In this document: positions 1 through 64,000 of the stretch, piece by piece
How positions within the stretch are numbered: the stretch's first letter is position 1
Layout: each line of letters starts with the position of its first letter
DNA from: Amycolatopsis sp. NBC_01480
GTDB taxonomy: Bacteria; Actinomycetota; Actinomycetes; Mycobacteriales; Pseudonocardiaceae
Direction of reading: 5' to 3'
DNA length: 64,000 bases
Assembly (NCBI RefSeq): GCF_036227205.1
Contig: NZ_CP109442.1
Coordinates: forward strand, 6,386,001-6,450,000
Made by a program: the position numbers and the translations under genes
Notes under the pieces: model-generated
What the model was told of the DNA's origin: nothing
Database searches by the model: none
The model's input: the letters and a program-made list of their open reading frames with translations, nothing else

Positions 1-667
1 ATTCGGCGGCGTGCCGGTAGTAGGCCAGGCAGGCGCGAAGCCCGTCTTCGGCGGCGACGGCCGCGGCGTACGCCTCGATTTCGGTGTCGTCGAAAGTGCT
101 GGGGGAGAGGGATTTCGCCTTCAGGAACCAGCCGACGTACTCGCGCTCACGCCCCGCGAGCAGGATTTCGGGCAGGTCGGGCACGAGGTGGAAGGCGAAA
201 TGCCAGGTCTTCCACGCCCGTTCGGGGTCGAGCGGGACGGCGTCGGGCAGCGTGATGCCCGGGATTCCGGCGTCGAGCAGGGCGACGCCGTGCAGCCGGC
301 TCTCGAACTGCACCGCGAGGGAGAAGGCGACCCACGCGCCGACGTCGTGGCCGGCCAGCCAGTAGCGCGAAACTCCCAGCGCTTCCACCGCAGCGTGGAC
401 ATACGCGGCGACGGTGTGAGTGTCGTAGCTGCCGTGCGGTCGTTCGGAATGGCCCTGGCCGGGCAGGTCGATCGCGAGGACGTGGCACCGGCGGGCCAGC
501 GCGGGCATGACCTGCCGCCAGGCCCACCAGGTCTGCGGGAATCCGGCGAGCAGCACGACGGCCGGACCGTCCGCGCGGCCGCCTTCGACCGCGTGAAGCC
601 GGATTCCGCCCGCTTCGACCCAGCGGTGGGTGAAGCCGGGTAGGTCGCGGACTGGGTTGTCGGTCAT
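1..667 (-). CDS. Alpha/beta hydrolase, epoxide-hydrolase-like (partial, 3' end off window)
   Basis: The reverse strand reads from an ATG at 667 to the left edge, giving the first 222 residues. The start matches the fold: a strand ending PAVVLLAGFPQTWW supplies the oxyanion HG-like turn (here AGF), followed by IDLPGQGHS and the nucleophile elbow GHDVGAW. Asp in the elbow (GHDxG) rather than Ser is typical of epoxide hydrolases and haloalkane dehalogenases. The cap region (WHFAFHLVPDLPE) is also typical of epoxide hydrolases. The catalytic His lies beyond the window. The gene is divergent from the TetR gene at 744 and shares a palindromic operator with it, so it is probably the regulated target. 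Substrate unknown. Confidence 0.85.
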   Translation of the reverse strand, partial: MTDNPVRDLPGFTHRWVEAGGIRLHAVEGGRADGPAVVLLAGFPQTWWAWRQVMPALARRCHVLAIDLPGQGHSERPHGSYDTHTVAAYVHAAVEALGVSRYWLAGHDVGAWVAFSLAVQFESRLHGVALLDAGIPGITLPDAVPLDPERAWKTWHFAFHLVPDLPEILLAGREREYVGWFLKAKSLSPSTFDDTEIEAYAAAVAAEDGLRACLAYYRHAAE

Positions 668-686
668 GGGCTCCTCCGTCGGGATG

Positions 687-714
687 CTATCTTGAACTAT
701 CTGGTTCAAGATAG
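687..714. promoter_or_regulatory. Perfect inverted repeat, probable TetR operator
   Basis: Arms CTATCTTGAAC (687-697) and GTTCAAGATAG (704-714) are exact reverse complements separated by six bases. The site lies midway between the divergent hydrolase (start 667) and TetR gene (start 744). Its length and symmetry suit a TetR dimer that would control both promoters. Confidence 0.75.
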
Positions 715-743
715 ACCGGGCGGATCGGCGGGAGGATCGGGGT

Positions 744-1316
744 ATGGCGGGCAAGAAGCAGTTCGACGTCGACGCGGCGCTCGAGGCCGCGATGATCCAG
801 TTCTGGCAGGCCGGGTACGCCGAGACCTCGGTGGACGACCTGTCGCGGGCCACCGGGCTCAACCGCAGCTCGCTCTACTCGTCCTTCGGGGACAAGGATT
901 CGCTCTTCCTGAACTGCCTGGACCGCTACGTCACGCGTTATGGGGAGAAGTACGACGCCGCGCTGGCCGGCGCCGATCAGCCGGTTGCCGCCGTGCGGGC
1001 GTTTTTCGAGGTCGCCTTGAAACGCATCGCGGACCCCGGCCTGCCCGACGGGTGCCTGGTGGTCCAGTCCGTTCTGGCGACGCCCGTGCTTAGTCCACGC
1101 GTGGCCCAGCGTGCGCAGGAAGCGGTGGGCTCCCAGCGCACCCGGCTGCGCACCGCGTTGAAGGCGGGCGGGGTGTCCGACTCGGTGGCGGGGACTTTCT
1201 CCGTCCATATCGCGGCGGTGAACCAGTCGCTGGCGGTCATGAGCCGGGCCGGGGCCGGCCCGCAACAGCTGCACGCCATCGTCGACGTGACCCTGGACGC
1301 GCTGGCCCGGGCTTAG
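744..1316 (+). CDS. TetR/AcrR-family transcriptional regulator
   Basis: A 190-residue protein with an N-terminal TetR helix-turn-helix at about residues 10-55 (ALEAAMIQFWQAGYAETSVDDL, then GLNRSSLYSSFGDKDSLF, the recognition helix and the conserved FGDKD turn). The remaining helical domain resembles the ligand-binding C-terminus of regulators with a conserved GCLVV segment near residue 103. It probably represses the divergent hydrolase and itself through the palindrome at 687-714. Ligand unknown. Confidence 0.9.
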   Translation: MAGKKQFDVDAALEAAMIQFWQAGYAETSVDDLSRATGLNRSSLYSSFGDKDSLFLNCLDRYVTRYGEKYDAALAGADQPVAAVRAFFEVALKRIADPGLPDGCLVVQSVLATPVLSPRVAQRAQEAVGSQRTRLRTALKAGGVSDSVAGTFSVHIAAVNQSLAVMSRAGAGPQQLHAIVDVTLDALARA

Positions 1317-1681
1317 CGGGCCAGCGCGGCGTCGAGCGGCGCACTGAATGCAGCGGATGACGCGTTCCCTGCACTGAATGCAGGGCACGCGTCATCCGCT
1401 GCTCCTTGGTTCGGCGTCGAGCAGGTCTAGGTCTGCGGCAGCGAAGTCACCTTCGGCGAGAACACCAGGCCGAGTTCGCCGAAGAACCGGGTCCACCCGC
1501 TGTGGCGGGCGCGGGATTGTCGTCGTCCCCTCGATTCGGGGCAGGCTCATCGGGAAGCCGGGGCCGAGACGCCTTGCGGGGCTGGGGCCTGGTCTCCGTG
1601 CTGCGGGCGGCCAGTGATGTGGCCAGGGCGTTCCGGAGCCCGGCCCGCCGTCCGATCCGGTGAGACATGGCCGAAGCTTGC
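1317..1681. other. Intergenic stretch with hairpin repeat and a possible gene remnant
   Basis: This gap between converging genes holds the family-B palindrome at 1350-1402. Reverse-strand reading ending at the stop codon at 1427-1429 gives a protein-like tail (WTRFFGELGLVF, then SPKVTSLPQT) of about 25 residues without a convincing upstream frame. It may be the decayed end of a lost gene. No complete gene is supported. Confidence 0.4.
1350..1402. repeat. Dispersed palindrome family B, copy 1
   Basis: GCAGCGGATGACGCGT (1350-1365) pairs exactly with ACGCGTCATCCGCTGC (1387-1402). The loop contains a second small hairpin, CCCTGCA and TGCAGGG around CTGAA. Related copies occur at 30557-30608 and 63617-63676. 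Here it lies between converging genes and could terminate both. Confidence 0.8.
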
Positions 1682-2107
1682 CTACTCGGCCAAGCGTCGT
1701 GACGCCGCGCCCGCTGCCAGCCCCGTCGCCGTGAGCACCAGCCCGACGCCGAGCAGGACCCACGTCCCGCTCGCCGGCGCGATCCGCGCGGCGGGTGCCA
1801 GGTCGGCCACGCGGGGGAGCGTGAGCACGAGGTACTGCGCGGCGATCCCGATCACCGCGATGCCGGGCAGGCACGCGAAGGCCAGCGGCTCGTCCCGGTG
1901 CCGCTGCAACGCCGCCAATGCCAGTCCGAACGCGAGTGCCATCGCCAGCGCACACGCCAGCCGCAACCCGAGCCCCAGATCCGGATCGGCGACCCCCGGC
2001 GGGAACCGCTCGGAGAGGTACTGCGCCGACGGCAGCACCAGCCCCGCCCCACCCGCCACCGCCGCGGCGAGGACGACTATCGCCCGCACCGCTTGCAGGC
2101 GCTTCAC
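1682..2107 (-). CDS. Small four-helix membrane protein, unknown function
   Basis: A 141-residue protein starting at GTG 2107 with four hydrophobic segments at about residues 8-28, 45-68, 76-95 and 113-134, separated by short Arg- or Pro-containing loops. No known motif was recognised. The short cytosolic N-terminus (KRLQAVR) suggests the N-in orientation. Frame, length and hydrophobic periodicity support a real gene, but nothing indicates a role. It stands alone between the TetR gene and the choline cluster. Confidence 0.6.
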   Translation of the reverse strand: MKRLQAVRAIVVLAAAVAGGAGLVLPSAQYLSERFPPGVADPDLGLGLRLACALAMALAFGLALAALQRHRDEPLAFACLPGIAVIGIAAQYLVLTLPRVADLAPAARIAPASGTWVLLGVGLVLTATGLAAGAASRRLAE

Positions 2108-2114
2108 CGCGGGG

Positions 2115-2440
2115 CTCCGGTCGAGGTGGGTTGTGCGTGCGGTTGCTTCGGCGCGCTGCTGGGGCGAAGCGGTGTGGCTCCGGCTGGCGGGTGTTGCCGC
2201 GTCGCCCCGCTACCGGGGTGACGCGGTATTGCTCCGGCTAATGCGGGTTGCGTGGGCAGCCGCTTCGCCGAACTGCCGACGCGAAGCGACGAAGCGCTGG
2301 CTGTCATGCACCGCTGATTCGCCCCGCGACCAGGGCGAAGAGTCCCGGCCCCAGGCGGAGCGGGCTGCGTGCACGGCTGCTTCCCCGTGCTGCCGACGCG
2401 AAGCAATGCCGTGCCACCGAACCGAAGCACCGCCGTCCAG
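2115..2440. repeat. Degenerate tandem repeat in a 488-bp non-coding stretch
   Basis: The 2108-2595 gap has no convincing gene. It contains about three imperfect units of roughly 110-120 bp, each with a ggttgcgtg..gc-like lead, a gcttc(g/c)cc segment and CTGCCGACGCGAAGC or a variant (clearest at about 2274-2288 and 2391-2405). ORFs crossing it on either strand are low-complexity by-products of the repeat. Confidence 0.5.
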
Positions 2441-2595
2441 CCGGACACGTCTGACCGATCCACCACACAACCCCGGCGACGGCCCACCACCGTCCGGCGC
2501 TGTCCCACCGACCCATCGCCCACGCGACCTCCCGATGCCCCAGGAGACCCGATCCTACGGGCCCCGCGACCCCCGGCAGCTCGGTTTTCCCGGCG

Positions 2596-4143
2596 TCAGG
2601 AGTGGTCTTCCTTCACCATGTCCGCGCATTTCTCGCCGATTGCCATCGTCGTGATGCAGGGGTTGACCGCGACCAGGAAGGGCATCACCGAGGCGTCCGC
2701 GACGCGCAGGCCCTCGACGCCGCGCACGCGCAGCCGTTCGTCCAGGACGGCGGCGCTGTCCGACTCCGGGCCCATCTTCACCGTGCACGCGGGGTGGTAG
2801 ACGGTGTTGTGGGTCTTGCGCAGGTAGTCGGCGATCTCGTCGTCCGTGGTGACGTCGCGGCCGGGGGACAGCTCCGTGCCCGCCCACTCGTCCATGGCCG
2901 GCTGGGCCGCGATCGAGCGGGCCAGCCGGACGCCGTGGGTCATCACGCGCATGTCGTGCTCGTCGCTGAAGTAGCGGGGGTCCACGCGGGGCTTGTCGCG
3001 GAAGTCGCGGGTGCGCAGGCGGACCGTGCCGGTCGAGCGGCTGCGCGTGACGTTCGGGGTGAGGCAGAAGCCGTTCTCCGTCGTCGGGTAGCCGTAGCGC
3101 AGGGTGTTCAGGTCGAACGGCACCGAGCCGTAGTGGAACATCAGGTCCGGCCGGTCCAGGCCCTCCTCGGTGGTGGTGAAGATGCCGATTTCCCACCACT
3201 GCGTGGATTCGGTGACCATCGGCTGCAGCGCGTCCCACTGGACCAGCCCCTCCGGGTGATCCTGCAGGTTCGCCCCGACGCCCGGCGAGTCCACCAGCAC
3301 GTCCACGCCCACCTCGCGCAGGTGCTCCGCCGGCCCGATGCCGGACAGCATCAGCAGCTTCGGTGAGTCGATCGCGCCGGAGCTGAGGATCACCTCGCGC
3401 CGCGCCGTCACCTTCTCGCTGTGGATCAGGTCCGGCGCCTGCAATTCCACGCCCACGCAGCGCCGTCCGGAGAACAGCAGGCGCTTGGCCCGCGCGTCGG
3501 TGCGCACCTCGAGATTGGGGCGCCGGCCCAGGATCGGGTGCAGGTACGAGACCGACGCCGAGGAGCGCGTGCCGTCCTCGCGCGCGTTGATCTGGAACCA
3601 GTTCGCGCCGTGCGTGACGGTCCGGCCGGAGTTGAACTCCGTGGTCGGGATGCCCTCCTGCGCGCACGCGGCGAGCAGCGCGACGCCCGCGGGGTCGCGC
3701 GGCGGCACCGAGCGGATCGTCACCGGGCCCGAGCGGCCGTGGTGCTCGCCCGGCCCGTCGTTGGTCTCGAGGCGTTGGTACAGCGGGAAAACGTCGGCGG
3801 CCGACCAGCCCGGCAGGCCCAGCGAGGCCCACTCGTCGAGGTCCTCGGCCGGCGCCCAGAACGCGATGCACGAGTTGTGCGAGGAGCAGCCGCCGAGCAC
3901 TCGGGCCCGCGCGTGGCGCAGGTAGGAGTTGCCGGACTCCTGCGGCTCCACCAGGTAGTCCCAGTCGTAGCCGGATTCCAGCAGCCCCATCCACTTCGTC
4001 AGCTCGAGGATGGCCGGGTCGTCCACATCGGACGGTCCGGCCTCCAGCAGGCAGACGGTGACGTCCGGGTCCTGGGAAAGCCGCGCGGCCACCACTGAGC
4101 CCGCCGTGCCACCGCCGACGACCACGTAGTCGAACTCACTCAT
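2596..4143 (-). CDS. codA: GMC flavoenzyme, probable choline oxidase
   Basis: A 515-residue GMC oxidoreductase that would oxidise choline to betaine aldehyde and on to glycine betaine. The Rossmann motif VVVGGGTAGSVVA opens the protein. GGCSSHNSC at 84-92 contains the histidine (H89) that in Arthrobacter choline oxidase carries covalent FAD. The choline-binding stretch QPMVTESTQWWE and LMFHYGS are retained. Near the C-terminus H450 (HNTVYHP) and N494 (VNP) match the catalytic His-Asn pair by spacing. It differs from the Arthrobacter enzyme, as I recall it, in HPACT (for HPVGT) and NPCIT (for NPNIT). The start overlaps the permease stop by 8 bp, so the two are translationally coupled. Confidence 0.85.
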   Translation of the reverse strand: MSEFDYVVVGGGTAGSVVAARLSQDPDVTVCLLEAGPSDVDDPAILELTKWMGLLESGYDWDYLVEPQESGNSYLRHARARVLGGCSSHNSCIAFWAPAEDLDEWASLGLPGWSAADVFPLYQRLETNDGPGEHHGRSGPVTIRSVPPRDPAGVALLAACAQEGIPTTEFNSGRTVTHGANWFQINAREDGTRSSASVSYLHPILGRRPNLEVRTDARAKRLLFSGRRCVGVELQAPDLIHSEKVTARREVILSSGAIDSPKLLMLSGIGPAEHLREVGVDVLVDSPGVGANLQDHPEGLVQWDALQPMVTESTQWWEIGIFTTTEEGLDRPDLMFHYGSVPFDLNTLRYGYPTTENGFCLTPNVTRSRSTGTVRLRTRDFRDKPRVDPRYFSDEHDMRVMTHGVRLARSIAAQPAMDEWAGTELSPGRDVTTDDEIADYLRKTHNTVYHPACTVKMGPESDSAAVLDERLRVRGVEGLRVADASVMPFLVAVNPCITTMAIGEKCADMVKEDHS

Positions 4144-5683
4144 CGGTTACCTCCTGCGAATGCGAAGACGAAGCCGCGGACGGGACGGCGGCGTGGTCCG
4201 CCAGCACGCCGATCTTGTGCCGCTGCACGAACCAGTAGTAGGCGAACCCGCCGGCCGCGAACACGGCGACGAACAGCACCGAGCTCCACCGCAGGTACCA
4301 GTGGTACGGCGGGGTCGCGTTGTAGATCTCGGTGCGCGGCCAGGCCAGGTTCACGGTCATCGCGACGCCCCACAGCACCGCGAGCACGTTCACCGGCAGG
4401 CCCCAGCGGCCGAGGGAGAAGCGCCCTGACGGCGCGTCCTTGCGCGGCCACTCGCCGCGCAGCCGCTTCACCAGCATCGGGACGGTCACCAGCAGGTACG
4501 CCACGTAGATCAGGATGATCGCCAGGCTGGTCACCGCCGAGAAGATCTGCGACGAGTTGATGTTCACCAGCAGCAGCGCCACCGCGATCAGGCCGATCAC
4601 GATCGCGGGCAGCACCGGGGTGCCGGTCTTCTTGTTGACGTGCGCGAGCTTCGAGCCGCCGGGCAGCGCGTTGTCCCGCGCCATGGCGAACGCGATCCGG
4701 ATCGCCGCGGTGTGCACGGCGAGCACGCACACGGTGATCGCGATGAACACCACGAACAGGAAGACCCGGCCGATCGCGGGCCCGAGCGCGTCGGTCAGCA
4801 CGTACTGCAGGCCGACCGTGCCCAGCTCCGGCGCGTGGATGTTGCCCACCGCCATCAGCGCGAACAGGATGATCAGCCCGCCGAGCACGAACGAAGCCAC
4901 CAGCGCCCGCATGATCGCCTTCGGCGCGTTGCGGTGCGGGTCCACCGACTCCTCGCCGAGCGAGGCCGCCGTGTCGAAGCCGTACATCACGTAGGACGAG
5001 GCGATCGCGGCGATCAGGAACGCGCCGAGATAGCCGCCCGCGTGGCCCTCGCCGGTCCCGTTGGTCTCGGTGACCACGCCGGGCCCGCGGACGAAGTGGA
5101 ACGCCAGGAACACGACCAGCAGCACGGCGAAGAGCAGCTCGATGAACACGCCCGCGCTGTTGATCCGCGCCATCAGCTTCACGCCGAACGCGTTCACCAG
5201 CGTGGTGAACACGATCAGCACGGCCGCCAGCAGCACGCCGTTGGCCGCGTCGCTGGTGCCCGAGCCGTCACCGATGAACTGGAAGAACGAGGTGATCTGC
5301 GGCAGCGTCCGCTGGTAGGCCAGCGCCGTCGCGGAGATCGAGACGATCGACGCGAGCAGCATCATCCAGCCCGCCAGCCACGCCACGTGCGAGTTGCCGA
5401 GCTTCTTCGCCCAGTTGTAGACGGAGCCGGCGACCGGGTAGTGGGCGGCCAGCTCGGCGAAGCTCAGCGCGACCATCAGCTGGCCCGCGAACACCATCGG
5501 CCACGACCACCAGTAGGCCGGGCCGCCCTCGGACAGGCCCAGGTAGGACAGCTGGAACACCCCGGTGAGCACCGAGATGTAGCTGATTCCCGCGGCGAAG
5601 GTGTGGAAGCTGCCGAGCGTCCGCTTGAGCTGGTTGGTGTAGCCGAATTCGCTGAGCTCGCTGTCACCGGTGTCGGTGCTCAC
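4136..5683 (-). CDS. APC-superfamily amino acid/choline permease
   Basis: A 515-residue polytopic protein with about 12 hydrophobic segments. The N-terminal sequence (SEFGYTNQLKRTLGSFHTF) and first helix AAGISYISVLTGVF are typical of the amino acid-polyamine-choline permease superfamily, and GYLGAFLIAAIASSYVMYGFDTAASLGEE is the helix-6/loop signature. It sits between an aldehyde dehydrogenase and a choline-oxidase-like enzyme on one strand, so the substrate is likely choline or a related amine. Osmolyte carriers are more often BCCT or ABC type; the substrate is inferred from context only. Confidence 0.8.
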   Translation of the reverse strand: MSTDTGDSELSEFGYTNQLKRTLGSFHTFAAGISYISVLTGVFQLSYLGLSEGGPAYWWSWPMVFAGQLMVALSFAELAAHYPVAGSVYNWAKKLGNSHVAWLAGWMMLLASIVSISATALAYQRTLPQITSFFQFIGDGSGTSDAANGVLLAAVLIVFTTLVNAFGVKLMARINSAGVFIELLFAVLLVVFLAFHFVRGPGVVTETNGTGEGHAGGYLGAFLIAAIASSYVMYGFDTAASLGEESVDPHRNAPKAIMRALVASFVLGGLIILFALMAVGNIHAPELGTVGLQYVLTDALGPAIGRVFLFVVFIAITVCVLAVHTAAIRIAFAMARDNALPGGSKLAHVNKKTGTPVLPAIVIGLIAVALLLVNINSSQIFSAVTSLAIILIYVAYLLVTVPMLVKRLRGEWPRKDAPSGRFSLGRWGLPVNVLAVLWGVAMTVNLAWPRTEIYNATPPYHWYLRWSSVLFVAVFAAGGFAYYWFVQRHKIGVLADHAAVPSAASSSHSQEVTDE

Positions 5684-5721
5684 GGCACTGGTCCTTTCGG
5701 TGGGTCTCGATCGGACTAGAG

Positions 5722-5767
5722 CTCGTGAGTGTTCAGGACGGTTCTAACCGGCATGAACACTCACGAG
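5722..5767. repeat. Dispersed palindrome family A, copy 1
   Basis: CTCGTGAGTGTTC (5722-5734) pairs with GAACACTCACGAG (5755-5767), around a centre GGTTCTAACC. Related copies are at 44682-46308 (split by an IS element) and 55021-55066. It lies between the aldehyde dehydrogenase stop and the permease start, so readthrough between them may be limited. Confidence 0.85.
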
Positions 5768-5775
5768 GCCCAGCG

Positions 5776-7245
5776 CTAGCCGGCGAACCAGTGCTGCGGG
5801 CCGGGGCGCAGGTTCTGGTAGATGTGCTTGGCCTCGGTGTACTCGGCCAGCCCGGTCGGCCCCAGCTCGCGGCCGAAGCCGGACTGCTTGTAGCCGCCCC
5901 ACTCGGCCTGCGGCAGGTACGGGTGGTAGTCGTTGATCCACACCGTGCCGTGGCGCAGCCGGTTCGCCACGCGCTGGGCGCGCGCGGCGTCGCTGGTGAA
6001 CACGCCGCCGGCCAGGCCGTAGTGGGTGTCGTTGGCGATCCGGATCGCGTCGTCCTCGTCGGTGAACGTCTCCACGGTCAGCACCGGCCCGAAGGACTCC
6101 TCGACCACGGCGGTGCTGCCCTGCGCGACGTTGTCCAGAATGGTCGGCAGGTAGTAGAAGCCGTCCTGCAATTCGGGCGCTTCCGGGCGCTTGCCGCCGG
6201 TGCGCAGCACGGCGCCCTCGGCGATCGCGGTGGCGACGTAGCGCTCCACCTTCTCGCGGTGCGCGGCGGAGATCAGCGGCCCGGTCTCGGCGTTCTCGTC
6301 GAACGGCCCGCCCAGCCGGATCCGCTCGGCCCGGCGCACCAGCTCGCCGACGAACTCGTCGTGCCACTCGCGCTGGACGATCAGCCGGGCGCCGGCCGAG
6401 CAGACCTGGCCCGAGTGCAGGAAGACGGCGGTCAGCGCGTAGTCCACGGCGGTCTCGAAGTCCGCGTCGGCGAACACCACGTTCGGGTTCTTGCCGCCCA
6501 GCTCGAGGGCGACCTTCTTCACGGTCGCCGCGGCGTTCGCGGCGATCACCTTCCCGGTGGCCAGCCCGCCGGTGAAGGAGACCAAGTCGACGTCCGGGTG
6601 CTCGGACAGCGGCGCGCCCGCCTCCGGGCCCGCGCCGAGCACGAGGTTCGCCACGCCGGCGGGCAGCCCGGCCTCGCTGAGCAGCTTCATCAGCATGATC
6701 GACGTGTGCGGGGTCAGCTCGCTGGGCTTGAGCACGAACGTGTTGCCCGCGGCCAGCGCCGGCGCGACCTTCCAGATGGTCTGCAGCAGCGGGTAGTTCC
6801 ACGGGGTGATCAACCCGCAGACGCCGACCGGCTCGTGCACGATCCGGCTGAACGAGTCCGCGCTGCCGGTGTCCACCACGCGCCCGGCGTCGTTGGCCGC
6901 GAGCTTGCCGAAGTAGCGCAGGCAGGCGGCGATGTCGGCCATGTCGTACCGGCTCTCCACCAGGCGTTTGCCAGTGTCCAGCGATTCGGCGCGGGCGAAC
7001 GCCTCGGCGTCGCGGTCGAGCAGGTCGGCCGTGCGCAGGAGCAGGTCGCCACGCGTGGCGGCGGCGGTCGAGGGCCACGGACCGGTGTCGAAGGCGCGGC
7101 GCGCGGCGGCGATGGCCGCTTCGGTGTCCGCGCGGCGGACCTCGTCGACCGTGGCGACCAGGGTCCCGTCCGCCGGGCACCGGATCTCGCGGCGGCCGCC
7201 CGCTAGCGCGTTCACCCATTCGCCACCGATGTACAAGTCCGCCAT
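5776..7245 (-). CDS. betB: Aldehyde dehydrogenase, probable betaine-aldehyde dehydrogenase
   Basis: A 489-residue NAD(P)-dependent aldehyde dehydrogenase. PWNYPLLQ (N150), the general base in LELGGKNP (E248) and the nucleophile GQVCSAG (C282) are all present, as is EESFGPVL in the catalytic domain. The ATG at 7245 is chosen because GAGAGGA lies just upstream and the sequence MADLYIGGEWVN is the usual family start; the frame stays open further upstream. Neighbouring choline-oxidase and permease genes suggest betaine aldehyde as substrate. Aminobutyraldehyde or other small aldehydes remain possible. Confidence 0.8.
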   Translation of the reverse strand: MADLYIGGEWVNALAGGRREIRCPADGTLVATVDEVRRADTEAAIAAARRAFDTGPWPSTAAATRGDLLLRTADLLDRDAEAFARAESLDTGKRLVESRYDMADIAACLRYFGKLAANDAGRVVDTGSADSFSRIVHEPVGVCGLITPWNYPLLQTIWKVAPALAAGNTFVLKPSELTPHTSIMLMKLLSEAGLPAGVANLVLGAGPEAGAPLSEHPDVDLVSFTGGLATGKVIAANAAATVKKVALELGGKNPNVVFADADFETAVDYALTAVFLHSGQVCSAGARLIVQREWHDEFVGELVRRAERIRLGGPFDENAETGPLISAAHREKVERYVATAIAEGAVLRTGGKRPEAPELQDGFYYLPTILDNVAQGSTAVVEESFGPVLTVETFTDEDDAIRIANDTHYGLAGGVFTSDAARAQRVANRLRHGTVWINDYHPYLPQAEWGGYKQSGFGRELGPTGLAEYTEAKHIYQNLRPGPQHWFAG

Positions 7246-7366
7246 GAGGTCCTCTCGCGATTCGTTTCCGGTGTCCGGATTATCGCGGCCACGCGGGGTG
7301 ACCGCGAGTCGGCCGGGGCCGTCACCGGACCGGTTGTGACGAGGCTCCCGCCCCCGACACGACCGG

Positions 7367-7380
7367 GTGACCCTGGTCAC
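7367..7380. promoter_or_regulatory. Short dyad between divergent genes
   Basis: GTGACC and GGTCAC flank CT, a 14-bp perfect dyad in the 283-bp gap between the aldehyde dehydrogenase (start 7245) and the secreted hydrolase (start 7529). It could be an operator for either gene. No partner regulator is adjacent and no further copy was noted. Confidence 0.3.
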
Positions 7381-7528
7381 AAACCGGCCGGACGAGAACC
7401 TCGCGACGCCGTCCGCCGACTTCCCGGACGACGGCTGCGGCGGGCCGGGTTTTCCCGGGATCCGTTGGCGCGCAATCCCTTTCTCCGTTGCCGGGCGGTC
7501 GGCGGCGGGCTCATCCAAGGAGTGTGGA

Positions 7529-9034
7529 ATGTCCATTCGCAAGGTGACGGCGGTGGTGAGCGTGACCGTGGCGGCACTGGGCCTCGCCGCCCCGGCCGAC
7601 GCGGCGGCCCCGCCGCGAACCTGGGCCCCGTGCACGCAGCTGGCCGCCTCCTGGCCCAAGGAAGCGGGCACGGCCGCGGAGTGCACGACGGTGACCGTGC
7701 CGGTCGACTACAGCCGGCCGGACGGGCGGGCCATCGAGCTGGCGGTGGACCGGATCCCCGCGTCCGACCAGGCCCACCGCCGGGGCGTGCTGGTGCTGAA
7801 CCCGGGCGGGCCGGGCGGCACCGGGATGTCGATGCCGGAGCTCATCCGGACCAGCCGGCTCAGTGACCTGGCGAAGTACTACGACCTGGTCGGCTTCGAC
7901 CCGCGCGGCACCGGTTACAGCGGGCAGATCGACTGCCAGGCGCTGGGCGGCGCGCCGGAGCCGGGGCCGGGGGAGTCCGAAAAGGACCAATGGCTCGACC
8001 AGGTCCGCTGGCGGGCCACCAAGTACACCGGCTGTGCGGAGAAGGACCCGGAGTTCGCCGCGAGCCTCGGCGCGGTCACGATCGCCCGTGACGTCGACCG
8101 GATCCGCGAGGCGCTGGGCGAGCGGAAGATCAACTACTTCGGCGTCTCCTGGGGCACCGCGCTCGGCGCGACCTACCGCAGCCTGTTCGACGAGCACGTG
8201 GACAAGATGGCCATCGACTCGGTGCTGCCCCCGGACCTGGACCTCGACCGGTTCGACCAGGTGGAGACCAGGGCGCACGACGAGAACCTGCACCGGTTCG
8301 CCGGCTGGATGGCTTCGCGTGACGCCGTGCTCCACCTGGGCAAGACGGCCGATCAGGTGGTGGCCACGGAGCTGGCGATGTTCAGCGAGCTGAAGGCCCA
8401 CCCGCGGCAGATCGTCCAGAACGGGGTGCCGCTCACGCTGAACGACACCTGGGTGTTCAACCAGGCCGGGTCCACCTCGCCGAGGTGGGGGACCGCGGCC
8501 TCGGCGCTGGCCGCCGTGCACGCCGGGAAGGACCCTGCCCCGTCCGCGCAGGCCCAGGCCCAGGAACCGGCCGCGGGAGCGTTCGGCTGGGACGAGAAGC
8601 GCCCGTACGCGCTGAACCGGTACGTGCAGCACGCGGTCAACTGCGCCGATTCCACCAGCAGTCGCGATCTGGACCAGGTGTGGAGCGACTACACCGTGAC
8701 CGATGCGCGCTACCCGCTGTCGGCCGGCGGCCAGCCGGGCTACTCCGGCAGCTGCGTGGACTGGCCGTACAGCGGGAAGTACATCGACTACCGGCCCGGC
8801 CACAGCCCCTTGCAGCTGATCGCGCACCGCTACGAATCCGTGACGCCGTACCAGGGCGCGCTGGAAATGCGGCAGCGCATCGGCGGTTCGGTCCTCACGG
8901 TGGGCGACGACGTGCACGGCTCGCTGGCGAACCTGCCGTGCGCGAGCAAGCTGGTCCGGTTCTTCGGCACCGGGGTGCCGATCACCGACAGCTGCGACGG
9001 CGCGCCGAGCCCGGAGCCCCAGCCCGTTCCGTGA
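7529..9034 (+). CDS. Secreted alpha/beta hydrolase, tripeptidyl-aminopeptidase type
   Basis: A 501-residue exported hydrolase. ATG 7529 is preferred over the earlier in-frame start because AAGGAG precedes it and it opens a signal peptide (MSIRKVTAVVSVTVAALGLAAPADAA). NPGGPGGTG near residue 95 forms the oxyanion region, and FGVSWGTALG carries the Ser nucleophile (GxSxG). The C-terminal TAP-like domain holds the catalytic His in DDVHGSL. Family members (Streptomyces SlpD/E, tripeptidyl aminopeptidase) release short N-terminal peptides outside the cell. The related gene at 53370 lacks the nucleophile. Confidence 0.88.
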   Translation: MSIRKVTAVVSVTVAALGLAAPADAAAPPRTWAPCTQLAASWPKEAGTAAECTTVTVPVDYSRPDGRAIELAVDRIPASDQAHRRGVLVLNPGGPGGTGMSMPELIRTSRLSDLAKYYDLVGFDPRGTGYSGQIDCQALGGAPEPGPGESEKDQWLDQVRWRATKYTGCAEKDPEFAASLGAVTIARDVDRIREALGERKINYFGVSWGTALGATYRSLFDEHVDKMAIDSVLPPDLDLDRFDQVETRAHDENLHRFAGWMASRDAVLHLGKTADQVVATELAMFSELKAHPRQIVQNGVPLTLNDTWVFNQAGSTSPRWGTAASALAAVHAGKDPAPSAQAQAQEPAAGAFGWDEKRPYALNRYVQHAVNCADSTSSRDLDQVWSDYTVTDARYPLSAGGQPGYSGSCVDWPYSGKYIDYRPGHSPLQLIAHRYESVTPYQGALEMRQRIGGSVLTVGDDVHGSLANLPCASKLVRFFGTGVPITDSCDGAPSPEPQPVP

Positions 9035-9223
9035 CGGGAACCGATCAGCGGGGCCACTCGGAGTGATCGTGAGACGGTCGGGTGGCCCCGTTTCGCACTC
9101 GACAGTGGAGTTGCGTGCGCGCCGGGCTTGTGATCCGCGACGCGGGCGGCCGAGGCGAGGTGGCGCCCGTCCGTAGACTGGCTCGAACGCGGCGGAGTGA
9201 AGGGAACCAGGCGAGGTGGAGCT

Positions 9224-11146
9224 GTGACGATGCTGGACTCGGTGCACGGACCGGCCGACCTGAAGCGGCTGAGTGTCGAGGACCTCGACGAGCTGGCCGC
9301 CGAAATCAGGGATTTCCTGGTGGACAAGGTGCGGCGCTCCGGCGGCCACCTCGGCCCGAACCTCGGTGTCGTGGAGCTCACGCTCGCGCTGCACCGCGTG
9401 TTCGACTCGCCGCGGGACGCGATCGTGTGGGACGTCGGGCACCAGTCCTACGTGCACAAGATCGTGACCGGGCGGCACGGCGAGTTCGACCGGCTGCGCC
9501 AGCTCGGCGGCCCGACCGGCTACCCGTCGCGGGCCGAGAGCGAGCACGACCTGGTGGAGAACAGCCACGCGTCCACCGCGCTGTCCTATGTGGACGGCTT
9601 GGCGAAGGCCTTCGAGCTGTCCGGCGGCGAGCGGCGGCACGCGGTCGCGGTGGTCGGCGACGGCGCGCTGACCGGCGGCATGTGCTGGGAGGCGCTCAAC
9701 AACATCGCGGCCAACCGGGAGCGCCCGGTGGTGATCGTGGTCAACGACAACGGCCGGTCCTACTCGCCGACCATCGGCGGGGTCGCCGACCACCTGGCCT
9801 CGCTGCGGCTGCAGCCCGGCTACGAGCGGCTGCTCGACGGCGGCCGCGAGATCCTGCGCCACACCCCGGTGGTGGGCAAGCCGATCTACGCCGCGCTGCA
9901 CGCCGCGAAGGCCGGCCTCAAGGACGCGCTGACCCCGCAGATGATGTTCTCCGACCTGGGCCTGAAGTACCTCGGCCCGGTGGACGGGCACGACCTGGTG
10001 GCGCTGGAGAAGGCGTTCCACACCGCCCGCGCGTTCGGCGGCGCGGTGATCGTGCACGTGGTCACCGAGAAGGGCCACGGCTACGCGCCCGCGGTGAACC
10101 ACCAGGCCGACCAGATGCACCAGACCGACCCGATCGACCCGGAGACCGGCCTGCCGCCGGTGAAGGGCCCGAGCTGGACCGGGGTGTTCGGCGACGAGCT
10201 GGCGAAGATCGGCGCCGAGCGCGAGGACGTCGTCGCGATCACCGCGGCGATGCTGCGCTCCACCGGGCTGGAGAAGTTCGCCGAGCGGTTCCCGGACCGC
10301 TGGTTCGACGTCGGCATCGCCGAGCAGCACGCGGTCACCTCGGCGGCCGGGCTGGCGATGGGCGGCTACCACCCGGTGGTGGCGGTCTACTCGACCTTCC
10401 TCAACCGCGCGTTCGACCAGGTGCTGATGGACGTCGCGCTGCACCGCCAGCCGGTGACGCTGGTGCTGGACCGGGCGGGCATCACCGGGCCGGACGGGCC
10501 GAGCCACCACGGCATGTGGGACCTCTCGCTGCTGGGCATGGTGCCCGGCATGCGCGTGGCCGCGCCGCGCGACCCGGGCACCCTGCGCGAGGAGCTGCGC
10601 GAGGCGGTGTCCATTGAGGACGGTCCGAGCGCGCTGCGGTTCTCCAAGGGCTCGGTGGGCCCGGACGTGCCGGCCGTCGAGCGGATCGGCACGGTCGACG
10701 TGCTGCGCCGCCCGAGCGAGGTGTGCACGCCGGACGTGCTGCTGGTCGCCGTGGGCTCGTTCGCGAAGCTGGGCCTCGAAGCCGCCGACCGCCTGGCGGA
10801 CCAGGGCATCGGCGTGACCGTGGCCGACCCGCGCTGGGTGGTGCCGGTGCCCGCGGAGCTGGTCGCGCTGGCCGAGCAGCACAAGCTCGTGGTGACGGTG
10901 GAGGACAGCGGCCGCCACGGCGGCTTCGGCTCCGCGCTGGCGACCGTCCTGCGCGACGCCGAGTGCGACGTCCCGCTGCGTGATTTGGCGGTGCCGCAGG
11001 ACTTCCACGAGCACGGCACCCGCAACGAGGTCCTCGACCGGGTCGGCCTGACCGCCCAGGACGTGGCCCGGCGCATCACCGAATGGGCGTCCGGGCGGCT
11101 GGGCACCGACGTGGCCCCGGCGGCCGAGAAGCAGCCTCGGGCCTGA
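9224..11146 (+). CDS. dxs: 1-deoxy-D-xylulose-5-phosphate synthase
   Basis: The first enzyme of the MEP isoprenoid pathway, joining pyruvate and glyceraldehyde 3-phosphate with thiamine diphosphate. About 640 residues, the normal length. [27 protein letters not shown] and the ThDP motif GDGALTGGM with the later Asn ([11 protein letters not shown]) lie in the N-terminal domain. [11 protein letters not shown] and [15 protein letters not shown] mark the middle transketolase domain. GTG 9224 gives the family-like start MTMLDS with AGG seven bases upstream; ATG 9230 is possible. It is a single gene ending at a strong hairpin. Confidence 0.96.
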
Positions 11147-11148
11147 AG

Positions 11149-11202
11149 CGCCCCAATGTGGCGTTGGGTGCGTTGAGCGCACCGAACGCCACATTGGGGG
11201 CG
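11149..11202. terminator. Long hairpin between dxs and the NCS1 permease
   Basis: CGCCCCAATGTGGCG pairs with CGCCACATTGGGGGCG, and the arms continue to GGTGCG/CGCACC with one bulge and one mismatch. There is no U-tract. It sits between converging genes and probably terminates both. Confidence 0.65.
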
Positions 11203-11255
11203 CAAACCAGCCAGGGTTGGCGGACGCCAGCCGGGCGCCGCTTTGTGTTGGTGCG

Positions 11256-12701
11256 TCAGGCTTCCGCAGCCACCGCTGCGGTATCAACGCGAGCCGGACC
11301 GAACACCGCACGCGGTTCCGGGAACAGCTTGACCAGCACCGGGTAGGCCACCGCGGCCACGCCCAGGGTCACGACGAGACTGATGTCCACACCGCCCGCG
11401 ATGCCGTGCAGGGGGCCGGTGATCATCGGGGTGTTCGCGCACAGCAGGCCCAGCGCCGTGGCCGGCAGCCAGGCCGCCATCGCGCGCCAGTTGACGCCGC
11501 GGTGGAACCAGTAGCGGCCGCCGGTGCGGCCCTCGTTGAACACCTGCAGGTCGGCCGGGTCGTAATAACCGCGGCGCAGCAGGTAGCCGATCATCATGAT
11601 CACCATCCACGGCGAGGTGCACAGCACGATCAGCGTGGCGAACGCGTTGATGCTGGAGACCATGTCGAGCACGAAGTTGCCGACGAAGATGAACAGCACG
11701 CTCAGCGTCCCGATCAGCAGCGTCGCCTGCACCCGGGACAGGCGCGGGAAGATCGAGCTGAAGTCCAAACCGGTGCCGTACAACGAGGTCGTGCCCGTGG
11801 ACAGCCCGCCGACCAGCGCGACGACGATCAGCGGGATCGCGTACCAGAGCGGGGAGACCGCGGTCAGCCCGGTGACGTAGTCGGCCGGGTCGGCGACCAG
11901 CGTCGCCGTCGCGATGCCGAAGCCGAACGGCAGCAGCGTCGCCAGTTGCGCGAGGAACGGCGCGGCCAGCAGGGAACGGCGGCGGTAGCGGTCCGGGATG
12001 TAGCGCGACCAGTCGCCGAGGAAGGCGCCGAACGAGATCGGGTTGGCCATCACGGTCAGCACGGCCAGGATCCAGGTGGGCCAGAACGTGCCCAGCGCGT
12101 ACGCCCCGGTGCCGGCGAAACCCGGGTCGAACGAGCCGCCGTAGGCGAAGATCCCGAGCAGCATGATCGCCGTGCCGAGCACCACGGCGACGCGGTTGAC
12201 CAGCAGCATGAACCGGTAGCCGTAGATGCAGACCACCAGCGTGGCGACGGCGATCAGCCCGTACGCCACCGCGCGCAGCGCCGCCCCGCCGTCAAAGCCG
12301 AAAAGTCGTTGCGCCGCACCGGCGACGGCGTCGCCGCTGACCCACACGGAGATCGCGAAGAAGGTGATCGCGGTCAGCAGCGAGAGGAACGAGCCGACGC
12401 ACCGGCCGACCACGCCGAAGTGCGCGCCGGACGAAACCGCGTTGTTGGTCCGGGTCACCGGGCCGAACAACGCCATCGGCGCCAGTACCAGGCCGCCGAG
12501 CACCACGCCCACCGCGGTTGCCGCCAGCGCGGCCCAGAAGCCCAGGCCGTACGCGATCGGCAGCGTGCCGAGGATGATCGTGGCGAAGGTGTTCGCGCCG
12601 CCGAACGCCAGCCGGAACAGGTCGCGCGGGCGCGAAGTCTGCTCCGCCGGCGGGATCGGCGCGATGCCGTGCTGCTCGACCTCGGTGATCTTGTCGCTCA
12701 T
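11256..12701 (-). CDS. NCS1-family nucleobase/cytosine-type permease
   Basis: A 481-residue membrane protein with about 12 hydrophobic segments. The cytosolic lead (SRPRDLFRLAFGGANTFATIILGTLP) and the segment NPISFGAFLGDWSRYIP are characteristic of cytosine/purine-type NCS1 permeases. It is the last gene of the guanidino-compound operon, seven bases after the aldehyde dehydrogenase stop. In this setting it may import a guanidino or other nitrogen compound rather than a nucleobase. Substrate is inferred from context. Confidence 0.82.
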   Translation of the reverse strand: MSDKITEVEQHGIAPIPPAEQTSRPRDLFRLAFGGANTFATIILGTLPIAYGLGFWAALAATAVGVVLGGLVLAPMALFGPVTRTNNAVSSGAHFGVVGRCVGSFLSLLTAITFFAISVWVSGDAVAGAAQRLFGFDGGAALRAVAYGLIAVATLVVCIYGYRFMLLVNRVAVVLGTAIMLLGIFAYGGSFDPGFAGTGAYALGTFWPTWILAVLTVMANPISFGAFLGDWSRYIPDRYRRRSLLAAPFLAQLATLLPFGFGIATATLVADPADYVTGLTAVSPLWYAIPLIVVALVGGLSTGTTSLYGTGLDFSSIFPRLSRVQATLLIGTLSVLFIFVGNFVLDMVSSINAFATLIVLCTSPWMVIMMIGYLLRRGYYDPADLQVFNEGRTGGRYWFHRGVNWRAMAAWLPATALGLLCANTPMITGPLHGIAGGVDISLVVTLGVAAVAYPVLVKLFPEPRAVFGPARVDTAAVAAEA

Positions 12702-12708
12702 CGGCCCC

Positions 12709-14106
12709 TCACTCGAAGCGGGTCATCACATGCTTGACGCGGGTGTACTCGGCGAACGCGTAGGCCGAGAGGTCCTTGCCGTGGCCGGAATGGCCGAAGC
12801 CGCCGTGCGGCATCTCCGCCACCAGCGGCCCGTGGGTGTTCACCCAGACACAGCCGAAGTCCAGGTCCCGCGAAAGCCGGGCGGCGCGGCCGAGGTCGTG
12901 CGTCCAGACCGAGGAGGCCAGCCCGTACGGCACGCCGTTCGCCAGCTCCACCGCGTGCTCCTCGTCGGTGAACGGCTGGACGGTGACCACCGGCGCGAAG
13001 ACCTCTTCCTGCACGATCTCGTCGTCCTGGCGCAGCCCGGAGACCACCGTCGGCGCGAAGTGGAAGCCGGGGCCGGGCGCGGTGCCGCCGGTCTCGACCC
13101 GCGCATGGGCGGGCAGCCGGTCGACCAGGCCGAGCACCCGGTCGAGCTGCGCGCGGCTGTTCAGCGGGCCGTAGTCCACGCCGGGGCGGGCCGCCGCGGC
13201 CGCTTTGACCAGCTCGGTGACGAACTCGTCGTGCACGCTCTCGTGCACCAGCACCCGGCTGCCCGCGGTGCAGTCCTGACCGGCGTTGTAGGACGCGGCG
13301 CCGAAGACGTCCGCCGCGGTCGAGGCCAGGTCGACGTCGCCGAACACCAGCAGGGGAGCGTTGCCGCCGAGTTCCAGGTGCGTGCGCTTGAGGTCGGCCG
13401 CCGCGACGGTCGCCACGTCGATCCCGGCCCGCGTCGAACCGGTGATGGAGACCAGCTCGGTGAGCGGGTGCGCCACGAGCGCGCGGCCGGTTTCCCGGTC
13501 GCCGCACAGCACGTTGAACACGCCCGCGGGCAGGAATTCCGCGGCCACCTGAGCGAGCAGCACAGCCGTGGACGGCGTGGTCTCGGCGGGCTTGAGCACC
13601 ACGGTGTTCCCGGCGGCCAGCGCCGGCGCGATCTTCCAGACGCCCATCATCAGCGGGTAGTTCCACGGCGCGATCTGCGCGCACACGCCGACCGGCTCGC
13701 GGCGGATCACCGAGGTGTGGCCAGGCGTGTACTCACCGGCCGCGGTGCCCTCCAGCTGACGCGCGGCGCCTGCGAAGAACCGCAGCGCGCTCACGCACTC
13801 CGGGATCTCCTCGTCCAGCACGACGGCGCGGATCTTGCCGGTCTCGCGGACTTCCGCGTCCGCGAATTCTTCGGCGCGGGCCTCCACCGCGTCGGCGATC
13901 TTCAGCAGCGCGTGCTGCCGCTGCGCCGGGGTGCTCCGGCGCCAGGTCTTGAACGCGCGGGCCGCGGCCGTCATCGCCGCGTCCACTTCGGACTGACCGG
14001 AGCAGACGCTGGTGCCGAAGACCGTGCCGGTGGCCGGATCGGTCAGCTCCAGGGATCCTTCGGCCGGGGCCGAAGCGCCGTCGACGAAGTTGAGGACGTG
14101 GGTCAC
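12709..14106 (-). CDS. Aldehyde dehydrogenase, probable 4-guanidinobutyraldehyde/aminobutyraldehyde type
   Basis: A 465-residue aldehyde dehydrogenase with N149 (PWNYPLMM), general base E245 (LELGGNAP) and nucleophile C279 (GQDCTAGS). LELGGNAP and GQDCTA are common in gamma-aminobutyraldehyde-type enzymes. GTG 14106 overlaps the upstream ThDP-enzyme stop (GTGA), which fixes the start and shows coupling. Placed between a ThDP decarboxylase and a ureohydrolase, it would oxidise 4-guanidinobutyraldehyde to 4-guanidinobutyrate, as KauB does in Pseudomonas. Confidence 0.8.
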   Translation of the reverse strand: MTHVLNFVDGASAPAEGSLELTDPATGTVFGTSVCSGQSEVDAAMTAAARAFKTWRRSTPAQRQHALLKIADAVEARAEEFADAEVRETGKIRAVVLDEEIPECVSALRFFAGAARQLEGTAAGEYTPGHTSVIRREPVGVCAQIAPWNYPLMMGVWKIAPALAAGNTVVLKPAETTPSTAVLLAQVAAEFLPAGVFNVLCGDRETGRALVAHPLTELVSITGSTRAGIDVATVAAADLKRTHLELGGNAPLLVFGDVDLASTAADVFGAASYNAGQDCTAGSRVLVHESVHDEFVTELVKAAAAARPGVDYGPLNSRAQLDRVLGLVDRLPAHARVETGGTAPGPGFHFAPTVVSGLRQDDEIVQEEVFAPVVTVQPFTDEEHAVELANGVPYGLASSVWTHDLGRAARLSRDLDFGCVWVNTHGPLVAEMPHGGFGHSGHGKDLSAYAFAEYTRVKHVMTRFE

Positions 14107-15746
14107 CGCTGCTCCAGGTGGGTCGGGGCGAACATCTTCAGCACGGCCGGCAGCACGACCACGGACGGGCCCGGGGTCCGCAGCGCCGCCGCCAGGTCCG
14201 CGCCGACGGTGTCCAATGAGGACAGCTGTGCGGGCACGCCGAAGGACTCCGCCAGCGCGACGAAGTCCGGCCGCGGCAGCTCGGTCGCGGTGGTCCGGCC
14301 GAACGTGTCGGTCAGGTACTCGCGGAGGATGCCGTAACCGCCGTCGTCGACCACGAGCCAGGTGACGTCGAGGCCGTGCTGCACGGCGGTGGCCAGCTCG
14401 GCGAGGCCGTACATCGCGCCGCCGTCGCCGGAGACGCCCAGCGCGGGGATCCCGGTCGCGGCGGCGCCGAGCGCGCCCGGCAGGCCGTAACCCAGGCCGC
14501 CGGCGCCCTGCGCGGTGTGGATCGGCGCGCCGTCCGGATTCCACACCGACCACGCCCAGTACGCGGCGATCGTCATGTCCCAGAACGTCTGCGTGCCGGG
14601 CGGCAGCGCGGCGCGGATGTCGTCCACCAGCTTGCGCTCGGCCGTCAGCGGTTGGCTGTCCAAACGCGACTCGACGCGGGCCAGCAACTCCTTGACCGCG
14701 GCCTCGGCCCGGCCGTCGGAACGCCGCATCGGCACCTGCTCCAGCAGCGCTTGCAGGGTGAGCCGGACGTCGGCGTGCAGGCCGAGCGCGGGGTAGTTCG
14801 ACTCCAGCTTGCCCAGGTCGGCCTCGACCTGGACCAGCCGTCCGCGCGGGGCGAACTCGCGGTAGTTGCTGGACAGCTCGCCGAGGCCGGAGCCCAGCAC
14901 CAGCAGTACGTCAGCGTCGGCGAGGAACTCCGTGGTGTGCCAGTCCTCCAGCCAGGATCGGCCGGAAAGCTCGTGGTCCCAAGGGAAAACGCCCTTGCCG
15001 CCGAACGTCGACACCACCGGCGCGCGCAACGCTTCCGCGAGCGCCTTCAGCTCGGCGTGCGCGCCGGAGCGCAGCGCGCCACCGCCGGCGAGGATCACCG
15101 GGTTCTCCGCCCCGGCAAGCAGCTTCGCCGCCTCGTCCACCAGCTCCGGCAACGGCTCCAGCGGCGCCTGCGCGGCGGTCACGGACGTCAGCGGAGGCAG
15201 CGAAACCGGCTGCAGCAACACGTCCTGCGGGATCTCCACCCACACCGGCCCGTACGGCGCGGTCGCGGCCGACGCCCAAGCCTCGCGCAGCGCCGTCGGG
15301 ATCTGGCTCGCCGCGCGGACCACGTGCACGGACTTCACCACGTCGCGGAAGCTCGCCTGCTGGTCGGGCAGCTCGTGCAGGTAGCCGTGCCGACCGCCGC
15401 CGAGCCCGGCGACCGGGATCTGGCTGGAGATCCCCAGCACCGGCACGGACGCCGCGCGCGATTCCTGTAGCGAGGCCAAAGTGAGCAGCGCGCCCGGGCC
15501 GGTGGAGACGACCATCGGCGTCACCGGCACCGGGCCGTCCGGGTCGGCCGCGAGCCGCGCGCGGGCGTGCCCGTCCGCGGCGAAGGCCAGGTTGTTCTCC
15601 ACGCGCGAGCTGACCACCCGCACGTCGTCCGCGCGCCGCAGCGCCTCGAACAGGCCCAGTGCGTGCTGCCCGGGCAGGCCGAACACCGTGTCCGCGCCGA
15701 GCGCGCGCAGCGTCTCGACGACGACGTCACCACCGATGCGGGTCAT
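14103..15746 (-). CDS. ThDP-dependent enzyme, candidate 2-ketoarginine decarboxylase (AruI-like)
   Basis: A 547-residue three-domain ThDP enzyme of the acetolactate synthase/decarboxylase superfamily. E50 in [13 protein letters not shown] is the cofactor-activating Glu. The pyrophosphate motif begins GDG at 440; the residue 27 positions after its Asp, usually Asn, is Asp468 here (VVDDGGYG). Neighbours are a guanidinobutyraldehyde-type dehydrogenase and a ureohydrolase, so decarboxylation of 2-ketoarginine to 4-guanidinobutyraldehyde is the best-fitting job. Acetolactate synthase is unlikely because no small subunit or ilvC is nearby. Its start overlaps the ureohydrolase stop (ATGA). Confidence 0.6.
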
Positions 15747-16696
15747 TCGCCCTTCCTCAACGCCAGCAGGCTGACCAGGTCGTAGGCCACGTGCGAGGCC
15801 GCGACGGCGGTGATGTCGGCGTGGTCGTAGGCCGGGGCCAGCTCGACCACGTCGGCGCCGATCAGGTTCGCGTCGCGCAGCCCGCGCAGGATCTCCAGCA
15901 GCTCACGGCTGGTCAGGCCGCCCGCCTCGGGCGTGCCGGTGCCGGGCGCGTGCGCGGGGTCGAGCACGTCGATGTCCACCGAGACGTACAGTGGCCGGTC
16001 GCCGATCCGCTGGCGCAGCGCGTCGACCGTCTCGTCGACGCCGCGGCGCATCACGTCGCCGGAGGTGACGATGCCGAAGCCGAGCCGGCGGTCCTCTTCG
16101 AGGTCGCGCTTGCCGTACAGCGGCCCGCGCGTGCCGACGTGCGACAGCGCGCTCGTGTCGAGGATGCCTTCCTCGGCGGCGCGGCGGAACGGCGTCCCGT
16201 GCGTGTAGGGCTCGCCGAAGTAGGTGTCCCAGGTGTCGAGGTGCGCGTCGAAGTGAAGCAGCGCAACGGGTCCGTGCTTCTTCGCGGCCGCGCGCAGCAG
16301 CGGCAGGGCGATCGTGTGGTCGCCGCCGACGGTCACCAGCCGGGTGCCGTTCGCCGTCAGCGCCTCGGCTTCCTGCTGCAGCGTCTCGATCGCCTCACCG
16401 ACGTGGAACGGGTTCACGGCGATGTCGCCCGCGTCAACCACCTGCTTCTCGGCAAAGGGGGACACGTCGAGCGCCGGGTGGTACGGCCGGAGCAGCCGGC
16501 TGGCCTCGCGCACGGCCGCCGGGCCGAAGCGGGCGCCCGGCCGGTACGAAACCCCGGAGTCGAACGGCACGCCGACCACGGCGACGTCGGCGTGCTCCAC
16601 CTCGTCGATCCGCGGCAGCCTCGCGAAGGTGGCGAAACCGGCGAAGCGGGGGACCCGCGACGAGTCGAGCGGTCCGATCGGGGGCTGGTCAGTCAC
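15743..16696 (-). CDS. Ureohydrolase, probable guanidinobutyrase (agmatinase family)
   Basis: A 317-residue binuclear manganese hydrolase of the arginase/agmatinase family. Metal ligands are all present: GGDHT (H127), FDAHLDTWD (D150, H152, D154) and SVDIDVLDP (D241, D243). [10 protein letters not shown] is the usual substrate-loop region. The family splits guanidino compounds into urea and an amine. With a ThDP decarboxylase and aldehyde dehydrogenase encoded next to it, 4-guanidinobutyrate (giving GABA and urea) is likelier than agmatine. Overlaps the downstream gene by 4 bp. Confidence 0.85.
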
Positions 16697-16742
16697 TGCG
16701 GTGTACTCCTGATTCTGGTGATTCCTGGTGCCGGGGTGGGGT

Positions 16743-18197
16743 TCAGGCTTCGACGGCCGTGGCGGTGGCCTCGGCTGCCTTCTCCTCTTCGGCGGCCGCG
16801 GAGCCGTTCAGGCGCCGCGTCCAGACCGACAGGATGCTTTCGGGGGTGCGCGGGGTCGCGAGGCTGACGCCGACGTAGACGACCAGGCTCGCGCCGAGGC
16901 CCCAGTAGATCGGGCTGTTGGCGGCGACCCCGTCGATGATCATGAACGCGACCACGGAGACGGTCCCGGCGACCATCGAGGCGTACGCGCCCTGGCGGGT
17001 GCCGCGCCGCCAGAACAGCGCGCCGAGGATCGCCACCAGCAGGCCGCCGACGAGGATGTCGTAGGCGATGGTCAGGGCGTTCACCACGTCGTCCACCATC
17101 ATCGCGATGCCGATCGCGAGGATGCCGAGCACCAGCGTGGTGATCCGGTTGCGCAGCACCTCGCCCGCCTTCAGCCCGACCTTGCGGAACAGGTCGGACG
17201 TCGTGGTGGTGGCGCAGGCGATCAGCGCGCCGCTGGAGGTGGACATCAGCGCGGACAGCGCGGCGGCCAGCACCAGCCCGCGCACGCCGGTGGGCAGCAG
17301 CCGCTCGGCGATGGTGGCGAAGGCGTCCTGCGCGCTCCCGATGTCCGGGTACAGCACCTTCGCCGCGGTGCCGATGAGCGCGCCGGCCACGCCGTAGACC
17401 AGGCAGTAGACGCCCGAGATGATGCCGCCGCCGGTGGCCACCTTCGGCGTGCGCGCGGTGAACACGCGCTGCCAGATGTCCTGGCCGATGAGCAGGCCGA
17501 AGGTGTAGATCAGGAAGTAGGTGAAGATCGTCTGCCCGCCGATGGCGGTGAACTCGAAGTAGGTCGCGTCGAGCTTGGCCGCCATGCCGTCGAAGCCGCC
17601 CGCGGAGGTGATCGCGATCGGCAGCAGCACGAACAGGATGCCGATCGTCTTGATCACGAACTGCGCGATGTCGGTGAGCGTGATGGACCACATGCCGCCG
17701 AGCACCGAGTAGAGCACCACGATCGAGCCGCCGATGGCGATGCCCGCCCAGCTCGGGATCGAGAACAGCACCTTGAAGATCGAGGCGAACGCCAGCGTCG
17801 AGGTGACCGTGAGCATCAGCGTGTAGCCCCACATGACCACCCCCGACACGGCGCTGGTGCGGCCGCCGTAACGCAGGTCGAGCATCTCGCCGACGGTGTA
17901 CACGCGCAGCTTCACCAGCCGCCGCGCGAACACCGCGTGCAGCACCAGGATGCCGGCGCCGATGGCGATCACCAGCCACGCGCCGGAGATGCCGTAGGTG
18001 TAGCCGAGCTTCACGCCGCCGACGGTGGACGCGCCGCCCAGCACCACGGCCGACATCGTGCCGGAGTACATGAACCAGCCCAGCCGCCGTCCCGCCACCA
18101 GGTAGTCGGACTTGGTCTTCGCCAGCCGGAGCCCGATCCAGCCGACGCCGATCATGCCCGCGATGTACAGCGCGATCACCGCGTAGTCGCCGCCCAC
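16743..18197 (-). CDS. Sodium:solute symporter (SSS family)
   Basis: A polytopic protein of about 484 residues with some 13 hydrophobic segments. [22 protein letters not shown] and [23 protein letters not shown] are hallmark SSS regions. GTG 18197 is preferred over ATG 18251 because GAGGAG lies six bases upstream and it leaves about 100 bp for the divergent promoter region; the extra N-terminus would be acidic and non-conserved. It leads the guanidino operon and likely imports its substrate (arginine-like or guanidino compound). Confidence 0.82.
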
Positions 18198-18301
18198 GGT
18201 GTCCTCCTCGTCTTCGGCCGGTGTTCCGGTCACCGTAGGTTCGCCCGGCACCGCTGCGGCATGGGACGATCTGTCCAGGAATCTTCGAAGGCCAGGATGA
18301 A

Positions 18302-19795
18302 ATGACCCGTAACCTCGATCTGTCGACCGCTGAGGTGAATGTCCCGTTACGGGCCGTTGTCGGCAACCCGGAGCTGGGACTCGACGTGATCCCCGAGACG
18401 CTGCGGCCGGGCGCGCTCGACGAGCCGGTGCGGTGGGCGCACGTCAGCGAGCTGGACGACCCCGCGCCGTACCTGCTCGGCGCCGAGCTGGTGCTCACCG
18501 CGGGGGTGAACCTGCCGCGCGAGCCGCCGCAGGCCGAGCGGTACGTCCGCCGGCTGCGCGACGCGGGCGTGACGGCGCTCGGTTTCGGCTTGACCCCAAC
18601 GATGTACGAGACTTTGCCGGAGCCGTTGCGCGCGGCGTGCGCTCGGCACGGGCTGCCGCTGCTGGTGGTCCCGCCGCGGACGCCGTTCCTCGCGATCAGC
18701 CGCGCGGTGGCCGTCGCGCTCGCCGAAGCGGGCCAGCGCGAGCGGCGGCGGGTGGCGGTCGCGCGTGAGGCGCTGACACGCGCGGCGGGCAGCGGCCTCG
18801 GCGAGCTGGTGACGGCGCTGGGCGAACGGCTGCACGGCTGGGCGGCGCTGATCGGCGCGGCCGACGCACTGGTCGCCGGGCACAACGCGCCCCAGCCGTT
18901 GCCGCCGGAGGTCCGCGAGCTGCTCGAGACCGTGCGCGCGGGCAGCGGCATCCGCAGCGCGACCACGGAGCTGCCGGACGGCACGTACGTCGTCGCGCAG
19001 CCGGTGTACCCGCAGGCCACCGCCGCGAACCTGCTGGTGCTGGGCCGTCGGCAGCGGTTCGACGGCGGCGATCGCGCGATCCTCGCCGTCGGCGCCGCGC
19101 TGCTCGGGCTGGTCGGCCGGGCCGGCTCGGACGCCGCGGAGCTGGGCGCGGCGGCCACCGGCCTGCTGCTCGGCCAGGGCGGCGCGGACACGCTGGCGAA
19201 GCTGGTGGGCGGCGCGGAATACCGGCTCATCGCGGGCGTGGCGTACCGGCGCGGACCGGACGAGCCGGCCCGGCGGCACGACTGGCTGCGCGCCCGGCTG
19301 GACACCCCGCTGGTGCAGGTGCGGCCGGGCCCGCGGTTCCTCGCGATCGCCGGCACGGAGCCCGCGGACCTCGGCGGGCTGCGCGAGCACGGCTGGCTCG
19401 CCGTCGCCGGGTCGCCCGTCACCGAAGCCTCGTTGCTGCCCGGCGCTGTCGCGGAGGCCGAGCTGCTGCTGGCCCGGGCGCGGGCGCTGGAACGCCCGGT
19501 GGTGGCGGACGCGCCGGACTTCGACGCGCTCGTCGCCCCGGACGCGGCGGGCGCGTTCGCCGCGCGAATGCTGGCCCCGCTGCACGAACTGGACCGCGCG
19601 CACGACCGCCAGCTGGTCCCGACCCTGCGCGCCTGGCTCGCCCACCACGGCGGCTGGGACCGCACCGCGGCCGAGCTCGGTGTGCACCGCAACAGCGTCC
19701 GGCACCGGATCGGGCAGGCCGAGCGGGTGCTGGGCGCCGACCTCGCCGACCCGGAAACCCGGATGCGGCTGTGGTTCGCGCTGCGCTGGAGCTGA
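18302..19795 (+). CDS. PucR-family transcriptional regulator of the guanidino operon
   Basis: A 497-residue regulator. The N-terminal PucR-like domain includes GALDEPVRWAHVSELDDPAPYLLGAELVLT and a second conserved block GLPLLVVPPRTPFLAISRAVA. The C-terminal PucR helix-turn-helix (WDRTAAELGVHRNSVRHRI, about residues 448-466) is complete. The gene is divergent from the SSS-ureohydrolase-ThDP-dehydrogenase-NCS1 operon. PucR proteins typically activate nitrogen-compound catabolism when a degradable substrate is present, which fits this placement. Confidence 0.88.
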   Translation: MTRNLDLSTAEVNVPLRAVVGNPELGLDVIPETLRPGALDEPVRWAHVSELDDPAPYLLGAELVLTAGVNLPREPPQAERYVRRLRDAGVTALGFGLTPTMYETLPEPLRAACARHGLPLLVVPPRTPFLAISRAVAVALAEAGQRERRRVAVAREALTRAAGSGLGELVTALGERLHGWAALIGAADALVAGHNAPQPLPPEVRELLETVRAGSGIRSATTELPDGTYVVAQPVYPQATAANLLVLGRRQRFDGGDRAILAVGAALLGLVGRAGSDAAELGAAATGLLLGQGGADTLAKLVGGAEYRLIAGVAYRRGPDEPARRHDWLRARLDTPLVQVRPGPRFLAIAGTEPADLGGLREHGWLAVAGSPVTEASLLPGAVAEAELLLARARALERPVVADAPDFDALVAPDAAGAFAARMLAPLHELDRAHDRQLVPTLRAWLAHHGGWDRTAAELGVHRNSVRHRIGQAERVLGADLADPETRMRLWFALRWS

Positions 19796-19802
19796 GTGTC
19801 CA

Positions 19803-19827
19803 TTCAGGTCTCTCAGGCGCTCTCAGG
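19803..19827 (+). promoter_or_regulatory. Direct repeats upstream of the response regulator
   Basis: TTCAGG (19803-19808), TCTCAGG (19811-19817) and TCTCAGG (19821-19827) repeat every 9-10 bp just ahead of the response-regulator start at 19849. OmpR/PhoB-type regulators bind such tandem direct repeats, so this is a candidate autoregulatory site. Confidence 0.45.
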
Positions 19828-19848
19828 AAACTGTGGGATTGTGGTGTC

Positions 19849-20526
19849 GTGCGTGTTCTGGTAGTCGAAGACGAAGAGCCCTTGGCCGATGCGATCGCCC
19901 GCGGGCTGCGCCGTGAGGGCATGGCGGTGGACGTCGCGCTGACCGGCGACGACGGGCACGAGAAGTCGTCCGTCACGCGGTACGACGTGGTGCTGCTCGA
20001 CCGCGACCTGCCCGGGATGTCCGGCGACGAGCTGTGCCGCGAGATCGTCGCGTCCGGCGAGCTGACGCGGGTGCTCATGCTCACCGCGAGCAGCTCCGTC
20101 TCGGACCGGGTGGACGGGCTGTCCCTCGGCGCCGACGACTATCTCGCGAAGCCCTTCGCGTTCCCCGAGCTGGTGGCGCGGGTGCGCGCGCTCGGCCGCC
20201 GCGCGACCCCGGCGGCCCCGCCGCTGCTGACCGCGGCCGACGTCGAGCTGGACCCGGCCAAGCGCACCGTGCGCCGCGCCGCCGGGCCGGTCGAGCTGAC
20301 CCGCAAGGAGTTCGGCGTGCTCGAGGTGCTGCTGTCCGCGGCGGGCTCGGTGGTCAGCAGTGAAGAGCTGCTGGAGCGGGTGTGGGACGAGAACGCCGAC
20401 CCGTTCACCACCACCGTGCGGGTCACCGTGATGACCCTGCGCAAGAAGCTGGGCGAGCCGGGCATCATCGAGACCGTGGTCGGCTCGGGGTACCGCGTGC
20501 CGGATCCGGCGGCCGGCGCCGAGTGA
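19849..20526 (+). CDS. OmpR/PhoB-family response regulator
   Basis: A 225-residue two-domain regulator. The receiver has the acidic pair E8/D9 (VVEDEE), phosphoacceptor D51 (VVLLDRDLPGMSG), the T/S switch residue T79 and K101 (DDYLAKPF). The winged-helix output domain covers about residues 125-220 (LTRKEFGVLEVLLSAAG, TVRVTVMTLRKKLG, GSGYRV). GTG 19849 is chosen because the receiver starts immediately (VRVLVVEDEE). The stop overlaps the kinase GTG, and direct repeats upstream suggest autoregulation. Signal unknown. Confidence 0.9.
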   Translation: MRVLVVEDEEPLADAIARGLRREGMAVDVALTGDDGHEKSSVTRYDVVLLDRDLPGMSGDELCREIVASGELTRVLMLTASSSVSDRVDGLSLGADDYLAKPFAFPELVARVRALGRRATPAAPPLLTAADVELDPAKRTVRRAAGPVELTRKEFGVLEVLLSAAGSVVSSEELLERVWDENADPFTTTVRVTVMTLRKKLGEPGIIETVVGSGYRVPDPAAGAE

Positions 20527-21665
20527 ACCTGCCCGGCACGCGCAGCCTGCGGGCCCGGGTCACGATCCTGGCGACCGTGCTGGTGGCCGCGGCGGGCCTG
20601 CTGCTGCTGTGGCTCGCGTGGTCGCTCGTGGGCGACGCGGTGGACGCCGTGCCGCACATGCCGCCCGGCACGATCGTGCGCGTGGACGGCGTCGACGTCG
20701 ACGCGTCCACCCTCGCCCAGCACCTGCGCACCCACGCGGTGAACCGGGTGCTGCTGTTCGGCTCGCTGGCGTTCTGCTTCGTGGTGGCCGCGGCCGCGAT
20801 CCTGGCCTGGACGTTCACCTCGCGTGTGCTGGCGCCGCTGCGCGAGATCACCGGCACCGCGCGGCGGCTGTCGGTGGAGTCGATGGGGGAGCGGATCGGC
20901 GAGATCCGCTCGCGCGACGAGCTGGCCGAGCTGGCCGGCACCTTCGACGACATGCTCGACCGGCTGCAGGCGGCGTTCGACGCGCAGCGCCACTTCGTCG
21001 CGAACGCCAGCCACGAGCTGCGCACCCCGCTTTCGGTCATCCGCACAGAATTGGACGTGACGCTGTCCGACGAGCAGGCCGACGAGGCCGAGCTGCGCCG
21101 CATGGGCGGGGTGGTCCGCGACGCGACCGAGCGCGCCGGGCAGCTGGTGAACTCGTTGCTGCTGCTGGCCCGGACCGACGGCGCGGGCCTCGCTGTGCGC
21201 GAGCAGGTGGACCTCGCCGTGCTCGTCGAACGGGCCTGGGCCGCGGTGCGCTCGGAGGCCGCGGCGCGCAATCTGCGCGCGGACTTCAGCGTCGCCGGCG
21301 CCCCCGCGTACGGCGATCCCGCCCTGCTGGAGCGGATCGCGGGCAACCTGGTGGAGAACGCCGTGCGCCACAACGTCGACGGCGGCTGGCTCGAGATCGT
21401 GACCCAGCCGGGCCCGCAGTGGTCGCTGCTGCGCGTGCGCTCCTCGGGCGGCCTGCTGGACCCGGGCGCGGTGCCGGAGCTGTTCGAGCCGTTCCGCCGC
21501 GCCGGCGTCGCCCGCACCGCGCGCACGGGCGCGGGCCTCGGCCTTTCGATCGTCCGCGCGGCAGTCCAGGCCCACGGCGGCACGGTCGTCGCCGAACCGG
21601 TGGTGGGCGGCGGCCTGACGGTGGTGGTCCACCTGCCGGTGGGACCGGGTGTAGCACAACTGTAG
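20523..21665 (+). CDS. Sensor histidine kinase
   Basis: A 380-residue membrane kinase paired with the upstream regulator (GTGA overlap). Two transmembrane helices (about 13-35 and 75-97) enclose a short 40-residue extracytoplasmic loop, too small for a classical sensor domain. A HAMP domain follows (about 98-150), then HisKA with H164 in FVANASHELRTPLS, and a HATPase with N-box NLVENAVRHN and GAGLGLSIVRA. The D-box region (SSGGLLDPG) is weaker than usual. The short loop suggests sensing of a membrane or envelope condition. Confidence 0.88.
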   Translation: MNLPGTRSLRARVTILATVLVAAAGLLLLWLAWSLVGDAVDAVPHMPPGTIVRVDGVDVDASTLAQHLRTHAVNRVLLFGSLAFCFVVAAAAILAWTFTSRVLAPLREITGTARRLSVESMGERIGEIRSRDELAELAGTFDDMLDRLQAAFDAQRHFVANASHELRTPLSVIRTELDVTLSDEQADEAELRRMGGVVRDATERAGQLVNSLLLLARTDGAGLAVREQVDLAVLVERAWAAVRSEAAARNLRADFSVAGAPAYGDPALLERIAGNLVENAVRHNVDGGWLEIVTQPGPQWSLLRVRSSGGLLDPGAVPELFEPFRRAGVARTARTGAGLGLSIVRAAVQAHGGTVVAEPVVGGGLTVVVHLPVGPGVAQL

Positions 21666-21690
21666 CGCTCAACCAAAGAAAGCGCTACAG
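21660..21690. promoter_or_regulatory. Inverted repeat at the toxin-antitoxin promoter
   Basis: CTGTAGCGCT (21660-21669) and AGCGCTACAG (21681-21690) are exact reverse complements with an 11-base spacer, ending eight bases before the antitoxin ATG. TACAGT (21686-21691) inside the right arm resembles a -10 box. Antitoxin binding here would block its own promoter. The left arm overlaps the kinase stop codon. Confidence 0.65.
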
Positions 21691-21697
21691 TAGAGCC

Positions 21698-21979
21698 ATG
21701 GAAGCCACCATCGGCCAGCGCGAGCTGAGGAATGACAACGCGGAGATCATGCGCCGGGTCGAAGCCGGCGAGAGCTTCACCGTGACCCGCAACGGAAAGC
21801 CGGTCGCCGACCTGATTCCGCACGTCGGCACGGTCGACCGGGGTCGCACGCTGCACGAGGTCCAGGTGAGCTTCGGCCGGCTGTCCCCGATGGACAGTGC
21901 CGAATGGCGCCGTGAGCGCGAGGAGGCCGACGAGGTCTTCGGCGAGGACGACCCGCTGGCCACCGAGGCTCGCCCGTGA
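21698..21979 (+). CDS. Antitoxin, Phd/YefM family
   Basis: A 93-residue antitoxin. The N-terminal Phd/YefM fold (MEATIGQRELRNDNAEIMRRVEAGESF, then VTRNGKPVADLIPH) is complete and would bind DNA. The C-terminal half (about residues 50-93) is acidic and likely wraps the toxin. It overlaps the PIN-domain toxin by 4 bp (GTGA) and is preceded by a 10-bp-arm inverted repeat suited to conditional cooperative autoregulation. Confidence 0.9.
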   Translation: MEATIGQRELRNDNAEIMRRVEAGESFTVTRNGKPVADLIPHVGTVDRGRTLHEVQVSFGRLSPMDSAEWRREREEADEVFGEDDPLATEARP

Positions 21980-22395
21980 CCACCGGTCCGTGGCCGGCCT
22001 CCGTGCCGCGGGTGCTGCTCGACACCTGCGCGGTGATCGACCTCGAACGGCTCGACCTGGGCGCGTACGCCGACGCCCGGCCGGCCGTGAGCGCGGTGAC
22101 GATCGCCGAACTGGGCTACGGGATGGACGTCGACGACCCGATCCGCCGCCTGGACCGGACCGAGCGGTTCTACGCCGTGCTCGACCACTTCGAGGTGCTG
22201 GCGTTCGACACCGCCGCGGCCAAGGTCTACGCCACGATGGCGGCGCTGGTGCGCCGCCACGGCCGCAACCCCCGCCCCCGCCGGATGGACCTGCAGATCG
22301 CCGCGACCGCGGCCGCGCACCGGCTGCCCCTGCTGACCCGCAACGGCAAGGACTTCGCCGGGCTGGAGCGGCTGCTCCGGGTCGTCGACCTCTGA
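21976..22395 (+). CDS. vapC: VapC-family PIN-domain toxin
   Basis: A 139-residue PIN ribonuclease. The acidic metal-binding residues are present: D16 (LLDTCAVIDLE), E45 (TIAELGYG), D105 (RRMDLQIAATA) and D126 (TRNGKDFAGL). The family cleaves structured RNA such as initiator tRNA or 23S rRNA when freed from antitoxin. GTG 21976 overlaps the antitoxin stop. Its close relatives pair with either AbrB-, RHH- or Phd-type antitoxins; here it is Phd/YefM. Confidence 0.9.
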   Translation: MTTGPWPASVPRVLLDTCAVIDLERLDLGAYADARPAVSAVTIAELGYGMDVDDPIRRLDRTERFYAVLDHFEVLAFDTAAAKVYATMAALVRRHGRNPRPRRMDLQIAATAAAHRLPLLTRNGKDFAGLERLLRVVDL

Positions 22396-22447
22396 ACCCT
22401 CCACTGTGGACCGCTCATTGGCGGGCGACTACTGACGAAATCCGTCG

Positions 22448-22486
22448 AGGCCTCCTTACCCGCGTCCAACGCGGGTAAGGAGGCCT
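22448..22486. terminator. Bidirectional hairpin terminator
   Basis: AGGCCTCCTTACCCGCG (22448-22464) and CGCGGGTAAGGAGGCCT (22470-22486) form a perfect 17-bp stem with a five-base loop. It lies between the converging toxin and fadB genes. Confidence 0.8.
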
Positions 22487-22505
22487 TCGCGGACCAACGA
22501 AACGA

Positions 22506-24617
22506 TCAGGCCGTCGGCACCGAAGCGACGCCCGGCGCGAGGAACGGCTTGCCGTTCACCCGCTCCGAGACGCCCGAGCGGTCCAGGTACGGCGTGATGC
22601 CGCCGTTCCAGAACGGCCAGCCCGCGCCCAGGATCAGGCACAGGTCGATGTCCTGGGCCTCCGCGACCACACCCTCGTCGAGCATGATGCGGATCTCCTC
22701 GGCGATCGCCGCGAGCGCGCGCTCGCGCACCTGCTCGGCGGTGGACGGCGAGTCGCCGCGCGTCCACAGCTCGGCGACCTCGGGGTCGAGCGACTGGTTC
22801 CCGGCGGAGTCCCAGGTCCAGACGCCCTTCTTGCCCGCCTGCACGAACTTGGCCAGGTTCTCGCTCACGGTGAAGCGGTCCGGGAACGAGCCGTGCAGCG
22901 TCTCGCCCACGTGCAGGGCGATCGCCGGGCCGACGAGCTGCATCAGCGTCAGCGGCGTCATCGGCAGGCCGAGCGGCTCCAGCGCGACGTCGGCGACCTC
23001 GAACGGCGTGCCCTCGTCGACGGCCACCAGCACCTCGCCGAGGAAGCGCAGCAGCAGCCGGTTGACCACGAACGCGGTGGCGTCCTTGACCAGCACGCTG
23101 GACTTCTTCAGCTGCTTGCCGACCGAGAACGCGGTCGCCAGCGCCGCGTCGTCGGTCTGCTCGCCGCGCACGATCTCCAGCAGCGGCAGCACGGCGACCG
23201 GGTTGAAGAAGTGGAAGCCGACGACCCGCTCCGGGTGCTCCAGCTTCGCCGCCATCGCGCTGATCGACAGCGAGGAGGTGTTCGTCGCCAGGATCGCCTC
23301 GGGCGAGACGTGCTGCTCCAGCTCGGCGAACACCTGCTGCTTCACGCCCAGCTCTTCGAACACCGCCTCGATCACGAAGTCCGCGTCGGCGAACGCGGCC
23401 TTGTCCAGCGAGCCGGAGACGAGCGCCTTGAGCCGGTTCGCGCCGTCCGGAGAGAGACGCTTCTTCGCGAGCAGCTTGTCGATCTCGTCGTGGACGTAGC
23501 CGACGCCCTTGTCCACGCGCGCCTGGTCGACGTCGGTGAGCACCACCGGCACCTTGAGGCGGCGCACGAACAGCAGCGCGAGCTGGCTGGCCATCAGGCC
23601 GGCGCCGACGATGCCGACCTTGTTCACCTTGCGCGCCAACGACTTGTCCGGCGCGCCGGCCGGCCGCTTCGCGCGCTTGTTGACCAGGTTGAACGAGTAC
23701 AGCCCGGCGCGCAGCTCGTCGGACATGAGCAGCTCGGCGAGCCCGTCGGTCTCCGCCGCGTACCCGCGGTCGAGATCGTTGGCGCGGGCCAGCTCCAGCA
23801 GCTCGACGGCCTTGGTCGCGCCCGGCGAGGCGCCGTGCGTGCGACCATCCACAATGGACTTCGCCCGAGCGATCGCGTTGTCCCACTCCGCGCCGCGGTC
23901 GATCTCGCGCCGCGCTGGGGTGACCTCGCCGCGCACGACCTTCGCCAGCCACAGCAGAGACTGCTCCAGGTAGTCGGCCGAGCCGAACACCTCGTCGACG
24001 ATGCCGAGCTCGGCCGCCTTCTTGACGTTGAGCATCTTGTTCTGCGCCAGCGCGTTCTCGATGACCACGGTGACGGCGGCGTCCGGCCCGATCAGGTTCG
24101 GCAGCAGCTGCGTGCCGCCCCAGCCCGGGAACAGGCCGAGGAAGACCTCCGGGAACGCGATCGCGGCGGTGTTCTCCGACAGCGTCCGGTAGTGGCAGGA
24201 CAGCGCGAGCTCGAGCCCGCCGCCCATCACCGCGCCGTTGACGAAGCCGAACGTCGGGATCTTCGACTCGGTCAGCCGGCGGAACACGTCGTGGCCGGTC
24301 TGCGCGATCTCGCGCGCCAGCTTCGGGTCCGCCACGGCCTCGACCCCGGACAGGTCGGCGCCGACGGCGAAGATGAACGGCTTGCCGGTGACCGCGATCG
24401 CGGCCGGCTCGGCGGCGAACGCCTGGTCCAGGGCCGCGTTCAGCGACACCAGGCCCTGCGGCCCGAAGGTGTTGGGCCGGGTGTGGTCGTGGCCGTTGTC
24501 CAGGGTGATCAGCGCGACCGGCTTCGCCAGCCCGGGCACCTTCACCAGGTTCGTGACGGCGGTGGTGACGACCTCGTCCGGGAACGCGGCCTTCGCCTCT
24601 TCAGCGGTGAACGTCAT
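22506..24617 (-). CDS. fadB: Fatty-acid oxidation multifunctional protein (enoyl-CoA hydratase/3-hydroxyacyl-CoA dehydrogenase)
   Basis: A 703-residue fusion. The N-terminal crotonase domain (about 1-300) has the oxyanion segments AVGADLSG and GAVMGGGLELALSCHY and the catalytic-Glu regions FPEVFLGLFPGWGG. The C-terminal 3-hydroxyacyl-CoA dehydrogenase (about 330-700) opens with the NAD motif VGIVGAGLMASQLA and carries the His-Glu pair in GFHFFNP..LLEIVRGEQT. It hydrates enoyl-CoA and oxidises the product. The ATG shares one base with the thiolase stop (TAATG), so fadA and fadB form a coupled operon. Confidence 0.94.
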   Translation of the reverse strand: MTFTAEEAKAAFPDEVVTTAVTNLVKVPGLAKPVALITLDNGHDHTRPNTFGPQGLVSLNAALDQAFAAEPAAIAVTGKPFIFAVGADLSGVEAVADPKLAREIAQTGHDVFRRLTESKIPTFGFVNGAVMGGGLELALSCHYRTLSENTAAIAFPEVFLGLFPGWGGTQLLPNLIGPDAAVTVVIENALAQNKMLNVKKAAELGIVDEVFGSADYLEQSLLWLAKVVRGEVTPARREIDRGAEWDNAIARAKSIVDGRTHGASPGATKAVELLELARANDLDRGYAAETDGLAELLMSDELRAGLYSFNLVNKRAKRPAGAPDKSLARKVNKVGIVGAGLMASQLALLFVRRLKVPVVLTDVDQARVDKGVGYVHDEIDKLLAKKRLSPDGANRLKALVSGSLDKAAFADADFVIEAVFEELGVKQQVFAELEQHVSPEAILATNTSSLSISAMAAKLEHPERVVGFHFFNPVAVLPLLEIVRGEQTDDAALATAFSVGKQLKKSSVLVKDATAFVVNRLLLRFLGEVLVAVDEGTPFEVADVALEPLGLPMTPLTLMQLVGPAIALHVGETLHGSFPDRFTVSENLAKFVQAGKKGVWTWDSAGNQSLDPEVAELWTRGDSPSTAEQVRERALAAIAEEIRIMLDEGVVAEAQDIDLCLILGAGWPFWNGGITPYLDRSGVSERVNGKPFLAPGVASVPTA

Positions 24618-25852
24618 TACTTCGCCCCCTCGAACGCCGGGTTCTCCCAGATCACGGTGCCGCCCATGCCGATGCCGATGCACATCGTGGTCATGCCGTA
24701 GCGGACGTCGGGCCGCTCGGCGAACTGGCGCGCCAGCTGCGTCATCAGCCGGACGCCGGACGAGGCCAGCGGGTGGCCGCAGGCGATCGCGCCGCCCCAC
24801 TGGTTCACCCGCGGGTCGTCGTCGGCGATGCCGAAGTGGTCGAGGAAGGCGAGCACCTGCACCGCGAACGCCTCGTTGATCTCGAACAGGCCGATGTCGT
24901 CGATCGACAGGCCGGTGCGCTTGAACAGCTTCTCGGTGGCCGGCACCGGGCCGATGCCCATGACCTCCGGCTCGACGCCGGCGAAGGAGTAGCCGACCAG
25001 CCGCATCGCGACGGGCAGGCCCAGCTCGCGGGCGGTCTCCTCGTCGGCCAGCAGCGACGCGGTGGCGCCGTCGTTCAGGCCCGCGGCGTTGCCCGCGGTG
25101 ACCCGGCCGTGCGGGCGGAACGGCGTCTTCAGCTTCGCCAGCTGCTCGACGGTCGTGCCCGGGCGCGGCGGCTCGTCCTCGGTCGCCAGGCCCCAGCCGA
25201 GTTCTTTCGAACGGGTCGCGACGGGCACCAGCTCCGGGCCGATCTTGCCGGTCTTCACGGCCTCGGCGTACCGCTCCTGGCTGCGCGCGGCGTACGCGTC
25301 GGTGCGCTCCTTGGTGATCTCCGGGAACCGGTCGTGCAGGTTCTCCGCGGTCTGGCCCATCACCAGCGCGGTCGGGTCGACCAGCTTGTCGGCGATGATG
25401 CGCGGGTTGGGGTCCACGCCCTCGCCCATCGGGTGCCGGCCCATGTGCTCCACGCCGCCCGCGATCGCGATGTCGTAGGCGCCGAAGCCGATCCCGCTCG
25501 CGGCGGTGGTCACGGCCGTCATCGCGCCCGCGCACATGCGGTCGATCGCGTAACCCGGCACCGACTTCGGCAGCCCGGCCAGCAGCGCGGCCGTGCGCCC
25601 GATCGTCAGCCCCTGGTCGCCGATCTGCGTGGTGGCGGCGATGGCCACCTCGTCCACCCGCTCGGGCGGCAGCTCGGGATGCCGCCGCAGCAGCTCTCGC
25701 ATGGCGTTGACGACGAGGTCGTCCGCGCGGGTTCCGGCGTACATGCCCTTGTCGCCCGCCTTGCCGAAGGGGGTCCGTACCCCTTCGACGAACACGACGT
25801 TCCGTACCCCTCGCGCGTTCGGCGCAAGCGGCGGCGTACCTGGTCCAGCCAC
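24617..25852 (-). CDS. fadA: Acetyl-CoA acetyltransferase / 3-ketoacyl-CoA thiolase
   Basis: A 411-residue thiolase that cleaves 3-ketoacyl-CoA, the last step of beta-oxidation. Acyl-acceptor C107 (DRMCAGAM), the GHP motif (CGHPLASSG) and the C-terminal Cys in MCIGIGMGG are all present; NEAFA is also conserved. GTG 25852 is supported by AGGAG six bases upstream. It is the first gene of the fadA-fadB operon and has a GTTACCC/GGGTAAC dyad 47 bp upstream of its start. Confidence 0.94.
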   Translation of the reverse strand: MAGPGTPPLAPNARGVRNVVFVEGVRTPFGKAGDKGMYAGTRADDLVVNAMRELLRRHPELPPERVDEVAIAATTQIGDQGLTIGRTAALLAGLPKSVPGYAIDRMCAGAMTAVTTAASGIGFGAYDIAIAGGVEHMGRHPMGEGVDPNPRIIADKLVDPTALVMGQTAENLHDRFPEITKERTDAYAARSQERYAEAVKTGKIGPELVPVATRSKELGWGLATEDEPPRPGTTVEQLAKLKTPFRPHGRVTAGNAAGLNDGATASLLADEETARELGLPVAMRLVGYSFAGVEPEVMGIGPVPATEKLFKRTGLSIDDIGLFEINEAFAVQVLAFLDHFGIADDDPRVNQWGGAIACGHPLASSGVRLMTQLARQFAERPDVRYGMTTMCIGIGMGGTVIWENPAFEGAK

Positions 25853-25898
25853 GAATGCTCCTGAAGTAGACAGAAATCCTGCCCGCAGGGTAGCCCTT

Positions 25899-25914
25899 GT
25901 TACCCACGGGTAAC
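25899..25914. promoter_or_regulatory. Dyad operator upstream of fadAB
   Basis: GTTACCC (25899-25905) and GGGTAAC (25908-25914) flank AC. The site is in the promoter region of the thiolase gene. The TTAC-n-GTAA half-site pattern resembles operators of TetR-type fatty-acid regulators in actinobacteria, but no regulator gene is adjacent. Confidence 0.6.
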
Positions 25915-25962
25915 CAGGGGAGTGGCCCGGTCGAGTGGGCTACGGCACACGGGCGGGTGCGC

Positions 25963-27030
25963 TCAGACCTCCACGTCGCGCAGCCGCCGCAGGGTCTGGA
26001 TGCCGAGCTGGAACGACTGGGCGCCGAGTCGCAGCGGGCCGAGAGCGGCGCGCAGGGGAGCGTAGACGGCTTCCTCGTTGTGCCCGGTCCCCGCGAAGAA
26101 CTCGGCGACCGAGGACTCGACCGCGGTCAGGTCGTCGAGGCTTCCGGCGAGCTGCGCGTAATCGGCACGCGCCGCGTCGAGCTGCTCGTCGCTGCCCCGG
26201 GCCCGCAGGTTCCTGAGGTACGCCCGCACGGCCGCCTCCACCTCGGCGGCGGCCAGCTCGAAGCCGGTGCCGGCGCGACGGGCGCGGATCGCCAGCGGCG
26301 TGATCCGCTGGGCCTCGGCGGCGCGGTCCTCGCGGGTCCGGCCCGCCGAGGCCCGCCCGTCGTTGACCAGGCCGGTGACCTCGCCCAGGATCGTGGCGAA
26401 GTCCTTGACCTGGCTCAGGATCTGTCCGGCCAGATCGCCGATCCGCTGGTCGGCGTCCCGCCGGTCGCCGCCGGACTCCTGCGCGCCGGGCCAGGCGAGC
26501 TGGTTTTCGGCCGCCTCGACGGCCTTGATCAGCTTGCCCGCGACGAGCTTGATCATCCCCCGGAACGCGGCGGTCCCCGGCCCCGAGACCACGGCCTCCC
26601 GGATGTCCACGTACTGCAGCTTCTCGACCACCCGGATACAGGCGTCGTCGCTGTCGCCGGTCAGGAATTCGGGCCCGGCGACCATCAGCGGCAGGATCAG
26701 GTCGGTCAGGCCGAGTTCCTTGGCCCGGGCGTAGAACGCGAGCAGCTCGTCGCGGCAGGACGGGCTTTCCAGGAAGTAGTGCATGGTCACGACGGGGATG
26801 AAAACCGTCGCCGCGTCGAGGCCCTTCTCGATGCCGCGGCGCCAGTCCTGGCCCCAGGTGATGGTCTCGCGGTCCAGGAACAGGTCGACCTTGCGGCCGT
26901 GCCCCGCCGCGCAGTACTGCTGCAGCTTCTGCTTGAGCGGCGTGATGAAGCCGTCGAACAGGTCGTCGTCCTCGTGCGTGAAGCTCAGGAAACAGCGGAC
27001 CGCGGGTCGGTCGGACACGAAGTCGGTCAA
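25963..27030 (-). CDS. TIR-domain protein
   Basis: A 355-residue protein with an N-terminal TIR domain (about residues 10-150): RCFLSFTHEDDDLFDGF forms strand A, followed by DLFLDRETITWGQDWRRGIEKGL, ATVFIPVVTMHYFLESPSC and RDELLAF, where E95 sits at the position of the NADase catalytic glutamate. The remaining 200 residues are helical, with no recognised domain. TTG 27030 is used because GGAGG lies six bases upstream. Bacterial TIR proteins often cleave NAD+ or make cyclic-ADPR signals in anti-phage defence. No partner sensor gene is adjacent. Confidence 0.8.
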   Translation of the reverse strand: MTDFVSDRPAVRCFLSFTHEDDDLFDGFITPLKQKLQQYCAAGHGRKVDLFLDRETITWGQDWRRGIEKGLDAATVFIPVVTMHYFLESPSCRDELLAFYARAKELGLTDLILPLMVAGPEFLTGDSDDACIRVVEKLQYVDIREAVVSGPGTAAFRGMIKLVAGKLIKAVEAAENQLAWPGAQESGGDRRDADQRIGDLAGQILSQVKDFATILGEVTGLVNDGRASAGRTREDRAAEAQRITPLAIRARRAGTGFELAAAEVEAAVRAYLRNLRARGSDEQLDAARADYAQLAGSLDDLTAVESSVAEFFAGTGHNEEAVYAPLRAALGPLRLGAQSFQLGIQTLRRLRDVEV

Positions 27031-27136
27031 GCCGCACCTCCGGCTGGCTGGTCACCGAAGGCTAAGCCGCGGGCCGCTGCCGGGGGAGGGGTGTCGGGAA
27101 GATGACCCGGAACTGTCCAGTCCTGCCGGAAGACCG

Positions 27137-28423
27137 TCAGGAAGCGGCCACGGCCTGGAGCGCCTTGGTCAGCGCCGCCACCGTGAGCTCGACCTGCCAC
27201 GGCCGGGCGCCGCCCGCGCGCAGGGCGTCGGCGACCACGTCTTCGGACAGGGCCTCTCCGGACGGCGCGACGGGCGGCCGCCAGCAAGTGCGGCGGACGA
27301 GGTCCGGCAGCATCAGGTTCTCCACCGGCAGCCGCCGTTCCTCGGCGATGGCCGAGAGAGCGGCGCGGGCCGCCGAGAGCCGGGCAGCCGCGTCGGGGTC
27401 CTTGTCGGCCCAGCGGTTGACCGGCGGCGGGCCGTCGGTGGACTGGGCGGCCGTCGGCAGCTCGCTCGCCGGCAGCGCCTTCGCAGCCTGGAGGTGACGA
27501 AGCCAGCTCGCGGTGTACTTGCGCTGCACCCGGCCGCTGAACACCGGCAGGGCCTGCAGCTGCTCGACGGTCTTCGGGTCGGCCGTCACGGCGTTGATGA
27601 TCGCGCTGTCCGGCAGCACCCGGCTGGGCGCGCGGTCGCGCTTGCGGGCCAGCTCGTCACGGGCCTGCCACAGCTCACGCACCGCGGCCAGGCCACGAGG
27701 GCTGCGGATCTTGTGCACGCCGGAGGTCCGGCGCCACGGCTCGGCGCGCGGCGCGGGCGGCGGGGCGGTGCGGACGGCCTCGAACTCCTGCCGCGCCCAC
27801 TCCAGCTTGCCCTGCGCCTCCAGCTCCACCTCGAGCCGTTCGCGCAGCTCGTTCAGCAGCTCGACGTCGAGGGCGGCGTAGTTGAGCCAGTCCACCGGCA
27901 GCGGCCGCTTCGACCAGTCCGCGGCGCTGTGCCCCTTTTCCAGGGTGTAGCCGAGCAGCAGCTCCACCAGCGTGCCGAGCGCGACCCGCTCGTAGCCCGC
28001 CAGCCGTCCGGCCAGCTCGGTGTCGAACAGGGACTTGGGGTGCAGGTCCAGCTCGGCCAGGCACGGCAGGTCCTGGGACGCGGCGTGCAGCACCCACTCG
28101 GTGTCGTTGAGGACCTCGCGCAGCGGGCCCAGCTCGCCTTCGAGGGCGATCGGGTCGACCAGCACGGTGCCGGAGCCTTCACGGCGGAGCTGGACGAGGT
28201 AGGCCTTGGGCCAGTAGCGGTAGCCGGACGCTCGCTCGGTGTCCACGGCCACGGCGCCGGTCCCGGCGGCGAGCCGCGCGCAGGCCTCGGCGAGGGCGGC
28301 CGCGTCGGTCACCACGGGCGGGGTGCCCTCGGCAGGCTCGCGTAGCAGCACAGGTGAGTCGGCAGCGGGTTCGGTGGTGCTGTCTCCGGTCCGGGCGCCG
28401 TCCGCCTGTGCACTGCTTTCCAT
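27137..28423 (-). CDS. rnd: Ribonuclease D (HRDC domain)
   Basis: A 428-residue 3'-5' exoribonuclease of the DEDD class. The N-terminal 60 residues are a variable extension. AVDTERASGYRY supplies D61 and E63; HAASQDLPCL and YAALDVELL supply the remaining acidic residues and Tyr. HRDC-type helices follow (about 215-300: LWQARDELARKRDRAPSRVLPDSAI). The protein matures tRNA 3' ends and other stable RNA. It neighbours a LuxR regulator and DUF3000, a common actinobacterial grouping. Confidence 0.92.
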   Translation of the reverse strand: MESSAQADGARTGDSTTEPAADSPVLLREPAEGTPPVVTDAAALAEACARLAAGTGAVAVDTERASGYRYWPKAYLVQLRREGSGTVLVDPIALEGELGPLREVLNDTEWVLHAASQDLPCLAELDLHPKSLFDTELAGRLAGYERVALGTLVELLLGYTLEKGHSAADWSKRPLPVDWLNYAALDVELLNELRERLEVELEAQGKLEWARQEFEAVRTAPPPAPRAEPWRRTSGVHKIRSPRGLAAVRELWQARDELARKRDRAPSRVLPDSAIINAVTADPKTVEQLQALPVFSGRVQRKYTASWLRHLQAAKALPASELPTAAQSTDGPPPVNRWADKDPDAAARLSAARAALSAIAEERRLPVENLMLPDLVRRTCWRPPVAPSGEALSEDVVADALRAGGARPWQVELTVAALTKALQAVAAS

Positions 28424-28494
28424 GACTGACGACCCTACGGGACGGGCGTACCGCGCCTGGTCCGCCCGCCCCGCAGGGACTTCGTTCGCCTTCG

Positions 28495-29211
28495 TCAGCG
28501 GATCACACCGGCTCGCATGGCCAGTGCGACCATCTGGGCCCGGTCACCCGTGCCGAGCTTGCGCCCGATGCGGGAGAGGTGTGACTTGACGGTGAGAGCG
28601 GAGAGCGAAAGCTCCTCGCCGATCTCCTTGTTGGACTGCCCGTCGGCGACGAGCTGCAGCACCTCGACCTCGCGGGCGGAAAGCTCGCGCGGGGTGTTGT
28701 CGGTGCCCGCGACCCGCGTGCCGGTCGCCAGGACCGGGGCCACGCTCGGATCGGCGTACACGCCGCCTTCCAGGACCCTGCGCACGCCGTCGGTCACCAC
28801 GACCGGCGACGCGGACTTGAGCAGGTATGCCTGGGCACCGGCCTGGAACGCCGACCTGACCGCATACGGGTCGTCGGACGATGCGAGCACCACAACACGA
28901 GGCCAGCCGTGGCTACGGAGTTCCGTAACCAGCTCGATGCCGCTGCCGTCCGGCAGTCCGAGATCGAGGATCGCCAGATCGCAAGGCCCGGTGGCCTGCG
29001 CTCGCGCCCTCGCCTCGGCCACCGTGGCGGCCTCGTGGACGGTACCCGCACCCATCTGTGCGAGTCTTGCTGCGATTGCCTCCCTCAACAGCGGGTGGTC
29101 ATCGACCACCAGCACGGAAAAAAGCTCTTCCCGCGGGTGCGGAACCATGCTCGCCGGCAAAGCACCGGCTGGCGTGGATCGAACGGCCTGAGATAAGCCG
29201 ACGGTAGCCAC
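28495..29211 (-). CDS. LuxR/NarL-family response regulator
   Basis: A 238-residue regulator starting at GTG 29211, with GGAGG seven bases upstream. A 30-residue N-terminal extension precedes the receiver, which has DD (VLVVDDHP), phosphoacceptor D83 (LAILDLGLPDGSG) and a Lys in YLLKSASP. The C-terminal LuxR helix-turn-helix is complete (LSAREVEVLQLVADGQSNKEIGEELSLSALTVKSHLSRI, segment near 170-210). No kinase lies nearby, so it is an orphan. Regulon unknown. Confidence 0.9.
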   Translation of the reverse strand: MATVGLSQAVRSTPAGALPASMVPHPREELFSVLVVDDHPLLREAIAARLAQMGAGTVHEAATVAEARARAQATGPCDLAILDLGLPDGSGIELVTELRSHGWPRVVVLASSDDPYAVRSAFQAGAQAYLLKSASPVVVTDGVRRVLEGGVYADPSVAPVLATGTRVAGTDNTPRELSAREVEVLQLVADGQSNKEIGEELSLSALTVKSHLSRIGRKLGTGDRAQMVALAMRAGVIR

Positions 29212-29886
29212 GTCACTACCTCCCTGGAGTCGGTCGTGCCCCCCGACCGGCACCGGGACCTTCGGCCGTTCAGCCGCGCCAGCTTTAGACCGAAAGTGGT
29301 GTCGTCGAAGGCACTGTAGCCGCCCTGGAGCCGTTGCGGGGGGATCGAATGGGTATCTATCTGAAACGACTCGTCACTCAGGGAGTTCGTTGTAACACGA
29401 TCGGGCTAGTGCTGAGCCGCTCGCTAACGCATCCGCTCACCAGGGCGATGCAACAGAGTTACCGGAGTGGAAACGGCCGTGCAGATGGCCCGTGCAGCTG
29501 CGGATGCTTCCGCCCGGACGGCCCAACGGCGGCCCGCCGGACCCCGGAAAGTGGCCCCGGCCGGGGCAAGATCATCTTTATTCACGTTTGCCTGGGTCAC
29601 CTCGATGCTGCTCTCGGTGATCGCCGCGGCGCCGGCCCGTCCCCGGGTGGCGGCACCTTGGCCGTGACCAGGGAATGACGCCGGGTGATCATGGGGTGTT
29701 CACGAAAGTGAACGTCCGCCCGTGCTAGTGCGTGCGGTCCCAGGTGGACGGACGTGAAACGGCCTCAGGATCGCGCACGGGTGGTCCCCGGTGGCTCAGT
29801 TGTCCAGACCATGTGGTGGCCGCCAGGGCGCGCTCAGGGCGCGGGAGGCCCGTTTCGCGGCTGCCCGACCGGGTGAACTTGGGAAA
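29212..29886. other. Long intergenic region with a GAAA-capped palindrome
   Basis: This 675-bp gap between two same-strand genes holds the response-regulator promoter on its left side. It also contains GTTCAC-GAAA-GTGAAC at 29698-29713, whose RNA would form a hairpin with a GNRA tetraloop. A 66-residue plus-strand reading frame (29467-29667) includes one possible membrane helix (TFAWVTSMLLSVIAAA) but has a weak ribosome site, so it is not called as a gene. Confidence 0.4.
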
Positions 29887-30450
29887 TCAGGAGCTCTGAC
29901 GCTGCTCGAACAGCGTCACGCCGACCGGCGGCAGGCCCACGACGCTCGCCATGACCTGGCAGAACGCGTACCCGTGCGCCCGCAGCGCCGCGTCGGTGGG
30001 CGTCCAGGACGCCCGCAGCTCCAGGTCGTCGGTGCGGGTCGGCCCCGAGATGTCGCCGAACCGGGCCGACGAGGTCTCGGTGACCGTGCCGCCCAGCGCG
30101 GTCCAGCTCGCCCCGGACGCCTCGAGCGCGTCGGTCAGCCACGACCAGCCGACGGCCGGCAGGAACGGGTCGGTGGCCAGCTCGTTGTCCAGCTCCGCGC
30201 GGACGTACATGACCAGGCGGAGCACGCCCTCCCAGCCTTCCTGGCCGTCCGGGTCGTGCAGCAGGACCAGCCGGCCGGACGCCAGCACGTCCGCCGGGCC
30301 CGAAACCTCGCAGCTCACCGCGTACGACCACGGAGCGAGCCGCTGCGGTGCGCGCATCGTCTCCAGCTGCACCTCCGGGCGGGGCCGGACGGACTGCAGC
30401 GCCGCGACGGCTTCGCGGAAGAGCTCGGGCACTGGCGTCATCGCGGTCAC
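29887..30450 (-). CDS. DUF3000-family protein
   Basis: About 187 residues, an actinobacterial conserved protein of unknown function usually found beside RNase D and hemE, as here. GTG 30450 is preferred: TACAGT lies six bases upstream and there is no Shine-Dalgarno, so the mRNA may be leaderless; ATG 30441 is the alternative. The sequence (VPELFREAVAALQSVRPRPEVQLETMRAPQRLAPWSYA is split here; it opens VPELFREAVAALQ) is soluble with a mixed alpha/beta pattern and no known catalytic motif. Confidence 0.85.
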   Translation of the reverse strand: MTAMTPVPELFREAVAALQSVRPRPEVQLETMRAPQRLAPWSYAVSCEVSGPADVLASGRLVLLHDPDGQEGWEGVLRLVMYVRAELDNELATDPFLPAVGWSWLTDALEASGASWTALGGTVTETSSARFGDISGPTRTDDLELRASWTPTDAALRAHGYAFCQVMASVVGLPPVGVTLFEQRQSS

Positions 30451-30556
30451 AGAACGACTGTAGGGCGGCGACGCCCCGTTGCGGACGCAGGCGCGCCGAG
30501 GGATCCCCGACCGGCCGATCGTCGCGATGACGACGTTGTCGGACGCCTCCTTCACG

Positions 30557-30608
30557 CAGCGGATGACGCTTTCCCTGCGCTGAGTGAAGCGGAAGCGTCA
30601 TCCGCTGC
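30557..30608. repeat. Dispersed palindrome family B, copy 2
   Basis: GCAGCGGATGACGCTT (30557-30572) pairs exactly with AAGCGTCATCCGCTGC (30593-30608). Unlike the other copies, it lies between two divergent starts (DUF3000 and hemE), so it cannot be a terminator for either gene. Confidence 0.8.
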
Positions 30609-30680
30609 ATCCCAACCTGCACTCCGGCCCGGCGCCGACCCGGCCCGGGCCCGGTGCGGCCGGGTGGGACGATAGAGATC

Positions 30681-31739
30681 GTGCCTCAGCTTTCTTCGTC
30701 GCCTGCCTCGATCCGCCGCGACCTCGGGGAGGCGCCGTTCCTGGCGGCGGCCCGCGGGGAGCGGCCCGCCCGCACGCCGGTCTGGTTCATGCGCCAGGCC
30801 GGGCGCTCGCTGCCGGAGTACCGCAAGCTGCGTGAGGGCGTCGCGATGCTCGACGCGTGCTTCGACCCCGAGATGCTGGCGGAGATCACGCTGCAGCCGG
30901 TGCGCCGGCACGGGGTGGACGCGGCCGTGCTGTTCAGCGACATCGTGGTGCCGTTGAAGGCGGCGGGGCTGGACATCGACATCGTGCCGGGCACCGGGCC
31001 CGTGGTGGCCGAGCCGGTGCGCGACCTCGCGGCCGTGCGGGCGCTGCCGGTGCTCGAGCCGGAGCAGGTGGCGCGCGTCGCCGAGGGGGTCGGGCTGCTG
31101 GTCGAGCGGCTGGGGACCACGCCGCTGATCGGGTTCGCCGGCGCGCCGTTCACGCTGGCCAGCTACCTCATCGAGGGCGGGCCGAGCCGCAACCACGAGC
31201 ACACCAAGGCGCTCATGCACTCCGAGCCCGCGCTGTGGCACGAGCTCGCGGGGCGGCTGGCCGACATGGCGCTGACCTTCCTGCGCGCGCAGCTCGACGC
31301 GGGCGCCGACGCGATCCAGCTCTTCGATTCGTGGGCGGGTGCGCTGTCCGAGCGTGACTACCGCGAATTCGTCCTGCCGCACTCGGCGAAGGTGCTCGAC
31401 GGCGTCGCGGAGTACGGCGTGCCGCGGATCCACTTCGGCGTCGGCACCGGCGAGCTGCTGGTCGCGATGCGCGAGGCGGGCGCGGACGTGGTGGGCGTCG
31501 ACTGGCGGATCCCGCTGGACGAGGCCGTGCGCCGGCTCGGCGGCTCGGCGGTGGTCCAGGGCAACCTCGACCCGGCGCTGTTGTACGCGTCGTGGCCGGT
31601 GCTCGAGGCCGAGGTCCGCCGGATCGTCGAGGAGGGCCGCGCGGCCGACGGCCACATCTTCAACCTGGGCCACGGCGTGCTGCCCGGGGTCGAGCCCGAG
31701 GTGCTGACCCGGGTGGCCGAGCTGGTGCACTCGCTGTGA
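30681..31739 (+). CDS. hemE: Uroporphyrinogen decarboxylase
   Basis: A 352-residue enzyme that converts uroporphyrinogen III to coproporphyrinogen [16 protein letters not shown] holds the substrate-binding arginines and [15 protein letters not shown] the catalytic Asp. [17 protein letters not shown] and FDSWAG are conserved. GTG 30681 gives the family-like start; no Shine-Dalgarno is visible and GATAGAG just upstream suggests a leaderless transcript. The stop overlaps the next gene (GTGA), forming the heme operon hemE-cgoX-chdC. Confidence 0.95.
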
Positions 31740-33151
31740 CCCGCCGCGTCGCCGTCGTCGGCGGCGGCATCTCCGGGCTGGCCGCGGCGTACCGGCTGCG
31801 CAAACTGCTCGGCGACGACGTCGTGATCACTGTCTTCGAGGGCACGCCTTCGATCGGCGGCAAGCTGCGCACGGCCGAGGTCGGCGGCGTCCGTTATGAC
31901 GTCGGCGCGGAGGCGTTCCTGGCGCGCCGGCCGGAGCTGACGTCGCTGGTCGCGGAGGTCGGCCTCGGCGAGCGGCTGGTGCACCCGACGAAGGCGCGCG
32001 CGAAGATCCACGCCGGCGGCACCGTGCTGGGCCTGCCGCCGGGCACGGTGATGGGCGTGCCCGCGTCGGCCGACGCGGTGGCCGGGGTGCTGTCCGAGGA
32101 CGGCCGCCGCGCCGTTGAGAAGGAGCGGTCGCGGGGGCCGGTGGACCTGGCCGGCGAAGACGTCCCACTTGGCCCGCTGCTGCGCGGCCGGTTCGGCGAC
32201 GAGCTGGTGGACCGCCTGGTCGACCCGCTGCTCGGCGGCGTCTACGCGGGCGGCGCCGACGGTCTCGGCCTGCGCGCGACGATGCCCGGCCTGGCGAACG
32301 CGGTGGCCGGGGGTGCGGCTTCGCTCACCGAGGCCGCGGAATCCTTGCTGCCCAAGACTCCGGGCAGTCCGGCGCCCGTGTTCGGCACGCTGACCGGCGG
32401 CTTGTCCGGGCTGCTCGAACGGTTGCTGGAGCTTTCCGGCGCCACGCTGCGGACGTCCGCGACCGTGCGCGCGCTGACCCGGACCGCGGCGGGCTGGCGG
32501 CTGGACGTCGGCTCGGCCGCACCTGCGCACGCGCCCGAAGACACCCCGGTGGACGTCGACGCGGTGCTGCTCGCCGTGCCCGCGCCGGCCGCGCGGCGGC
32601 TGCTCGACGGGATCGCCCCGGCCGCGGCGACGGCGTTCGGCGAGGTGGAGCTGGCGTCCATGGCCGTGGTCGCGCTGGCGCTGCCGCCGGGCACCGAGCT
32701 GCCGGACGCCTCCGGGATCCTGATCGGCGCGGGGGAGCGGGATGCCTCGGGCGTGCCGTACGCGGCGAAGGCGTTCACCTTCTCCTCCAACAAGTGGGCG
32801 CATTACGGCGACGAGGAAGCCGTGCTGCTGCGCGGTTCCGTCGGCCGCTTCGGCGAGCCCGGCGCCCTGACCGGCGACGACGACGGCCTGGTCCGGGTGG
32901 TCCGCGACGACCTCGCGCGCCTGATCGGCGTGGCCGCCGAGCCGATCGACACCCTGGTCACGCGCTGGGGCGGCGGCTTGCCGCAGTACGGCGCCGGGCA
33001 CCTGGGGCGGGTCGAGCGGATCGAGCGCGCCGTCGCCGAGGTGCCGGGGCTGGCCGTCGCGGGCGCGACGCTGCACGGCGTCGGGCTGCCCGCGTGCGTC
33101 GCCACCGCGGACGCGGCCGCGCGGCGGATCGCGGACCAGCTGCGGGACTGA
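31736..33151 (+). CDS. hemY: Coproporphyrinogen III / protoporphyrinogen oxidase (HemY-type)
   Basis: A 471-residue FAD-dependent oxidase. The Rossmann motif [17 protein letters not shown] opens the protein, followed by [21 protein letters not shown]. The C-terminal FAD segment is [29 protein letters not shown] (written in part). Because chdC follows, the pathway is the coproporphyrin-dependent one, in which this enzyme (CgoX) makes coproporphyrin III. Coupled to hemE by a 4-bp overlap. Confidence 0.93.
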
Positions 33152-33152
33152 G

Positions 33153-33191
33153 TTGTCCACAGGGGGAGTGGTCCGGGCCCGGTTGTCCACA
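33153..33191 (+). promoter_or_regulatory. Two DnaA-box-like sites in the cgoX-chdC gap
   Basis: TTGTCCACA occurs at 33153-33161 and again at 33183-33191, same orientation, exactly 30 bp apart. This is the actinobacterial DnaA-box consensus. They lie right after the cgoX stop codon and upstream of chdC. They could titrate DnaA or let it modulate chdC expression. Confidence 0.5.
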
Positions 33192-33243
33192 GTGTGACGG
33201 AGGCGCTTGGCGCCCGGGCACCGCGCAGTGCCAGGATGGAGGC

Positions 33244-33936
33244 ATGGCGCGGCTGAACTACAACGAGCTCAACGACAGCATCCGTTACACCACCTGGTCG
33301 GTCTTCCGGGTCGAGCCGGGGCGGCTCGGCGAGGACCGCGGGGCCGCGGGCCGCGAGACCACCGAGTACCTCGAAGGGCTCGAGGCCAAGGGTGTCATCG
33401 TGCGCGGGGTGTACGACCTGGCCGCGCTGCGCGCCGACGCCGACTACATGATCTGGTGGCACGCCGAGGAAATCGAGCAGGTGCAGGCCGCGTACGCGGG
33501 CTTCCGCCACACGCCGCTCGGGCGCGTGTCGACGCCGGTGTGGAGCCAGACCGCGCTGCACCGGCCGGCGGAGTTCAACAAGAGCCACGTCCCGGCGTTC
33601 CTGGCCGGGGAAGAGGCGCGCAAGTACGTCTGCGTGTACCCGTTCGTCCGCTCGTACGAGTGGTACCTGCTGCCCGACGACGAGCGCCGCAAGATGCTCG
33701 CCGACCACGGCAAGGAGGCGCGGGACTACCCGGACGTGCGCGCCAACACCGTCGCGTCCTTCGCACTCGGCGACTACGAATGGATCCTCGCCTTCGAGGC
33801 CGACGAGCTGCACCGCATCGTCGACCTGATGCGCCACCTGCGCGGCACCGAGGCTCGCCTGCACGTGCGCGAGGAGGTCCCGTTCTACACGGGCACCCGC
33901 GTGCCGCCGGCCGAGCTCGTCGCGGCACTGCCGTAA
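33244..33936 (+). CDS. hemQ: Coproheme decarboxylase (ChdC/HemQ)
   Basis: A 230-residue chlorite-dismutase-fold enzyme that decarboxylates coproheme III to heme b, the last step of the coproporphyrin pathway. Y132 ([12 protein letters not shown]) matches the catalytic tyrosine and H155 ([11 protein letters not shown]) the proximal heme ligand. The N-terminus [18 protein letters not shown] is highly typical. ATG 33244 has AGGATGGAGGC upstream. A 92-bp gap separates it from cgoX. Confidence 0.96.
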
Positions 33937-33941
33937 CCGCC

Positions 33942-35303
33942 GTGGAAGACGTGCTGGCCGGCCTCTGGCAGACGCTCACCGGCGACTCGCTGCCGGCCGT
34001 CGGGGTGGGCGGCGACGAGAACGTGCTGCCCGGCCCGTTCCGGGTCGCGGCGGCGGCGACGTCCTCGATCGCGGCCGCCACGCTCGCGGCCGCGGAACTG
34101 CTCAAGCTGCGCGGCATCGAGCCGGGCGTCGTCGGGGCGGACACCCGGCACGCCGCGGCCGCGTTCCGCAGCGAGGCGCACCTGCGCGTGGACGGCGAGC
34201 CGGGGCCGGACCCGTGGGGCCCACTGTCCGGCGACTACCGGGCCACCGACGGCTGGGTGAAGCTGCACTGCAACTACCGGCGGCACGAGGCCGCGGTGTG
34301 CTGGGCGCTCGGCGTGCCGGCGAGCCGTGAGTCCGTGGCGAAGACGGTGGCCGCGAAGACCGCCGCCGAGGTCGAGTCCGCCGTGGTGGCGGCGGGCGGC
34401 GCGGCCGCGTTGATGCGCTCGCGCGAGGAATGGCTCGCGCATCCGCAGGGCGAGGCCGTCGCGGACCTGCCGGTTGCGGAGCTGCGGCGGATCGGTGACG
34501 CGCCGAAGCGGCTGCTGTACGACTCCGACCGCCCGCTGGGCGGGGTCCGGATCCTGGAGCTGACGCACGTGCTGGCCGGCCCGGTCGCCGGGCGGGTGCT
34601 CGCCGCGCACGGCGCGAACGTGGTGCACGTCGGCGCCGCCCACCTGCCGCGCATCCCGCTGCTGACGATGGACACCGGGCAGGGCAAGCGCTCGTCGTTC
34701 GTCGCGCTCGACACCGAGGGCGGCCGGGCGCGGCTGAAGAAGCTCATCTCCCGCGCGGACGTGCTGGTGCAGTCGTTCCGCCCGGGCGCGCTCGCGCGGA
34801 TCGGCTTCGGCCCGGAGCAACTGGCCGAACTGCGGCCCGGCCTGGTGATCGCCGACCTGTCCGCCTACGGCTGGCAGGGCCCGTGGGCGCGCCGCCGCGG
34901 CTTTGACAGCCTGGTGCAGCTCTCGTCCGGCATCGCGGAGGAGAACGCGCGCGTCGCCGGCGCCGAGGGCCCGGTGCCGCTGCCCGCCCAGGCCCTGGAC
35001 CACGCCACGGGCTGGCTAGCCGCCGCGGCGGTCATGACAGCGGTCCGCCGCACCGTCACCGAGGGCGGCACCTGGCAGGCCCGGCTGTCCCTCGCCGGGA
35101 CCGGTCGCTGGCTGGACTCGCTGGGGCGCAAGGAAAGCGTATCGTCCGAAGTGGACTTATCGGACCTGCTGGAAGACGTGGACAGCGACTACGGCCGCAT
35201 GACGCGGGTGAAGATGGCCGGTGAGCTGCCGGGCGCACCGCCGCATTGGGATCACGCTTCGCATCTGCCCGGGGCTGATACCGCGATGTGGCATCTGCCG
35301 TAA
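33942..35303 (+). CDS. CaiB/BaiF-family (class III) CoA-transferase
   Basis: A 453-residue protein. The C-terminal half carries the class III CoA-transferase fold (GGVRILELTHVLAGPVAGRVLAAHGA, then TGQGKRSS and RADVLVQSFRPGALARIGFG). The conserved catalytic-Asp region of the family near DTGQGKRS is present only in part, and the N-terminal 200 residues form a second related half. GTG 33942 lies five bases after the chdC stop. Substrate unknown; a link to heme is by position only. Confidence 0.75.
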   Translation: MEDVLAGLWQTLTGDSLPAVGVGGDENVLPGPFRVAAAATSSIAAATLAAAELLKLRGIEPGVVGADTRHAAAAFRSEAHLRVDGEPGPDPWGPLSGDYRATDGWVKLHCNYRRHEAAVCWALGVPASRESVAKTVAAKTAAEVESAVVAAGGAAALMRSREEWLAHPQGEAVADLPVAELRRIGDAPKRLLYDSDRPLGGVRILELTHVLAGPVAGRVLAAHGANVVHVGAAHLPRIPLLTMDTGQGKRSSFVALDTEGGRARLKKLISRADVLVQSFRPGALARIGFGPEQLAELRPGLVIADLSAYGWQGPWARRRGFDSLVQLSSGIAEENARVAGAEGPVPLPAQALDHATGWLAAAAVMTAVRRTVTEGGTWQARLSLAGTGRWLDSLGRKESVSSEVDLSDLLEDVDSDYGRMTRVKMAGELPGAPPHWDHASHLPGADTAMWHLP

Positions 35304-35312
35304 GGGGTCTGG

Positions 35313-35642
35313 TCAGCGTTTCCGGCGCTGGAACCAGCGAGGTTTCGGCAGATCGCCGCGGCTGACGAGCCAGTCGGCGAACGTGTCGGCGTACTCGCGG
35401 GCCCGCGTGGTCACGGCTTTCGGGTGCTCGGCCGCGTAGGCGTCGAACAGCGGCCGGAACCGTTCGCCCAGCGCTTCGGGCAGGTCCGGCCGCAGATACG
35501 CGACGAGCCTGCGCCGCTTGGTCAGCACCACATCGGCCTCGATCCGCAGCCGCTCCGGGTCGAATCCGGACGGGGCGGGCGCGTCGGTGAGCAGCGCCTC
35601 GAGCAGCGCCGCCTGACGGGCGGCAAGGTCCTCACGGGTCAT
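35313..35642 (-). CDS. Small DUF2063/MbnC-like partner protein (SCO6045-like)
   Basis: A 109-residue helical protein. Its layout (AARQAALLEALL, P.P.GFDPERLRI, LTKRRRLVAYLRPDLPEALGERF, PLFDAYAAEHP, FADWLVSR) matches the N-terminal DUF2063 pattern of proteins that accompany DUF692 oxidases, such as MbnC and HvfC/TglI: a Q-x-LL helix, an LGxxF turn and a Y-x-x-HP motif. It is the last gene of the DUF692 operon and probably helps the oxidase bind its substrate. The link is by pattern and position, not by search. Confidence 0.6.
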   Translation of the reverse strand: MTREDLAARQAALLEALLTDAPAPSGFDPERLRIEADVVLTKRRRLVAYLRPDLPEALGERFRPLFDAYAAEHPKAVTTRAREYADTFADWLVSRGDLPKPRWFQRRKR

Positions 35643-35686
35643 GGTGTCACCGCCGGGCGCGCGGAGGTTCGGTCTGGTGCGGGCGT

Positions 35687-35803
35687 GTTCATCGGTCCAC
35701 CGCCAGGCGTGCTGGAGCGGGCGCGTTCACCGTTCCGCCGGCAGGCGCGTTGGAGGTGGAACCGTTCCACTGCAACGTGCGCGGGCGTGGTCACCGTTCC
35801 ACC
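35687..35803. repeat. Short tandem repeat between the DUF692 gene and its partner
   Basis: Four imperfect units of GTTCACCGTTCCACCG occur at about 35687, 35725, 35757 and 35789, spaced 32-38 bp. The last unit overlaps the DUF692 stop codon. The array suggests repeat expansion at the gene end, possibly copies of the last codons. Confidence 0.5.
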
Positions 35804-36828
35804 GTCGCGCGGAGGGCGGCCAGTTCGGCGGCGAGTTCGGTGTCGGTGGGGTAGTCGTCGTCGCGTTCCAGGAGGACGCCGGGCGGGTCGGTGCGGCGGC
35901 GCAGTTCGGCGAGGAGGTCGAGCACCTGCGGGAGGACCGGGTGGGCGTGGGTGTCGTGGTAGACGCCGTCGCGCTCGATGCCGCCGGCCATGTGCACGTA
36001 GGCCAGCCGTTCCCAGGGGATGCCGTCGAGGAAGGCGGCCGGGTCGGTGCCGACGTTGCGGGCGTTGGCATACAGGTTCGCGACGTCGATGATCAGCAGG
36101 CAGCCGGTGCGCTCGGTCAGCTCGGTGAGGAACTGCTCCTCGGTCAGCTCGTTCTCCGGCCATTCCAGCAGGGCCGCGATGTTCTCCAGCGCGAACGGGA
36201 CGTCCACTATGGACTGGGCCAGGCGCACGTTCGCCACCAGCACGTCGAGCGCCTCGCGGGTGCGCGGCAACGGCATCAGGTGCCCGGAATCGAGCCCGCC
36301 CGCGCGGACGAAGCACACGTGGTCGCTGACCAGCGGCGCGTCAAGTGCCCGGCCCAGCTCGGCCAGATGCTCGACGCGCGCGGTGTCCAACGGCTCCGCC
36401 CCGCCCAACGAGAGCGAAACGGCGTGTGGCAGCACCGGAATTCCCTTGTCCCGCAAGGCAAGCAGGCTATCGGGCAGATGCGGTGCGTGCAGGTTCTCCG
36501 CGACCACCTCGACCCAGTCGACCCCGGGCATCCGCGCGATCGACAGATCCAGCTCGGCCCGCCACCCGATCCCGATACCGAGCCGAGTGCCCGCCGGCCT
36601 GGTGTCCGGGGCTGCCGGAGCGGTGGCTGTGGTTGCCTCCACCCGCGACGCCACGCTCGGCAGTGGAGCGGTGTCGACCTGCGCCGCAGGTCTGATCTGC
36701 CTTGCGGCGTCGGCCTGTGCCGCTGAGGTGGCAGGTGTTGCCGAGCCAGCCTGCGTTGCTGTGTCGGCTGCAGCTGAGTCAGCTTGCGTTGCCGCGCCCT
36801 TTTCCGCGGCCGGGTCCGGAATGGTCAT
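35791..36828 (-). CDS. DUF692-family multinuclear non-heme iron oxidase (MNIO)
   Basis: A 345-residue protein. Residues 1-80 are an Ala/Thr/Gln-rich low-complexity leader; the TIM-barrel runs from GTRLGIGIGWR to the end. Likely metal ligands are seen in VVAENLH (E111), LPHAVSL (H135), VSDHVCF (D169, H170), FALENIA (E215), IIDVANLY (D248, N251), YVHMAGG (H279), HDTHAHP (D292, H294, H296) and LLERDD (E321). Family members modify cysteines or other residues of precursor peptides (MbnB, TglH). ATG 36828 follows the upstream stop by one base, so its synthesis is coupled to the Cys-tail protein. Confidence 0.85.
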   Translation of the reverse strand: MTIPDPAAEKGAATQADSAAADTATQAGSATPATSAAQADAARQIRPAAQVDTAPLPSVASRVEATTATAPAAPDTRPAGTRLGIGIGWRAELDLSIARMPGVDWVEVVAENLHAPHLPDSLLALRDKGIPVLPHAVSLSLGGAEPLDTARVEHLAELGRALDAPLVSDHVCFVRAGGLDSGHLMPLPRTREALDVLVANVRLAQSIVDVPFALENIAALLEWPENELTEEQFLTELTERTGCLLIIDVANLYANARNVGTDPAAFLDGIPWERLAYVHMAGGIERDGVYHDTHAHPVLPQVLDLLAELRRRTDPPGVLLERDDDYPTDTELAAELAALRATVER

Positions 36829-36829
36829 G

Positions 36830-37753
36830 TCAACCGCCGCATCCGCCACCGCCGCACGAGGAGCCGCCGCCACAGGACGAGCCGCTGCTGCAAGAGGAAC
36901 CGCTGCTGCAGGACGAGCCGCCGGAAGAGCCACCGCCGCCGGACCAGGCAGGGGTGGCCAGGGCGGTGCTCAGTTCCTCGTCGGGGTACATGGCGAGGCC
37001 GCCGAGGGCGACGGCCACGGCGGCGCCGGCGAACAGCGCGCCACCGTGGGCCGCTCGCGCGAGCTCCTCCGGCCGTTCCGTGGCCTGCAGCTCTGTGCGG
37101 GCCCGGATGACCAGGGCTTCGCCGGCTGACGTCAGGTGGCGGCGCTTTCGCTGGCGGGCCGAGTACGTCGCGAAGGTCAGCACCAGCGCGACGAGCAGCA
37201 GCGCGATGAGCCCGCCCATCGGACGGCCGAGGGCAGCGCCGTTCACGCACCGCACCACCCCGACCGCCAGGACCAGTGCGTACAACAGGGAGAAGGAGGT
37301 CCGAATCTTCGCCAAACCGCCCGAGGACATGAGCAGGCCACGCCGGTCCAGGTCAGCTTCGATGTCTTTCACCGCAAGGGAATCCATGGTCCGGGACCGC
37401 AGCTCGTTGATCATCAGGCTCCGGCTGGCCTCCTTCGCGGCGGCGTGGACGGCCCGCTCCAACGGCTCTGGCGGCGTCGCGCCGGCCGCGCTCAGCTGGC
37501 GGTAGCTGTTCACGCGCAGCTGGCCACGCTCGACCAGCGCCGCGATCGCCGTGTCGATGGCGCGCGCGGCGCCGCCCACGAGGTAAGCCAGCTGGTAGAC
37601 GCCCGGCATCGAGCCGTCGTGCGTGGCGGGTGCCGAACGGGCCCGCGCCCGCACCATGGCGGCGACAACCAGCTGCGCGATCAGCAACAGCGCCAAAACC
37701 AGCCCGTACAGCACCAGGAACTGCGGGCCCGAGATACCCCACGGCTCACTCAT
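36830..37753 (-). CDS. TIGR04222-type membrane protein with Cys-rich tail (candidate MNIO substrate 2)
   Basis: A 307-residue protein. One N-terminal helix (about 11-34), two close helices (about 152-170 and 178-197) and a hydrophobic stretch near 236-253 anchor it. The cytosolic middle (60-150) is charged and helical. The last 37 residues are only Gly, Ser and Cys, with cysteines at 282, 288, 294, 300 and 305, spaced 6-6-6-5. It resembles what I recall as the TIGR04222 family, found near DUF692 genes. It overlaps functionally with the paralogue upstream and is coupled to the DUF692 gene. The tail could be modified to bind metal. Confidence 0.75.
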   Translation of the reverse strand: MSEPWGISGPQFLVLYGLVLALLLIAQLVVAAMVRARARSAPATHDGSMPGVYQLAYLVGGAARAIDTAIAALVERGQLRVNSYRQLSAAGATPPEPLERAVHAAAKEASRSLMINELRSRTMDSLAVKDIEADLDRRGLLMSSGGLAKIRTSFSLLYALVLAVGVVRCVNGAALGRPMGGLIALLLVALVLTFATYSARQRKRRHLTSAGEALVIRARTELQATERPEELARAAHGGALFAGAAVAVALGGLAMYPDEELSTALATPAWSGGGGSSGGSSCSSGSSCSSGSSCGGGSSCGGGGCGG

Positions 37754-37840
37754 CGTGTGCCCCCTCGTCGTCGGAGTTGGTGGACCCTACCGGTCCGTTA
37801 CGCCTGTTCGGGTCGGCAGAACCGACGGCCCGGGTTGCGG

Positions 37841-38785
37841 CTAGCTGCTGCCCCCGCCGCAGCCGCCGCCCCCGCCACAGCCGGAACCGCCACCGCAGCC
37901 CGACCCGCCGCCACAGCCGGAACCGCCGCAGCTCGACCCGCCACCGCAGCTCGAGCCGCCCCAAAAAGAACCGGCGATCCACGCGACACCCGCACCGGCC
38001 GCGTAGCCGGTCTGCGTTCGGCCGCGTCGCGGGGCCGTCGACGGTACGGTGCCGCGGCTGAGCGCGACCCGGATGTCGCGGTCCGGGTAGTTGGCGATCC
38101 CGCCGAGGGCGACGGCGCCGGCCGCGCCGGTGACCAGGCTCTTGTCGGCCCAGCCGGCGGTCGCGGCGGCGCGGCCCGCTTCGGTGAGCCGCGGCCCCGT
38201 GGTGCGCGTGGCCTGCGCGACCGCGACCGCCGCCAGCACGAGCGCCACGAAGGCGGCGATCAGCAGGTAACCGGAAGCCGTCCCGCGCGCCAGGTCGATC
38301 AGGAACCAGACCAGACCGGCGGTGAACAGCGCCGACTCCACGATCAGGGCGCGCTGCCAGGCTTTCCGCACCGGCGCTTCGTCGACGAAATGCCCGTGCG
38401 AGACCAGTTCTTCCGTGAGAGCCTGCATCTCCGGGCCGCGCGACAGCTCGCCGACCACTCCGGTCACGCCGGACCGGAGGCCGATGATCGCCGCGGCCTC
38501 CTGGCCGAACGGGTCGGCGGGGGCGAGCGGGGTCAGGTGCAGCCGTCCGCCGCTGTCGATGCGGACCTGCTCACGCTCGATCATCTCGGCCACCACCGTC
38601 TGGCCGACGCGGGCCGGGCCGCCGGTCAGCATCGCGACCTGCGCGAGCGACGTGAGCCGGGGGACTTCGTGGGCTCCGCGCCAGGCCTGGCGGCTGCGGA
38701 CGAAGACCCGGAGCAGCACGAAAATACCCAGCAAGATGGTTGCGCCAGCGATGATCGCGCTGTCGGTGCCCCAATTCCCGGTCAT
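37841..38785 (-). CDS. TIGR04222-type membrane protein with Cys-rich tail (candidate MNIO substrate 1)
   Basis: A 314-residue paralogue of the next gene. Hydrophobic helices lie at about 9-29, 147-165 and 172-191. TEAGRAAATAGWADKS and ALGGIANYPDRDI match the paralogue (TSAGEALVI, ALGGLAMYPDEEL). The final 40 residues are Gly/Ser/Cys with cysteines at 280, 286, 291, 297, 303 and 309. ATG 38785 is chosen because GGGAGGG precedes it; an upstream GTG in frame lacks this. First gene of the DUF692 operon. The repetitive DNA of the tail could make copy number vary between strains. Confidence 0.75.
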   Translation of the reverse strand: MTGNWGTDSAIIAGATILLGIFVLLRVFVRSRQAWRGAHEVPRLTSLAQVAMLTGGPARVGQTVVAEMIEREQVRIDSGGRLHLTPLAPADPFGQEAAAIIGLRSGVTGVVGELSRGPEMQALTEELVSHGHFVDEAPVRKAWQRALIVESALFTAGLVWFLIDLARGTASGYLLIAAFVALVLAAVAVAQATRTTGPRLTEAGRAAATAGWADKSLVTGAAGAVALGGIANYPDRDIRVALSRGTVPSTAPRRGRTQTGYAAGAGVAWIAGSFWGGSSCGGGSSCGGSGCGGGSGCGGGSGCGGGGGCGGGSS

Positions 38786-38870
38786 AGGTCCGCCCTCCCC
38801 AGTAGCGTGCCGTTGTCCCATTTTGCACGCTTCGGGGAGGGCGGGGAGTCTGTCCGGCCCTAAGTTTGGG

Positions 38871-39323
38871 TCAAGCTTGAGCCTCGGGAACCGGGACGAG
38901 CTTCATGGAGATCGAGTTGATGCAGTAGCGCTGGTCGGTCGGCGTCTCGTAGCCCTCGCCCTCGAAGACGTGCCCGAGGTGGCTGTGGCAGGAGGCGCAG
39001 AGCACCTCGATGCGGCGCATGCCCATGGCCCGGTCCTCGCGCAGCAGCACGGCGTCGGAGTCGGCCGGGTCGTAGAACGACGGCCAGCCGCAGTGGCTCT
39101 CGAACTTCGTGTCGCTGCGGAAGATCTCGGCGCCGCAGGCCCGGCACTCGTAGACCCCGGTGGTCTTGGTGTCGGTGTACTCGCCGACGAACGGCTGCTC
39201 GGTGCCGGCCTGCCGGAGCACCGCGTACTCCTCCGGGCTCAGCTCCGCGCGCCACTCCTGCTCGGACTTCACTACACGGGGGGTGGTGCCGACGACCGGT
39301 TTCATACCTTTCACCAGCCCCAC
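38871..39323 (-). CDS. msrB: Peptide-methionine (R)-S-oxide reductase
   Basis: A 150-residue SelR-domain enzyme that reduces methionine-R-sulfoxide in proteins. Two zinc-binding pairs (CRAC and CASC), GWPSF, and the catalytic Cys in QRYCINSISM are all present, as is HLGHVF. GTG 39323 directly follows the upstream stop; ATG 39305 (MKPVVGTTP) is an alternative that fits other MsrB N-termini better but has its GAAAGG too close. It is upstream of the DUF692 operon on the same strand. Confidence 0.93.
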   Translation of the reverse strand: MGLVKGMKPVVGTTPRVVKSEQEWRAELSPEEYAVLRQAGTEQPFVGEYTDTKTTGVYECRACGAEIFRSDTKFESHCGWPSFYDPADSDAVLLREDRAMGMRRIEVLCASCHSHLGHVFEGEGYETPTDQRYCINSISMKLVPVPEAQA

Positions 39324-39324
39324 G

Positions 39325-39630
39325 TTACCCCCGCAGGAAGGCGATCGCGTGCGTCACGATGTCCCATGCGGTGACGATCACGCCGAACACGATGAGGACC
39401 GCGATCAGCGCGGACACCCAGTACCGCAGCCCGCCGAGGCGGTTGCTGGAATCGGCGAAATCGCCCACCTGGTCCAGGCAGGCCTCCACCGTGAACGTCG
39501 GCCCGGTGCGCTCCATCCGGTCCAGATGGGCGGCGAACGCGAGGGCCTCCGGGTCATACGGGTCGAGCCCGACCAGGTCCTCGTGAAAACGGGGATTCCA
39601 GCCCGGTGGCACAGCTGCGCTCTCGGCCAT
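39325..39630 (-). CDS. Small single-helix membrane protein, unknown
   Basis: About 101 residues from ATG 39630 (an in-frame ATG at 39648 adds six). The N-terminal 60 residues are soluble (PPGWNPRFHEDLVGLDPYDPEALAF); one transmembrane helix follows near the C-terminus (YWVSALIAVLIVFGVIVTAWDIV). It ends one base before the msrB GTG, so the two may be co-translated. No family was recognised. Confidence 0.6.
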   Translation of the reverse strand: MAESAAVPPGWNPRFHEDLVGLDPYDPEALAFAAHLDRMERTGPTFTVEACLDQVGDFADSSNRLGGLRYWVSALIAVLIVFGVIVTAWDIVTHAIAFLRG

Positions 39631-39803
39631 GCCACCACGGTAAGCCATCGGGCCTGATCAGCACACTCCCGAAGCGGCGTGCGTCACTGGTTCGCCAGTC
39701 CCGGCGGGCCGGTGAAGGCGTCCGCCGGGACTGGCGCCGAAGCCACGATCGGAACCGCCTACAGGCGTTGTTTCGCCTACCTGCTTCTCAGGCTACCGGG
39801 CAG

Positions 39804-40199
39804 TTACGGGCACTGTGCTCCTACCGGCATCCCGCCGAGAGAATCCCCCTTGAGGTACACGGCGCTGATGAAATAGGATTTTACGCCGTTCAAAACTCCA
39901 GTGGAGACCCAGATGTCGTTATTCACGACTCCGTTGTCGGAAATCGGCTCACCGTGCGCCCAGCAGAATCCAAGCATGGTTGCATTAGCCGGGTAACTAC
40001 CTAGCAGTTTGCTGGTGGACCATGGAGTTTGCCGGATATTGACAGCCTCGTATGTCGTGACCATCACCCCGGGCGTCCCGGCAGTCGTGTCACGTGACGC
40101 CGCCCCGGCTTGTGTGCTCACGCAGGCCGTCAGGATTGCGATTAAAAGCGCGACGGTCACTGGTCGTCTTAGTGCCGTTCCATATTTCCAGGATCTCAT
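39804..40199 (-). CDS. Small exported protein, SH3-like, possibly a lipoprotein
   Basis: About 131 residues from ATG 40199. The N-terminus is a signal peptide (RRPVTVALLIAILTACVSTQAGA); LTAC fits a lipobox, but AxA cleavage after AGA is also possible. The mature part contains VNIRQTPWSTSKLLG and FISAVYLKG, a bacterial SH3-like layout. The DNA is visibly less GC-rich than its neighbours, which suggests recent acquisition. No neighbouring partner is obvious. Confidence 0.65.
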   Translation of the reverse strand: MRSWKYGTALRRPVTVALLIAILTACVSTQAGAASRDTTAGTPGVMVTTYEAVNIRQTPWSTSKLLGSYPANATMLGFCWAHGEPISDNGVVNNDIWVSTGVLNGVKSYFISAVYLKGDSLGGMPVGAQCP

Positions 40200-40442
40200 C
40201 TGGTTGGTCACGGGGTAAATTTACTGCGTAAAATATTCCGGCATAAGCCGTCTGGCGAGTGGCATCGCAGGGTCTCTTATCGCTGTTAGTGACGCTTTGG
40301 GGTGACGGTAGGTCCGATCGCGTGACAAGTCCGGTTCTGCTTGCCGCTCAGGGAGATTTCTGGCAATGGACAATAAGCCGACGGCTCGGACGCTGCCTGG
40401 AGTGCCCGTACCTCACGCCGAGTAGCCGTCAGGAGAGATGTC

Positions 40443-42251
40443 CTACTGGTTGGAATCCTGCTGGCTCTTCGTGTTCGAGTCGATGAGGAGCTGACCGCCG
40501 GAGCTGATGACCCGGAACGACCGGGCCTCACTGTGATCGGGGAAGTTGACCGTGACGGTGATGGTCACTGAGCCATCGGCGTTGTAGGCGCCGCTGGCAC
40601 GCTTGCTGCTGACCGACTGGAACTTCCCCCAGTACTGGTTGAACGTGTCCTGGGTGCCGTAGACCTGCTGGGCCGCCGGGGTGAGCATCGACCATGCCGC
40701 AGCGGCCGCCTGCGGGAAGCTGTAGAAGTCGATCACCCGCTGGCCAGCGGGTGAGAACCCGATCTGGCCGCCGTCGGTCGGGGTCTGGCCGAGGCCTGCG
40801 ACGGGGGGCGAGCTGGGCGGGTTGCTGACGGAGTTCGGCACTCCGGCCGAATTCGACGTCTGCGGCTGCTGCCCGGCCGGCGGTGCGCTCTTGTCGGTGC
40901 CGCTGCCGTTGCTCAGGACCAGGAAGACGACCACCGCGACGACGACCACGGCCGCCGCGCCGCCGGCCAGGATCGCGGCCTTGCGCTTGGTGTCCGCGGA
41001 CATGCCGGTGCCGCCGCCGGCCGAGTAGCTCGGGGCGGCGGCTGTGGTGGCGGGGGTTCGGGGCGGTGCCGGGGGTCTGTTCTGGGCCGGCTGCGGACGC
41101 GGCGGGGTCGGGGGCGGCGTCGGCGGCGCAGCCTGGCGCGGCGGCGTCTGCGGTCCGGGGGTCTGGGGCCCGGGTGGCGCGGACGGCGAGCGCATCGGCA
41201 TGAACGCCGCGGTCGGCGTGCGCGGCGGGTTCGACGGGGCCTTCTGAGCCGGGATCGGCGCCGACGCCGGGGACTTCGCCTCGGCCCGCTGCCACGGCGG
41301 GCGCGAGCCGACGCGGTCGCCCTGGTTGCCGGACAGCAGCAGCGGGGTCATCGGCGGCGTCGGCTCGCCCGCGGTCAGCGCGGCCAGGCGCTCGCGGGCC
41401 TCCGCCATGCTCGGGCGCTCGGCGGGCTCGCTGCGCAGCAGGCTCATCAGCAGCGCGGTGGCCGGGCCGGCCTGGGTCGGCGGGTTGATCTGGCCGTTCG
41501 CGGCCGCGTAGAGCAGCGCGAGCTGGTTGGTGGTGTTGCCGTACGGCGTCTGGCCTTCGATCGCCTGGTAGAGCGTGGCGCCGAGGGCGAAGACGTCGGA
41601 GCTGGGCACCGGGTCGGCGCCGCGCGCCAGCTCGGGCGCCAGGTAGGCCGGGGTGCCGCCGATCAGGCCGGTCTGGGTGAGGGTCATGTCACCCGCGGCG
41701 CGGGAGATGCCGAAGTCGGTGATCTTCGCCGTGCCGGTCTCGTCGATCAGGATGTTGCCCGGCTTGACGTCGCGGTGCACGATGCCGGCGCGGTGCGCGG
41801 CGACCAGCGCGGCCGCGACCTGCTCGCCGATCCGCGCGACCTGGCCCACCGGCAGGGTGCCCTGGTCGGCCAGCACGGCGGACAGGCTCGGCCCGTTCAG
41901 GTACTCCATCACCAGGCACGGGTCGCCGCCGTCCTCGGCGATGTCGAAGACCACGATGGCGTTCGGGTGCTGGAACCGCGCGGCGTTCTTCGCCTCGCGC
42001 ATCGCCCGCTGGCGCATGTTGTCGCGCTCGGCCTCCGACACGCCCGGCTGCGGCAGGATCTGCTTGATCGCCACCGACCGTTCCAGGCGCACGTCGACGG
42101 CGCGCCACACCACTCCCATGGCACCGCTACCAATGTGCTCGACGAGGCGATAGTGCCCCGCGATCAGCTGACCGGTGTCGATGGCGACCGCTCCTGACGA
42201 AATCCCGGTGATCGTGGTCCTGCGCAGCGCGGATGGCCCTCGCGCACCCAA
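40443..42251 (-). CDS. Membrane Ser/Thr protein kinase (Hanks type)
   Basis: A 602-residue kinase as written from TTG 42251. The glycine loop IGSGAMGVV, Lys63 (VAIK), HRDVKPGN and DFGISR are intact. A Pro-rich linker, one transmembrane helix (about 425-450) and a 150-residue extracytoplasmic domain follow. The start is doubtful: AGGAG at 42191-42195 sits eight bases before an ATC at 42182 (IDTGQLIAGHYRL), and TACACT at 42255-42260 would start RNA inside or past the TTG. Initiation at ATC 42182 therefore fits the signals better. It probably senses a cell-wall ligand. Confidence 0.9.
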   Translation of the reverse strand: MGARGPSALRRTTITGISSGAVAIDTGQLIAGHYRLVEHIGSGAMGVVWRAVDVRLERSVAIKQILPQPGVSEAERDNMRQRAMREAKNAARFQHPNAIVVFDIAEDGGDPCLVMEYLNGPSLSAVLADQGTLPVGQVARIGEQVAAALVAAHRAGIVHRDVKPGNILIDETGTAKITDFGISRAAGDMTLTQTGLIGGTPAYLAPELARGADPVPSSDVFALGATLYQAIEGQTPYGNTTNQLALLYAAANGQINPPTQAGPATALLMSLLRSEPAERPSMAEARERLAALTAGEPTPPMTPLLLSGNQGDRVGSRPPWQRAEAKSPASAPIPAQKAPSNPPRTPTAAFMPMRSPSAPPGPQTPGPQTPPRQAAPPTPPPTPPRPQPAQNRPPAPPRTPATTAAAPSYSAGGGTGMSADTKRKAAILAGGAAAVVVVAVVVFLVLSNGSGTDKSAPPAGQQPQTSNSAGVPNSVSNPPSSPPVAGLGQTPTDGGQIGFSPAGQRVIDFYSFPQAAAAAWSMLTPAAQQVYGTQDTFNQYWGKFQSVSSKRASGAYNADGSVTITVTVNFPDHSEARSFRVISSGGQLLIDSNTKSQQDSNQ

Positions 42252-42284
42252 ACGAGTGTAGCGGTCGAGCGGGCGGGGCCGCCG

Positions 42285-42968
42285 TCAGCCAGCTGGTGCC
42301 GGCGCCGCGGCCTCTTCCGCCTCGGGCGCCGGCGCGCGCTTCTTCAGCACCCTGACCAGGCCGATGGCGCCGGCGGCGGCGAAGACGCCGTAACAGACCA
42401 GAAGCGCGGGCGGCGTGTCGCCGGTCAGCGCGTCACCGAGGATCACCACCGCGACCGTGCCCGGCACGCTACCCAGCGCAGTTCCGACCAGATACGGGAC
42501 CAGCCGCACGGACGAGACGCCGCACAGGTAGCTCAACGGCGCGAAAGGGACCACCGGGATCAGGCGCAGTGACGTGATCGCCAGCACGCCGCCGCCGGAG
42601 AGCCGCTCGTTGACCAGGCGGACCGGCGCGCGGTGCAGGTGCCGCGTGACCAGGTCCCGGCCCAGCAGCCGGGCCAGGCCGAAGGACAGCCCGGCGGCGA
42701 TCGTCGTGGCCACCAGGCCGATGGCGATCCCGGCCACGGTGCCCACGAGCAGCCCGGCGGCCAGGTTGAACACCGTGCGCGGGATCGGCGCCACGGTGAG
42801 CAGCGAGTACGCCAGCAGCAGGAGCAGCGGCGTCGCCGGCCCGGTCGCCGCGGCCCAGCGCCGGAGGTCGGCCGGACCGGGGATCGGCAGGAACACCGCG
42901 GCCGCCGCGAAGAGGGCGAGCACGGTGAGCGCGAGGATCAGCTTGGTTCGGCCGGACACCCTTTCCAC
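42285..42968 (-). CDS. TVP38/TMEM64-family membrane protein (DedA-like fold)
   Basis: A 227-residue polytopic protein with about five hydrophobic segments. PIPRTVFNLAAGLLVGTVAGIAIG and RLIPVVPFAPLSYLCGVSS (R-x-x-P-x-x-P, then N/Y-x-x-x-G) are the signature of the TVP38/SNARE-associated family. A related fold is found in DedA lipid scramblases and proton-coupled flippases. The C-terminus is Ala/Pro/Glu-rich. It is followed, on the opposite strand, by the polymerase gene. Confidence 0.88.
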   Translation of the reverse strand: MERVSGRTKLILALTVLALFAAAAVFLPIPGPADLRRWAAATGPATPLLLLLAYSLLTVAPIPRTVFNLAAGLLVGTVAGIAIGLVATTIAAGLSFGLARLLGRDLVTRHLHRAPVRLVNERLSGGGVLAITSLRLIPVVPFAPLSYLCGVSSVRLVPYLVGTALGSVPGTVAVVILGDALTGDTPPALLVCYGVFAAAGAIGLVRVLKKRAPAPEAEEAAAPAPAG

Positions 42969-43038
42969 GGTAGGGCACCGCTGCCGCGGCAGGTCGCGAA
43001 GGCCGGGCGCCCGCCGCCGATCCCGCTACGGTGAGCCC

Positions 43039-44061
43039 ATGCCCAAGAACGGCGATCCGGTCGAGTACCAGGTGGGGCCGCGCTCGGTCCGAGTGTCGAG
43101 CCCCGACAAGGTCTACTTCCCGCAGCGCGGCATCACCAAGCGGCAGGTGGTGGAGTACTACCTCGCCGTGGCCGACCCGTTGCTGCGCGCGATCGGGGAG
43201 CGGCCCACCACGCTGAAGCGCTATGTCGACGGCGTCGAGGGCGAGTGGTTCTACGCCAAGCGCGTGCCGAAGGGCGCGCCCGACTGGCTCGAGACGGCGC
43301 GGATCGCCTTCCCGTCCGGCCGCACGGCCGATGAGGTCTGCCCGACCGAGGCGGCGGTGTTCGCCTGGGCGGCGAACCTCGGCACGTTCGACTTCCACCC
43401 GTGGCCGGTCCGGCGGTCCGATGTGGACCATCCGGACGAACTGCGCGTGGACGTCGACCCGCCCGATTCGGCGGGGTTCGACGACGCCGTGGCCGTGGCC
43501 CGCGTCGTGCGCGAGGTGCTGGCCGACGCCGGGCTCACCGGCTACCCCAAGACCTCCGGCGGCCGCGGGGTGCACGTGCTCGTGCGGATCCGGCCGGAGT
43601 GGGACTTCATCGCGGTGCGCCACGCCGTGATCGCGCTGGCCCGCGAGGTCGAGCGGCGGGCCCCGGCGCAGGCGACCGTCTCGTGGTGGAAGGAGGAACG
43701 CGGCGGCCGCGTCTTCCTCGACTACAACCAGGCGGCGCGCGATCGCACGGTCGCCTCGACCTGGTCGGTCCGCGGCACGCCCCGCGCCACCGTCTCGACG
43801 CCGCTGACCTGGGCGATGCTGGACGACGTCCAGCCGGACGACTTCGACGTCCTGTCCGTCCCGGGCTTCTACGCCGAGCACGGCGACCTGCACGCGCCCA
43901 TGGACGAAACGGCGTTCGGCCTCGAAACGCTGCTGGAGTGGTACGAACGCGACGACCGCGACCTGGGCGGCGCGGAGTTGCCCTACCCGCCGGACTATCC
44001 GAAAATGCCCGGCGAGCCCAAACGCGTGCAGCCGAGCAAGGCGCGTTCCGACCCGGAGTGA
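43039..44061 (+). CDS. LigD-type NHEJ polymerase/primase domain protein
   Basis: A 340-residue stand-alone polymerase of the archaeo-eukaryotic primase type. D138 and D140 (LRVDVDPPD) are the catalytic metal ligands, and GYPKTSGGRGVHV and VFLDYNQAARDRTVAS complete the active site. It adds nucleotides at double-strand-break ends during Ku-dependent end joining. The ligase lies 11 kb away at 55071 and no Ku gene is in the window; the LigD domains are separate genes here. Confidence 0.9.
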   Translation: MPKNGDPVEYQVGPRSVRVSSPDKVYFPQRGITKRQVVEYYLAVADPLLRAIGERPTTLKRYVDGVEGEWFYAKRVPKGAPDWLETARIAFPSGRTADEVCPTEAAVFAWAANLGTFDFHPWPVRRSDVDHPDELRVDVDPPDSAGFDDAVAVARVVREVLADAGLTGYPKTSGGRGVHVLVRIRPEWDFIAVRHAVIALAREVERRAPAQATVSWWKEERGGRVFLDYNQAARDRTVASTWSVRGTPRATVSTPLTWAMLDDVQPDDFDVLSVPGFYAEHGDLHAPMDETAFGLETLLEWYERDDRDLGGAELPYPPDYPKMPGEPKRVQPSKARSDPE

Positions 44062-44285
44062 CGGGTCGGACGCGGCCCGTGGTCACCCTCGGTGATCAAC
44101 TGCGCCGGTGGTGCGAAATCACAACCCTCACGTCTGCATAACGTTCCCGCTGGTCAACGAATGGCGCGGGTACTGTTCTGCGGGCCCCGGGGAGGTCGGG
44201 GCCCGGTGCCGGGTGTAACGGGCTGAGGTCGGCCCGCGACCTCGGACCGGAATGCCCGGGGCAGGCTGGAGGAGGGAGGCCGTTC

Positions 44286-44678
44286 GTGGACGACCTGATC
44301 GCGTTCCTGGCTGCACGGGTGGGTCAGCGCCAGGCGGTGATCATGCAGGCCGTGCGCAAGGCGAAGGACGGCGAGCCGCTCAACCGCGGTGAGACGAAGG
44401 TCGCGGTGGAGCAGCGCGTGCGCGCGCTCGGCGACATCGAGATCGACGTGGTCAACCAGATGATCAACGAGGTCGAGACGACCCGCCGCATCATGCTCGC
44501 CCACCGCACCACGGTGTCCGAGAAGGTGCCCGGTTTTCCGCTCTACGGCAGCGAATACTGGTGCGAGACCTGTCACGTGCCCGCCGACGAGGCCGGCTCC
44601 AACTGGTGCCTGACGCTGCGCCTGCTCGCCCTGCCGTACGCCGATCACCCGGACTACAGCGAACGCTGGCGCCCCTAG
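44286..44678 (+). CDS. DUF6221-family protein
   Basis: A 130-residue soluble protein with the DUF6221-like layout: a helical N-terminus (DDLIAFLAARV) and a C-terminal segment with Cys pairs (WCETCHVPA, NWCLTLRLLALPYADHPDY) that may bind a metal. GTG 44286 has a strong upstream GGAGGAGGGAGG. Function is unknown; members are common in actinomycetes. The family-A palindrome follows the stop by four bases. Confidence 0.8.
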   Translation: MDDLIAFLAARVGQRQAVIMQAVRKAKDGEPLNRGETKVAVEQRVRALGDIEIDVVNQMINEVETTRRIMLAHRTTVSEKVPGFPLYGSEYWCETCHVPADEAGSNWCLTLRLLALPYADHPDYSERWRP

Positions 44679-44785
44679 CGGCTCGTGAGTGTTCATGCCG
44701 GTTCTGACCCGAAAATGATGGTGACCGGGCGTGCGACAGCGCCCGGCGGAGCCGGGTGGGTTGTGGGGTGTGCTGGCCGGTGTGG

Positions 44786-46054
44786 TCAGGCGACGGGTTC
44801 GAGGGTGACGTGGTAGCCGAGTGCTTGGAGCTGGCGGATGTGGCCGGCTTTCTGGCGTTCGGTGCCGCGTTGCCGCTGGTAGAACTCCGCCCCGAGGTCC
44901 CGGTAGCGGGCCTCGGAGTCGGACAGCAGATGCCAGACGATCACCAGGATGGATCGCCCGACCGCGACGATCGCACGGTTGGTACCCCGCCGTCTCGCGA
45001 TGCGCCGGTAACGTTCTCCGAGGAAGGTGTCCGTTCTGCCGACGACGACAGCGATCTCCCCGAGTACCGAGGCGAGGTAGCGGTTGCCGTGCCCGGTCGC
45101 GGAGCGGCCCTTGCGCCGACCCGCGGATTCCGACACTCCCGGCGCGAACTTCGCCCAGGAGCTCAGGTGCGCGGGGGTGGGGAACCGGGACATGTCCACA
45201 CCGATCTCGGCGATGATCACCGAGGCCGCGGTGACACCCACGCCGATGATCTCATCGAGCCGGGCCACCGCCACCGCGAAAGGGGCCAGCGCCTGCTCGA
45301 CCTCGGTCTCCACCGCCGTGAGGTCGGCGTCGATGCCGTCGATCCGGCGCAGCATCGTCGCCAGCAGGAACGCGTGGTGATCGGTGAACCGGCCGGTCAG
45401 CGCTTCCTCCAGGACCGGGATCTTGCGGCGCATTCCCGCCTTCGCCAGCTGCGCCAACTGCTGCGCGTTGCGTTGCCCGTCAATCAGCTGCGCCATCATC
45501 GCCCGCCCGGACACCCCGAAAATATCCGACGCGACCACCGAGAGTTTGATGCAGGCGTCTTCGAGCAGCTTCTCCACCCGGTTCTTCTCACTCGTGCGGG
45601 CCCGGACCAGATCACAGCGATAGCGGGTCAGGTCCCGCAACCGCCGAACTTCGGGCGGAGGCACGAAACTCGGGCGCAGCATCTGCCGCTCGGCGACCTT
45701 GCACAACCACACCGCGTCCAGCCGGTCGGTCTTGGGCCGCCCCGGCAGATGCTTCACATCACGGGCGTTGACCAGCCACACCTGCCGCCCCGGCCGCTCC
45801 AGCAGATAAAACACCGGCTTCCAGTAATCCGAGGTCGCCTCCATCACCACGCGGGTGACACCCAGCTCCGCGAGCCGGTCCGAGAGCAGCAGCAACGACC
45901 GCGTCATCGTCGAATACGGCCGCACCTCCTGCAACCGCCGACCCGGATGAACCCGATCAGGCACCCGCACACAACACATCACCTCGGCCTTGCCCACATC
46001 AATCGCCGCGACCCGCTCGATGATCTCCTCATGATCCTGCGCCTCGGCCAGCAT
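44786..46054 (-). CDS. IS110-family DEDD transposase
   Basis: A 422-residue transposase. The RuvC-like N-terminus carries D19 (AAIDVGKAEV), E72 (VVMEATSDYW), and D110/D113 (KTDRLDAVWL). The C-terminal Transposase_20 domain has IIGVGVTAASVIIAEIG and APGVSESAGRRKG, which includes the conserved Ser region. ATG 46054 is chosen since GGAGG precedes it by five bases; an upstream extension would cover the non-coding RNA region. It is intact and probably active. Confidence 0.92.
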   Translation of the reverse strand: MLAEAQDHEEIIERVAAIDVGKAEVMCCVRVPDRVHPGRRLQEVRPYSTMTRSLLLLSDRLAELGVTRVVMEATSDYWKPVFYLLERPGRQVWLVNARDVKHLPGRPKTDRLDAVWLCKVAERQMLRPSFVPPPEVRRLRDLTRYRCDLVRARTSEKNRVEKLLEDACIKLSVVASDIFGVSGRAMMAQLIDGQRNAQQLAQLAKAGMRRKIPVLEEALTGRFTDHHAFLLATMLRRIDGIDADLTAVETEVEQALAPFAVAVARLDEIIGVGVTAASVIIAEIGVDMSRFPTPAHLSSWAKFAPGVSESAGRRKGRSATGHGNRYLASVLGEIAVVVGRTDTFLGERYRRIARRRGTNRAIVAVGRSILVIVWHLLSDSEARYRDLGAEFYQRQRGTERQKAGHIRQLQALGYHVTLEPVA

Positions 46055-46284
46055 CACACCCACCTCCCAGCAGCGTCCCCGGGACAACCAACGGCTGCCC
46101 GGGGAACCACCAGGGAAACACAGAATCTGATCCGCGTGCTCGAAGCAACAGTCAAAGGCCCACCACGCAGTTCCCAGCGCCCGACTAACCGACGGCCTCC
46201 ACCACAACCAAAGAACCACGACGTCAACAGGCAGCCAACCACAATTTTCAGCCCACAAAGGCACGCCCGCAAGGGCGACCCCAA
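46055..46284 (-). ncRNA. Candidate bridge RNA region of the IS110 element
   Basis: In IS110 elements the RNA guiding insertion is transcribed from the non-coding stretch upstream of the transposase. Here 230 bp are available. On the plus strand 46185-46193 reads CTAACCGAC, matching the target flank CTAACCGTC (46285-46293) at 8 of 9 bases, as a target guide should. A GGTTCT on the RNA strand (near 46212-46217 reversed) may match the other half. RNA structure was not computed. Confidence 0.45.
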
Positions 46285-46353
46285 CTAACCGTCATGAACA
46301 CTCACGAGCCCCTACGTGGGAATCCGGGCCCTCCCAACGGTGTTGAGGTCGGT

Positions 46354-47358
46354 GTGACGTACCGGATCTCCGTTCTCGACCGCTCGCCCGTCCGCCGTGG
46401 ACGGGGCAACGGGCAGGCGCTGCGTGACACGGTCTCGTTCGCGGGGGACATCGAAGCGCTGGGGTATCACCGGTTCTGGGTTTCGGAGCACCACGGCGTG
46501 CCGGGGGTCGCCGGTTCGGCGCCGACGGTGCTGGCCGCGGCCGTCGCGTCGGCCACCGGGCGGATCCGCGTGGGCACCGGGGGAGTGATGCTGCCCAACC
46601 ACCGGCCGCTGGTCGTGGCGGAGCAGTTCGGCGTGCTCGACTCCCTGTTCCCCGGCCGGATCGATCTCGGGCTGGGCCGCTCGGTCGGCTTCACCGACGG
46701 CGTCCGCCGCGCGCTCGGGCAGGGCAAAGAGGCGGCCGCCGACTTCGGGGACCAGGTGCGCGAGCTGCTCGCCTTCTTCCGCGGCGACCAGGTGGATTAC
46801 CCCGGGGTGCACGCGATCCCCGCCGAGGGCCGCCGGGTGCCCGCGTTCCTGCTGGCCACCGGTTCCGGCGCCGCGCTGGCCGCAGAGCTGGGGCTGCCGC
46901 TGGTCATCGCGCCGGTCCGCGGCGAGCGCGTCCTGCTCGACGCCGTCGCCCAGTACCGCGACGAGTTCCGGCCCTCGGACCAGGCCGCGGAGCCGTATGT
47001 CGTCGTGTCGACAGCGGTGGCGGTCGCCGATTCCGCGGCGGCCGCGCGCCGGCTGCTCGTGCCGGAGGCTTGGGCCACGGTGTACTCACGCAGCCACGGC
47101 GTCTTCCCGCCGCTTTCGCCCCCGGACGAAATCCTCGCCCTGCCGATGACCGACCGCGAGCGCGCCCGCCTCGACCAGACGCTGGCCGGACAGATCGGCG
47201 GCACCCCGGACGAGGTCGCCGACCGCCTGGGTTCGCTGGTCGAGAGCGTTGGCGCGGACGAGATCCTGGTGAGTACCAGCACGTACGACCCGTCCGCGCG
47301 GGTCGACTCGTTCGGGGCGCTGGCGCAGGTGGCCGGGCTCGCTGTTCCGGCGGCGTGA
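46354..47358 (+). CDS. LLM-class (luciferase-like) flavin oxidoreductase
   Basis: A 334-residue protein of the bacterial-luciferase-like fold. RISVLDRSP opens it, FWVSEHHGVPG and GTGGVMLPNHRPLVVAEQFGVLDSLFPGRIDLGLGRS (split: PGRIDLGLGRS) are characteristic of the MsnO8-type subgroup. It probably binds FMN or F420. GTG 46354 has GAGG five bases upstream; the longer frame runs into the palindrome. The IS element immediately upstream may have displaced its promoter. Confidence 0.88.
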   Translation: MTYRISVLDRSPVRRGRGNGQALRDTVSFAGDIEALGYHRFWVSEHHGVPGVAGSAPTVLAAAVASATGRIRVGTGGVMLPNHRPLVVAEQFGVLDSLFPGRIDLGLGRSVGFTDGVRRALGQGKEAAADFGDQVRELLAFFRGDQVDYPGVHAIPAEGRRVPAFLLATGSGAALAAELGLPLVIAPVRGERVLLDAVAQYRDEFRPSDQAAEPYVVVSTAVAVADSAAAARRLLVPEAWATVYSRSHGVFPPLSPPDEILALPMTDRERARLDQTLAGQIGGTPDEVADRLGSLVESVGADEILVSTSTYDPSARVDSFGALAQVAGLAVPAA

Positions 47359-47375
47359 ACGGCCGCCACAGCTGA

Positions 47376-48008
47376 TCAACCCAGCACCACCGGGGTGAAG
47401 CCGCCCCACGCGGCGGGCACAGGGACCCGGCCGGTGGCCACCAGCAGCGCCTCACGATCGTCCACCCCGGCCGGAAAAGCTTGTCCCGTTACCTTTTCCA
47501 CCATCACCCGAGCAGCCGCGACGGTCTCCGGCGGTGGTCCGTCCACTCCGGACAGATGTCGGACCAGGTCGAGGTGGTGCATCGTCGACTCGACCACGTA
47601 GACCGACAGGTAGTCCGCCACCGTGAACACCTCGTCGCAGGTCTCGACGCGGGTGGCCGGGTCCGCGGCGGCCGCGGCGCGCCCGGCGGCGACGGCGAGG
47701 TCGTCGAAGTGGTGGGTGAGGCCGGCCGGGGTGCCGTACGCGGCCGCGCTCCGGCGGACGAACGTCGCTTCCGGGTCGGTGCCCGTCGGCGGCTCGGACG
47801 GCTGCCAGTACGTCACCGCGTCGCGGGTCGCGGGCGCTTCGGTGGTCGAGGCGAGCGTGATCAGGATGTCCTGCGCGTCGATGACCAGGTGGAACACCAG
47901 GTCCTGGACGAGCCAGCCGGTGCAGCCCGACGGCGTGACCCACTGGCCGTCCTCGAGCGCGTGGACGGCTTCCTGGAGAGCGCCCCAAGCACGCGGGAAA
48001 AGATCCAC
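47376..48008 (-). CDS. Maleylpyruvate isomerase N-terminal-domain (DinB-like) protein
   Basis: A 210-residue four-helix-bundle protein. DLFPRAWGALQEAVHALEDGQW and GCTGWLVQDLVFHLVIDAQ form the first helices, with His at the metal position of the MDMPI/DinB fold; STMHHLDLVRHL supplies more His. Many actinomycete members are thiol-dependent (mycothiol) transferases, but the exact substrate is unknown. It converges on the LLM gene. Confidence 0.82.
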   Translation of the reverse strand: MDLFPRAWGALQEAVHALEDGQWVTPSGCTGWLVQDLVFHLVIDAQDILITLASTTEAPATRDAVTYWQPSEPPTGTDPEATFVRRSAAAYGTPAGLTHHFDDLAVAAGRAAAAADPATRVETCDEVFTVADYLSVYVVESTMHHLDLVRHLSGVDGPPPETVAAARVMVEKVTGQAFPAGVDDREALLVATGRVPVPAAWGGFTPVVLG

Positions 48009-48040
48009 GGCGGCAGCCTATCGAGCGCGGGCAAGTGTTT

Positions 48041-49657
48041 TCACAGCCGAAGCTGCAGCTCCGTGAGCAGCCGCTGGGCGGGGTCGGCCAGGCTGATGCC
48101 GGAGACCTCGGCGGCCCGGCGGACGCGGTACCGCACGGTGTTCGGGTGGATGTTCAGCGCGCGCGCCGCCGCGCGGACGTCGCCGAACGCGTCCAGGTAG
48201 GCCAGCACGGCGGGGACCAGGATGCCGCCGTGCTCGGCGTCGTGCGCGATCAGCTCGGCCAGCCGCGGGTCGCGGATGCGCGGCTGGTCCGCGAGGTAGG
48301 CGAGGACTTCCGACAGCAGCACGTCGGCGCGCACGTCGGCCAGTGAGGCGACCGGCTCCGGCCAGCGGCCGCGCGCCATCGTCGCCAGCACGCGGTCCGC
48401 GTCGCCGCGGGAGGCCGCCGCGTCGGACAGCCGGGGCACCACCCCGCCCAGCGCCGCGCGCACCGGCACGTCGAGGTGCCGCCGCGCCGTCGCGACGATC
48501 TCCCTGGCCAGCGCCAGCACGGCCGCGTCCGGGTGCTCGGGCAGATCGGGCAGCAGCGCGTAGACGCGGCCGCCGAGCACGCTGACCAGCGCGGTCCGCC
48601 GGTACGCCGCGGTGTGCACCGCGATCAGGTGCACCAGCTCGGCGCGGCGCAGCTGCCGGCCGGACGCCGCCGCCCCCGGCGAGGACAGCGCGAACGCCAG
48701 CACCTGCGCCGGACGGGCCGGGTCCGCGCCGATCTCGCCGGCCACGGATTCGGCGTCCACGCGGCCGTCGAGCAGCCCGGCCAGCAGGTCTTCACGCAGG
48801 CGAAGCTCGGGGCTGGGCTGGGTCCGCGCGCGGATCAGCTGCGGCGCCAGCGAACGGCTCGCGCCGAGCAGCGCGACCTCGGCCTGCTCGGTCAGCGGCG
48901 TCGCGCCCTCCTGCACCCAGATCGTGCCGAGCGGCTGAGAACCGGCGTGGATGCCGGCCGCGATGCGCCGCCGGATGCCCAGCTCGGGCCGCTCGTCGAT
49001 GCGCACGATCCCCTCGCCCGCGCGTAACCGCTGGTAGACGCCCCATTCGCGCAGCATCGCCAGGTACCGCTCCGGCCCCTCGCGGCCGAGGATCGACAGC
49101 CGGCGCAGCTCGTCGACCTCGTCGGAGGAACGCGAGTAGGCCAGCACGCGGCTGGCCGTGTCCTCGATGCTGACCAGCCCGCCGGTGAGCGTCGCGACGG
49201 TCTGGGCCAGCGCGAACAGATCGCCCAGCACCTCGCCGCTCTGGGCCTCGCCGCCGGCGCGCGCCGCGTCGACGACCCCGCGGGCCAGCGCTTCCACCTG
49301 TTCCCAGCGCGCTTCGGCGCCGACGGTGAGCAGCGCGACGCCCGCGTCGGCCGCGATTTCCGTGCCGCCTTCGCCCTTCACCGCCACTGCCGCCGCGCCA
49401 CCGCGTCCGGCCGCCCGGATCGCCGCGGCCGCCGCCCGGCCGCGCGCGCCGATCACCAGCACCAGGTCGCCGGGGTGGGCCTCGGGCGGGTCCTCCGGGT
49501 CGAGGATCACCACGTCCTCGACCGGCACGGCCAGCCCGCGCGGCGCCACGAGCACCCGGACGAGTGGTTCACCGAGCGTCGCGAGCACGTGCCGCAGCGA
49601 CGTCCCGGGCACGACCTCGGGAACCACCGGAGCCTTTGGCTGATCGGACAACCTCAC
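48041..49657 (-). CDS. PucR-family regulator of the proline catabolic operon
   Basis: A 538-residue PucR regulator. The N-terminal purine catabolism-like domain (VPGTSLRHVLATLGEP to about 130), a GGDEF-like middle and the C-terminal helix-turn-helix (DVRAAARALNIHPNTVRYRVRRAAEVSG) are present. GTG 49657 is favoured because TAGAAT (49665-49670 on the reverse strand) is seven bases ahead with no Shine-Dalgarno, suggesting a leaderless mRNA. It is divergent from pruA-putA and likely activates it with proline. Confidence 0.88.
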   Translation of the reverse strand: MRLSDQPKAPVVPEVVPGTSLRHVLATLGEPLVRVLVAPRGLAVPVEDVVILDPEDPPEAHPGDLVLVIGARGRAAAAAIRAAGRGGAAAVAVKGEGGTEIAADAGVALLTVGAEARWEQVEALARGVVDAARAGGEAQSGEVLGDLFALAQTVATLTGGLVSIEDTASRVLAYSRSSDEVDELRRLSILGREGPERYLAMLREWGVYQRLRAGEGIVRIDERPELGIRRRIAAGIHAGSQPLGTIWVQEGATPLTEQAEVALLGASRSLAPQLIRARTQPSPELRLREDLLAGLLDGRVDAESVAGEIGADPARPAQVLAFALSSPGAAASGRQLRRAELVHLIAVHTAAYRRTALVSVLGGRVYALLPDLPEHPDAAVLALAREIVATARRHLDVPVRAALGGVVPRLSDAAASRGDADRVLATMARGRWPEPVASLADVRADVLLSEVLAYLADQPRIRDPRLAELIAHDAEHGGILVPAVLAYLDAFGDVRAAARALNIHPNTVRYRVRRAAEVSGISLADPAQRLLTELQLRL

Positions 49658-49754
49658 CTTGGTGATTCTAGCCTGGCGGACAAACCCGCCCGCGGCTTCC
49701 GGCGTTACGGTTCGGGCAACTGAACCCGCAGGTGCCGAGAACAAGGGAGCCGCC

Positions 49755-51383
49755 GTGGACGCCGTAACCCAGACCCCAGTCCCGAAGAACGAAACGGTGC
49801 TGACGTACGCGCCGGGCAGCGCCGAGCGCGCCGAACTCGAGGGCGCGCTGGCCAAGCTGGGCCAGGCGGGGCCCGTCGACCTGACCGTGACGGTCGGCGG
49901 CGAGCAGCGCGCCGGCGGCGGCGAGAAGATCGACGTCGTCCAGCCGCACAACCACGGCCACGTGCTGGGCACCATCCAGAGCGCCACGAAGCAGGACGCC
50001 GCCGACGCCGTCGCCGCGGCGGGCAAGGCCGCGCCGGAGTGGCGCGGGCTGTCGTTCGACGACCGCGCCGCGATCCTGCTGCGCGCGGCCGACCTGCTGA
50101 CCGGCCCGTGGCGCGCCACGCTGAACGCGGCCACCATGCTCGGCCAGTCGAAGACCGCCACCCAGGCCGAAATCGACTCCGCCTGCGAGCTGGCCGACTT
50201 CTGGCGCTTCAACGTCGAATTCGGCCGCCGCATCCTGGCCGAGCAGCCGATCAGCTCGCCCGGCGTGTGGAACCGCATGGAGCACCGTCCGCTCGAGGGC
50301 TTCGTCTACGCGATCACGCCGTTCAACTTCACCGCGATCGCCGGCAACCTGCCCACCGCGCCCGCGCTGATGGGCAACACGGTGCTGTGGAAGCCTTCGC
50401 CGACGCAGAGCTTCGCCGCGCACCTGACCATGCGGCTGCTCGAAGAGGCCGGGATGCCGCCGGGCGTGATCAACCTGCTGCCGGGTGACGGCAAGGCCGT
50501 CTCCGAGGTGGCGCTGACGCACCGCGACCTCGCGGGCATCCACTTCACCGGCTCCACCGCGACGTTCCAGCACCTGTGGGGCACCGTCGGCGGGAACATC
50601 GCCGGCTACCGCAGCTACCCGCGGTTGGTCGGCGAGACCGGCGGCAAGGACTTCGTGCTGGCGCACCCGTCGGCCGACATCGACGTGCTGCGTACCGCGC
50701 TCGTCCGCGGCGCTTTCGAGTACCAGGGCCAGAAGTGCTCCGCCGCTTCGCGCGCGTACATCCCGCGCAGCGTGTGGGAGCAGCTGAAGGACAGCCTGGT
50801 CACCGAAACCGAGGCGCTGTCCTACGGCGACGTCACCGACCTGAGCCACTTCGGCGGCGCGGTGATCGACCGGCGCGCGTTCGACAAGCACGCGTCGCTG
50901 TTCGAGCGCGTGAAGGGTGACGGCGAGGTCGAGATCCTCACCGGCGGCACCGCGGACGACAGCGTGGGCTACTTCGTGCAGCCGACGGTCCTGGTTTCGG
51001 CCAACCCGAAGCACGAGATCTTCAGCACCGAGTACTTCGGCCCGATCCTGTCGGTGCACGTCTACGACGATGCTGATTTCGACTCGATGCTCAAGGTGAT
51101 CGACGAGACCGCGGCCTACGCGCTGACCGGCGCGGTGATCGCGAACGACCGCGCGGCCGTGGCGAAGGCGTCCGAAGCACTTCGGTTCAGCGCCGGCAAC
51201 CTCTACGTCAACGACAAGCCGACCGGCGCCGTCGTGGGCCAGCAGCCGTTCGGCGGGGCCCGCGCCTCGGGCACCAACGACAAGGCCGGGTCGATCTTCA
51301 ACCTGCTCCGCTGGACGAGCCCGCGCTCGGTCAAGGAGACCTTCGTGCCGGCGACCGTCGTGCGTCACCCGCACCAGGGCTGA
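49755..51383 (+). CDS. pruA: L-glutamate gamma-semialdehyde (1-pyrroline-5-carboxylate) dehydrogenase
   Basis: A 542-residue aldehyde dehydrogenase for the second step of proline catabolism. TPFNFTAIAGNL, the general-base Glu in LVGETGGKDF and the nucleophile Cys in YQGQKCSAASRAYI are present; GGARASGTNDKAG near the C-terminus is characteristic of P5C dehydrogenases. GTG 49755 has GGGAG five bases upstream. Thirteen bases separate it from putA, forming an operon under a divergent PucR regulator. Confidence 0.93.
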   Translation: MDAVTQTPVPKNETVLTYAPGSAERAELEGALAKLGQAGPVDLTVTVGGEQRAGGGEKIDVVQPHNHGHVLGTIQSATKQDAADAVAAAGKAAPEWRGLSFDDRAAILLRAADLLTGPWRATLNAATMLGQSKTATQAEIDSACELADFWRFNVEFGRRILAEQPISSPGVWNRMEHRPLEGFVYAITPFNFTAIAGNLPTAPALMGNTVLWKPSPTQSFAAHLTMRLLEEAGMPPGVINLLPGDGKAVSEVALTHRDLAGIHFTGSTATFQHLWGTVGGNIAGYRSYPRLVGETGGKDFVLAHPSADIDVLRTALVRGAFEYQGQKCSAASRAYIPRSVWEQLKDSLVTETEALSYGDVTDLSHFGGAVIDRRAFDKHASLFERVKGDGEVEILTGGTADDSVGYFVQPTVLVSANPKHEIFSTEYFGPILSVHVYDDADFDSMLKVIDETAAYALTGAVIANDRAAVAKASEALRFSAGNLYVNDKPTGAVVGQQPFGGARASGTNDKAGSIFNLLRWTSPRSVKETFVPATVVRHPHQG

Positions 51384-51396
51384 GAGGGAGCCTGTC

Positions 51397-52326
51397 ATGC
51401 TGCGTGCCCCGCTGCTCGCCGCCGCCCGGTCCCGCCGGGTGCGCGCGTTGATCGAAGCCGTGCCCGCCACGCGGTCCGTGGTGCGGCGGTTCGTGTCCGG
51501 GTCCGCGACCGCCGACGCCGTGCGCGTCGCGCGGGAGCTGGCCGCCGACGGCCGGTCGATCACCATCGACCACCTCGGCGAGGACACCACGGACGCCACC
51601 CAGGCGGCCACCACCGTCCGGGCCTACGAGGCACTGCTGTCGGCGCTCGCCGAACAGGGCCTGGCCCAGGGCGCGGACGTCTCGGTGAAGCTGTCGGCCG
51701 TCGGGCAGTTCCTGCCGGCCGACGGCGAGGGCGTCGCGCTGGAGAACGCGCGGAAGATCTGCGCCGCGGCCGAGGCCGTCGGCGCGACCGTGACGCTCGA
51801 CATGGAGGACCACACCACCACGGACTCGACGCTCGGCATCCTGCGCGAGCTGCGCGGCGAGTACCCGTGGGTGGGCGCGGTGCTGCAGGCCTACCTCAAG
51901 CGCACCGAGCAGGACTGCCGTGAGCTGTCCGGCCCGGGCTCGCGGGTGCGGCTGTGCAAGGGCGCGTACGCCGAGCCGGAGTCGGCGGCGTTCCAGGACA
52001 AGGCGGACGTCGACAAGTCGTACGTGCGCTGCCTGAGCGTGCTGATGGCGGGCCAGGGCTACCCGATGGTGGCCTCGCACGACCCGCGGATGATCGCCAT
52101 CGCGTCGAAGCTGGCGGCCGAGGCCGGGCGCACGGCGGCCGACCACGAGTTCCAGATGCTGTACGGAATCCGGCCCGAGGAGCAGAAGCGGATCGCCGCC
52201 GAGGGCTCCACCATGCGCGTGTACGTGCCGTGCGGCGACGAGTGGTACGGCTACTTCATGCGGCGGCTGGCCGAGCGCCCGGCGAACCTGGTGTTCTTCC
52301 TGCGCGGGCTCGCCACCCGGTCCTGA
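51397..52326 (+). CDS. putA: Proline dehydrogenase
   Basis: A 309-residue monofunctional FAD-linked proline dehydrogenase (TIM barrel). VSVKLSAVGQ, LDMEDH, LQAYLKRTEQD, RLCKGAYAEPE and the C-terminal substrate-loop YVPCGDEWYGYFMRRLAERP (R..R pair) are all present. It oxidises proline to P5C, which pruA converts to glutamate. Preceded by GAGGGAG; the operon ends at a 19-bp stem terminator. Confidence 0.94.
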   Translation: MLRAPLLAAARSRRVRALIEAVPATRSVVRRFVSGSATADAVRVARELAADGRSITIDHLGEDTTDATQAATTVRAYEALLSALAEQGLAQGADVSVKLSAVGQFLPADGEGVALENARKICAAAEAVGATVTLDMEDHTTTDSTLGILRELRGEYPWVGAVLQAYLKRTEQDCRELSGPGSRVRLCKGAYAEPESAAFQDKADVDKSYVRCLSVLMAGQGYPMVASHDPRMIAIASKLAAEAGRTAADHEFQMLYGIRPEEQKRIAAEGSTMRVYVPCGDEWYGYFMRRLAERPANLVFFLRGLATRS

Positions 52327-52342
52327 AGTACCCCGGACACAA

Positions 52343-52389
52343 GAGAACGCCCCCTCACCCGCTTCCCCGACGGGTGAGGGGGCGTTCTC
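52343..52389. terminator. Bidirectional hairpin terminator
   Basis: GAGAACGCCCCCTCACCCG (52343-52361) and CGGGTGAGGGGGCGTTCTC (52371-52389) form a perfect 19-bp stem with a nine-base loop between putA and the converging thioredoxin gene. Confidence 0.85.
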
Positions 52390-52410
52390 ACGTCCCCGGT
52401 CAGTACTGGG

Positions 52411-52779
52411 TCAGGCCTGCGCTTCCTGCTCGGCCGCGGCCTTCTTGACCTCGTCCATGTCGACCTCGCGGGCCTGGCGGATGATGTCCTCCAGCGCGGC
52501 CGCGGGCAGCGCGCCCGGCTGCGCGTAGATCAGGGTCTTGTCGCGGATCACCGCGAGCGTCGGGATCGACCGGATGTCGAACGCGGCGGCGAGCTGCTGC
52601 TCGGCCTCGGTGTCGACCTTCGTGAACACGATGTCCTCGTGTTTCTCCGACGCCGTCTCGTACACCGGCGCGAACTGGCGGCACGGGCCGCACCAGCTCG
52701 CCCAGAAGTCGATCAGGACGAACTCGTGGTCGCTCACGGTCTGGTCGAAGTTGGCGGTGGTCAGCTCAACTGTGCTCAT
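52411..52779 (-). CDS. Thioredoxin
   Basis: A 122-residue thioredoxin. FWASWCGPCRQF holds the redox pair C30/C33; the cis-Pro is in SIPTLAVI. ATG 52779 is preferred, with GGAGAGG upstream; longer in-frame readings have no protein-like sequence. The 15-residue acidic/Ala tail (MDEVKKAAAEQEAQA) is beyond the core fold. Stand-alone, single gene. Reduces target disulfides in the cytosol. Confidence 0.94.
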   Translation of the reverse strand: MSTVELTTANFDQTVSDHEFVLIDFWASWCGPCRQFAPVYETASEKHEDIVFTKVDTEAEQQLAAAFDIRSIPTLAVIRDKTLIYAQPGALPAAALEDIIRQAREVDMDEVKKAAAEQEAQA

Positions 52780-52887
52780 GCCCTCTCCAACGGACGACGC
52801 GCGGCGGGAATTCCCGCGCGCGAGGTAGCGTCTTGACCTCTCAGGATCGAGGCCCGGCCGCTCGGCGGGCCGGGGCAAGGAGGAACC

Positions 52888-53130
52888 ATGGCGGACAGCG
52901 GGATCATGGGCCGGATCGACCAGCTCATCGCTGAAGAGCACGAGCTGCGGTCCCGGTCGGTCGGGGTCGGGCTCTCCGGGGAGGACCGGGAGCGGCTCAG
53001 CGGGGTGGAGCAGGAGCTGGACCAATGCTGGGATTTGCTTCGGCAGCGGCGGGCTCGGGTCGAGTTTGACGAGGATCCGGAGGGGGCGCAGGTGCGGCCG
53101 GTGGGAGAGGTTGAGGGGTATCGGCAGTAG
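52888..53130 (+). CDS. DUF2630-family protein
   Basis: An 80-residue helical protein with the typical DUF2630 pattern (IMGRIDQLIAEEHELRSR, then LDQCWDLLRQRRARVEFDEDP). ATG 52888 has AAGGAGGAACC upstream, a strong ribosome site. A coiled-coil hairpin is likely. Function unknown; widespread in actinobacteria. Confidence 0.9.
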   Translation: MADSGIMGRIDQLIAEEHELRSRSVGVGLSGEDRERLSGVEQELDQCWDLLRQRRARVEFDEDPEGAQVRPVGEVEGYRQ

Positions 53131-53222
53131 GGCCGGAGTAGCTCGGGGAGAGCCCGAAGCGGGGTAGTGAGGGCGCAGCCAGAAGCGGAGTAGTGGGGGC
53201 AACCCGAAGCTGGATTGTGACT

Positions 53223-53281
53223 ACGGCGCTGGCCAGGTTGTCAAGGCGGGAAAGATGCCTTGGCAACCTGGCCAGCGCCGT
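53223..53281. terminator. 25-bp stem hairpin terminator
   Basis: ACGGCGCTGGCCAGGTTG (53223-53240) continues to TCAAGGC and pairs with GCCTTGGCAACCTGG then CCAGCGCCGT (53257-53281), with a single G-T pair and a nine-base loop. GTTTTGG follows on the plus strand. It separates converging DUF2630 and hydrolase genes. Confidence 0.85.
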
Positions 53282-53369
53282 GTTTTGGCTTCGGATCGGG
53301 TTGCGGGGAGGCCTGGTTGCGGCTGGGGCGGGGTGGCGTTGCCGGGGCGCGTTGCTGGGGGGCGGTTAG

Positions 53370-54938
53370 TTAGGCCGGGCAGAGGGTGCCGTCGGTGGGG
53401 ACTTTGCCGTCGATCAGGAAAGATTGGGCGGCGGCTGTGACGCAGGGACTCAGGCCTACGGCGCCGTGGCCGGTGCCTTGCCAGGTGACGGTTACGGCGC
53501 TGGGCATCTGGTCTGCGGCGCGGCTGGTGCCCTGGCCGGGCGTGACCGGGTCGGTGGTGGTGGCGGCGACCAGGATCGGTGGGACGCCGGGGGCGCCGGC
53601 GGCTGGGAGGGGCTCGCGGCGGACCGGCCAGGCGCCGCACCAAGCGAGTTCCTGGGCTACCAAGGCGCCGAATTGGGGGTACTTCGCGCGCATGCCCTGG
53701 GCCACCTTGTCGATCTGGTCGGCGGGCAGGCGGGTGGCGGCGTCGTTGCAGCGGGTGGCCATGGTGCCGCCGATGCGGGACGGGTCGTTGTCGTCGTCGG
53801 TCAGCATGGGGGAGGCGAAGGACTCGAGGGCGGTGACGTCGCCGGTGCGGGCGGCGGCGATCGCGTCGGCCAGGGCGGGCCAGCGGGAACGGTCCGCCAG
53901 GCCCAGGTAGACGCCGTACATCGCGATGCCGGGGCTCAGGACCACGCCGTCGGGGGTGGATGCCGGGGCGGCGCGGAGGCGGTCGGTCACGGCTGTCAGC
54001 GCGGCCTTCGGGTCGCCCATCGAGCAGCCGCGCGCGGCACAGTCCGCGCCGAACGCGTCCAAAGTGCCCTGCGCGCCCGCGGCCACGGTGTCCAACACAG
54101 CCGCGCGGTCCGCACCCGGGTCGGGCAGACCGTCCAGCACCATGCGGCCGACCTGGCCGGGGAAGCGCACCGCGTACTCCGACAGCACCTTCGAACCGTC
54201 GCCGCGGCCCAGGGCGCTCAGCTTGTCCAGGCCCAGCTCACGGCGAAGCTCATCGAGGTCGCCCGCGGTGCGCCAGCTGTCCAGCGCGGTCTGCGCGGTG
54301 TCCAGGTCGATCGCGCACTGCTGGCCGGCCCGGCGCGCGGCGTCCAGCACGTTGCCGAGGCCGCCCTGCGCGGGATCCGCGCCCAGCAGCGCGTCCCGGG
54401 CCTCGGGCGGCACGCACTGCACACCGCCGGACAGCCCGGTGCCGCGGCGGTCCAGGCCGATCAGGGTGAACTTCTGCAGGAACGCGGGCGGCAGCTGCGC
54501 CGCGAGCCGCGCGGCGAACAGCGAGCCGGGGTCGCCGCCGACGTCGTTGACCACCACCAGCGGGATCGGGCCGGTGCCCGCCTTCAGCACCAGGATCCGC
54601 GCCAGCAGGTGCTGGGTGTCGTCGGGCGCGTCGAGCGGCGCGTTCATCCGCGCGCAGCTGAAGTGCAGCGACGCGGGCACGGCCGGCTGGCCCATCCGGG
54701 CGCGGGTGTCGTCGTCGCAGTCGGTCCAGCGCAGCGTCGGGGACTGCGGCTCCGAAAGCGGGGGCAGCGGCACCGGGGCCGAACTCGGCGCCGCGGGCTG
54801 GATGGCCTTGCCGTCGTTCTCCACCACGGCCGGGCGCACCGACGGGCCGGTGGTGCAGCCCGCGAGGGTCAGCGCCCCCAGCGCCACGACCGCCAGCCGG
54901 GCGCGCAGGCGGGAACGGCGGGTGGAACGGCGGCGCAC
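53370..54938 (-). CDS. Lipoprotein of the TAP-type alpha/beta hydrolase family, nucleophile missing
   Basis: A 522-residue exported protein. The lipobox LTLAGC places the lipid-modified Cys at 28. The fold follows the secreted tripeptidyl peptidases (KFTLIGLDRRGTGLSGGVQC, then C-terminal GTGHGAVGLSPCV). At the elbow, where the relative at 7529 has FGVSWGTALG, this protein reads ALGRGDGSKVL: the nucleophile Ser is Gly. The oxyanion loop is also changed (NDVGGDPGS for NPGGPGGTG). It is probably non-catalytic, perhaps a binding lipoprotein. GTG 54938 start. Confidence 0.85.
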   Translation of the reverse strand: MRRRSTRRSRLRARLAVVALGALTLAGCTTGPSVRPAVVENDGKAIQPAAPSSAPVPLPPLSEPQSPTLRWTDCDDDTRARMGQPAVPASLHFSCARMNAPLDAPDDTQHLLARILVLKAGTGPIPLVVVNDVGGDPGSLFAARLAAQLPPAFLQKFTLIGLDRRGTGLSGGVQCVPPEARDALLGADPAQGGLGNVLDAARRAGQQCAIDLDTAQTALDSWRTAGDLDELRRELGLDKLSALGRGDGSKVLSEYAVRFPGQVGRMVLDGLPDPGADRAAVLDTVAAGAQGTLDAFGADCAARGCSMGDPKAALTAVTDRLRAAPASTPDGVVLSPGIAMYGVYLGLADRSRWPALADAIAAARTGDVTALESFASPMLTDDDNDPSRIGGTMATRCNDAATRLPADQIDKVAQGMRAKYPQFGALVAQELAWCGAWPVRREPLPAAGAPGVPPILVAATTTDPVTPGQGTSRAADQMPSAVTVTWQGTGHGAVGLSPCVTAAAQSFLIDGKVPTDGTLCPA

Positions 54939-55020
54939 AGGCTGGTCCTCACGTCTACTCGGGCGAACTCCCGGTCGAGCTTGGCACGCCGGGTGTGGGG
55001 CGGAAGTTAGCGGGTCCGGC

Positions 55021-55066
55021 CTCGTGAGTGGCTACGACGGTTAGAACCGTCATGAACACTCACGAG
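55021..55066. repeat. Dispersed palindrome family A, copy 3
   Basis: CTCGTGAGTG (55021-55030) and a second arm segment GACGGTT (55036-55042) pair with AACCGTC (55045-55051) and CACTCACGAG (55057-55066). The centre GGTTAGAACC is the reverse complement of that in copies 1 and 2. Confidence 0.8.
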
Positions 55067-55070
55067 TGGT

Positions 55071-56150
55071 TCAGCGGGTCCGCACGACCTCGCCGCGGAA
55101 CACCGCGGACAGGTCGTAGCGCGCGGGCTCCTCCAGCTGCGCGTAGCCGCACGACGAGGGCTCGCGGTCCGGGCGCCAGCGGGCGAACTGCGCGGTGTGC
55201 CGGAACCGCGCGGGGTCCCCGCCTTCGGTGTGCTCGTACGACACCTCGACGACCCGCTCCAGCCGGAGCGGCACCCACGGCTGCTCCTTCGACCGCCAGC
55301 GCGTGATCCCGCCGGGGATCCGCTGGCCCTCGCGCACGGCGTCGCCGAGCCACGGGTGCCCCTCGCCGTCGGTGACCAGCGGCGCCAGTTCGGTCGCCAG
55401 CTCGCGCCGCCTCGCGGCCGGGAACGAGCCGACCACACCGACGTGGTGCAGCAGCCCGTCGCCGTCGTACAGCCCGAGCAGGAACGACCCGACGGCCTCG
55501 CCCGGCGCGCCGTCCACGTGCCAGCGCAGCCCGGCCAGCACGCAGTCGGCCGTGCGCGAATGCTTGTACTTGAACAGGACCCGCTTGCCCGGGGTGTACG
55601 GCTCGCCGAGCGGCTTCCCGATCACGCCGTCGAGCCCGGCGCCCTCGAACAGCTCGAACCAGTGCCGCGCGGTGTCCGGGTCCGTGGTCGCCGGGGTCAG
55701 GTGGAAGCCCTCGCCGGCGAGCTTCTCCAGGCGCGCGCGGCGGGCCGAGGTCGGTTCGTCCACGAAGGACTCCGCGCCCAGCGCCAGCACGTCGAACGCG
55801 ACGAACTCGGCGGGGGATTCCTTGGCCAGCAGCTGAACGCGGCTGTCGGCTGGGTGGATGCGCTCGGTGAGCGCGTCGAAGTCGAGCTTCCCGTCGCGGG
55901 CGACCACCAGCTCGCCGTCGAGCACGACCTGGTCCGGCAGTGTTTCCAGGAGCCGCGCGACCACCTCGGGGAAGTACCGGTTGAGCGGCTTCTCCGCGCG
56001 CGACTGGAGAGTCAGCTCGTCGCCGTCGCGGAAGACGAGGCAGCGGAAGCCGTCCCACTTGGGCTCGAACAGCAGCCCGCCCGAGTCCGGGATCGCCTTC
56101 GCGGGCTTCGCGAGCATGGGCTTGATCGGTGCCAGCACGGGGAGGGCCAT
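55071..56150 (-). CDS. ATP-dependent DNA ligase (LigD ligase-type)
   Basis: A 359-residue ligase. K31 in FEPKWDGFR is the adenylated lysine. LDGELVV, FVAFDVLAL, GVIGKPLGEPYTPGKR and VLFKYKHSRTADCVLAG complete the nucleotidyltransferase domain, and the OB-fold follows. Its length and tail match the ligase domain of LigD/LigC. Together with the polymerase gene at 43039 it could perform end joining; the Ku gene is outside the window. Confidence 0.93.
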   Translation of the reverse strand: MALPVLAPIKPMLAKPAKAIPDSGGLLFEPKWDGFRCLVFRDGDELTLQSRAEKPLNRYFPEVVARLLETLPDQVVLDGELVVARDGKLDFDALTERIHPADSRVQLLAKESPAEFVAFDVLALGAESFVDEPTSARRARLEKLAGEGFHLTPATTDPDTARHWFELFEGAGLDGVIGKPLGEPYTPGKRVLFKYKHSRTADCVLAGLRWHVDGAPGEAVGSFLLGLYDGDGLLHHVGVVGSFPAARRRELATELAPLVTDGEGHPWLGDAVREGQRIPGGITRWRSKEQPWVPLRLERVVEVSYEHTEGGDPARFRHTAQFARWRPDREPSSCGYAQLEEPARYDLSAVFRGEVVRTR

Positions 56151-56177
56151 GCGGGCATTCTGCGCACAGAACGCCCG

Positions 56178-56777
56178 TCAGCGCACGCGTGCCGGGCCCG
56201 CCGTGTCCAGTTCGAGCCGGACGGCAGTCGGCAGCACGTCCAGCCCGAGCGACTCCCGGGCCCGCGTGAGCACGTACGTGTCCAGGTCGGACCAGACCCG
56301 GCGGACGTCGGTGTCCTCGCTCAACCACAGCGTCACGCGCAGCGCCGGCTCGGCCTTGGTGCCGACGGCACGCGCCCGCGCCCGGGTGACGCCCGCGATG
56401 TCCTCGGCGTCGGCCTGCACCGCGTCGGCGATCGCGGCCGAGGTGACGGTCAGCTCCGCGCCCGGCGTCTCGTCGAGCTGCAGGTCGGGCCGCGGCTCCG
56501 GGCGCAGCGAGCGGAAGAACCACCACAGGCCCAGCACCAGCAGCAGGACGCCGAGCACCACCGCGCCGATCCGCGCGTACAGGGCGTGGTCGCCGAGCCA
56601 GCGGACGGCCATCGGGTCGACCAGCGAGCGGTGCCCGCGGAACCGGCCGAGCCAGCCCAGCCCGACCATCAGCGCGGCGGCGCCCGCGAGCACCGCGACC
56701 AGCCCGATGATCAGGGTGAGCGTGCGCTCGGCGCCGTACGAACGGCCCAAGGCGCGGCGGGCGGCGGAAGTGCTCAT
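56178..56777 (-). CDS. amaP: Alkaline-shock response membrane anchor AmaP-like protein
   Basis: A 199-residue protein with two transmembrane helices (about 20-42 and 68-89), then a C-terminal soluble domain (about 100-195) similar to Asp23. In Gram-positive bacteria AmaP anchors Asp23 to the membrane. Here it follows several Asp23/Gls24-family genes on the same strand, so the same role is likely. Last gene of the sigma/Asp23 operon. Confidence 0.8.
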   Translation of the reverse strand: MSTSAARRALGRSYGAERTLTLIIGLVAVLAGAAALMVGLGWLGRFRGHRSLVDPMAVRWLGDHALYARIGAVVLGVLLLVLGLWWFFRSLRPEPRPDLQLDETPGAELTVTSAAIADAVQADAEDIAGVTRARARAVGTKAEPALRVTLWLSEDTDVRRVWSDLDTYVLTRARESLGLDVLPTAVRLELDTAGPARVR

Positions 56778-56790
56778 GTGGTCACCCCGG

Positions 56791-57330
56791 TCATCGGCGG
56801 TCCTTCGGCGAGTCGACGACCACGGTCACCTTCGGCCGGCGCACCAGCGGGACGTCGTCCAGCACGCTGCCGACCGTCTCGAGCAGGCGCGGCCGCAGCT
56901 GTGCTTCGTCTTCGAGACGGCTGGAGGCGCGCACGCGGACGCGGCGGGCGCTGGCCGTCACGCTCGCGCCGCTGACGTTGTCCTGCGCGCGCACGGCGAG
57001 CCCGACCATCCGGGCCAGCGAGCGCGGCGACGTGCTCACGGAGATCCCGTCGGCCGGGTCGGTCATCCGCACCGCGCGGCTGCCCGCGCTGAGGGAGAAG
57101 AGCACTAACAGCAGCCCGGCGACGAGCACCACCGCGGCGGTGATGCGCACGGGCGTCGCGGTCCAGTCGAGCCCGGCCAGGTCTTCGCGCCAGCGCGGCC
57201 ACGGCACGAGCAGCGGCGCGCTCTGCGGCTTCCACCAGTGCCAGCCGACTTCCAGCGCGAGCAGCGCCCCGCAGCCGGCGAGCACCAGCGCGAGCACTGT
57301 GGACAGCAGCCGGACCAGAACGCGCATCAC
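56791..57330 (-). CDS. DUF6286-family membrane protein
   Basis: A 179-residue protein with two hydrophobic segments (about 6-25 and 64-81) and a soluble C-terminal domain (about 100-175) of alternating strands, resembling the Asp23-like half of AmaP. GTG 57330 overlaps the upstream stop (GTGA). In actinobacterial Asp23 clusters such proteins occur beside AmaP and probably also hold Asp23 at the membrane. Confidence 0.75.
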   Translation of the reverse strand: MMRVLVRLLSTVLALVLAGCGALLALEVGWHWWKPQSAPLLVPWPRWREDLAGLDWTATPVRITAAVVLVAGLLLVLFSLSAGSRAVRMTDPADGISVSTSPRSLARMVGLAVRAQDNVSGASVTASARRVRVRASSRLEDEAQLRPRLLETVGSVLDDVPLVRRPKVTVVVDSPKDRR

Positions 57331-57716
57331 TGCACCCGCGGCCGGGCGTCGGGCAGCAGCGCCGAGACCGTCACCGCGATCGAGCGCACGTGGTACGCGG
57401 TGATCCGCTCGACCTCTTCGGTCACCTTCGCGCGGACGTCGCCGGTCACCGACCGCACCGGGCCGGGGTAGCGCAGCGCCAGATCCAGCGCGAGGTCGAC
57501 GTCGTTGTCCTGGCCGCCGACCTTCACCCCGGCGCCCGAGCGGCCGGTGGTGAGCCCGGCGACGCGGTGCTCGGCCAGGACCGTGCCGGGCACCTGGTCC
57601 GCGGCGTGCTGCGCGACCTTGCGCACCACGGCGTGGGCGATGCTGAGCGTGCCGCGCTCTTCGGGCTCGGCGAGCTCGCCGCGGGGCAGATCGACCTCGG
57701 CGAGGTGCCCGGTCAC
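57327..57716 (-). CDS. Asp23/Gls24-family envelope stress protein (1)
   Basis: A 129-residue protein of the Asp23/Gls24 fold (GTLSIAHAVVRKVAQHAADQVPG, VDLALDLALRYPGPVRSVTGDVRAKVTEEVERITAYHVRSIAVTV seen in parts). It starts with GTG 57716, overlapping the small membrane gene by 4 bp. The gene lies in a stack of overlapping reading frames that ends with AmaP. Forms a membrane-near scaffold upon envelope stress in relatives. Confidence 0.8.
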   Translation of the reverse strand: MTGHLAEVDLPRGELAEPEERGTLSIAHAVVRKVAQHAADQVPGTVLAEHRVAGLTTGRSGAGVKVGGQDNDVDLALDLALRYPGPVRSVTGDVRAKVTEEVERITAYHVRSIAVTVSALLPDARPRVQ

Positions 57717-57892
57717 TTGTCCCGGCCCTTGCCGCCGAACACGTCCCCGAGGTCCAGCTCGCCGTCGAGGACGCGCCCGACGACCAGCCCGATGATGCCG
57801 ACCGCCAGCGTCACCAGGAAGGCGGTGAAGCTCTGCGTGGCGGCGAGACCGAGGATGAGCCCGGCGAGCAGGCCGGTCTGGGTGGCGTTCAA
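57713..57892 (-). CDS. DUF2273-like small membrane protein
   Basis: A 59-residue protein starting at TTG 57892, supported by AGGAGG six bases upstream. Two helices (about 5-20 and 24-41: LLAGLILGLAATQS and FLVTLAVGIIGLVVGRVL) precede an acidic tail (DGELDLGDVF). DUF2273 proteins accompany Asp23 genes in Gram-positive bacteria. It was too short for routine gene calling and the start is non-standard. Confidence 0.75.
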   Translation of the reverse strand: MNATQTGLLAGLILGLAATQSFTAFLVTLAVGIIGLVVGRVLDGELDLGDVFGGKGRDK

Positions 57893-57960
57893 CGTTTCCT
57901 CCTGGGGTGCGAAGACTTCTGGCCGACCGGGGTGTCCACTGTGTACAGCGCGCGGTCCCG

Positions 57961-58416
57961 CTACTCGACGCGGGAGGACTCCGGCGCGTCGTCGTCCTCG
58001 CCGGGCAGGTGGATGTCGTTGACCGCGATGTTCACCTCGATCACCTCGAGCGCGGTGATCTCTTCGACGGCCCTGATCACGTTGCGCCGCACCGCGCGGG
58101 CCACCTCGACGATCCGCGCGCCGTACTCCACGACCAGGTCGAGGTCGATCGCCGTCTGCTTCTCGCCCACCTCCACCGAGACGCCCGAGGTGGAGGTGGT
58201 GCCCGAGCCCGGGATCCGTTCGCGCAGGGCACCGAACGCGCGCGAGACGCCGCTGCCCAGCGCGTGCACGCCGGCGACCTCTCGGGCGGCGAGCCCGGCG
58301 ACCTTCTGCACCACCAGCGACGAGATCGTGGTGCGGCCCGCGGTGGTGTCCTCGTTCAGCGGGGTCGGGGTGACCCGGCCGGGGACGTCGGGCCGGTTCG
58401 GGCTCGGCTGCGCCAT
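57961..58416 (-). CDS. Asp23/Gls24-family envelope stress protein (2)
   Basis: A 151-residue protein from ATG 58416. After a short Pro/Asn-rich lead, TTISSLVVQKVAGLAAREVAGVHALG and VSVEVGEKQTAIDLDLVVEYG and VARAVRRNVIRAVEEITALEVIEVNIAVNDI (parts) form the full Asp23 domain. This is the closest of the three to canonical Asp23. It sits mid-operon, with a 68-bp gap to the DUF2273 gene. Confidence 0.88.
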   Translation of the reverse strand: MAQPSPNRPDVPGRVTPTPLNEDTTAGRTTISSLVVQKVAGLAAREVAGVHALGSGVSRAFGALRERIPGSGTTSTSGVSVEVGEKQTAIDLDLVVEYGARIVEVARAVRRNVIRAVEEITALEVIEVNIAVNDIHLPGEDDDAPESSRVE

Positions 58417-58541
58417 GGAGTTCGCTCCCTCGGTCCTGCGGTTGGAGTCCTGCGGCCGGAGTCCCGGCTCTGAAAGTTTGCCCACCCCTACGATGTCCCA
58501 ACCGGCGGAATCCTCACGGTGGGTCACCCGAACGGAGGAAT

Positions 58542-58988
58542 TCAGTCCGGGTGGACGTCGACCACGTGCACGTTCACCGTCGGCGGCGGGGAGCCCAGCT
58601 GCCGTTGCAGCTCCTCGGTGACCCGGCCCCGCAGCAGCTCGGCGGCCTCGTCCGCGGCGACGCCGAAGCGGACGGTCGCGAGCACCTGCAGCTCCCCGTC
58701 GTCGAGGGCGACGGCCGACACGTGCACGCCGTCCGCGGCCTCGGCCACCTCGGCGGCGACGGCCCGCGCGAGCTGGACCACCACGGTCTCCGAGACCGAC
58801 AGCGAGCCGCCCTCGGACGGCAGCGGGATCGGCGGCGCACCGCGGCGGCCGCGCACTCCGCTCACCGAGCGCAGCACCCGCTCGACGAGCCCGGGGGGCG
58901 TCGGGACCCGGCGCCGCGCGGCCGCGCGCACCAGCTCCCAGTGGGGGTCCCGCTCGGGATCCGCCGGGCCGGGGCCCTGGTCCGTCAT
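58542..58988 (-). CDS. Asp23/Gls24-family-like protein (3)
   Basis: A 148-residue protein. The N-terminal 55 residues are Arg/Pro-rich; the C-terminal half (SLSVSETVVVQLARAVAAEVAEAADGVHVSAVALDDGELQVLATVRFGV, parts) resembles the Asp23 fold. Its ATG overlaps the sigma factor stop (ATGA), so both are co-translated. The N-terminal part may bind RNA polymerase or the sigma factor, but this is a guess. Confidence 0.7.
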   Translation of the reverse strand: MTDQGPGPADPERDPHWELVRAAARRRVPTPPGLVERVLRSVSGVRGRRGAPPIPLPSEGGSLSVSETVVVQLARAVAAEVAEAADGVHVSAVALDDGELQVLATVRFGVAADEAAELLRGRVTEELQRQLGSPPPTVNVHVVDVHPD

Positions 58989-59566
58989 CGTCGCTCCCTC
59001 AACTGGCCGAGCAGCGCCACCCTGGCCCGGTGGAGCCGCGCGCGCAAGGCGGGGACGCTGACTTCGAGCACCTCGGCCACCTCCTCGTAGCTCAGTCCCT
59101 CCAGCTCGCGCAACACCAGCGGGACGCGCTGGGACACCTCGAGCCGGGAGATCGCGCGCAGCACGGCGTCCACCTGCTCCGCGCGCACCACCTGCCGCTC
59201 CGGCGTCGCCTCGGCGACCAGTGCACCGTCCAAAGTGGACCGCCGGCGGCCCTCCGGGGCCGGGTGCACGTCGTCGAGCGACACGGTGGGGCGGCGACGG
59301 CGCAGCAGCGCGAGCGCGCCGTTGGTGACCACCCGGTACAGCCAGGTCGACACCGAGGACTGGTGCCGGAACGCCGGCAGCGCCCGCCAGGCCGCGAGCC
59401 AGGCTTCCTGGACCACGTCCTCGGCCTCGGCCGAGCCGCCGGTGATGCGCAGCGCCACCCGGTACATCATCGGCGTGTGCCGCCGCACGAGCGTGTCGAA
59501 CGCCGCGTGGTCACCCGCCGCGGCGCGGTCGGCGAGGGTGGCGTCGCCGTCCTCCTCGGCCGGCAT
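58985..59566 (-). CDS. ECF-type RNA polymerase sigma factor
   Basis: A 193-residue ECF sigma. Region 2 is at about 25-90 (HAAFDTLVRRHTPMMYRVALRITGGSAEAEDVVQEAWLAAWR, parts) and region 4 at about 135-185 (LEVSQRVPLVLRELEGLSYEEVAEVLEVSVPALRARLHRAR, parts). No anti-sigma gene is adjacent; instead it heads an Asp23/AmaP operon. Its start overlaps the reductase stop (TGATG). It may control the envelope-stress genes it is coupled to. Confidence 0.9.
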   Translation of the reverse strand: MPAEEDGDATLADRAAAGDHAAFDTLVRRHTPMMYRVALRITGGSAEAEDVVQEAWLAAWRALPAFRHQSSVSTWLYRVVTNGALALLRRRRPTVSLDDVHPAPEGRRRSTLDGALVAEATPERQVVRAEQVDAVLRAISRLEVSQRVPLVLRELEGLSYEEVAEVLEVSVPALRARLHRARVALLGQLRERR

Positions 59567-60324
59567 CAGCCCGTGGCCCGCCGGTAGCGCAGCAGCGTGA
59601 AACCGTCCTCGACCAGGATCGACGCGAGGTCGAGGCGCCGCGGCGGCGAGACGGCCGGGCCCGCCGCGATCCGGCCGGCGCCGCCCCCGGTGAGCAGCGG
59701 CGCGACGGTGAGGCACAGCTGGTCCACCCGGTCCGCGGCGGCGAGCGCGCCGAACAGCGCGGGCCCGCCTTCGCAGTCCACGCGTCGGAGGCCGCGTTCG
59801 GCCAGCATCGCGAGCGCGCGCGGCAGGTCCACGTCGTCCTCACCGGCCGTGAGGACACTGGCGCCGGCTTCGGCGAGCGCTCCGGTGTCGGCCTTCGTGG
59901 TGGTGACGACGATCGGCGGCACGGCCGTGTCCGTGAAAAGCCGGCTCCCGGGGTCGAGCGCGCCCGATCGCGTGACGACGGCGATCGGCAGCGTCGGGGC
60001 CAAGCCGAGGCGTGCGCGTCGGGCGGCCCGGTCGGGGTTCGACCGGGCGCCGCGGTAGTCCTCGGCGCGGGCGGTGCCGGCGCCGACCAGCACCACGTCG
60101 GCGAGGTTGCGGGCGAGCAGGAACACGCGCTTGTCGGCCGGGTGCGAGAGGCCGGCGGAAAGCTCGTCCACGGCCGCGGCCCCGTCGGCCGACGCGACGA
60201 AGTTGACCTGGACGAACGAGCCCGTGAGCGGTTCGGGATACCCGTAGACCCGCTCCAGGTCGTCGTCGGACAGCGGCGGGGTTCCCCCGCTCCCGCCCGG
60301 TGATGGTGGCCACACGCTCCGCAC
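59566..60324 (-). CDS. RibD C-terminal-domain reductase (pyrimidine/dihydrofolate reductase family)
   Basis: About 252 residues from GTG 60324. FVQVNFVASADGAAAVD and RNLADVVLVGAGTARAEDY are RibD-C (NADPH-binding) motifs, and DCEGGPALFGALAAADRVDQLCLTVAPLLTGG completes them. Mycobacterium Rv2671 is a homologous protein with dihydrofolate reductase activity and is also divergent from a zapE gene, as here. GTG 60315 is a possible alternative start. Confidence 0.82.
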   Translation of the reverse strand: MRSVWPPSPGGSGGTPPLSDDDLERVYGYPEPLTGSFVQVNFVASADGAAAVDELSAGLSHPADKRVFLLARNLADVVLVGAGTARAEDYRGARSNPDRAARRARLGLAPTLPIAVVTRSGALDPGSRLFTDTAVPPIVVTTTKADTGALAEAGASVLTAGEDDVDLPRALAMLAERGLRRVDCEGGPALFGALAAADRVDQLCLTVAPLLTGGGAGRIAAGPAVSPPRRLDLASILVEDGFTLLRYRRATG

Positions 60325-60427
60325 ACCAGCTATCCCAGCATGGCCCCGGAACCGCCCCCGACCGGGGGATACGCATGTCCGCCCACCTCGCACGCCCGGG
60401 TGAACGCGGTGGCTAGGCTCTGCGACC

Positions 60428-61450
60428 ATGCCCGCAGCCGCCCTGACCGACCGGTTTCCCGAGCTCGGGGCCGACGAGCTGATCGAGTCCCTGGTGCCGC
60501 CGCCGCGGTTCGGCCGCGCGCGGTTCAGCACCTACGTGCCCAATCCCGACGAGCCCAGCCAGGCCGCCGCGGTCGAGGCCTGCTCGGCGTTCGCGCGGGG
60601 GATCGGCGAGCGGCCCGCGCGCAAGTCGCGGCTGCGCTCGCTGTTCGGCGGCGGGATCCCCGAGCCAGTCGGGAAGATGGGCCTCTATCTCGACGGCGGC
60701 TTCGGCGTCGGCAAGACCCACCTGCTCGCGTCCGCTTGGCACGAAGCGCCTTCGCCCAAGGCGTACGGCACCTTCGTGGAGCTGACCCACTTGGTGGGCG
60801 CGCTGGGCTTCGCTGAGGCCGTGCGGCGGCTTTCGGAGCACCGGCTGCTGGCGATCGACGAGTTCGAGCTGGACGATCCCGGCGACACCACGCTGGTCAG
60901 CCGGCTGTTGCAGGAGCTGATGAACGCGGGCGTGCACATCGCCGCGACGTCCAACACGCTGCCGGACAAGCTCGGCGAGGGCCGGTTCGCCGCCGAGGAC
61001 TTCCTGCGTGAGATCCAGGCGCTGTCCCAGCGGTTCGGGGTGGTGCGCGTGGACGGGCCCGACTACCGCCACCGCGGCCTGCCCGACGCGCCGCCGCCGG
61101 TCAGCGACGAGGAGCTGGAAGCCTCCGCCGACGCGCACGAAGGGTCCACTTTGGACGATTTCGACGCCTTGGTGGAGCACCTGGCCAAGCTGCACCCCTC
61201 GCGGTACGGGAAGCTGCTCGACGGCGTCCGGCGGGTGCACCTGCGGCAGGTGAAGCCGGCGCCGGACCAGAACGTGGGCCTGCGCCTCGTCGCTTTCGCC
61301 GACCGGCTCTACGACCGCGCGATCCCGGTGATGGTGTCGGGGGTGCCGCTGCCGGAGCTGTTCACCGAGGAGATGGTGAACGGCGGCTACCGCAAGAAGT
61401 ACCTCCGCGCGGTCAGCCGTCTGACGGCGCTGGCGCGCGACGCGGTGTGA
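60428..61450 (+). CDS. zapE: ZapE (AFG1-like) cell-division ATPase
   Basis: A 340-residue AAA+ ATPase. Walker A is GGFGVGKTH (about 90-98) and Walker B LLAIDEFEL; sensor 1 (AATSNTLPDKL) and an Arg finger region (LSQRFGVVRVDGPDYRHR) follow. In E. coli ZapE binds FtsZ and constricts the ring. The C-terminus KKYLRAVSRLTALARD is typical. It overlaps the 3' end of the converging PAP2 gene by 38 bp. Confidence 0.9.
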   Translation: MPAAALTDRFPELGADELIESLVPPPRFGRARFSTYVPNPDEPSQAAAVEACSAFARGIGERPARKSRLRSLFGGGIPEPVGKMGLYLDGGFGVGKTHLLASAWHEAPSPKAYGTFVELTHLVGALGFAEAVRRLSEHRLLAIDEFELDDPGDTTLVSRLLQELMNAGVHIAATSNTLPDKLGEGRFAAEDFLREIQALSQRFGVVRVDGPDYRHRGLPDAPPPVSDEELEASADAHEGSTLDDFDALVEHLAKLHPSRYGKLLDGVRRVHLRQVKPAPDQNVGLRLVAFADRLYDRAIPVMVSGVPLPELFTEEMVNGGYRKKYLRAVSRLTALARDAV

Positions 61451-61994
61451 CGACGGCGCGCAATCCGGTCACCACGGCGGTGCCGAAGAACGTGCCGCCG
61501 GCGATGTCCGTGAGGTAGTGGTAGCCGAGGCCGATCATGCCGATCGCGGCGCAGCCCAGCAGCACCACGCCGGCCACGGCGGCGGCGGTTTTCCACCGGG
61601 CGAGCAGGACCAGCACCACGAGCACGGTGACCAGGCTGACCGTGTGCCCGCTCGGGTAGACCAGCGTGCCGTCCTTCCAGCGGTCGAACAGCGGCTTGAG
61701 CACCCAGGTGTTCAGCGCGACCGCCACCGCCGGGCCCGCCACGGCCAGCAGCGCGTCGGTTTTCCGGCGGCGGTACAGGCAGATCCCGGCGATGACCGCG
61801 ATGGCGGGCAGCAGCACGTACGGCTCGGTCGGCAGCACGAGCACGTCCAGCAGGTCGTGGCCGAGGCCGCTGACTCCGGACGCGGCGGCGGAGTCCAGCC
61901 CGCTGGGGGAGCGGCCGCCCGCGAAGACGAGGCCGAGCGCCAGTGCGGCCAGCGCGCAGGCGAGCGCCACCACGGTGAGGATGCGGCGGCTCAT
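61413..61994 (-). CDS. PAP2-superfamily membrane phosphatase
   Basis: A 193-residue polytopic protein. PSGHT (motif II) and GYHYLTDIAGG (motif III His-Asp region) are clear. Motif I (KPLFDRWKDG) lacks the usual R-P, and the Arg of motif III (SR) is replaced by M-I, so activity may differ. Likely a lipid phosphatase or undecaprenyl-pyrophosphate-type enzyme. The 3' ends of this gene and zapE overlap by 38 bp. Confidence 0.8.
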   Translation of the reverse strand: MSRRILTVVALACALAALALGLVFAGGRSPSGLDSAAASGVSGLGHDLLDVLVLPTEPYVLLPAIAVIAGICLYRRRKTDALLAVAGPAVAVALNTWVLKPLFDRWKDGTLVYPSGHTVSLVTVLVVLVLLARWKTAAAVAGVVLLGCAAIGMIGLGYHYLTDIAGGTFFGTAVVTGLRAVVTPRRAPAPSDG

Positions 61995-62101
61995 GTTCCC
62001 TCCGTTCGCGAAATACCGAAGTCCGGGCTGTCGAAATCCGCGATGTCGTTCGTCGTCAAGGCAGGACCGGGACGCCGTCCCGTCGACGGAGGAGATTTAC
62101 C

Positions 62102-62596
62102 ATGGCCACTGAATATCTGAGCGCGACCCTGACTCTCGCCGTGCCCGTCGAGCGGGTGTTCGCCGTGCTGGCGGATCCGACAGCCCACGTCGCGATCGAC
62201 GGCACCGGCTGGCTGCGGGAGCCCGTCGACCGCGCGCCGCTCACCGAGGCAGGCCAGCTGTTCCGGATGGACATGTACCACACCGCCCACCCAGACGGTG
62301 ACTACCAGGTGATCAACAAGGTCGTGGTGTTCGACGCGCCGCGCGCCATCGGCTGGCTGACCGGGTCGCAGAGCGACGGCGGCGAACCGGAGTTCGGCGG
62401 CTGGGTCTGGCGGTACGACCTGGAGCCGCTCGGCCCGGCCGAGACCGAGGTCAAGCTCGGCTACGACTGGTCGGCGGTCCCGGACTTCCGCCGGGAGTTC
62501 ATCCAGTTCCCGCCGTTCGGCCCCGAGCACCTGGAAAACTCGCTGCGGCACCTGGCCGGGCTGGCCGCGCCGGCGGCCCAGGCTTCGGGCCGCTGA
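62102..62596 (+). CDS. SRPBCC-family (START-like) protein
   Basis: A 164-residue protein of the polyketide-cyclase/SRPBCC fold: SATLTLAVPVERVFAVLADPTAHVAIDGTG, then FDAPRAIGWLTG and the long C-terminal helix (RREFIQFPPFGPEHLENSLRHLAGLA in parts). The cavity binds a hydrophobic ligand; no specific function can be read. ATG 62102 has a strong GGAGGAG. Single gene. Confidence 0.85.
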   Translation: MATEYLSATLTLAVPVERVFAVLADPTAHVAIDGTGWLREPVDRAPLTEAGQLFRMDMYHTAHPDGDYQVINKVVVFDAPRAIGWLTGSQSDGGEPEFGGWVWRYDLEPLGPAETEVKLGYDWSAVPDFRREFIQFPPFGPEHLENSLRHLAGLAAPAAQASGR

Positions 62597-62677
62597 CCGG
62601 GCGGCGTACGCGGATGGCGGGTGGCCGAACCGGCCCGGGTTCGGCCACCATGCGGGGGAACGGGTGGAGGGAGCGGT

Positions 62678-63556
62678 ATGCGGGTCACCGTGGTCGGGGG
62701 CGGTATCGCCGGGCTCAGCAGCGCGTATCGGCTGGCCGAAGCGGGACATCGGGTCACGGTGCGCACGGCGGGGCGGCCGGACGAGTCCACGTCGGCGGTG
62801 GCCGGAGGGCTGATCTACCCGCCGGTGGCGCAGGTGGACGAGCGCGTGATGCGGTGGACTGAAGCGACCGTCGGGGTGTACCGGCGTTCGCTGGCGGCGC
62901 CGGGCATCCGGTTCCTGCCCGGCTCGATCACCCTGGGGGCGGATCAGCCTGGCCCGCCGTGGCTGTCGGCCATGACGGACGTGACCCGCGACGGCGACCG
63001 GCTCGGCTTCACCACGGCGCTGGTGGACATGCCGGTGTACCTCGCGTGGCTCGCGGAGCAGGTGGCCGCGCTGGGTGTGAAGACGGAGTATGCCGCGGTG
63101 GCGTCGCTGACGGAGGTGGACGCGGACGTGGTCGTCAACGCCGCCGGGCTCGGCGCGGCCGCGCTGGCCGGCGACGACACGCTGGTGCCGGTGCGCGGCC
63201 AGCTCGTGCACCTGGCCGACCCGGGCCTGACCTCGTGGACCGTCGTGGTCGAGGGCGACGAGGTGACGTACGTGATCCCGCACGGCCGCCACGTGATCTG
63301 CGGCGGCACCGAGGAAATCGGCCGCGGTGACCTCGACCCCGACCCGGCCGTGGCGGCGGCCATCGTGCGCCGGTGCCGTTCACTGGTCCCGGCGCTCGCG
63401 GACGCCGCCGTGCTCGGCACCCGCGCGGGCCTCCGGCCGGGACGCCCGTCGGTCCGCCTGGAGCGGGTCGGCAACGTCGTGCACGACTACGGCCATGGCG
63501 GCGCGGGTGTCACTTTGGCCTGGGGCTGCGCGGACGACGTCGTCGAGCTGGTTTGA
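62678..63556 (+). CDS. FAD-dependent amino-acid oxidase (DAO family)
   Basis: A 292-residue DAO-family oxidase. VTVVGGGIAGLSSAYRLAEAGH is the FAD site; LPVRGQL-like VPVRGQLVHLADPG, RAGLRPGRPSVRLE (substrate-carboxylate Arg) and VHDYGHGGAGVTLAWG (active Tyr/Gly loop) match D-amino-acid oxidase. ATG 62678 follows a GGAGGGAGCGG site. Substrate: a D-amino acid or glycine/thiamine-type imine; D-amino acid is the best guess. Confidence 0.88.
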   Translation: MRVTVVGGGIAGLSSAYRLAEAGHRVTVRTAGRPDESTSAVAGGLIYPPVAQVDERVMRWTEATVGVYRRSLAAPGIRFLPGSITLGADQPGPPWLSAMTDVTRDGDRLGFTTALVDMPVYLAWLAEQVAALGVKTEYAAVASLTEVDADVVVNAAGLGAAALAGDDTLVPVRGQLVHLADPGLTSWTVVVEGDEVTYVIPHGRHVICGGTEEIGRGDLDPDPAVAAAIVRRCRSLVPALADAAVLGTRAGLRPGRPSVRLERVGNVVHDYGHGGAGVTLAWGCADDVVELV

Positions 63557-63616
63557 GTCGCACGGTCTGGGAAAGGCTGGCTTCGCGGTCGACGGGAGGA
63601 CAACGGCTGCCCTCGG

Positions 63617-63676
63617 TGCAGCGGATGACGCTTTGGCCTCGCTCAGTGCAGCGGAAGCGTCATTCACTGCACTGAG
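63617..63676. repeat. Dispersed palindrome family B, copy 3
   Basis: GTGCAGCGGATGACGCTT (63616-63633) pairs with AAGCGTCATTCACTGCAC (63655-63672) with three mismatches. It lies between two converging genes. More divergent than copies 1 and 2. Confidence 0.7.
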
Positions 63677-63709
63677 CTGACCCCAGCCAAAACGGTCCGG
63701 GAGCCGGCC

Positions 63710-64000
63710 TCAGCTGGTGAACTCGGCGTGGTCGGCCTCGGTGCGGTCGGCGTAACGCACCGCGTACGCGCCGATCGCCTCCTCGAGGTGCTCGTCGTCG
63801 GCGAAGTAGCCCGCCAGTAGTTGCGGGTGCAGGGAACGGGTGTGGGCGCGGGCCAGCAGGGCGCCGGCGAGGCGGCCGTAGTCGTCGAGGTGGTTTTCGC
63901 GCAGGGCGGCCGGGTCGATGGCGCCCTTGAGGTTGCGGAACTGGCGCACGATGAACGGCACGTCGTCGATGGTGGTCCAGCCCAGCAGGATGTCCGACTC
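63710..64000 (-). CDS. DUF2252-family protein (C-terminal part; 5' end off window)
   Basis: The reverse frame runs from the right edge to a stop at 63710-63712, giving 96 residues. ESDILLGWTTIDDVPFIVRQFRNLKGAID and RLAGALLARAHTRSLHPQLLAGYFADDEHLEEAIGAYAVRYADRTEADH (parts) match the C-terminus of DUF2252 proteins, a kinase-like family of unknown function. The start lies beyond the window, so a GTG at 63961 is internal. Confidence 0.85.
   Translation of the reverse strand, partial: ESDILLGWTTIDDVPFIVRQFRNLKGAIDPAALRENHLDDYGRLAGALLARAHTRSLHPQLLAGYFADDEHLEEAIGAYAVRYADRTEADHAEFTS

Follow-up and report, generated by a model that had tools for sequence, protein, structure and literature searches.

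A further MNIO-TIGR04222 locus in Amycolatopsis sp. NBC_01480, with Cys-rich membrane-protein tails that are predicted to face the cytosol

The presence of cysteines in the Gly/Ser tails of TIGR04222 membrane proteins goes together with a neighboring MNIO enzyme. Two or more Cys are found in all 37 Gly/Ser tails encoded beside an MNIO, in 4 of the 11 from genomes whose MNIO lies elsewhere, and in 1 of the 10 from genomes without such an enzyme (G183 and G209 were dropped from this tally beforehand). A four-gene set of this kind lies in the 64,000-nucleotide window of the Amycolatopsis sp. NBC_01480 genome analyzed here. It is a further member of a published, predicted class: Antoine et al. (PMC12452194, July 2025) had already described the predicted MNIO-TIGR04222 pairing, the substrate idea and the short partner proteins, so that a preceding sequence-only reading of this DNA is not supported as new on these points. 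New in the present study are the universality of the partner, the contrast in tail Cys with regard to the MNIO, and the proposed placement of the tail in the cytosol. On balance, we favor the view that the MNIO, its partner and the Cys-tailed membrane proteins form a maturation unit, the modified tail of which would be cytosolic and bind a soft metal.

The four genes and their products

All four genes are located on the minus strand, the co-directional arrangement already recognized in the sequence-only reading, and the genome possesses a single MNIO gene and two TIGR04222 genes, every one of them at this locus. TIGR04222 membrane protein no. 1 (37841..38785; 314 aa; an in-frame ATG at 38821 provides a possible longer start) and no. 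2 (36830..37753; 307 aa) both pass the TIGR04222 (near_uncomplex) cut-off of 43 bits, with scores of 74.2 (E 1.2e-20) and 143.6 bits (E 7.1e-42), respectively. The Gly/Ser/Cys tail of the first (37844..37966) comprises 41 residues with six Cys, each followed by Gly, that are spaced by 6, 5, 6, 6 and 6 residues; that of the second (36833..36943; residues 271-307) has five Cys with spacings of 6, 6, 6 and 5. Hence, the description of two paralogous membrane proteins with six and five cysteines placed 5-6 residues apart is correct. The stop codon (TGA, 36830-36832) of no. 2 is separated by one base, as had been noted, from the ATG (36826-36828) of the MNIO gene (35791..36828; 345 aa). This start codon is provisional; about 80 Ala/Thr-rich residues (36586..36828) precede the MNIO domain, and the PF05114 match begins at residue 84.

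The assignment of this enzyme to the DUF692 family is borne out by a PF05114 score of 276.5 bits (E 2.6e-82), compared with a curated cut-off of 25. All nine iron-ligand positions of TglH (H, H, E, D, N, H, D, H, E), for which PMC10880893 served as the reference, are present in the alignment to 8hci; across 47 MNIO sequences, eight of them are invariant and Glu240 is conserved at 90% or more. The best NCBIfam match is BufB (E 2.9e-59), yet its 200.5 bits stay under the equivalog cut-off of 310, as do the scores for HvfB (160.1 versus 360) and MbnB (42.3 versus 325 bits; E 6.3e-11).

The 109-aa MNIO partner (35313..35642) had been called DUF2063/MbnC-like. The latter half of this designation is supported by the fold search with its AlphaFold model, in which the highest-ranking PDB entry is MbnC (of 7dz9), while the DUF2063 match (E 7.8e-5; 23.3 bits) falls under the cut-off of 27.2 bits; a sequence search of the partner against the PDB gave no useful match. 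PME-type 1 partners combine a DUF2063 domain above the cut-off with an RRE domain, and 109 residues have room for the first domain only. With a DUF2063/MbnC/TglI-like helical fold that lacks the DUF2063 signature, and with its gene located 3' of that for the MNIO, the Amycolatopsis protein is of the PME-type 2 sort.

Genomic neighborhoods, partners and related systems

Of the 130 TIGR04222 matches, 106 (30.5 bits or more) were used, together with 74 of 77 MNIO rows. Within 6 kb of an MNIO lie 55 of the 106 matches, all 55 on the MNIO strand and distributed over 47 of 296 genomes; this neighborhood exceeds chance, and the co-occurrence of DUF692 and TIGR04222 genes that the sequence-only reading had suggested looking for is found. 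Cys-tailed matches adjoin an MNIO far more often (38 of 45) than do the others (17 of 61), with p 5e-9, p 2e-8 when genomes are counted, and p 3e-5 when genera are counted; genome G208, whose MNIO and TIGR04222 genes sit at two contig ends with possible gene loss in the gap, was counted as non-adjacent. Frequent tail proteins in genomes without a DUF692 gene would have spoken against the sequence-only reading; 39 of the 41 genomes to which the scoring assigned a Cys tail have an MNIO. The other two are G079, in which the gene reads into a contig end, and G183, a likely scoring artefact with its Cys outside a Gly/Ser tail. It is at this contig end of G079 that the sole Cys tail among the ten from MNIO-less genomes is situated. 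Together with the contrast given at the outset, these counts support the earlier proposal that enzyme, partner and Cys-tailed proteins belong to one unit, and the tail Cys are probably the target of the MNIO, judging from these sequence patterns.

Within MNIO-adjacent proteins, 164 of 189 tail Cys are followed by Gly. GC-rich codon drift as the main cause of the Cys tails was rejected, since 9 of 10 Gly/Ser tails on the same scaffold in MNIO-less genomes have no Cys. The Cys content of 12.7% in the tails chosen as Cys-rich is no test, as this set was selected for Cys.

A partner is found in 47 of 47 MNIO-TIGR04222 loci and is fused to the MNIO in 27 of them. Among 47 rows marked as adjacent, L093 was mislabeled and left out of this tally; it is a second, far-off MNIO-like match on the same contig of G153. 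In L244, which shows no partner, the contig ends at the MNIO. No single chain uniting MNIO, partner and TIGR04222 protein was present in the loci examined. The fused genes offer single-chain enzymes for bench work; an engineered HvfB-HvfC fusion, active in vitro according to PMC13419390, likewise joins MNIO and partner in one chain, but it is man-made, whereas the fusions of Streptomyces and others are natural.

The MNIO-linked TIGR04222 class of PMC12452194 agrees with our set in the enzyme family, the C-proximal Gly/Ser/Cys tails, the mostly actinomycetotal distribution and the short PME-type 2 partners. Its authors reported partners in at least 10% of the clusters, and many clusters were thought to have none, in contrast to the universal and often fused partner observed here. 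Our locus L191 belongs to Saccharothrix sp. NRRL B-16314, the strain that also supplied their partner model A (115 aa).

The bufferins (Buf1, Buf2) and the HvfA/oxazolin systems, with BufB/HvfB and BufC/HvfC, likewise combine an MNIO with a DUF2063-type partner and contain Cys followed by Gly in motifs of the EGKCG type. However, their precursors are Sec-exported and their partners are of the DUF2063-RRE type (PMC12452194), whereas the Amycolatopsis partner corresponds to the DUF2063-like part only and the Cys-tailed proteins are TIGR04222 membrane proteins of 307-314 aa rather than short soluble precursors. The methanobactin enzymes MbnB/MbnC share the partner fold and the MNIO catalytic site with the present locus, but the similarity of the enzymes is weak, and methanobactin is a free copper-binding peptide, unlike a membrane-protein tail.

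Side of the membrane and proposed tail modification

The AlphaFold model of TIGR04222 no. 2 (pLDDT 85.2) contains three long helices (residues 9-40, 144-175 and 180-201) and a disordered tail with pLDDT values below 50 over residues 271-283, 285-296 and 298-307. Searched against the PDB by sequence, TIGR04222 gave CRP/FNR-type HTH matches at E values of about 0.002-0.005, and the matches of the tail were of low complexity. The fold search of the model pointed to a putative GOLPH3-like core, and GOLPH3/Vps74 (GPP34) and DUF2207 also appear similar to TIGR04222 in profile comparisons. GOLPH3-family proteins are cytosolic, and those of the GPP34 type are peripheral, not integral, membrane proteins. 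Hydrophobic segments also occur in DUF2207 proteins, and 11 of the 14 C-termini read from them are Gly-rich tails, but none of these 14 contains a Cys.

Lys and Arg residues are concentrated in the segments that follow TM1 and TM3 and in the one preceding TM2, and few are present at the N-terminus or in the loop between TM2 and TM3; moreover, one Cys-tailed relative without transmembrane helices adjoins an MNIO. Because of this charge pattern, the model, and the relative without membrane helices, the tail is likely to face the cytosol, and not the periplasm as printed in PMC12452194. The sequence-only reading had named no side. The tails might alternatively be modified by the MNIO and yet lie outside, resembling a membrane-bound bufferin, if a C-terminal hydrophobic stretch crossed the membrane or the core were extracytoplasmic. 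Such an arrangement would accord with the published topology, with the four hydrophobic segments that 45 of 138 Cys-tailed proteins display at a loose threshold, and with the 25% of 136 Cys-tailed sequences in which the fourth segment has a hydropathy possible for a transmembrane helix. We consider it unlikely: the fourth segment has a mean hydropathy of only about 0.6, compared with 1.8-2.1 for the three helices. It is modeled as two short helices within the stretch matching GOLPH3, and a fourth transmembrane helix is seen neither in the model of no. 2 nor on the family average. The Lys/Arg distribution and the cytosolic location of the GOLPH3 family, a probable relative, also argue against an outside tail.

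In the maturation unit that we favor, docking of the tail to the MNIO, mediated by the partner, would take place in the cytosol; a tail Cys thiolate would be bound by the mixed-valent iron centre and oxidized at the expense of O2, in the manner of MbnB and HvfB. The product could be a Cys-derived heterocycle, either a thiooxazole or one akin to it; a thiooxazole-like structure is conceivable, although we would not count on it. The modified tail would remain attached to its membrane protein on the cytosolic side, where it might bind a soft metal; copper, which the sequence-only reading had suggested, is a doubtful candidate. Alternatively, the tail may serve in metal sensing or buffering at the inner membrane face. 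Taken in full, sequence and model permit the tentative picture of an MNIO-partner complex, a natural fusion in many actinomycetes, that would convert the Cys tail of an integral membrane protein with a GOLPH3-like core into a heterocycle tail able to bind metal in the cytosol; this tail would amount to a protein cofactor produced with RiPP chemistry, neither cleaved off nor exported. To our knowledge, the MNIO substrates worked out so far are peptides. If a cytosol-facing membrane-protein tail is a substrate, then MNIO chemistry is also a means by which soil actinomycetes can equip proteins with durable metal sites.

Streptomyces-like genomes that keep the MNIO

In a Streptomyces-like family (f20), 15 of the 25 genomes have an MNIO but no multi-Cys TIGR04222 tail when all candidates are scored, and 3 of these 15 are without any TIGR04222 match above the cut-off; therefore, the tail cannot be the sole reason for retaining the enzyme. 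No hidden Cys-tailed gene emerged in the 15 genomes when every TIGR04222 candidate was scored. Of 13 weaker loci that were read, 2 showed a terminal Gly tail holding one Cys, and four distal proteins of this sort likewise carry one Cys. An open reading frame scan of 20-kb stretches around the MNIO recovered just three of the five known Cys-tailed genes that served as controls when a third-base filter was applied; repeated without this filter, it recovered all five and yielded only short or Arg-rich chance frames in the 15 other stretches, and the longest of these frames, in L164, is of non-coding base composition. The one other f20 genome without a Cys tail, G285, stands outside the 15, as it has only a distant MNIO-like match without a partner.

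These genomes weigh against the maturation reading as a whole, as do four Cys-tailed proteins encoded away from the MNIO of their genome; furthermore, co-occurrence differs from modification, and Gly/Ser/Cys tails might bind a metal unmodified. It could be argued that the tails carry plain Cys that bind metal or form disulphides, and that the MNIO has a different substrate, in which it might modify a residue other than Cys, and owes its place at this locus to history. The Streptomyces-like genomes that retain MNIO and partner without a multi-Cys tail fit this explanation, but we give it only about one chance in four, as it leaves unexplained why Cys is missing from 9 of 10 Gly/Ser tails in MNIO-less genomes and present in every tail beside an MNIO. 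Typically, a RiPP precursor is separated from its leader by proteolysis. A true RiPP, in which the membrane protein would act as a leader of unusual size and a protease encoded elsewhere in the genome would free the modified tail, is improbable even though MNIOs are RiPP enzymes (PMC12452194), since the four genes include neither a protease nor an exporter and a cytosolic tail would require an export of its own.

The Streptomyces genomes with an MNIO but no multi-Cys tail offer a natural comparison in the search for the true substrate. DUF4142 proteins, considered as another MNIO substrate, occur in 24 loci (script count); their C-termini differ, and those that were read carry no Cys or one.

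The operon and its iron enzyme

The minus-strand gene cluster running from 38785 to 35313 of the window encodes, in this order, a TIGR04222 membrane protein with six Cys residues in its Gly/Ser/Cys tail (37841-38785), a second one with five (36830-37753), the DUF692/PF05114 enzyme MNIO (35791-36828), and a protein of 109 amino acids that is likely to possess a DUF2063/MbnC-like fold (35313-35642). The sequence-only description of this gene set proved to be sound, including the single base that separates the TIGR04222 stop codon from the MNIO ATG. The entire genome (10.1 Mb, two contigs) contains one MNIO and two TIGR04222 matches, none of them outside the operon; the nearest named relative is Amycolatopsis saalfeldensis, with 97% identity over the MNIO. 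An Ala/Thr-rich stretch of about 80 amino acids (36586-36828) precedes the MNIO domain, and in several other Amycolatopsis loci this domain begins directly after the TIGR04222 stop.

Alignment to the 8hci structure revealed counterparts of all nine iron ligands of TglH, as listed in the pertinent part of PMC10880893. Eight of these positions show no variation across 47 MNIOs encoded beside TIGR04222 genes, and Glu240, at the ninth, is conserved in at least 90%. The top NCBIfam match of the window MNIO is BufB, with a score below the BufB equivalog cut-off.

Co-occurrence of Cys tails and MNIO

Within a sample of 296 genomes of the class, TIGR04222 matches occur in 100 (over cut-off in 74) and MNIO in 66; 55 of the 106 TIGR04222 matches taken, from 47 genomes, are located within 6 kb of MNIO, all 55 on the same strand. 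When proteins with at least three Cys in Gly/Ser context are counted as Cys-tailed, 38 such matches are MNIO-adjacent and seven are not, versus 17 and 44 for the others (p 5e-9); the corresponding counts with and without MNIO are 39 and 2 versus 16 and 26 per genome (p 2e-8), and 19 and 2 versus 3 and 12 per genus (p 3e-5), all three p values ignoring finer relatedness. Cys-tailed genomes devoid of a DUF692 gene, which the sequence-only reading of the tails as MNIO substrates expected not to be frequent, hence number 2 against 39. When only proteins whose Gly/Ser tail spans at least 15 residues are considered, two or more tail Cys were present in 37 of 37 adjoining MNIO, in 4 of 11 whose genome encodes MNIO at another site, and in 1 of 10 from MNIO-less genomes. 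About 140 bases separate the gene of this sole exception (G079) from the contig end towards which it is directed, and a downstream MNIO could therefore be absent from the assembly.

At least one TIGR04222 protein with two or more tail Cys is encoded inside 6 kb in 67 of 81 named loci; the remaining 14 are either truncated by a contig end (four) or belong to Streptomyces (ten). Pseudonocardiales loci mostly carry one to four TIGR04222 copies, the majority Cys-tailed. Two Cys-tailed proteins, from G093 (L061) and G079 (L060), apparently lack membrane helices; that of G093 adjoins MNIO with its partner.

The Streptomyces-like exceptions

MNIO matches were found in 25 genomes of a family (f20) judged to be Streptomyces from locus layout and named relatives. 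Nine encode a Cys-tailed TIGR04222 protein beside MNIO, and one (G285) has a distant MNIO-like match only. In the other 15, MNIO and partner are present, and no multi-Cys TIGR04222 tail was found genome-wide, nor any such tail within ~10 kb of MNIO, a count that includes G208, with a contig break at the locus; 12 retain a Cys-less TIGR04222 protein over cut-off, while G018, G112 and G277 have none over cut-off. Cys tails thus seem to need MNIO, yet MNIO does not depend on a Cys tail; these enzymes either act on another substrate or the tail was recently lost. Distant, weak TIGR04222 proteins with a single Cys in their Gly-rich end, possibly substitute substrates, are encoded by four Streptomyces-like genomes that lack a multi-Cys tail: G073 (L259), G123 (L260), G101 (L261) and G133 (L262).

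Proposed chemistry, prior work and neighbouring genes

MbnB and HvfB use a mixed-valent diiron site and O2 to oxidise substrate Cys, with the partner tuning the iron, according to the relevant passages of PMC13419390. Gly directly follows 164 of 189 tail Cys in MNIO-adjacent proteins, resembling the EGKCG motif of the oxazolins. Because of this chemistry and this resemblance, we favour a route in which MNIO would oxidise tail Cys to a thiooxazole-like group; the modified tail would remain membrane-bound, presumably facing the cytosol, and may serve a metal role. The data themselves show the gene set, its co-occurrence, the conserved iron site and a probable partner fold; modification, product, membrane side and metal are inferred.

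The MNIO-TIGR04222 class is already predicted in print: the pertinent sections of Antoine et al. 2025 (PMC12452194) describe TIGR04222 as a frequent MNIO neighbour, propose subsets as substrates via C-proximal Cys tails with a predicted periplasmic location, report PME-type 2 partners (short, DUF2063/MbnC/TglI-like fold without the DUF2063 signature) in at least 10% of TIGR04222-MNIO clusters, many being seemingly partnerless, and find MNIO missing from one third of TIGR04222 genomes. The one other paper naming TIGR04222 in the literature searched is a Pseudonocardia genome paper (PMC5183585), with a single mention, and no paper there names it together with DUF2207 or GPP34. To judge by the literature examined, the new points are a partner that is almost always present and in part naturally fused to MNIO, the comparison of Cys content in matched tails, a probable GOLPH3-like core combined with a putatively cytosolic tail, and the Streptomyces exceptions.

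Directly upstream of the operon, on the same strand, lie msrB (TIGR00357, 160 bits) and a small-protein gene (38871-39648); of 72 loci with complete flanks, 40 carry msrB, which may belong to the operon, at a distance of up to ~10 kb, and in Pseudonocardiales it is mostly immediately upstream. Nearby genes at 31592-33936 are those we take to be the heme genes hemY and hemQ; hemQ lies within ~10 kb of the MNIO operon in 58 of the 72 full-flank loci (named loci L176-L255), from Amycolatopsis to Streptomyces, which may reflect either a conserved gene order or a functional link. DUF4142 proteins (PF13628, E ~1e-20) are encoded near MNIO in 24 loci, including Streptomyces L056, L050 and L045, and a Y-x-L-P-P-A motif recurs at the C-terminus of several of them. 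In L050, MNIO is preceded by a gene for the peptidyl-tRNA hydrolase PTH2 (1373-2089), the arrangement termed adjamnio-II in the pertinent section of PMC12452194.
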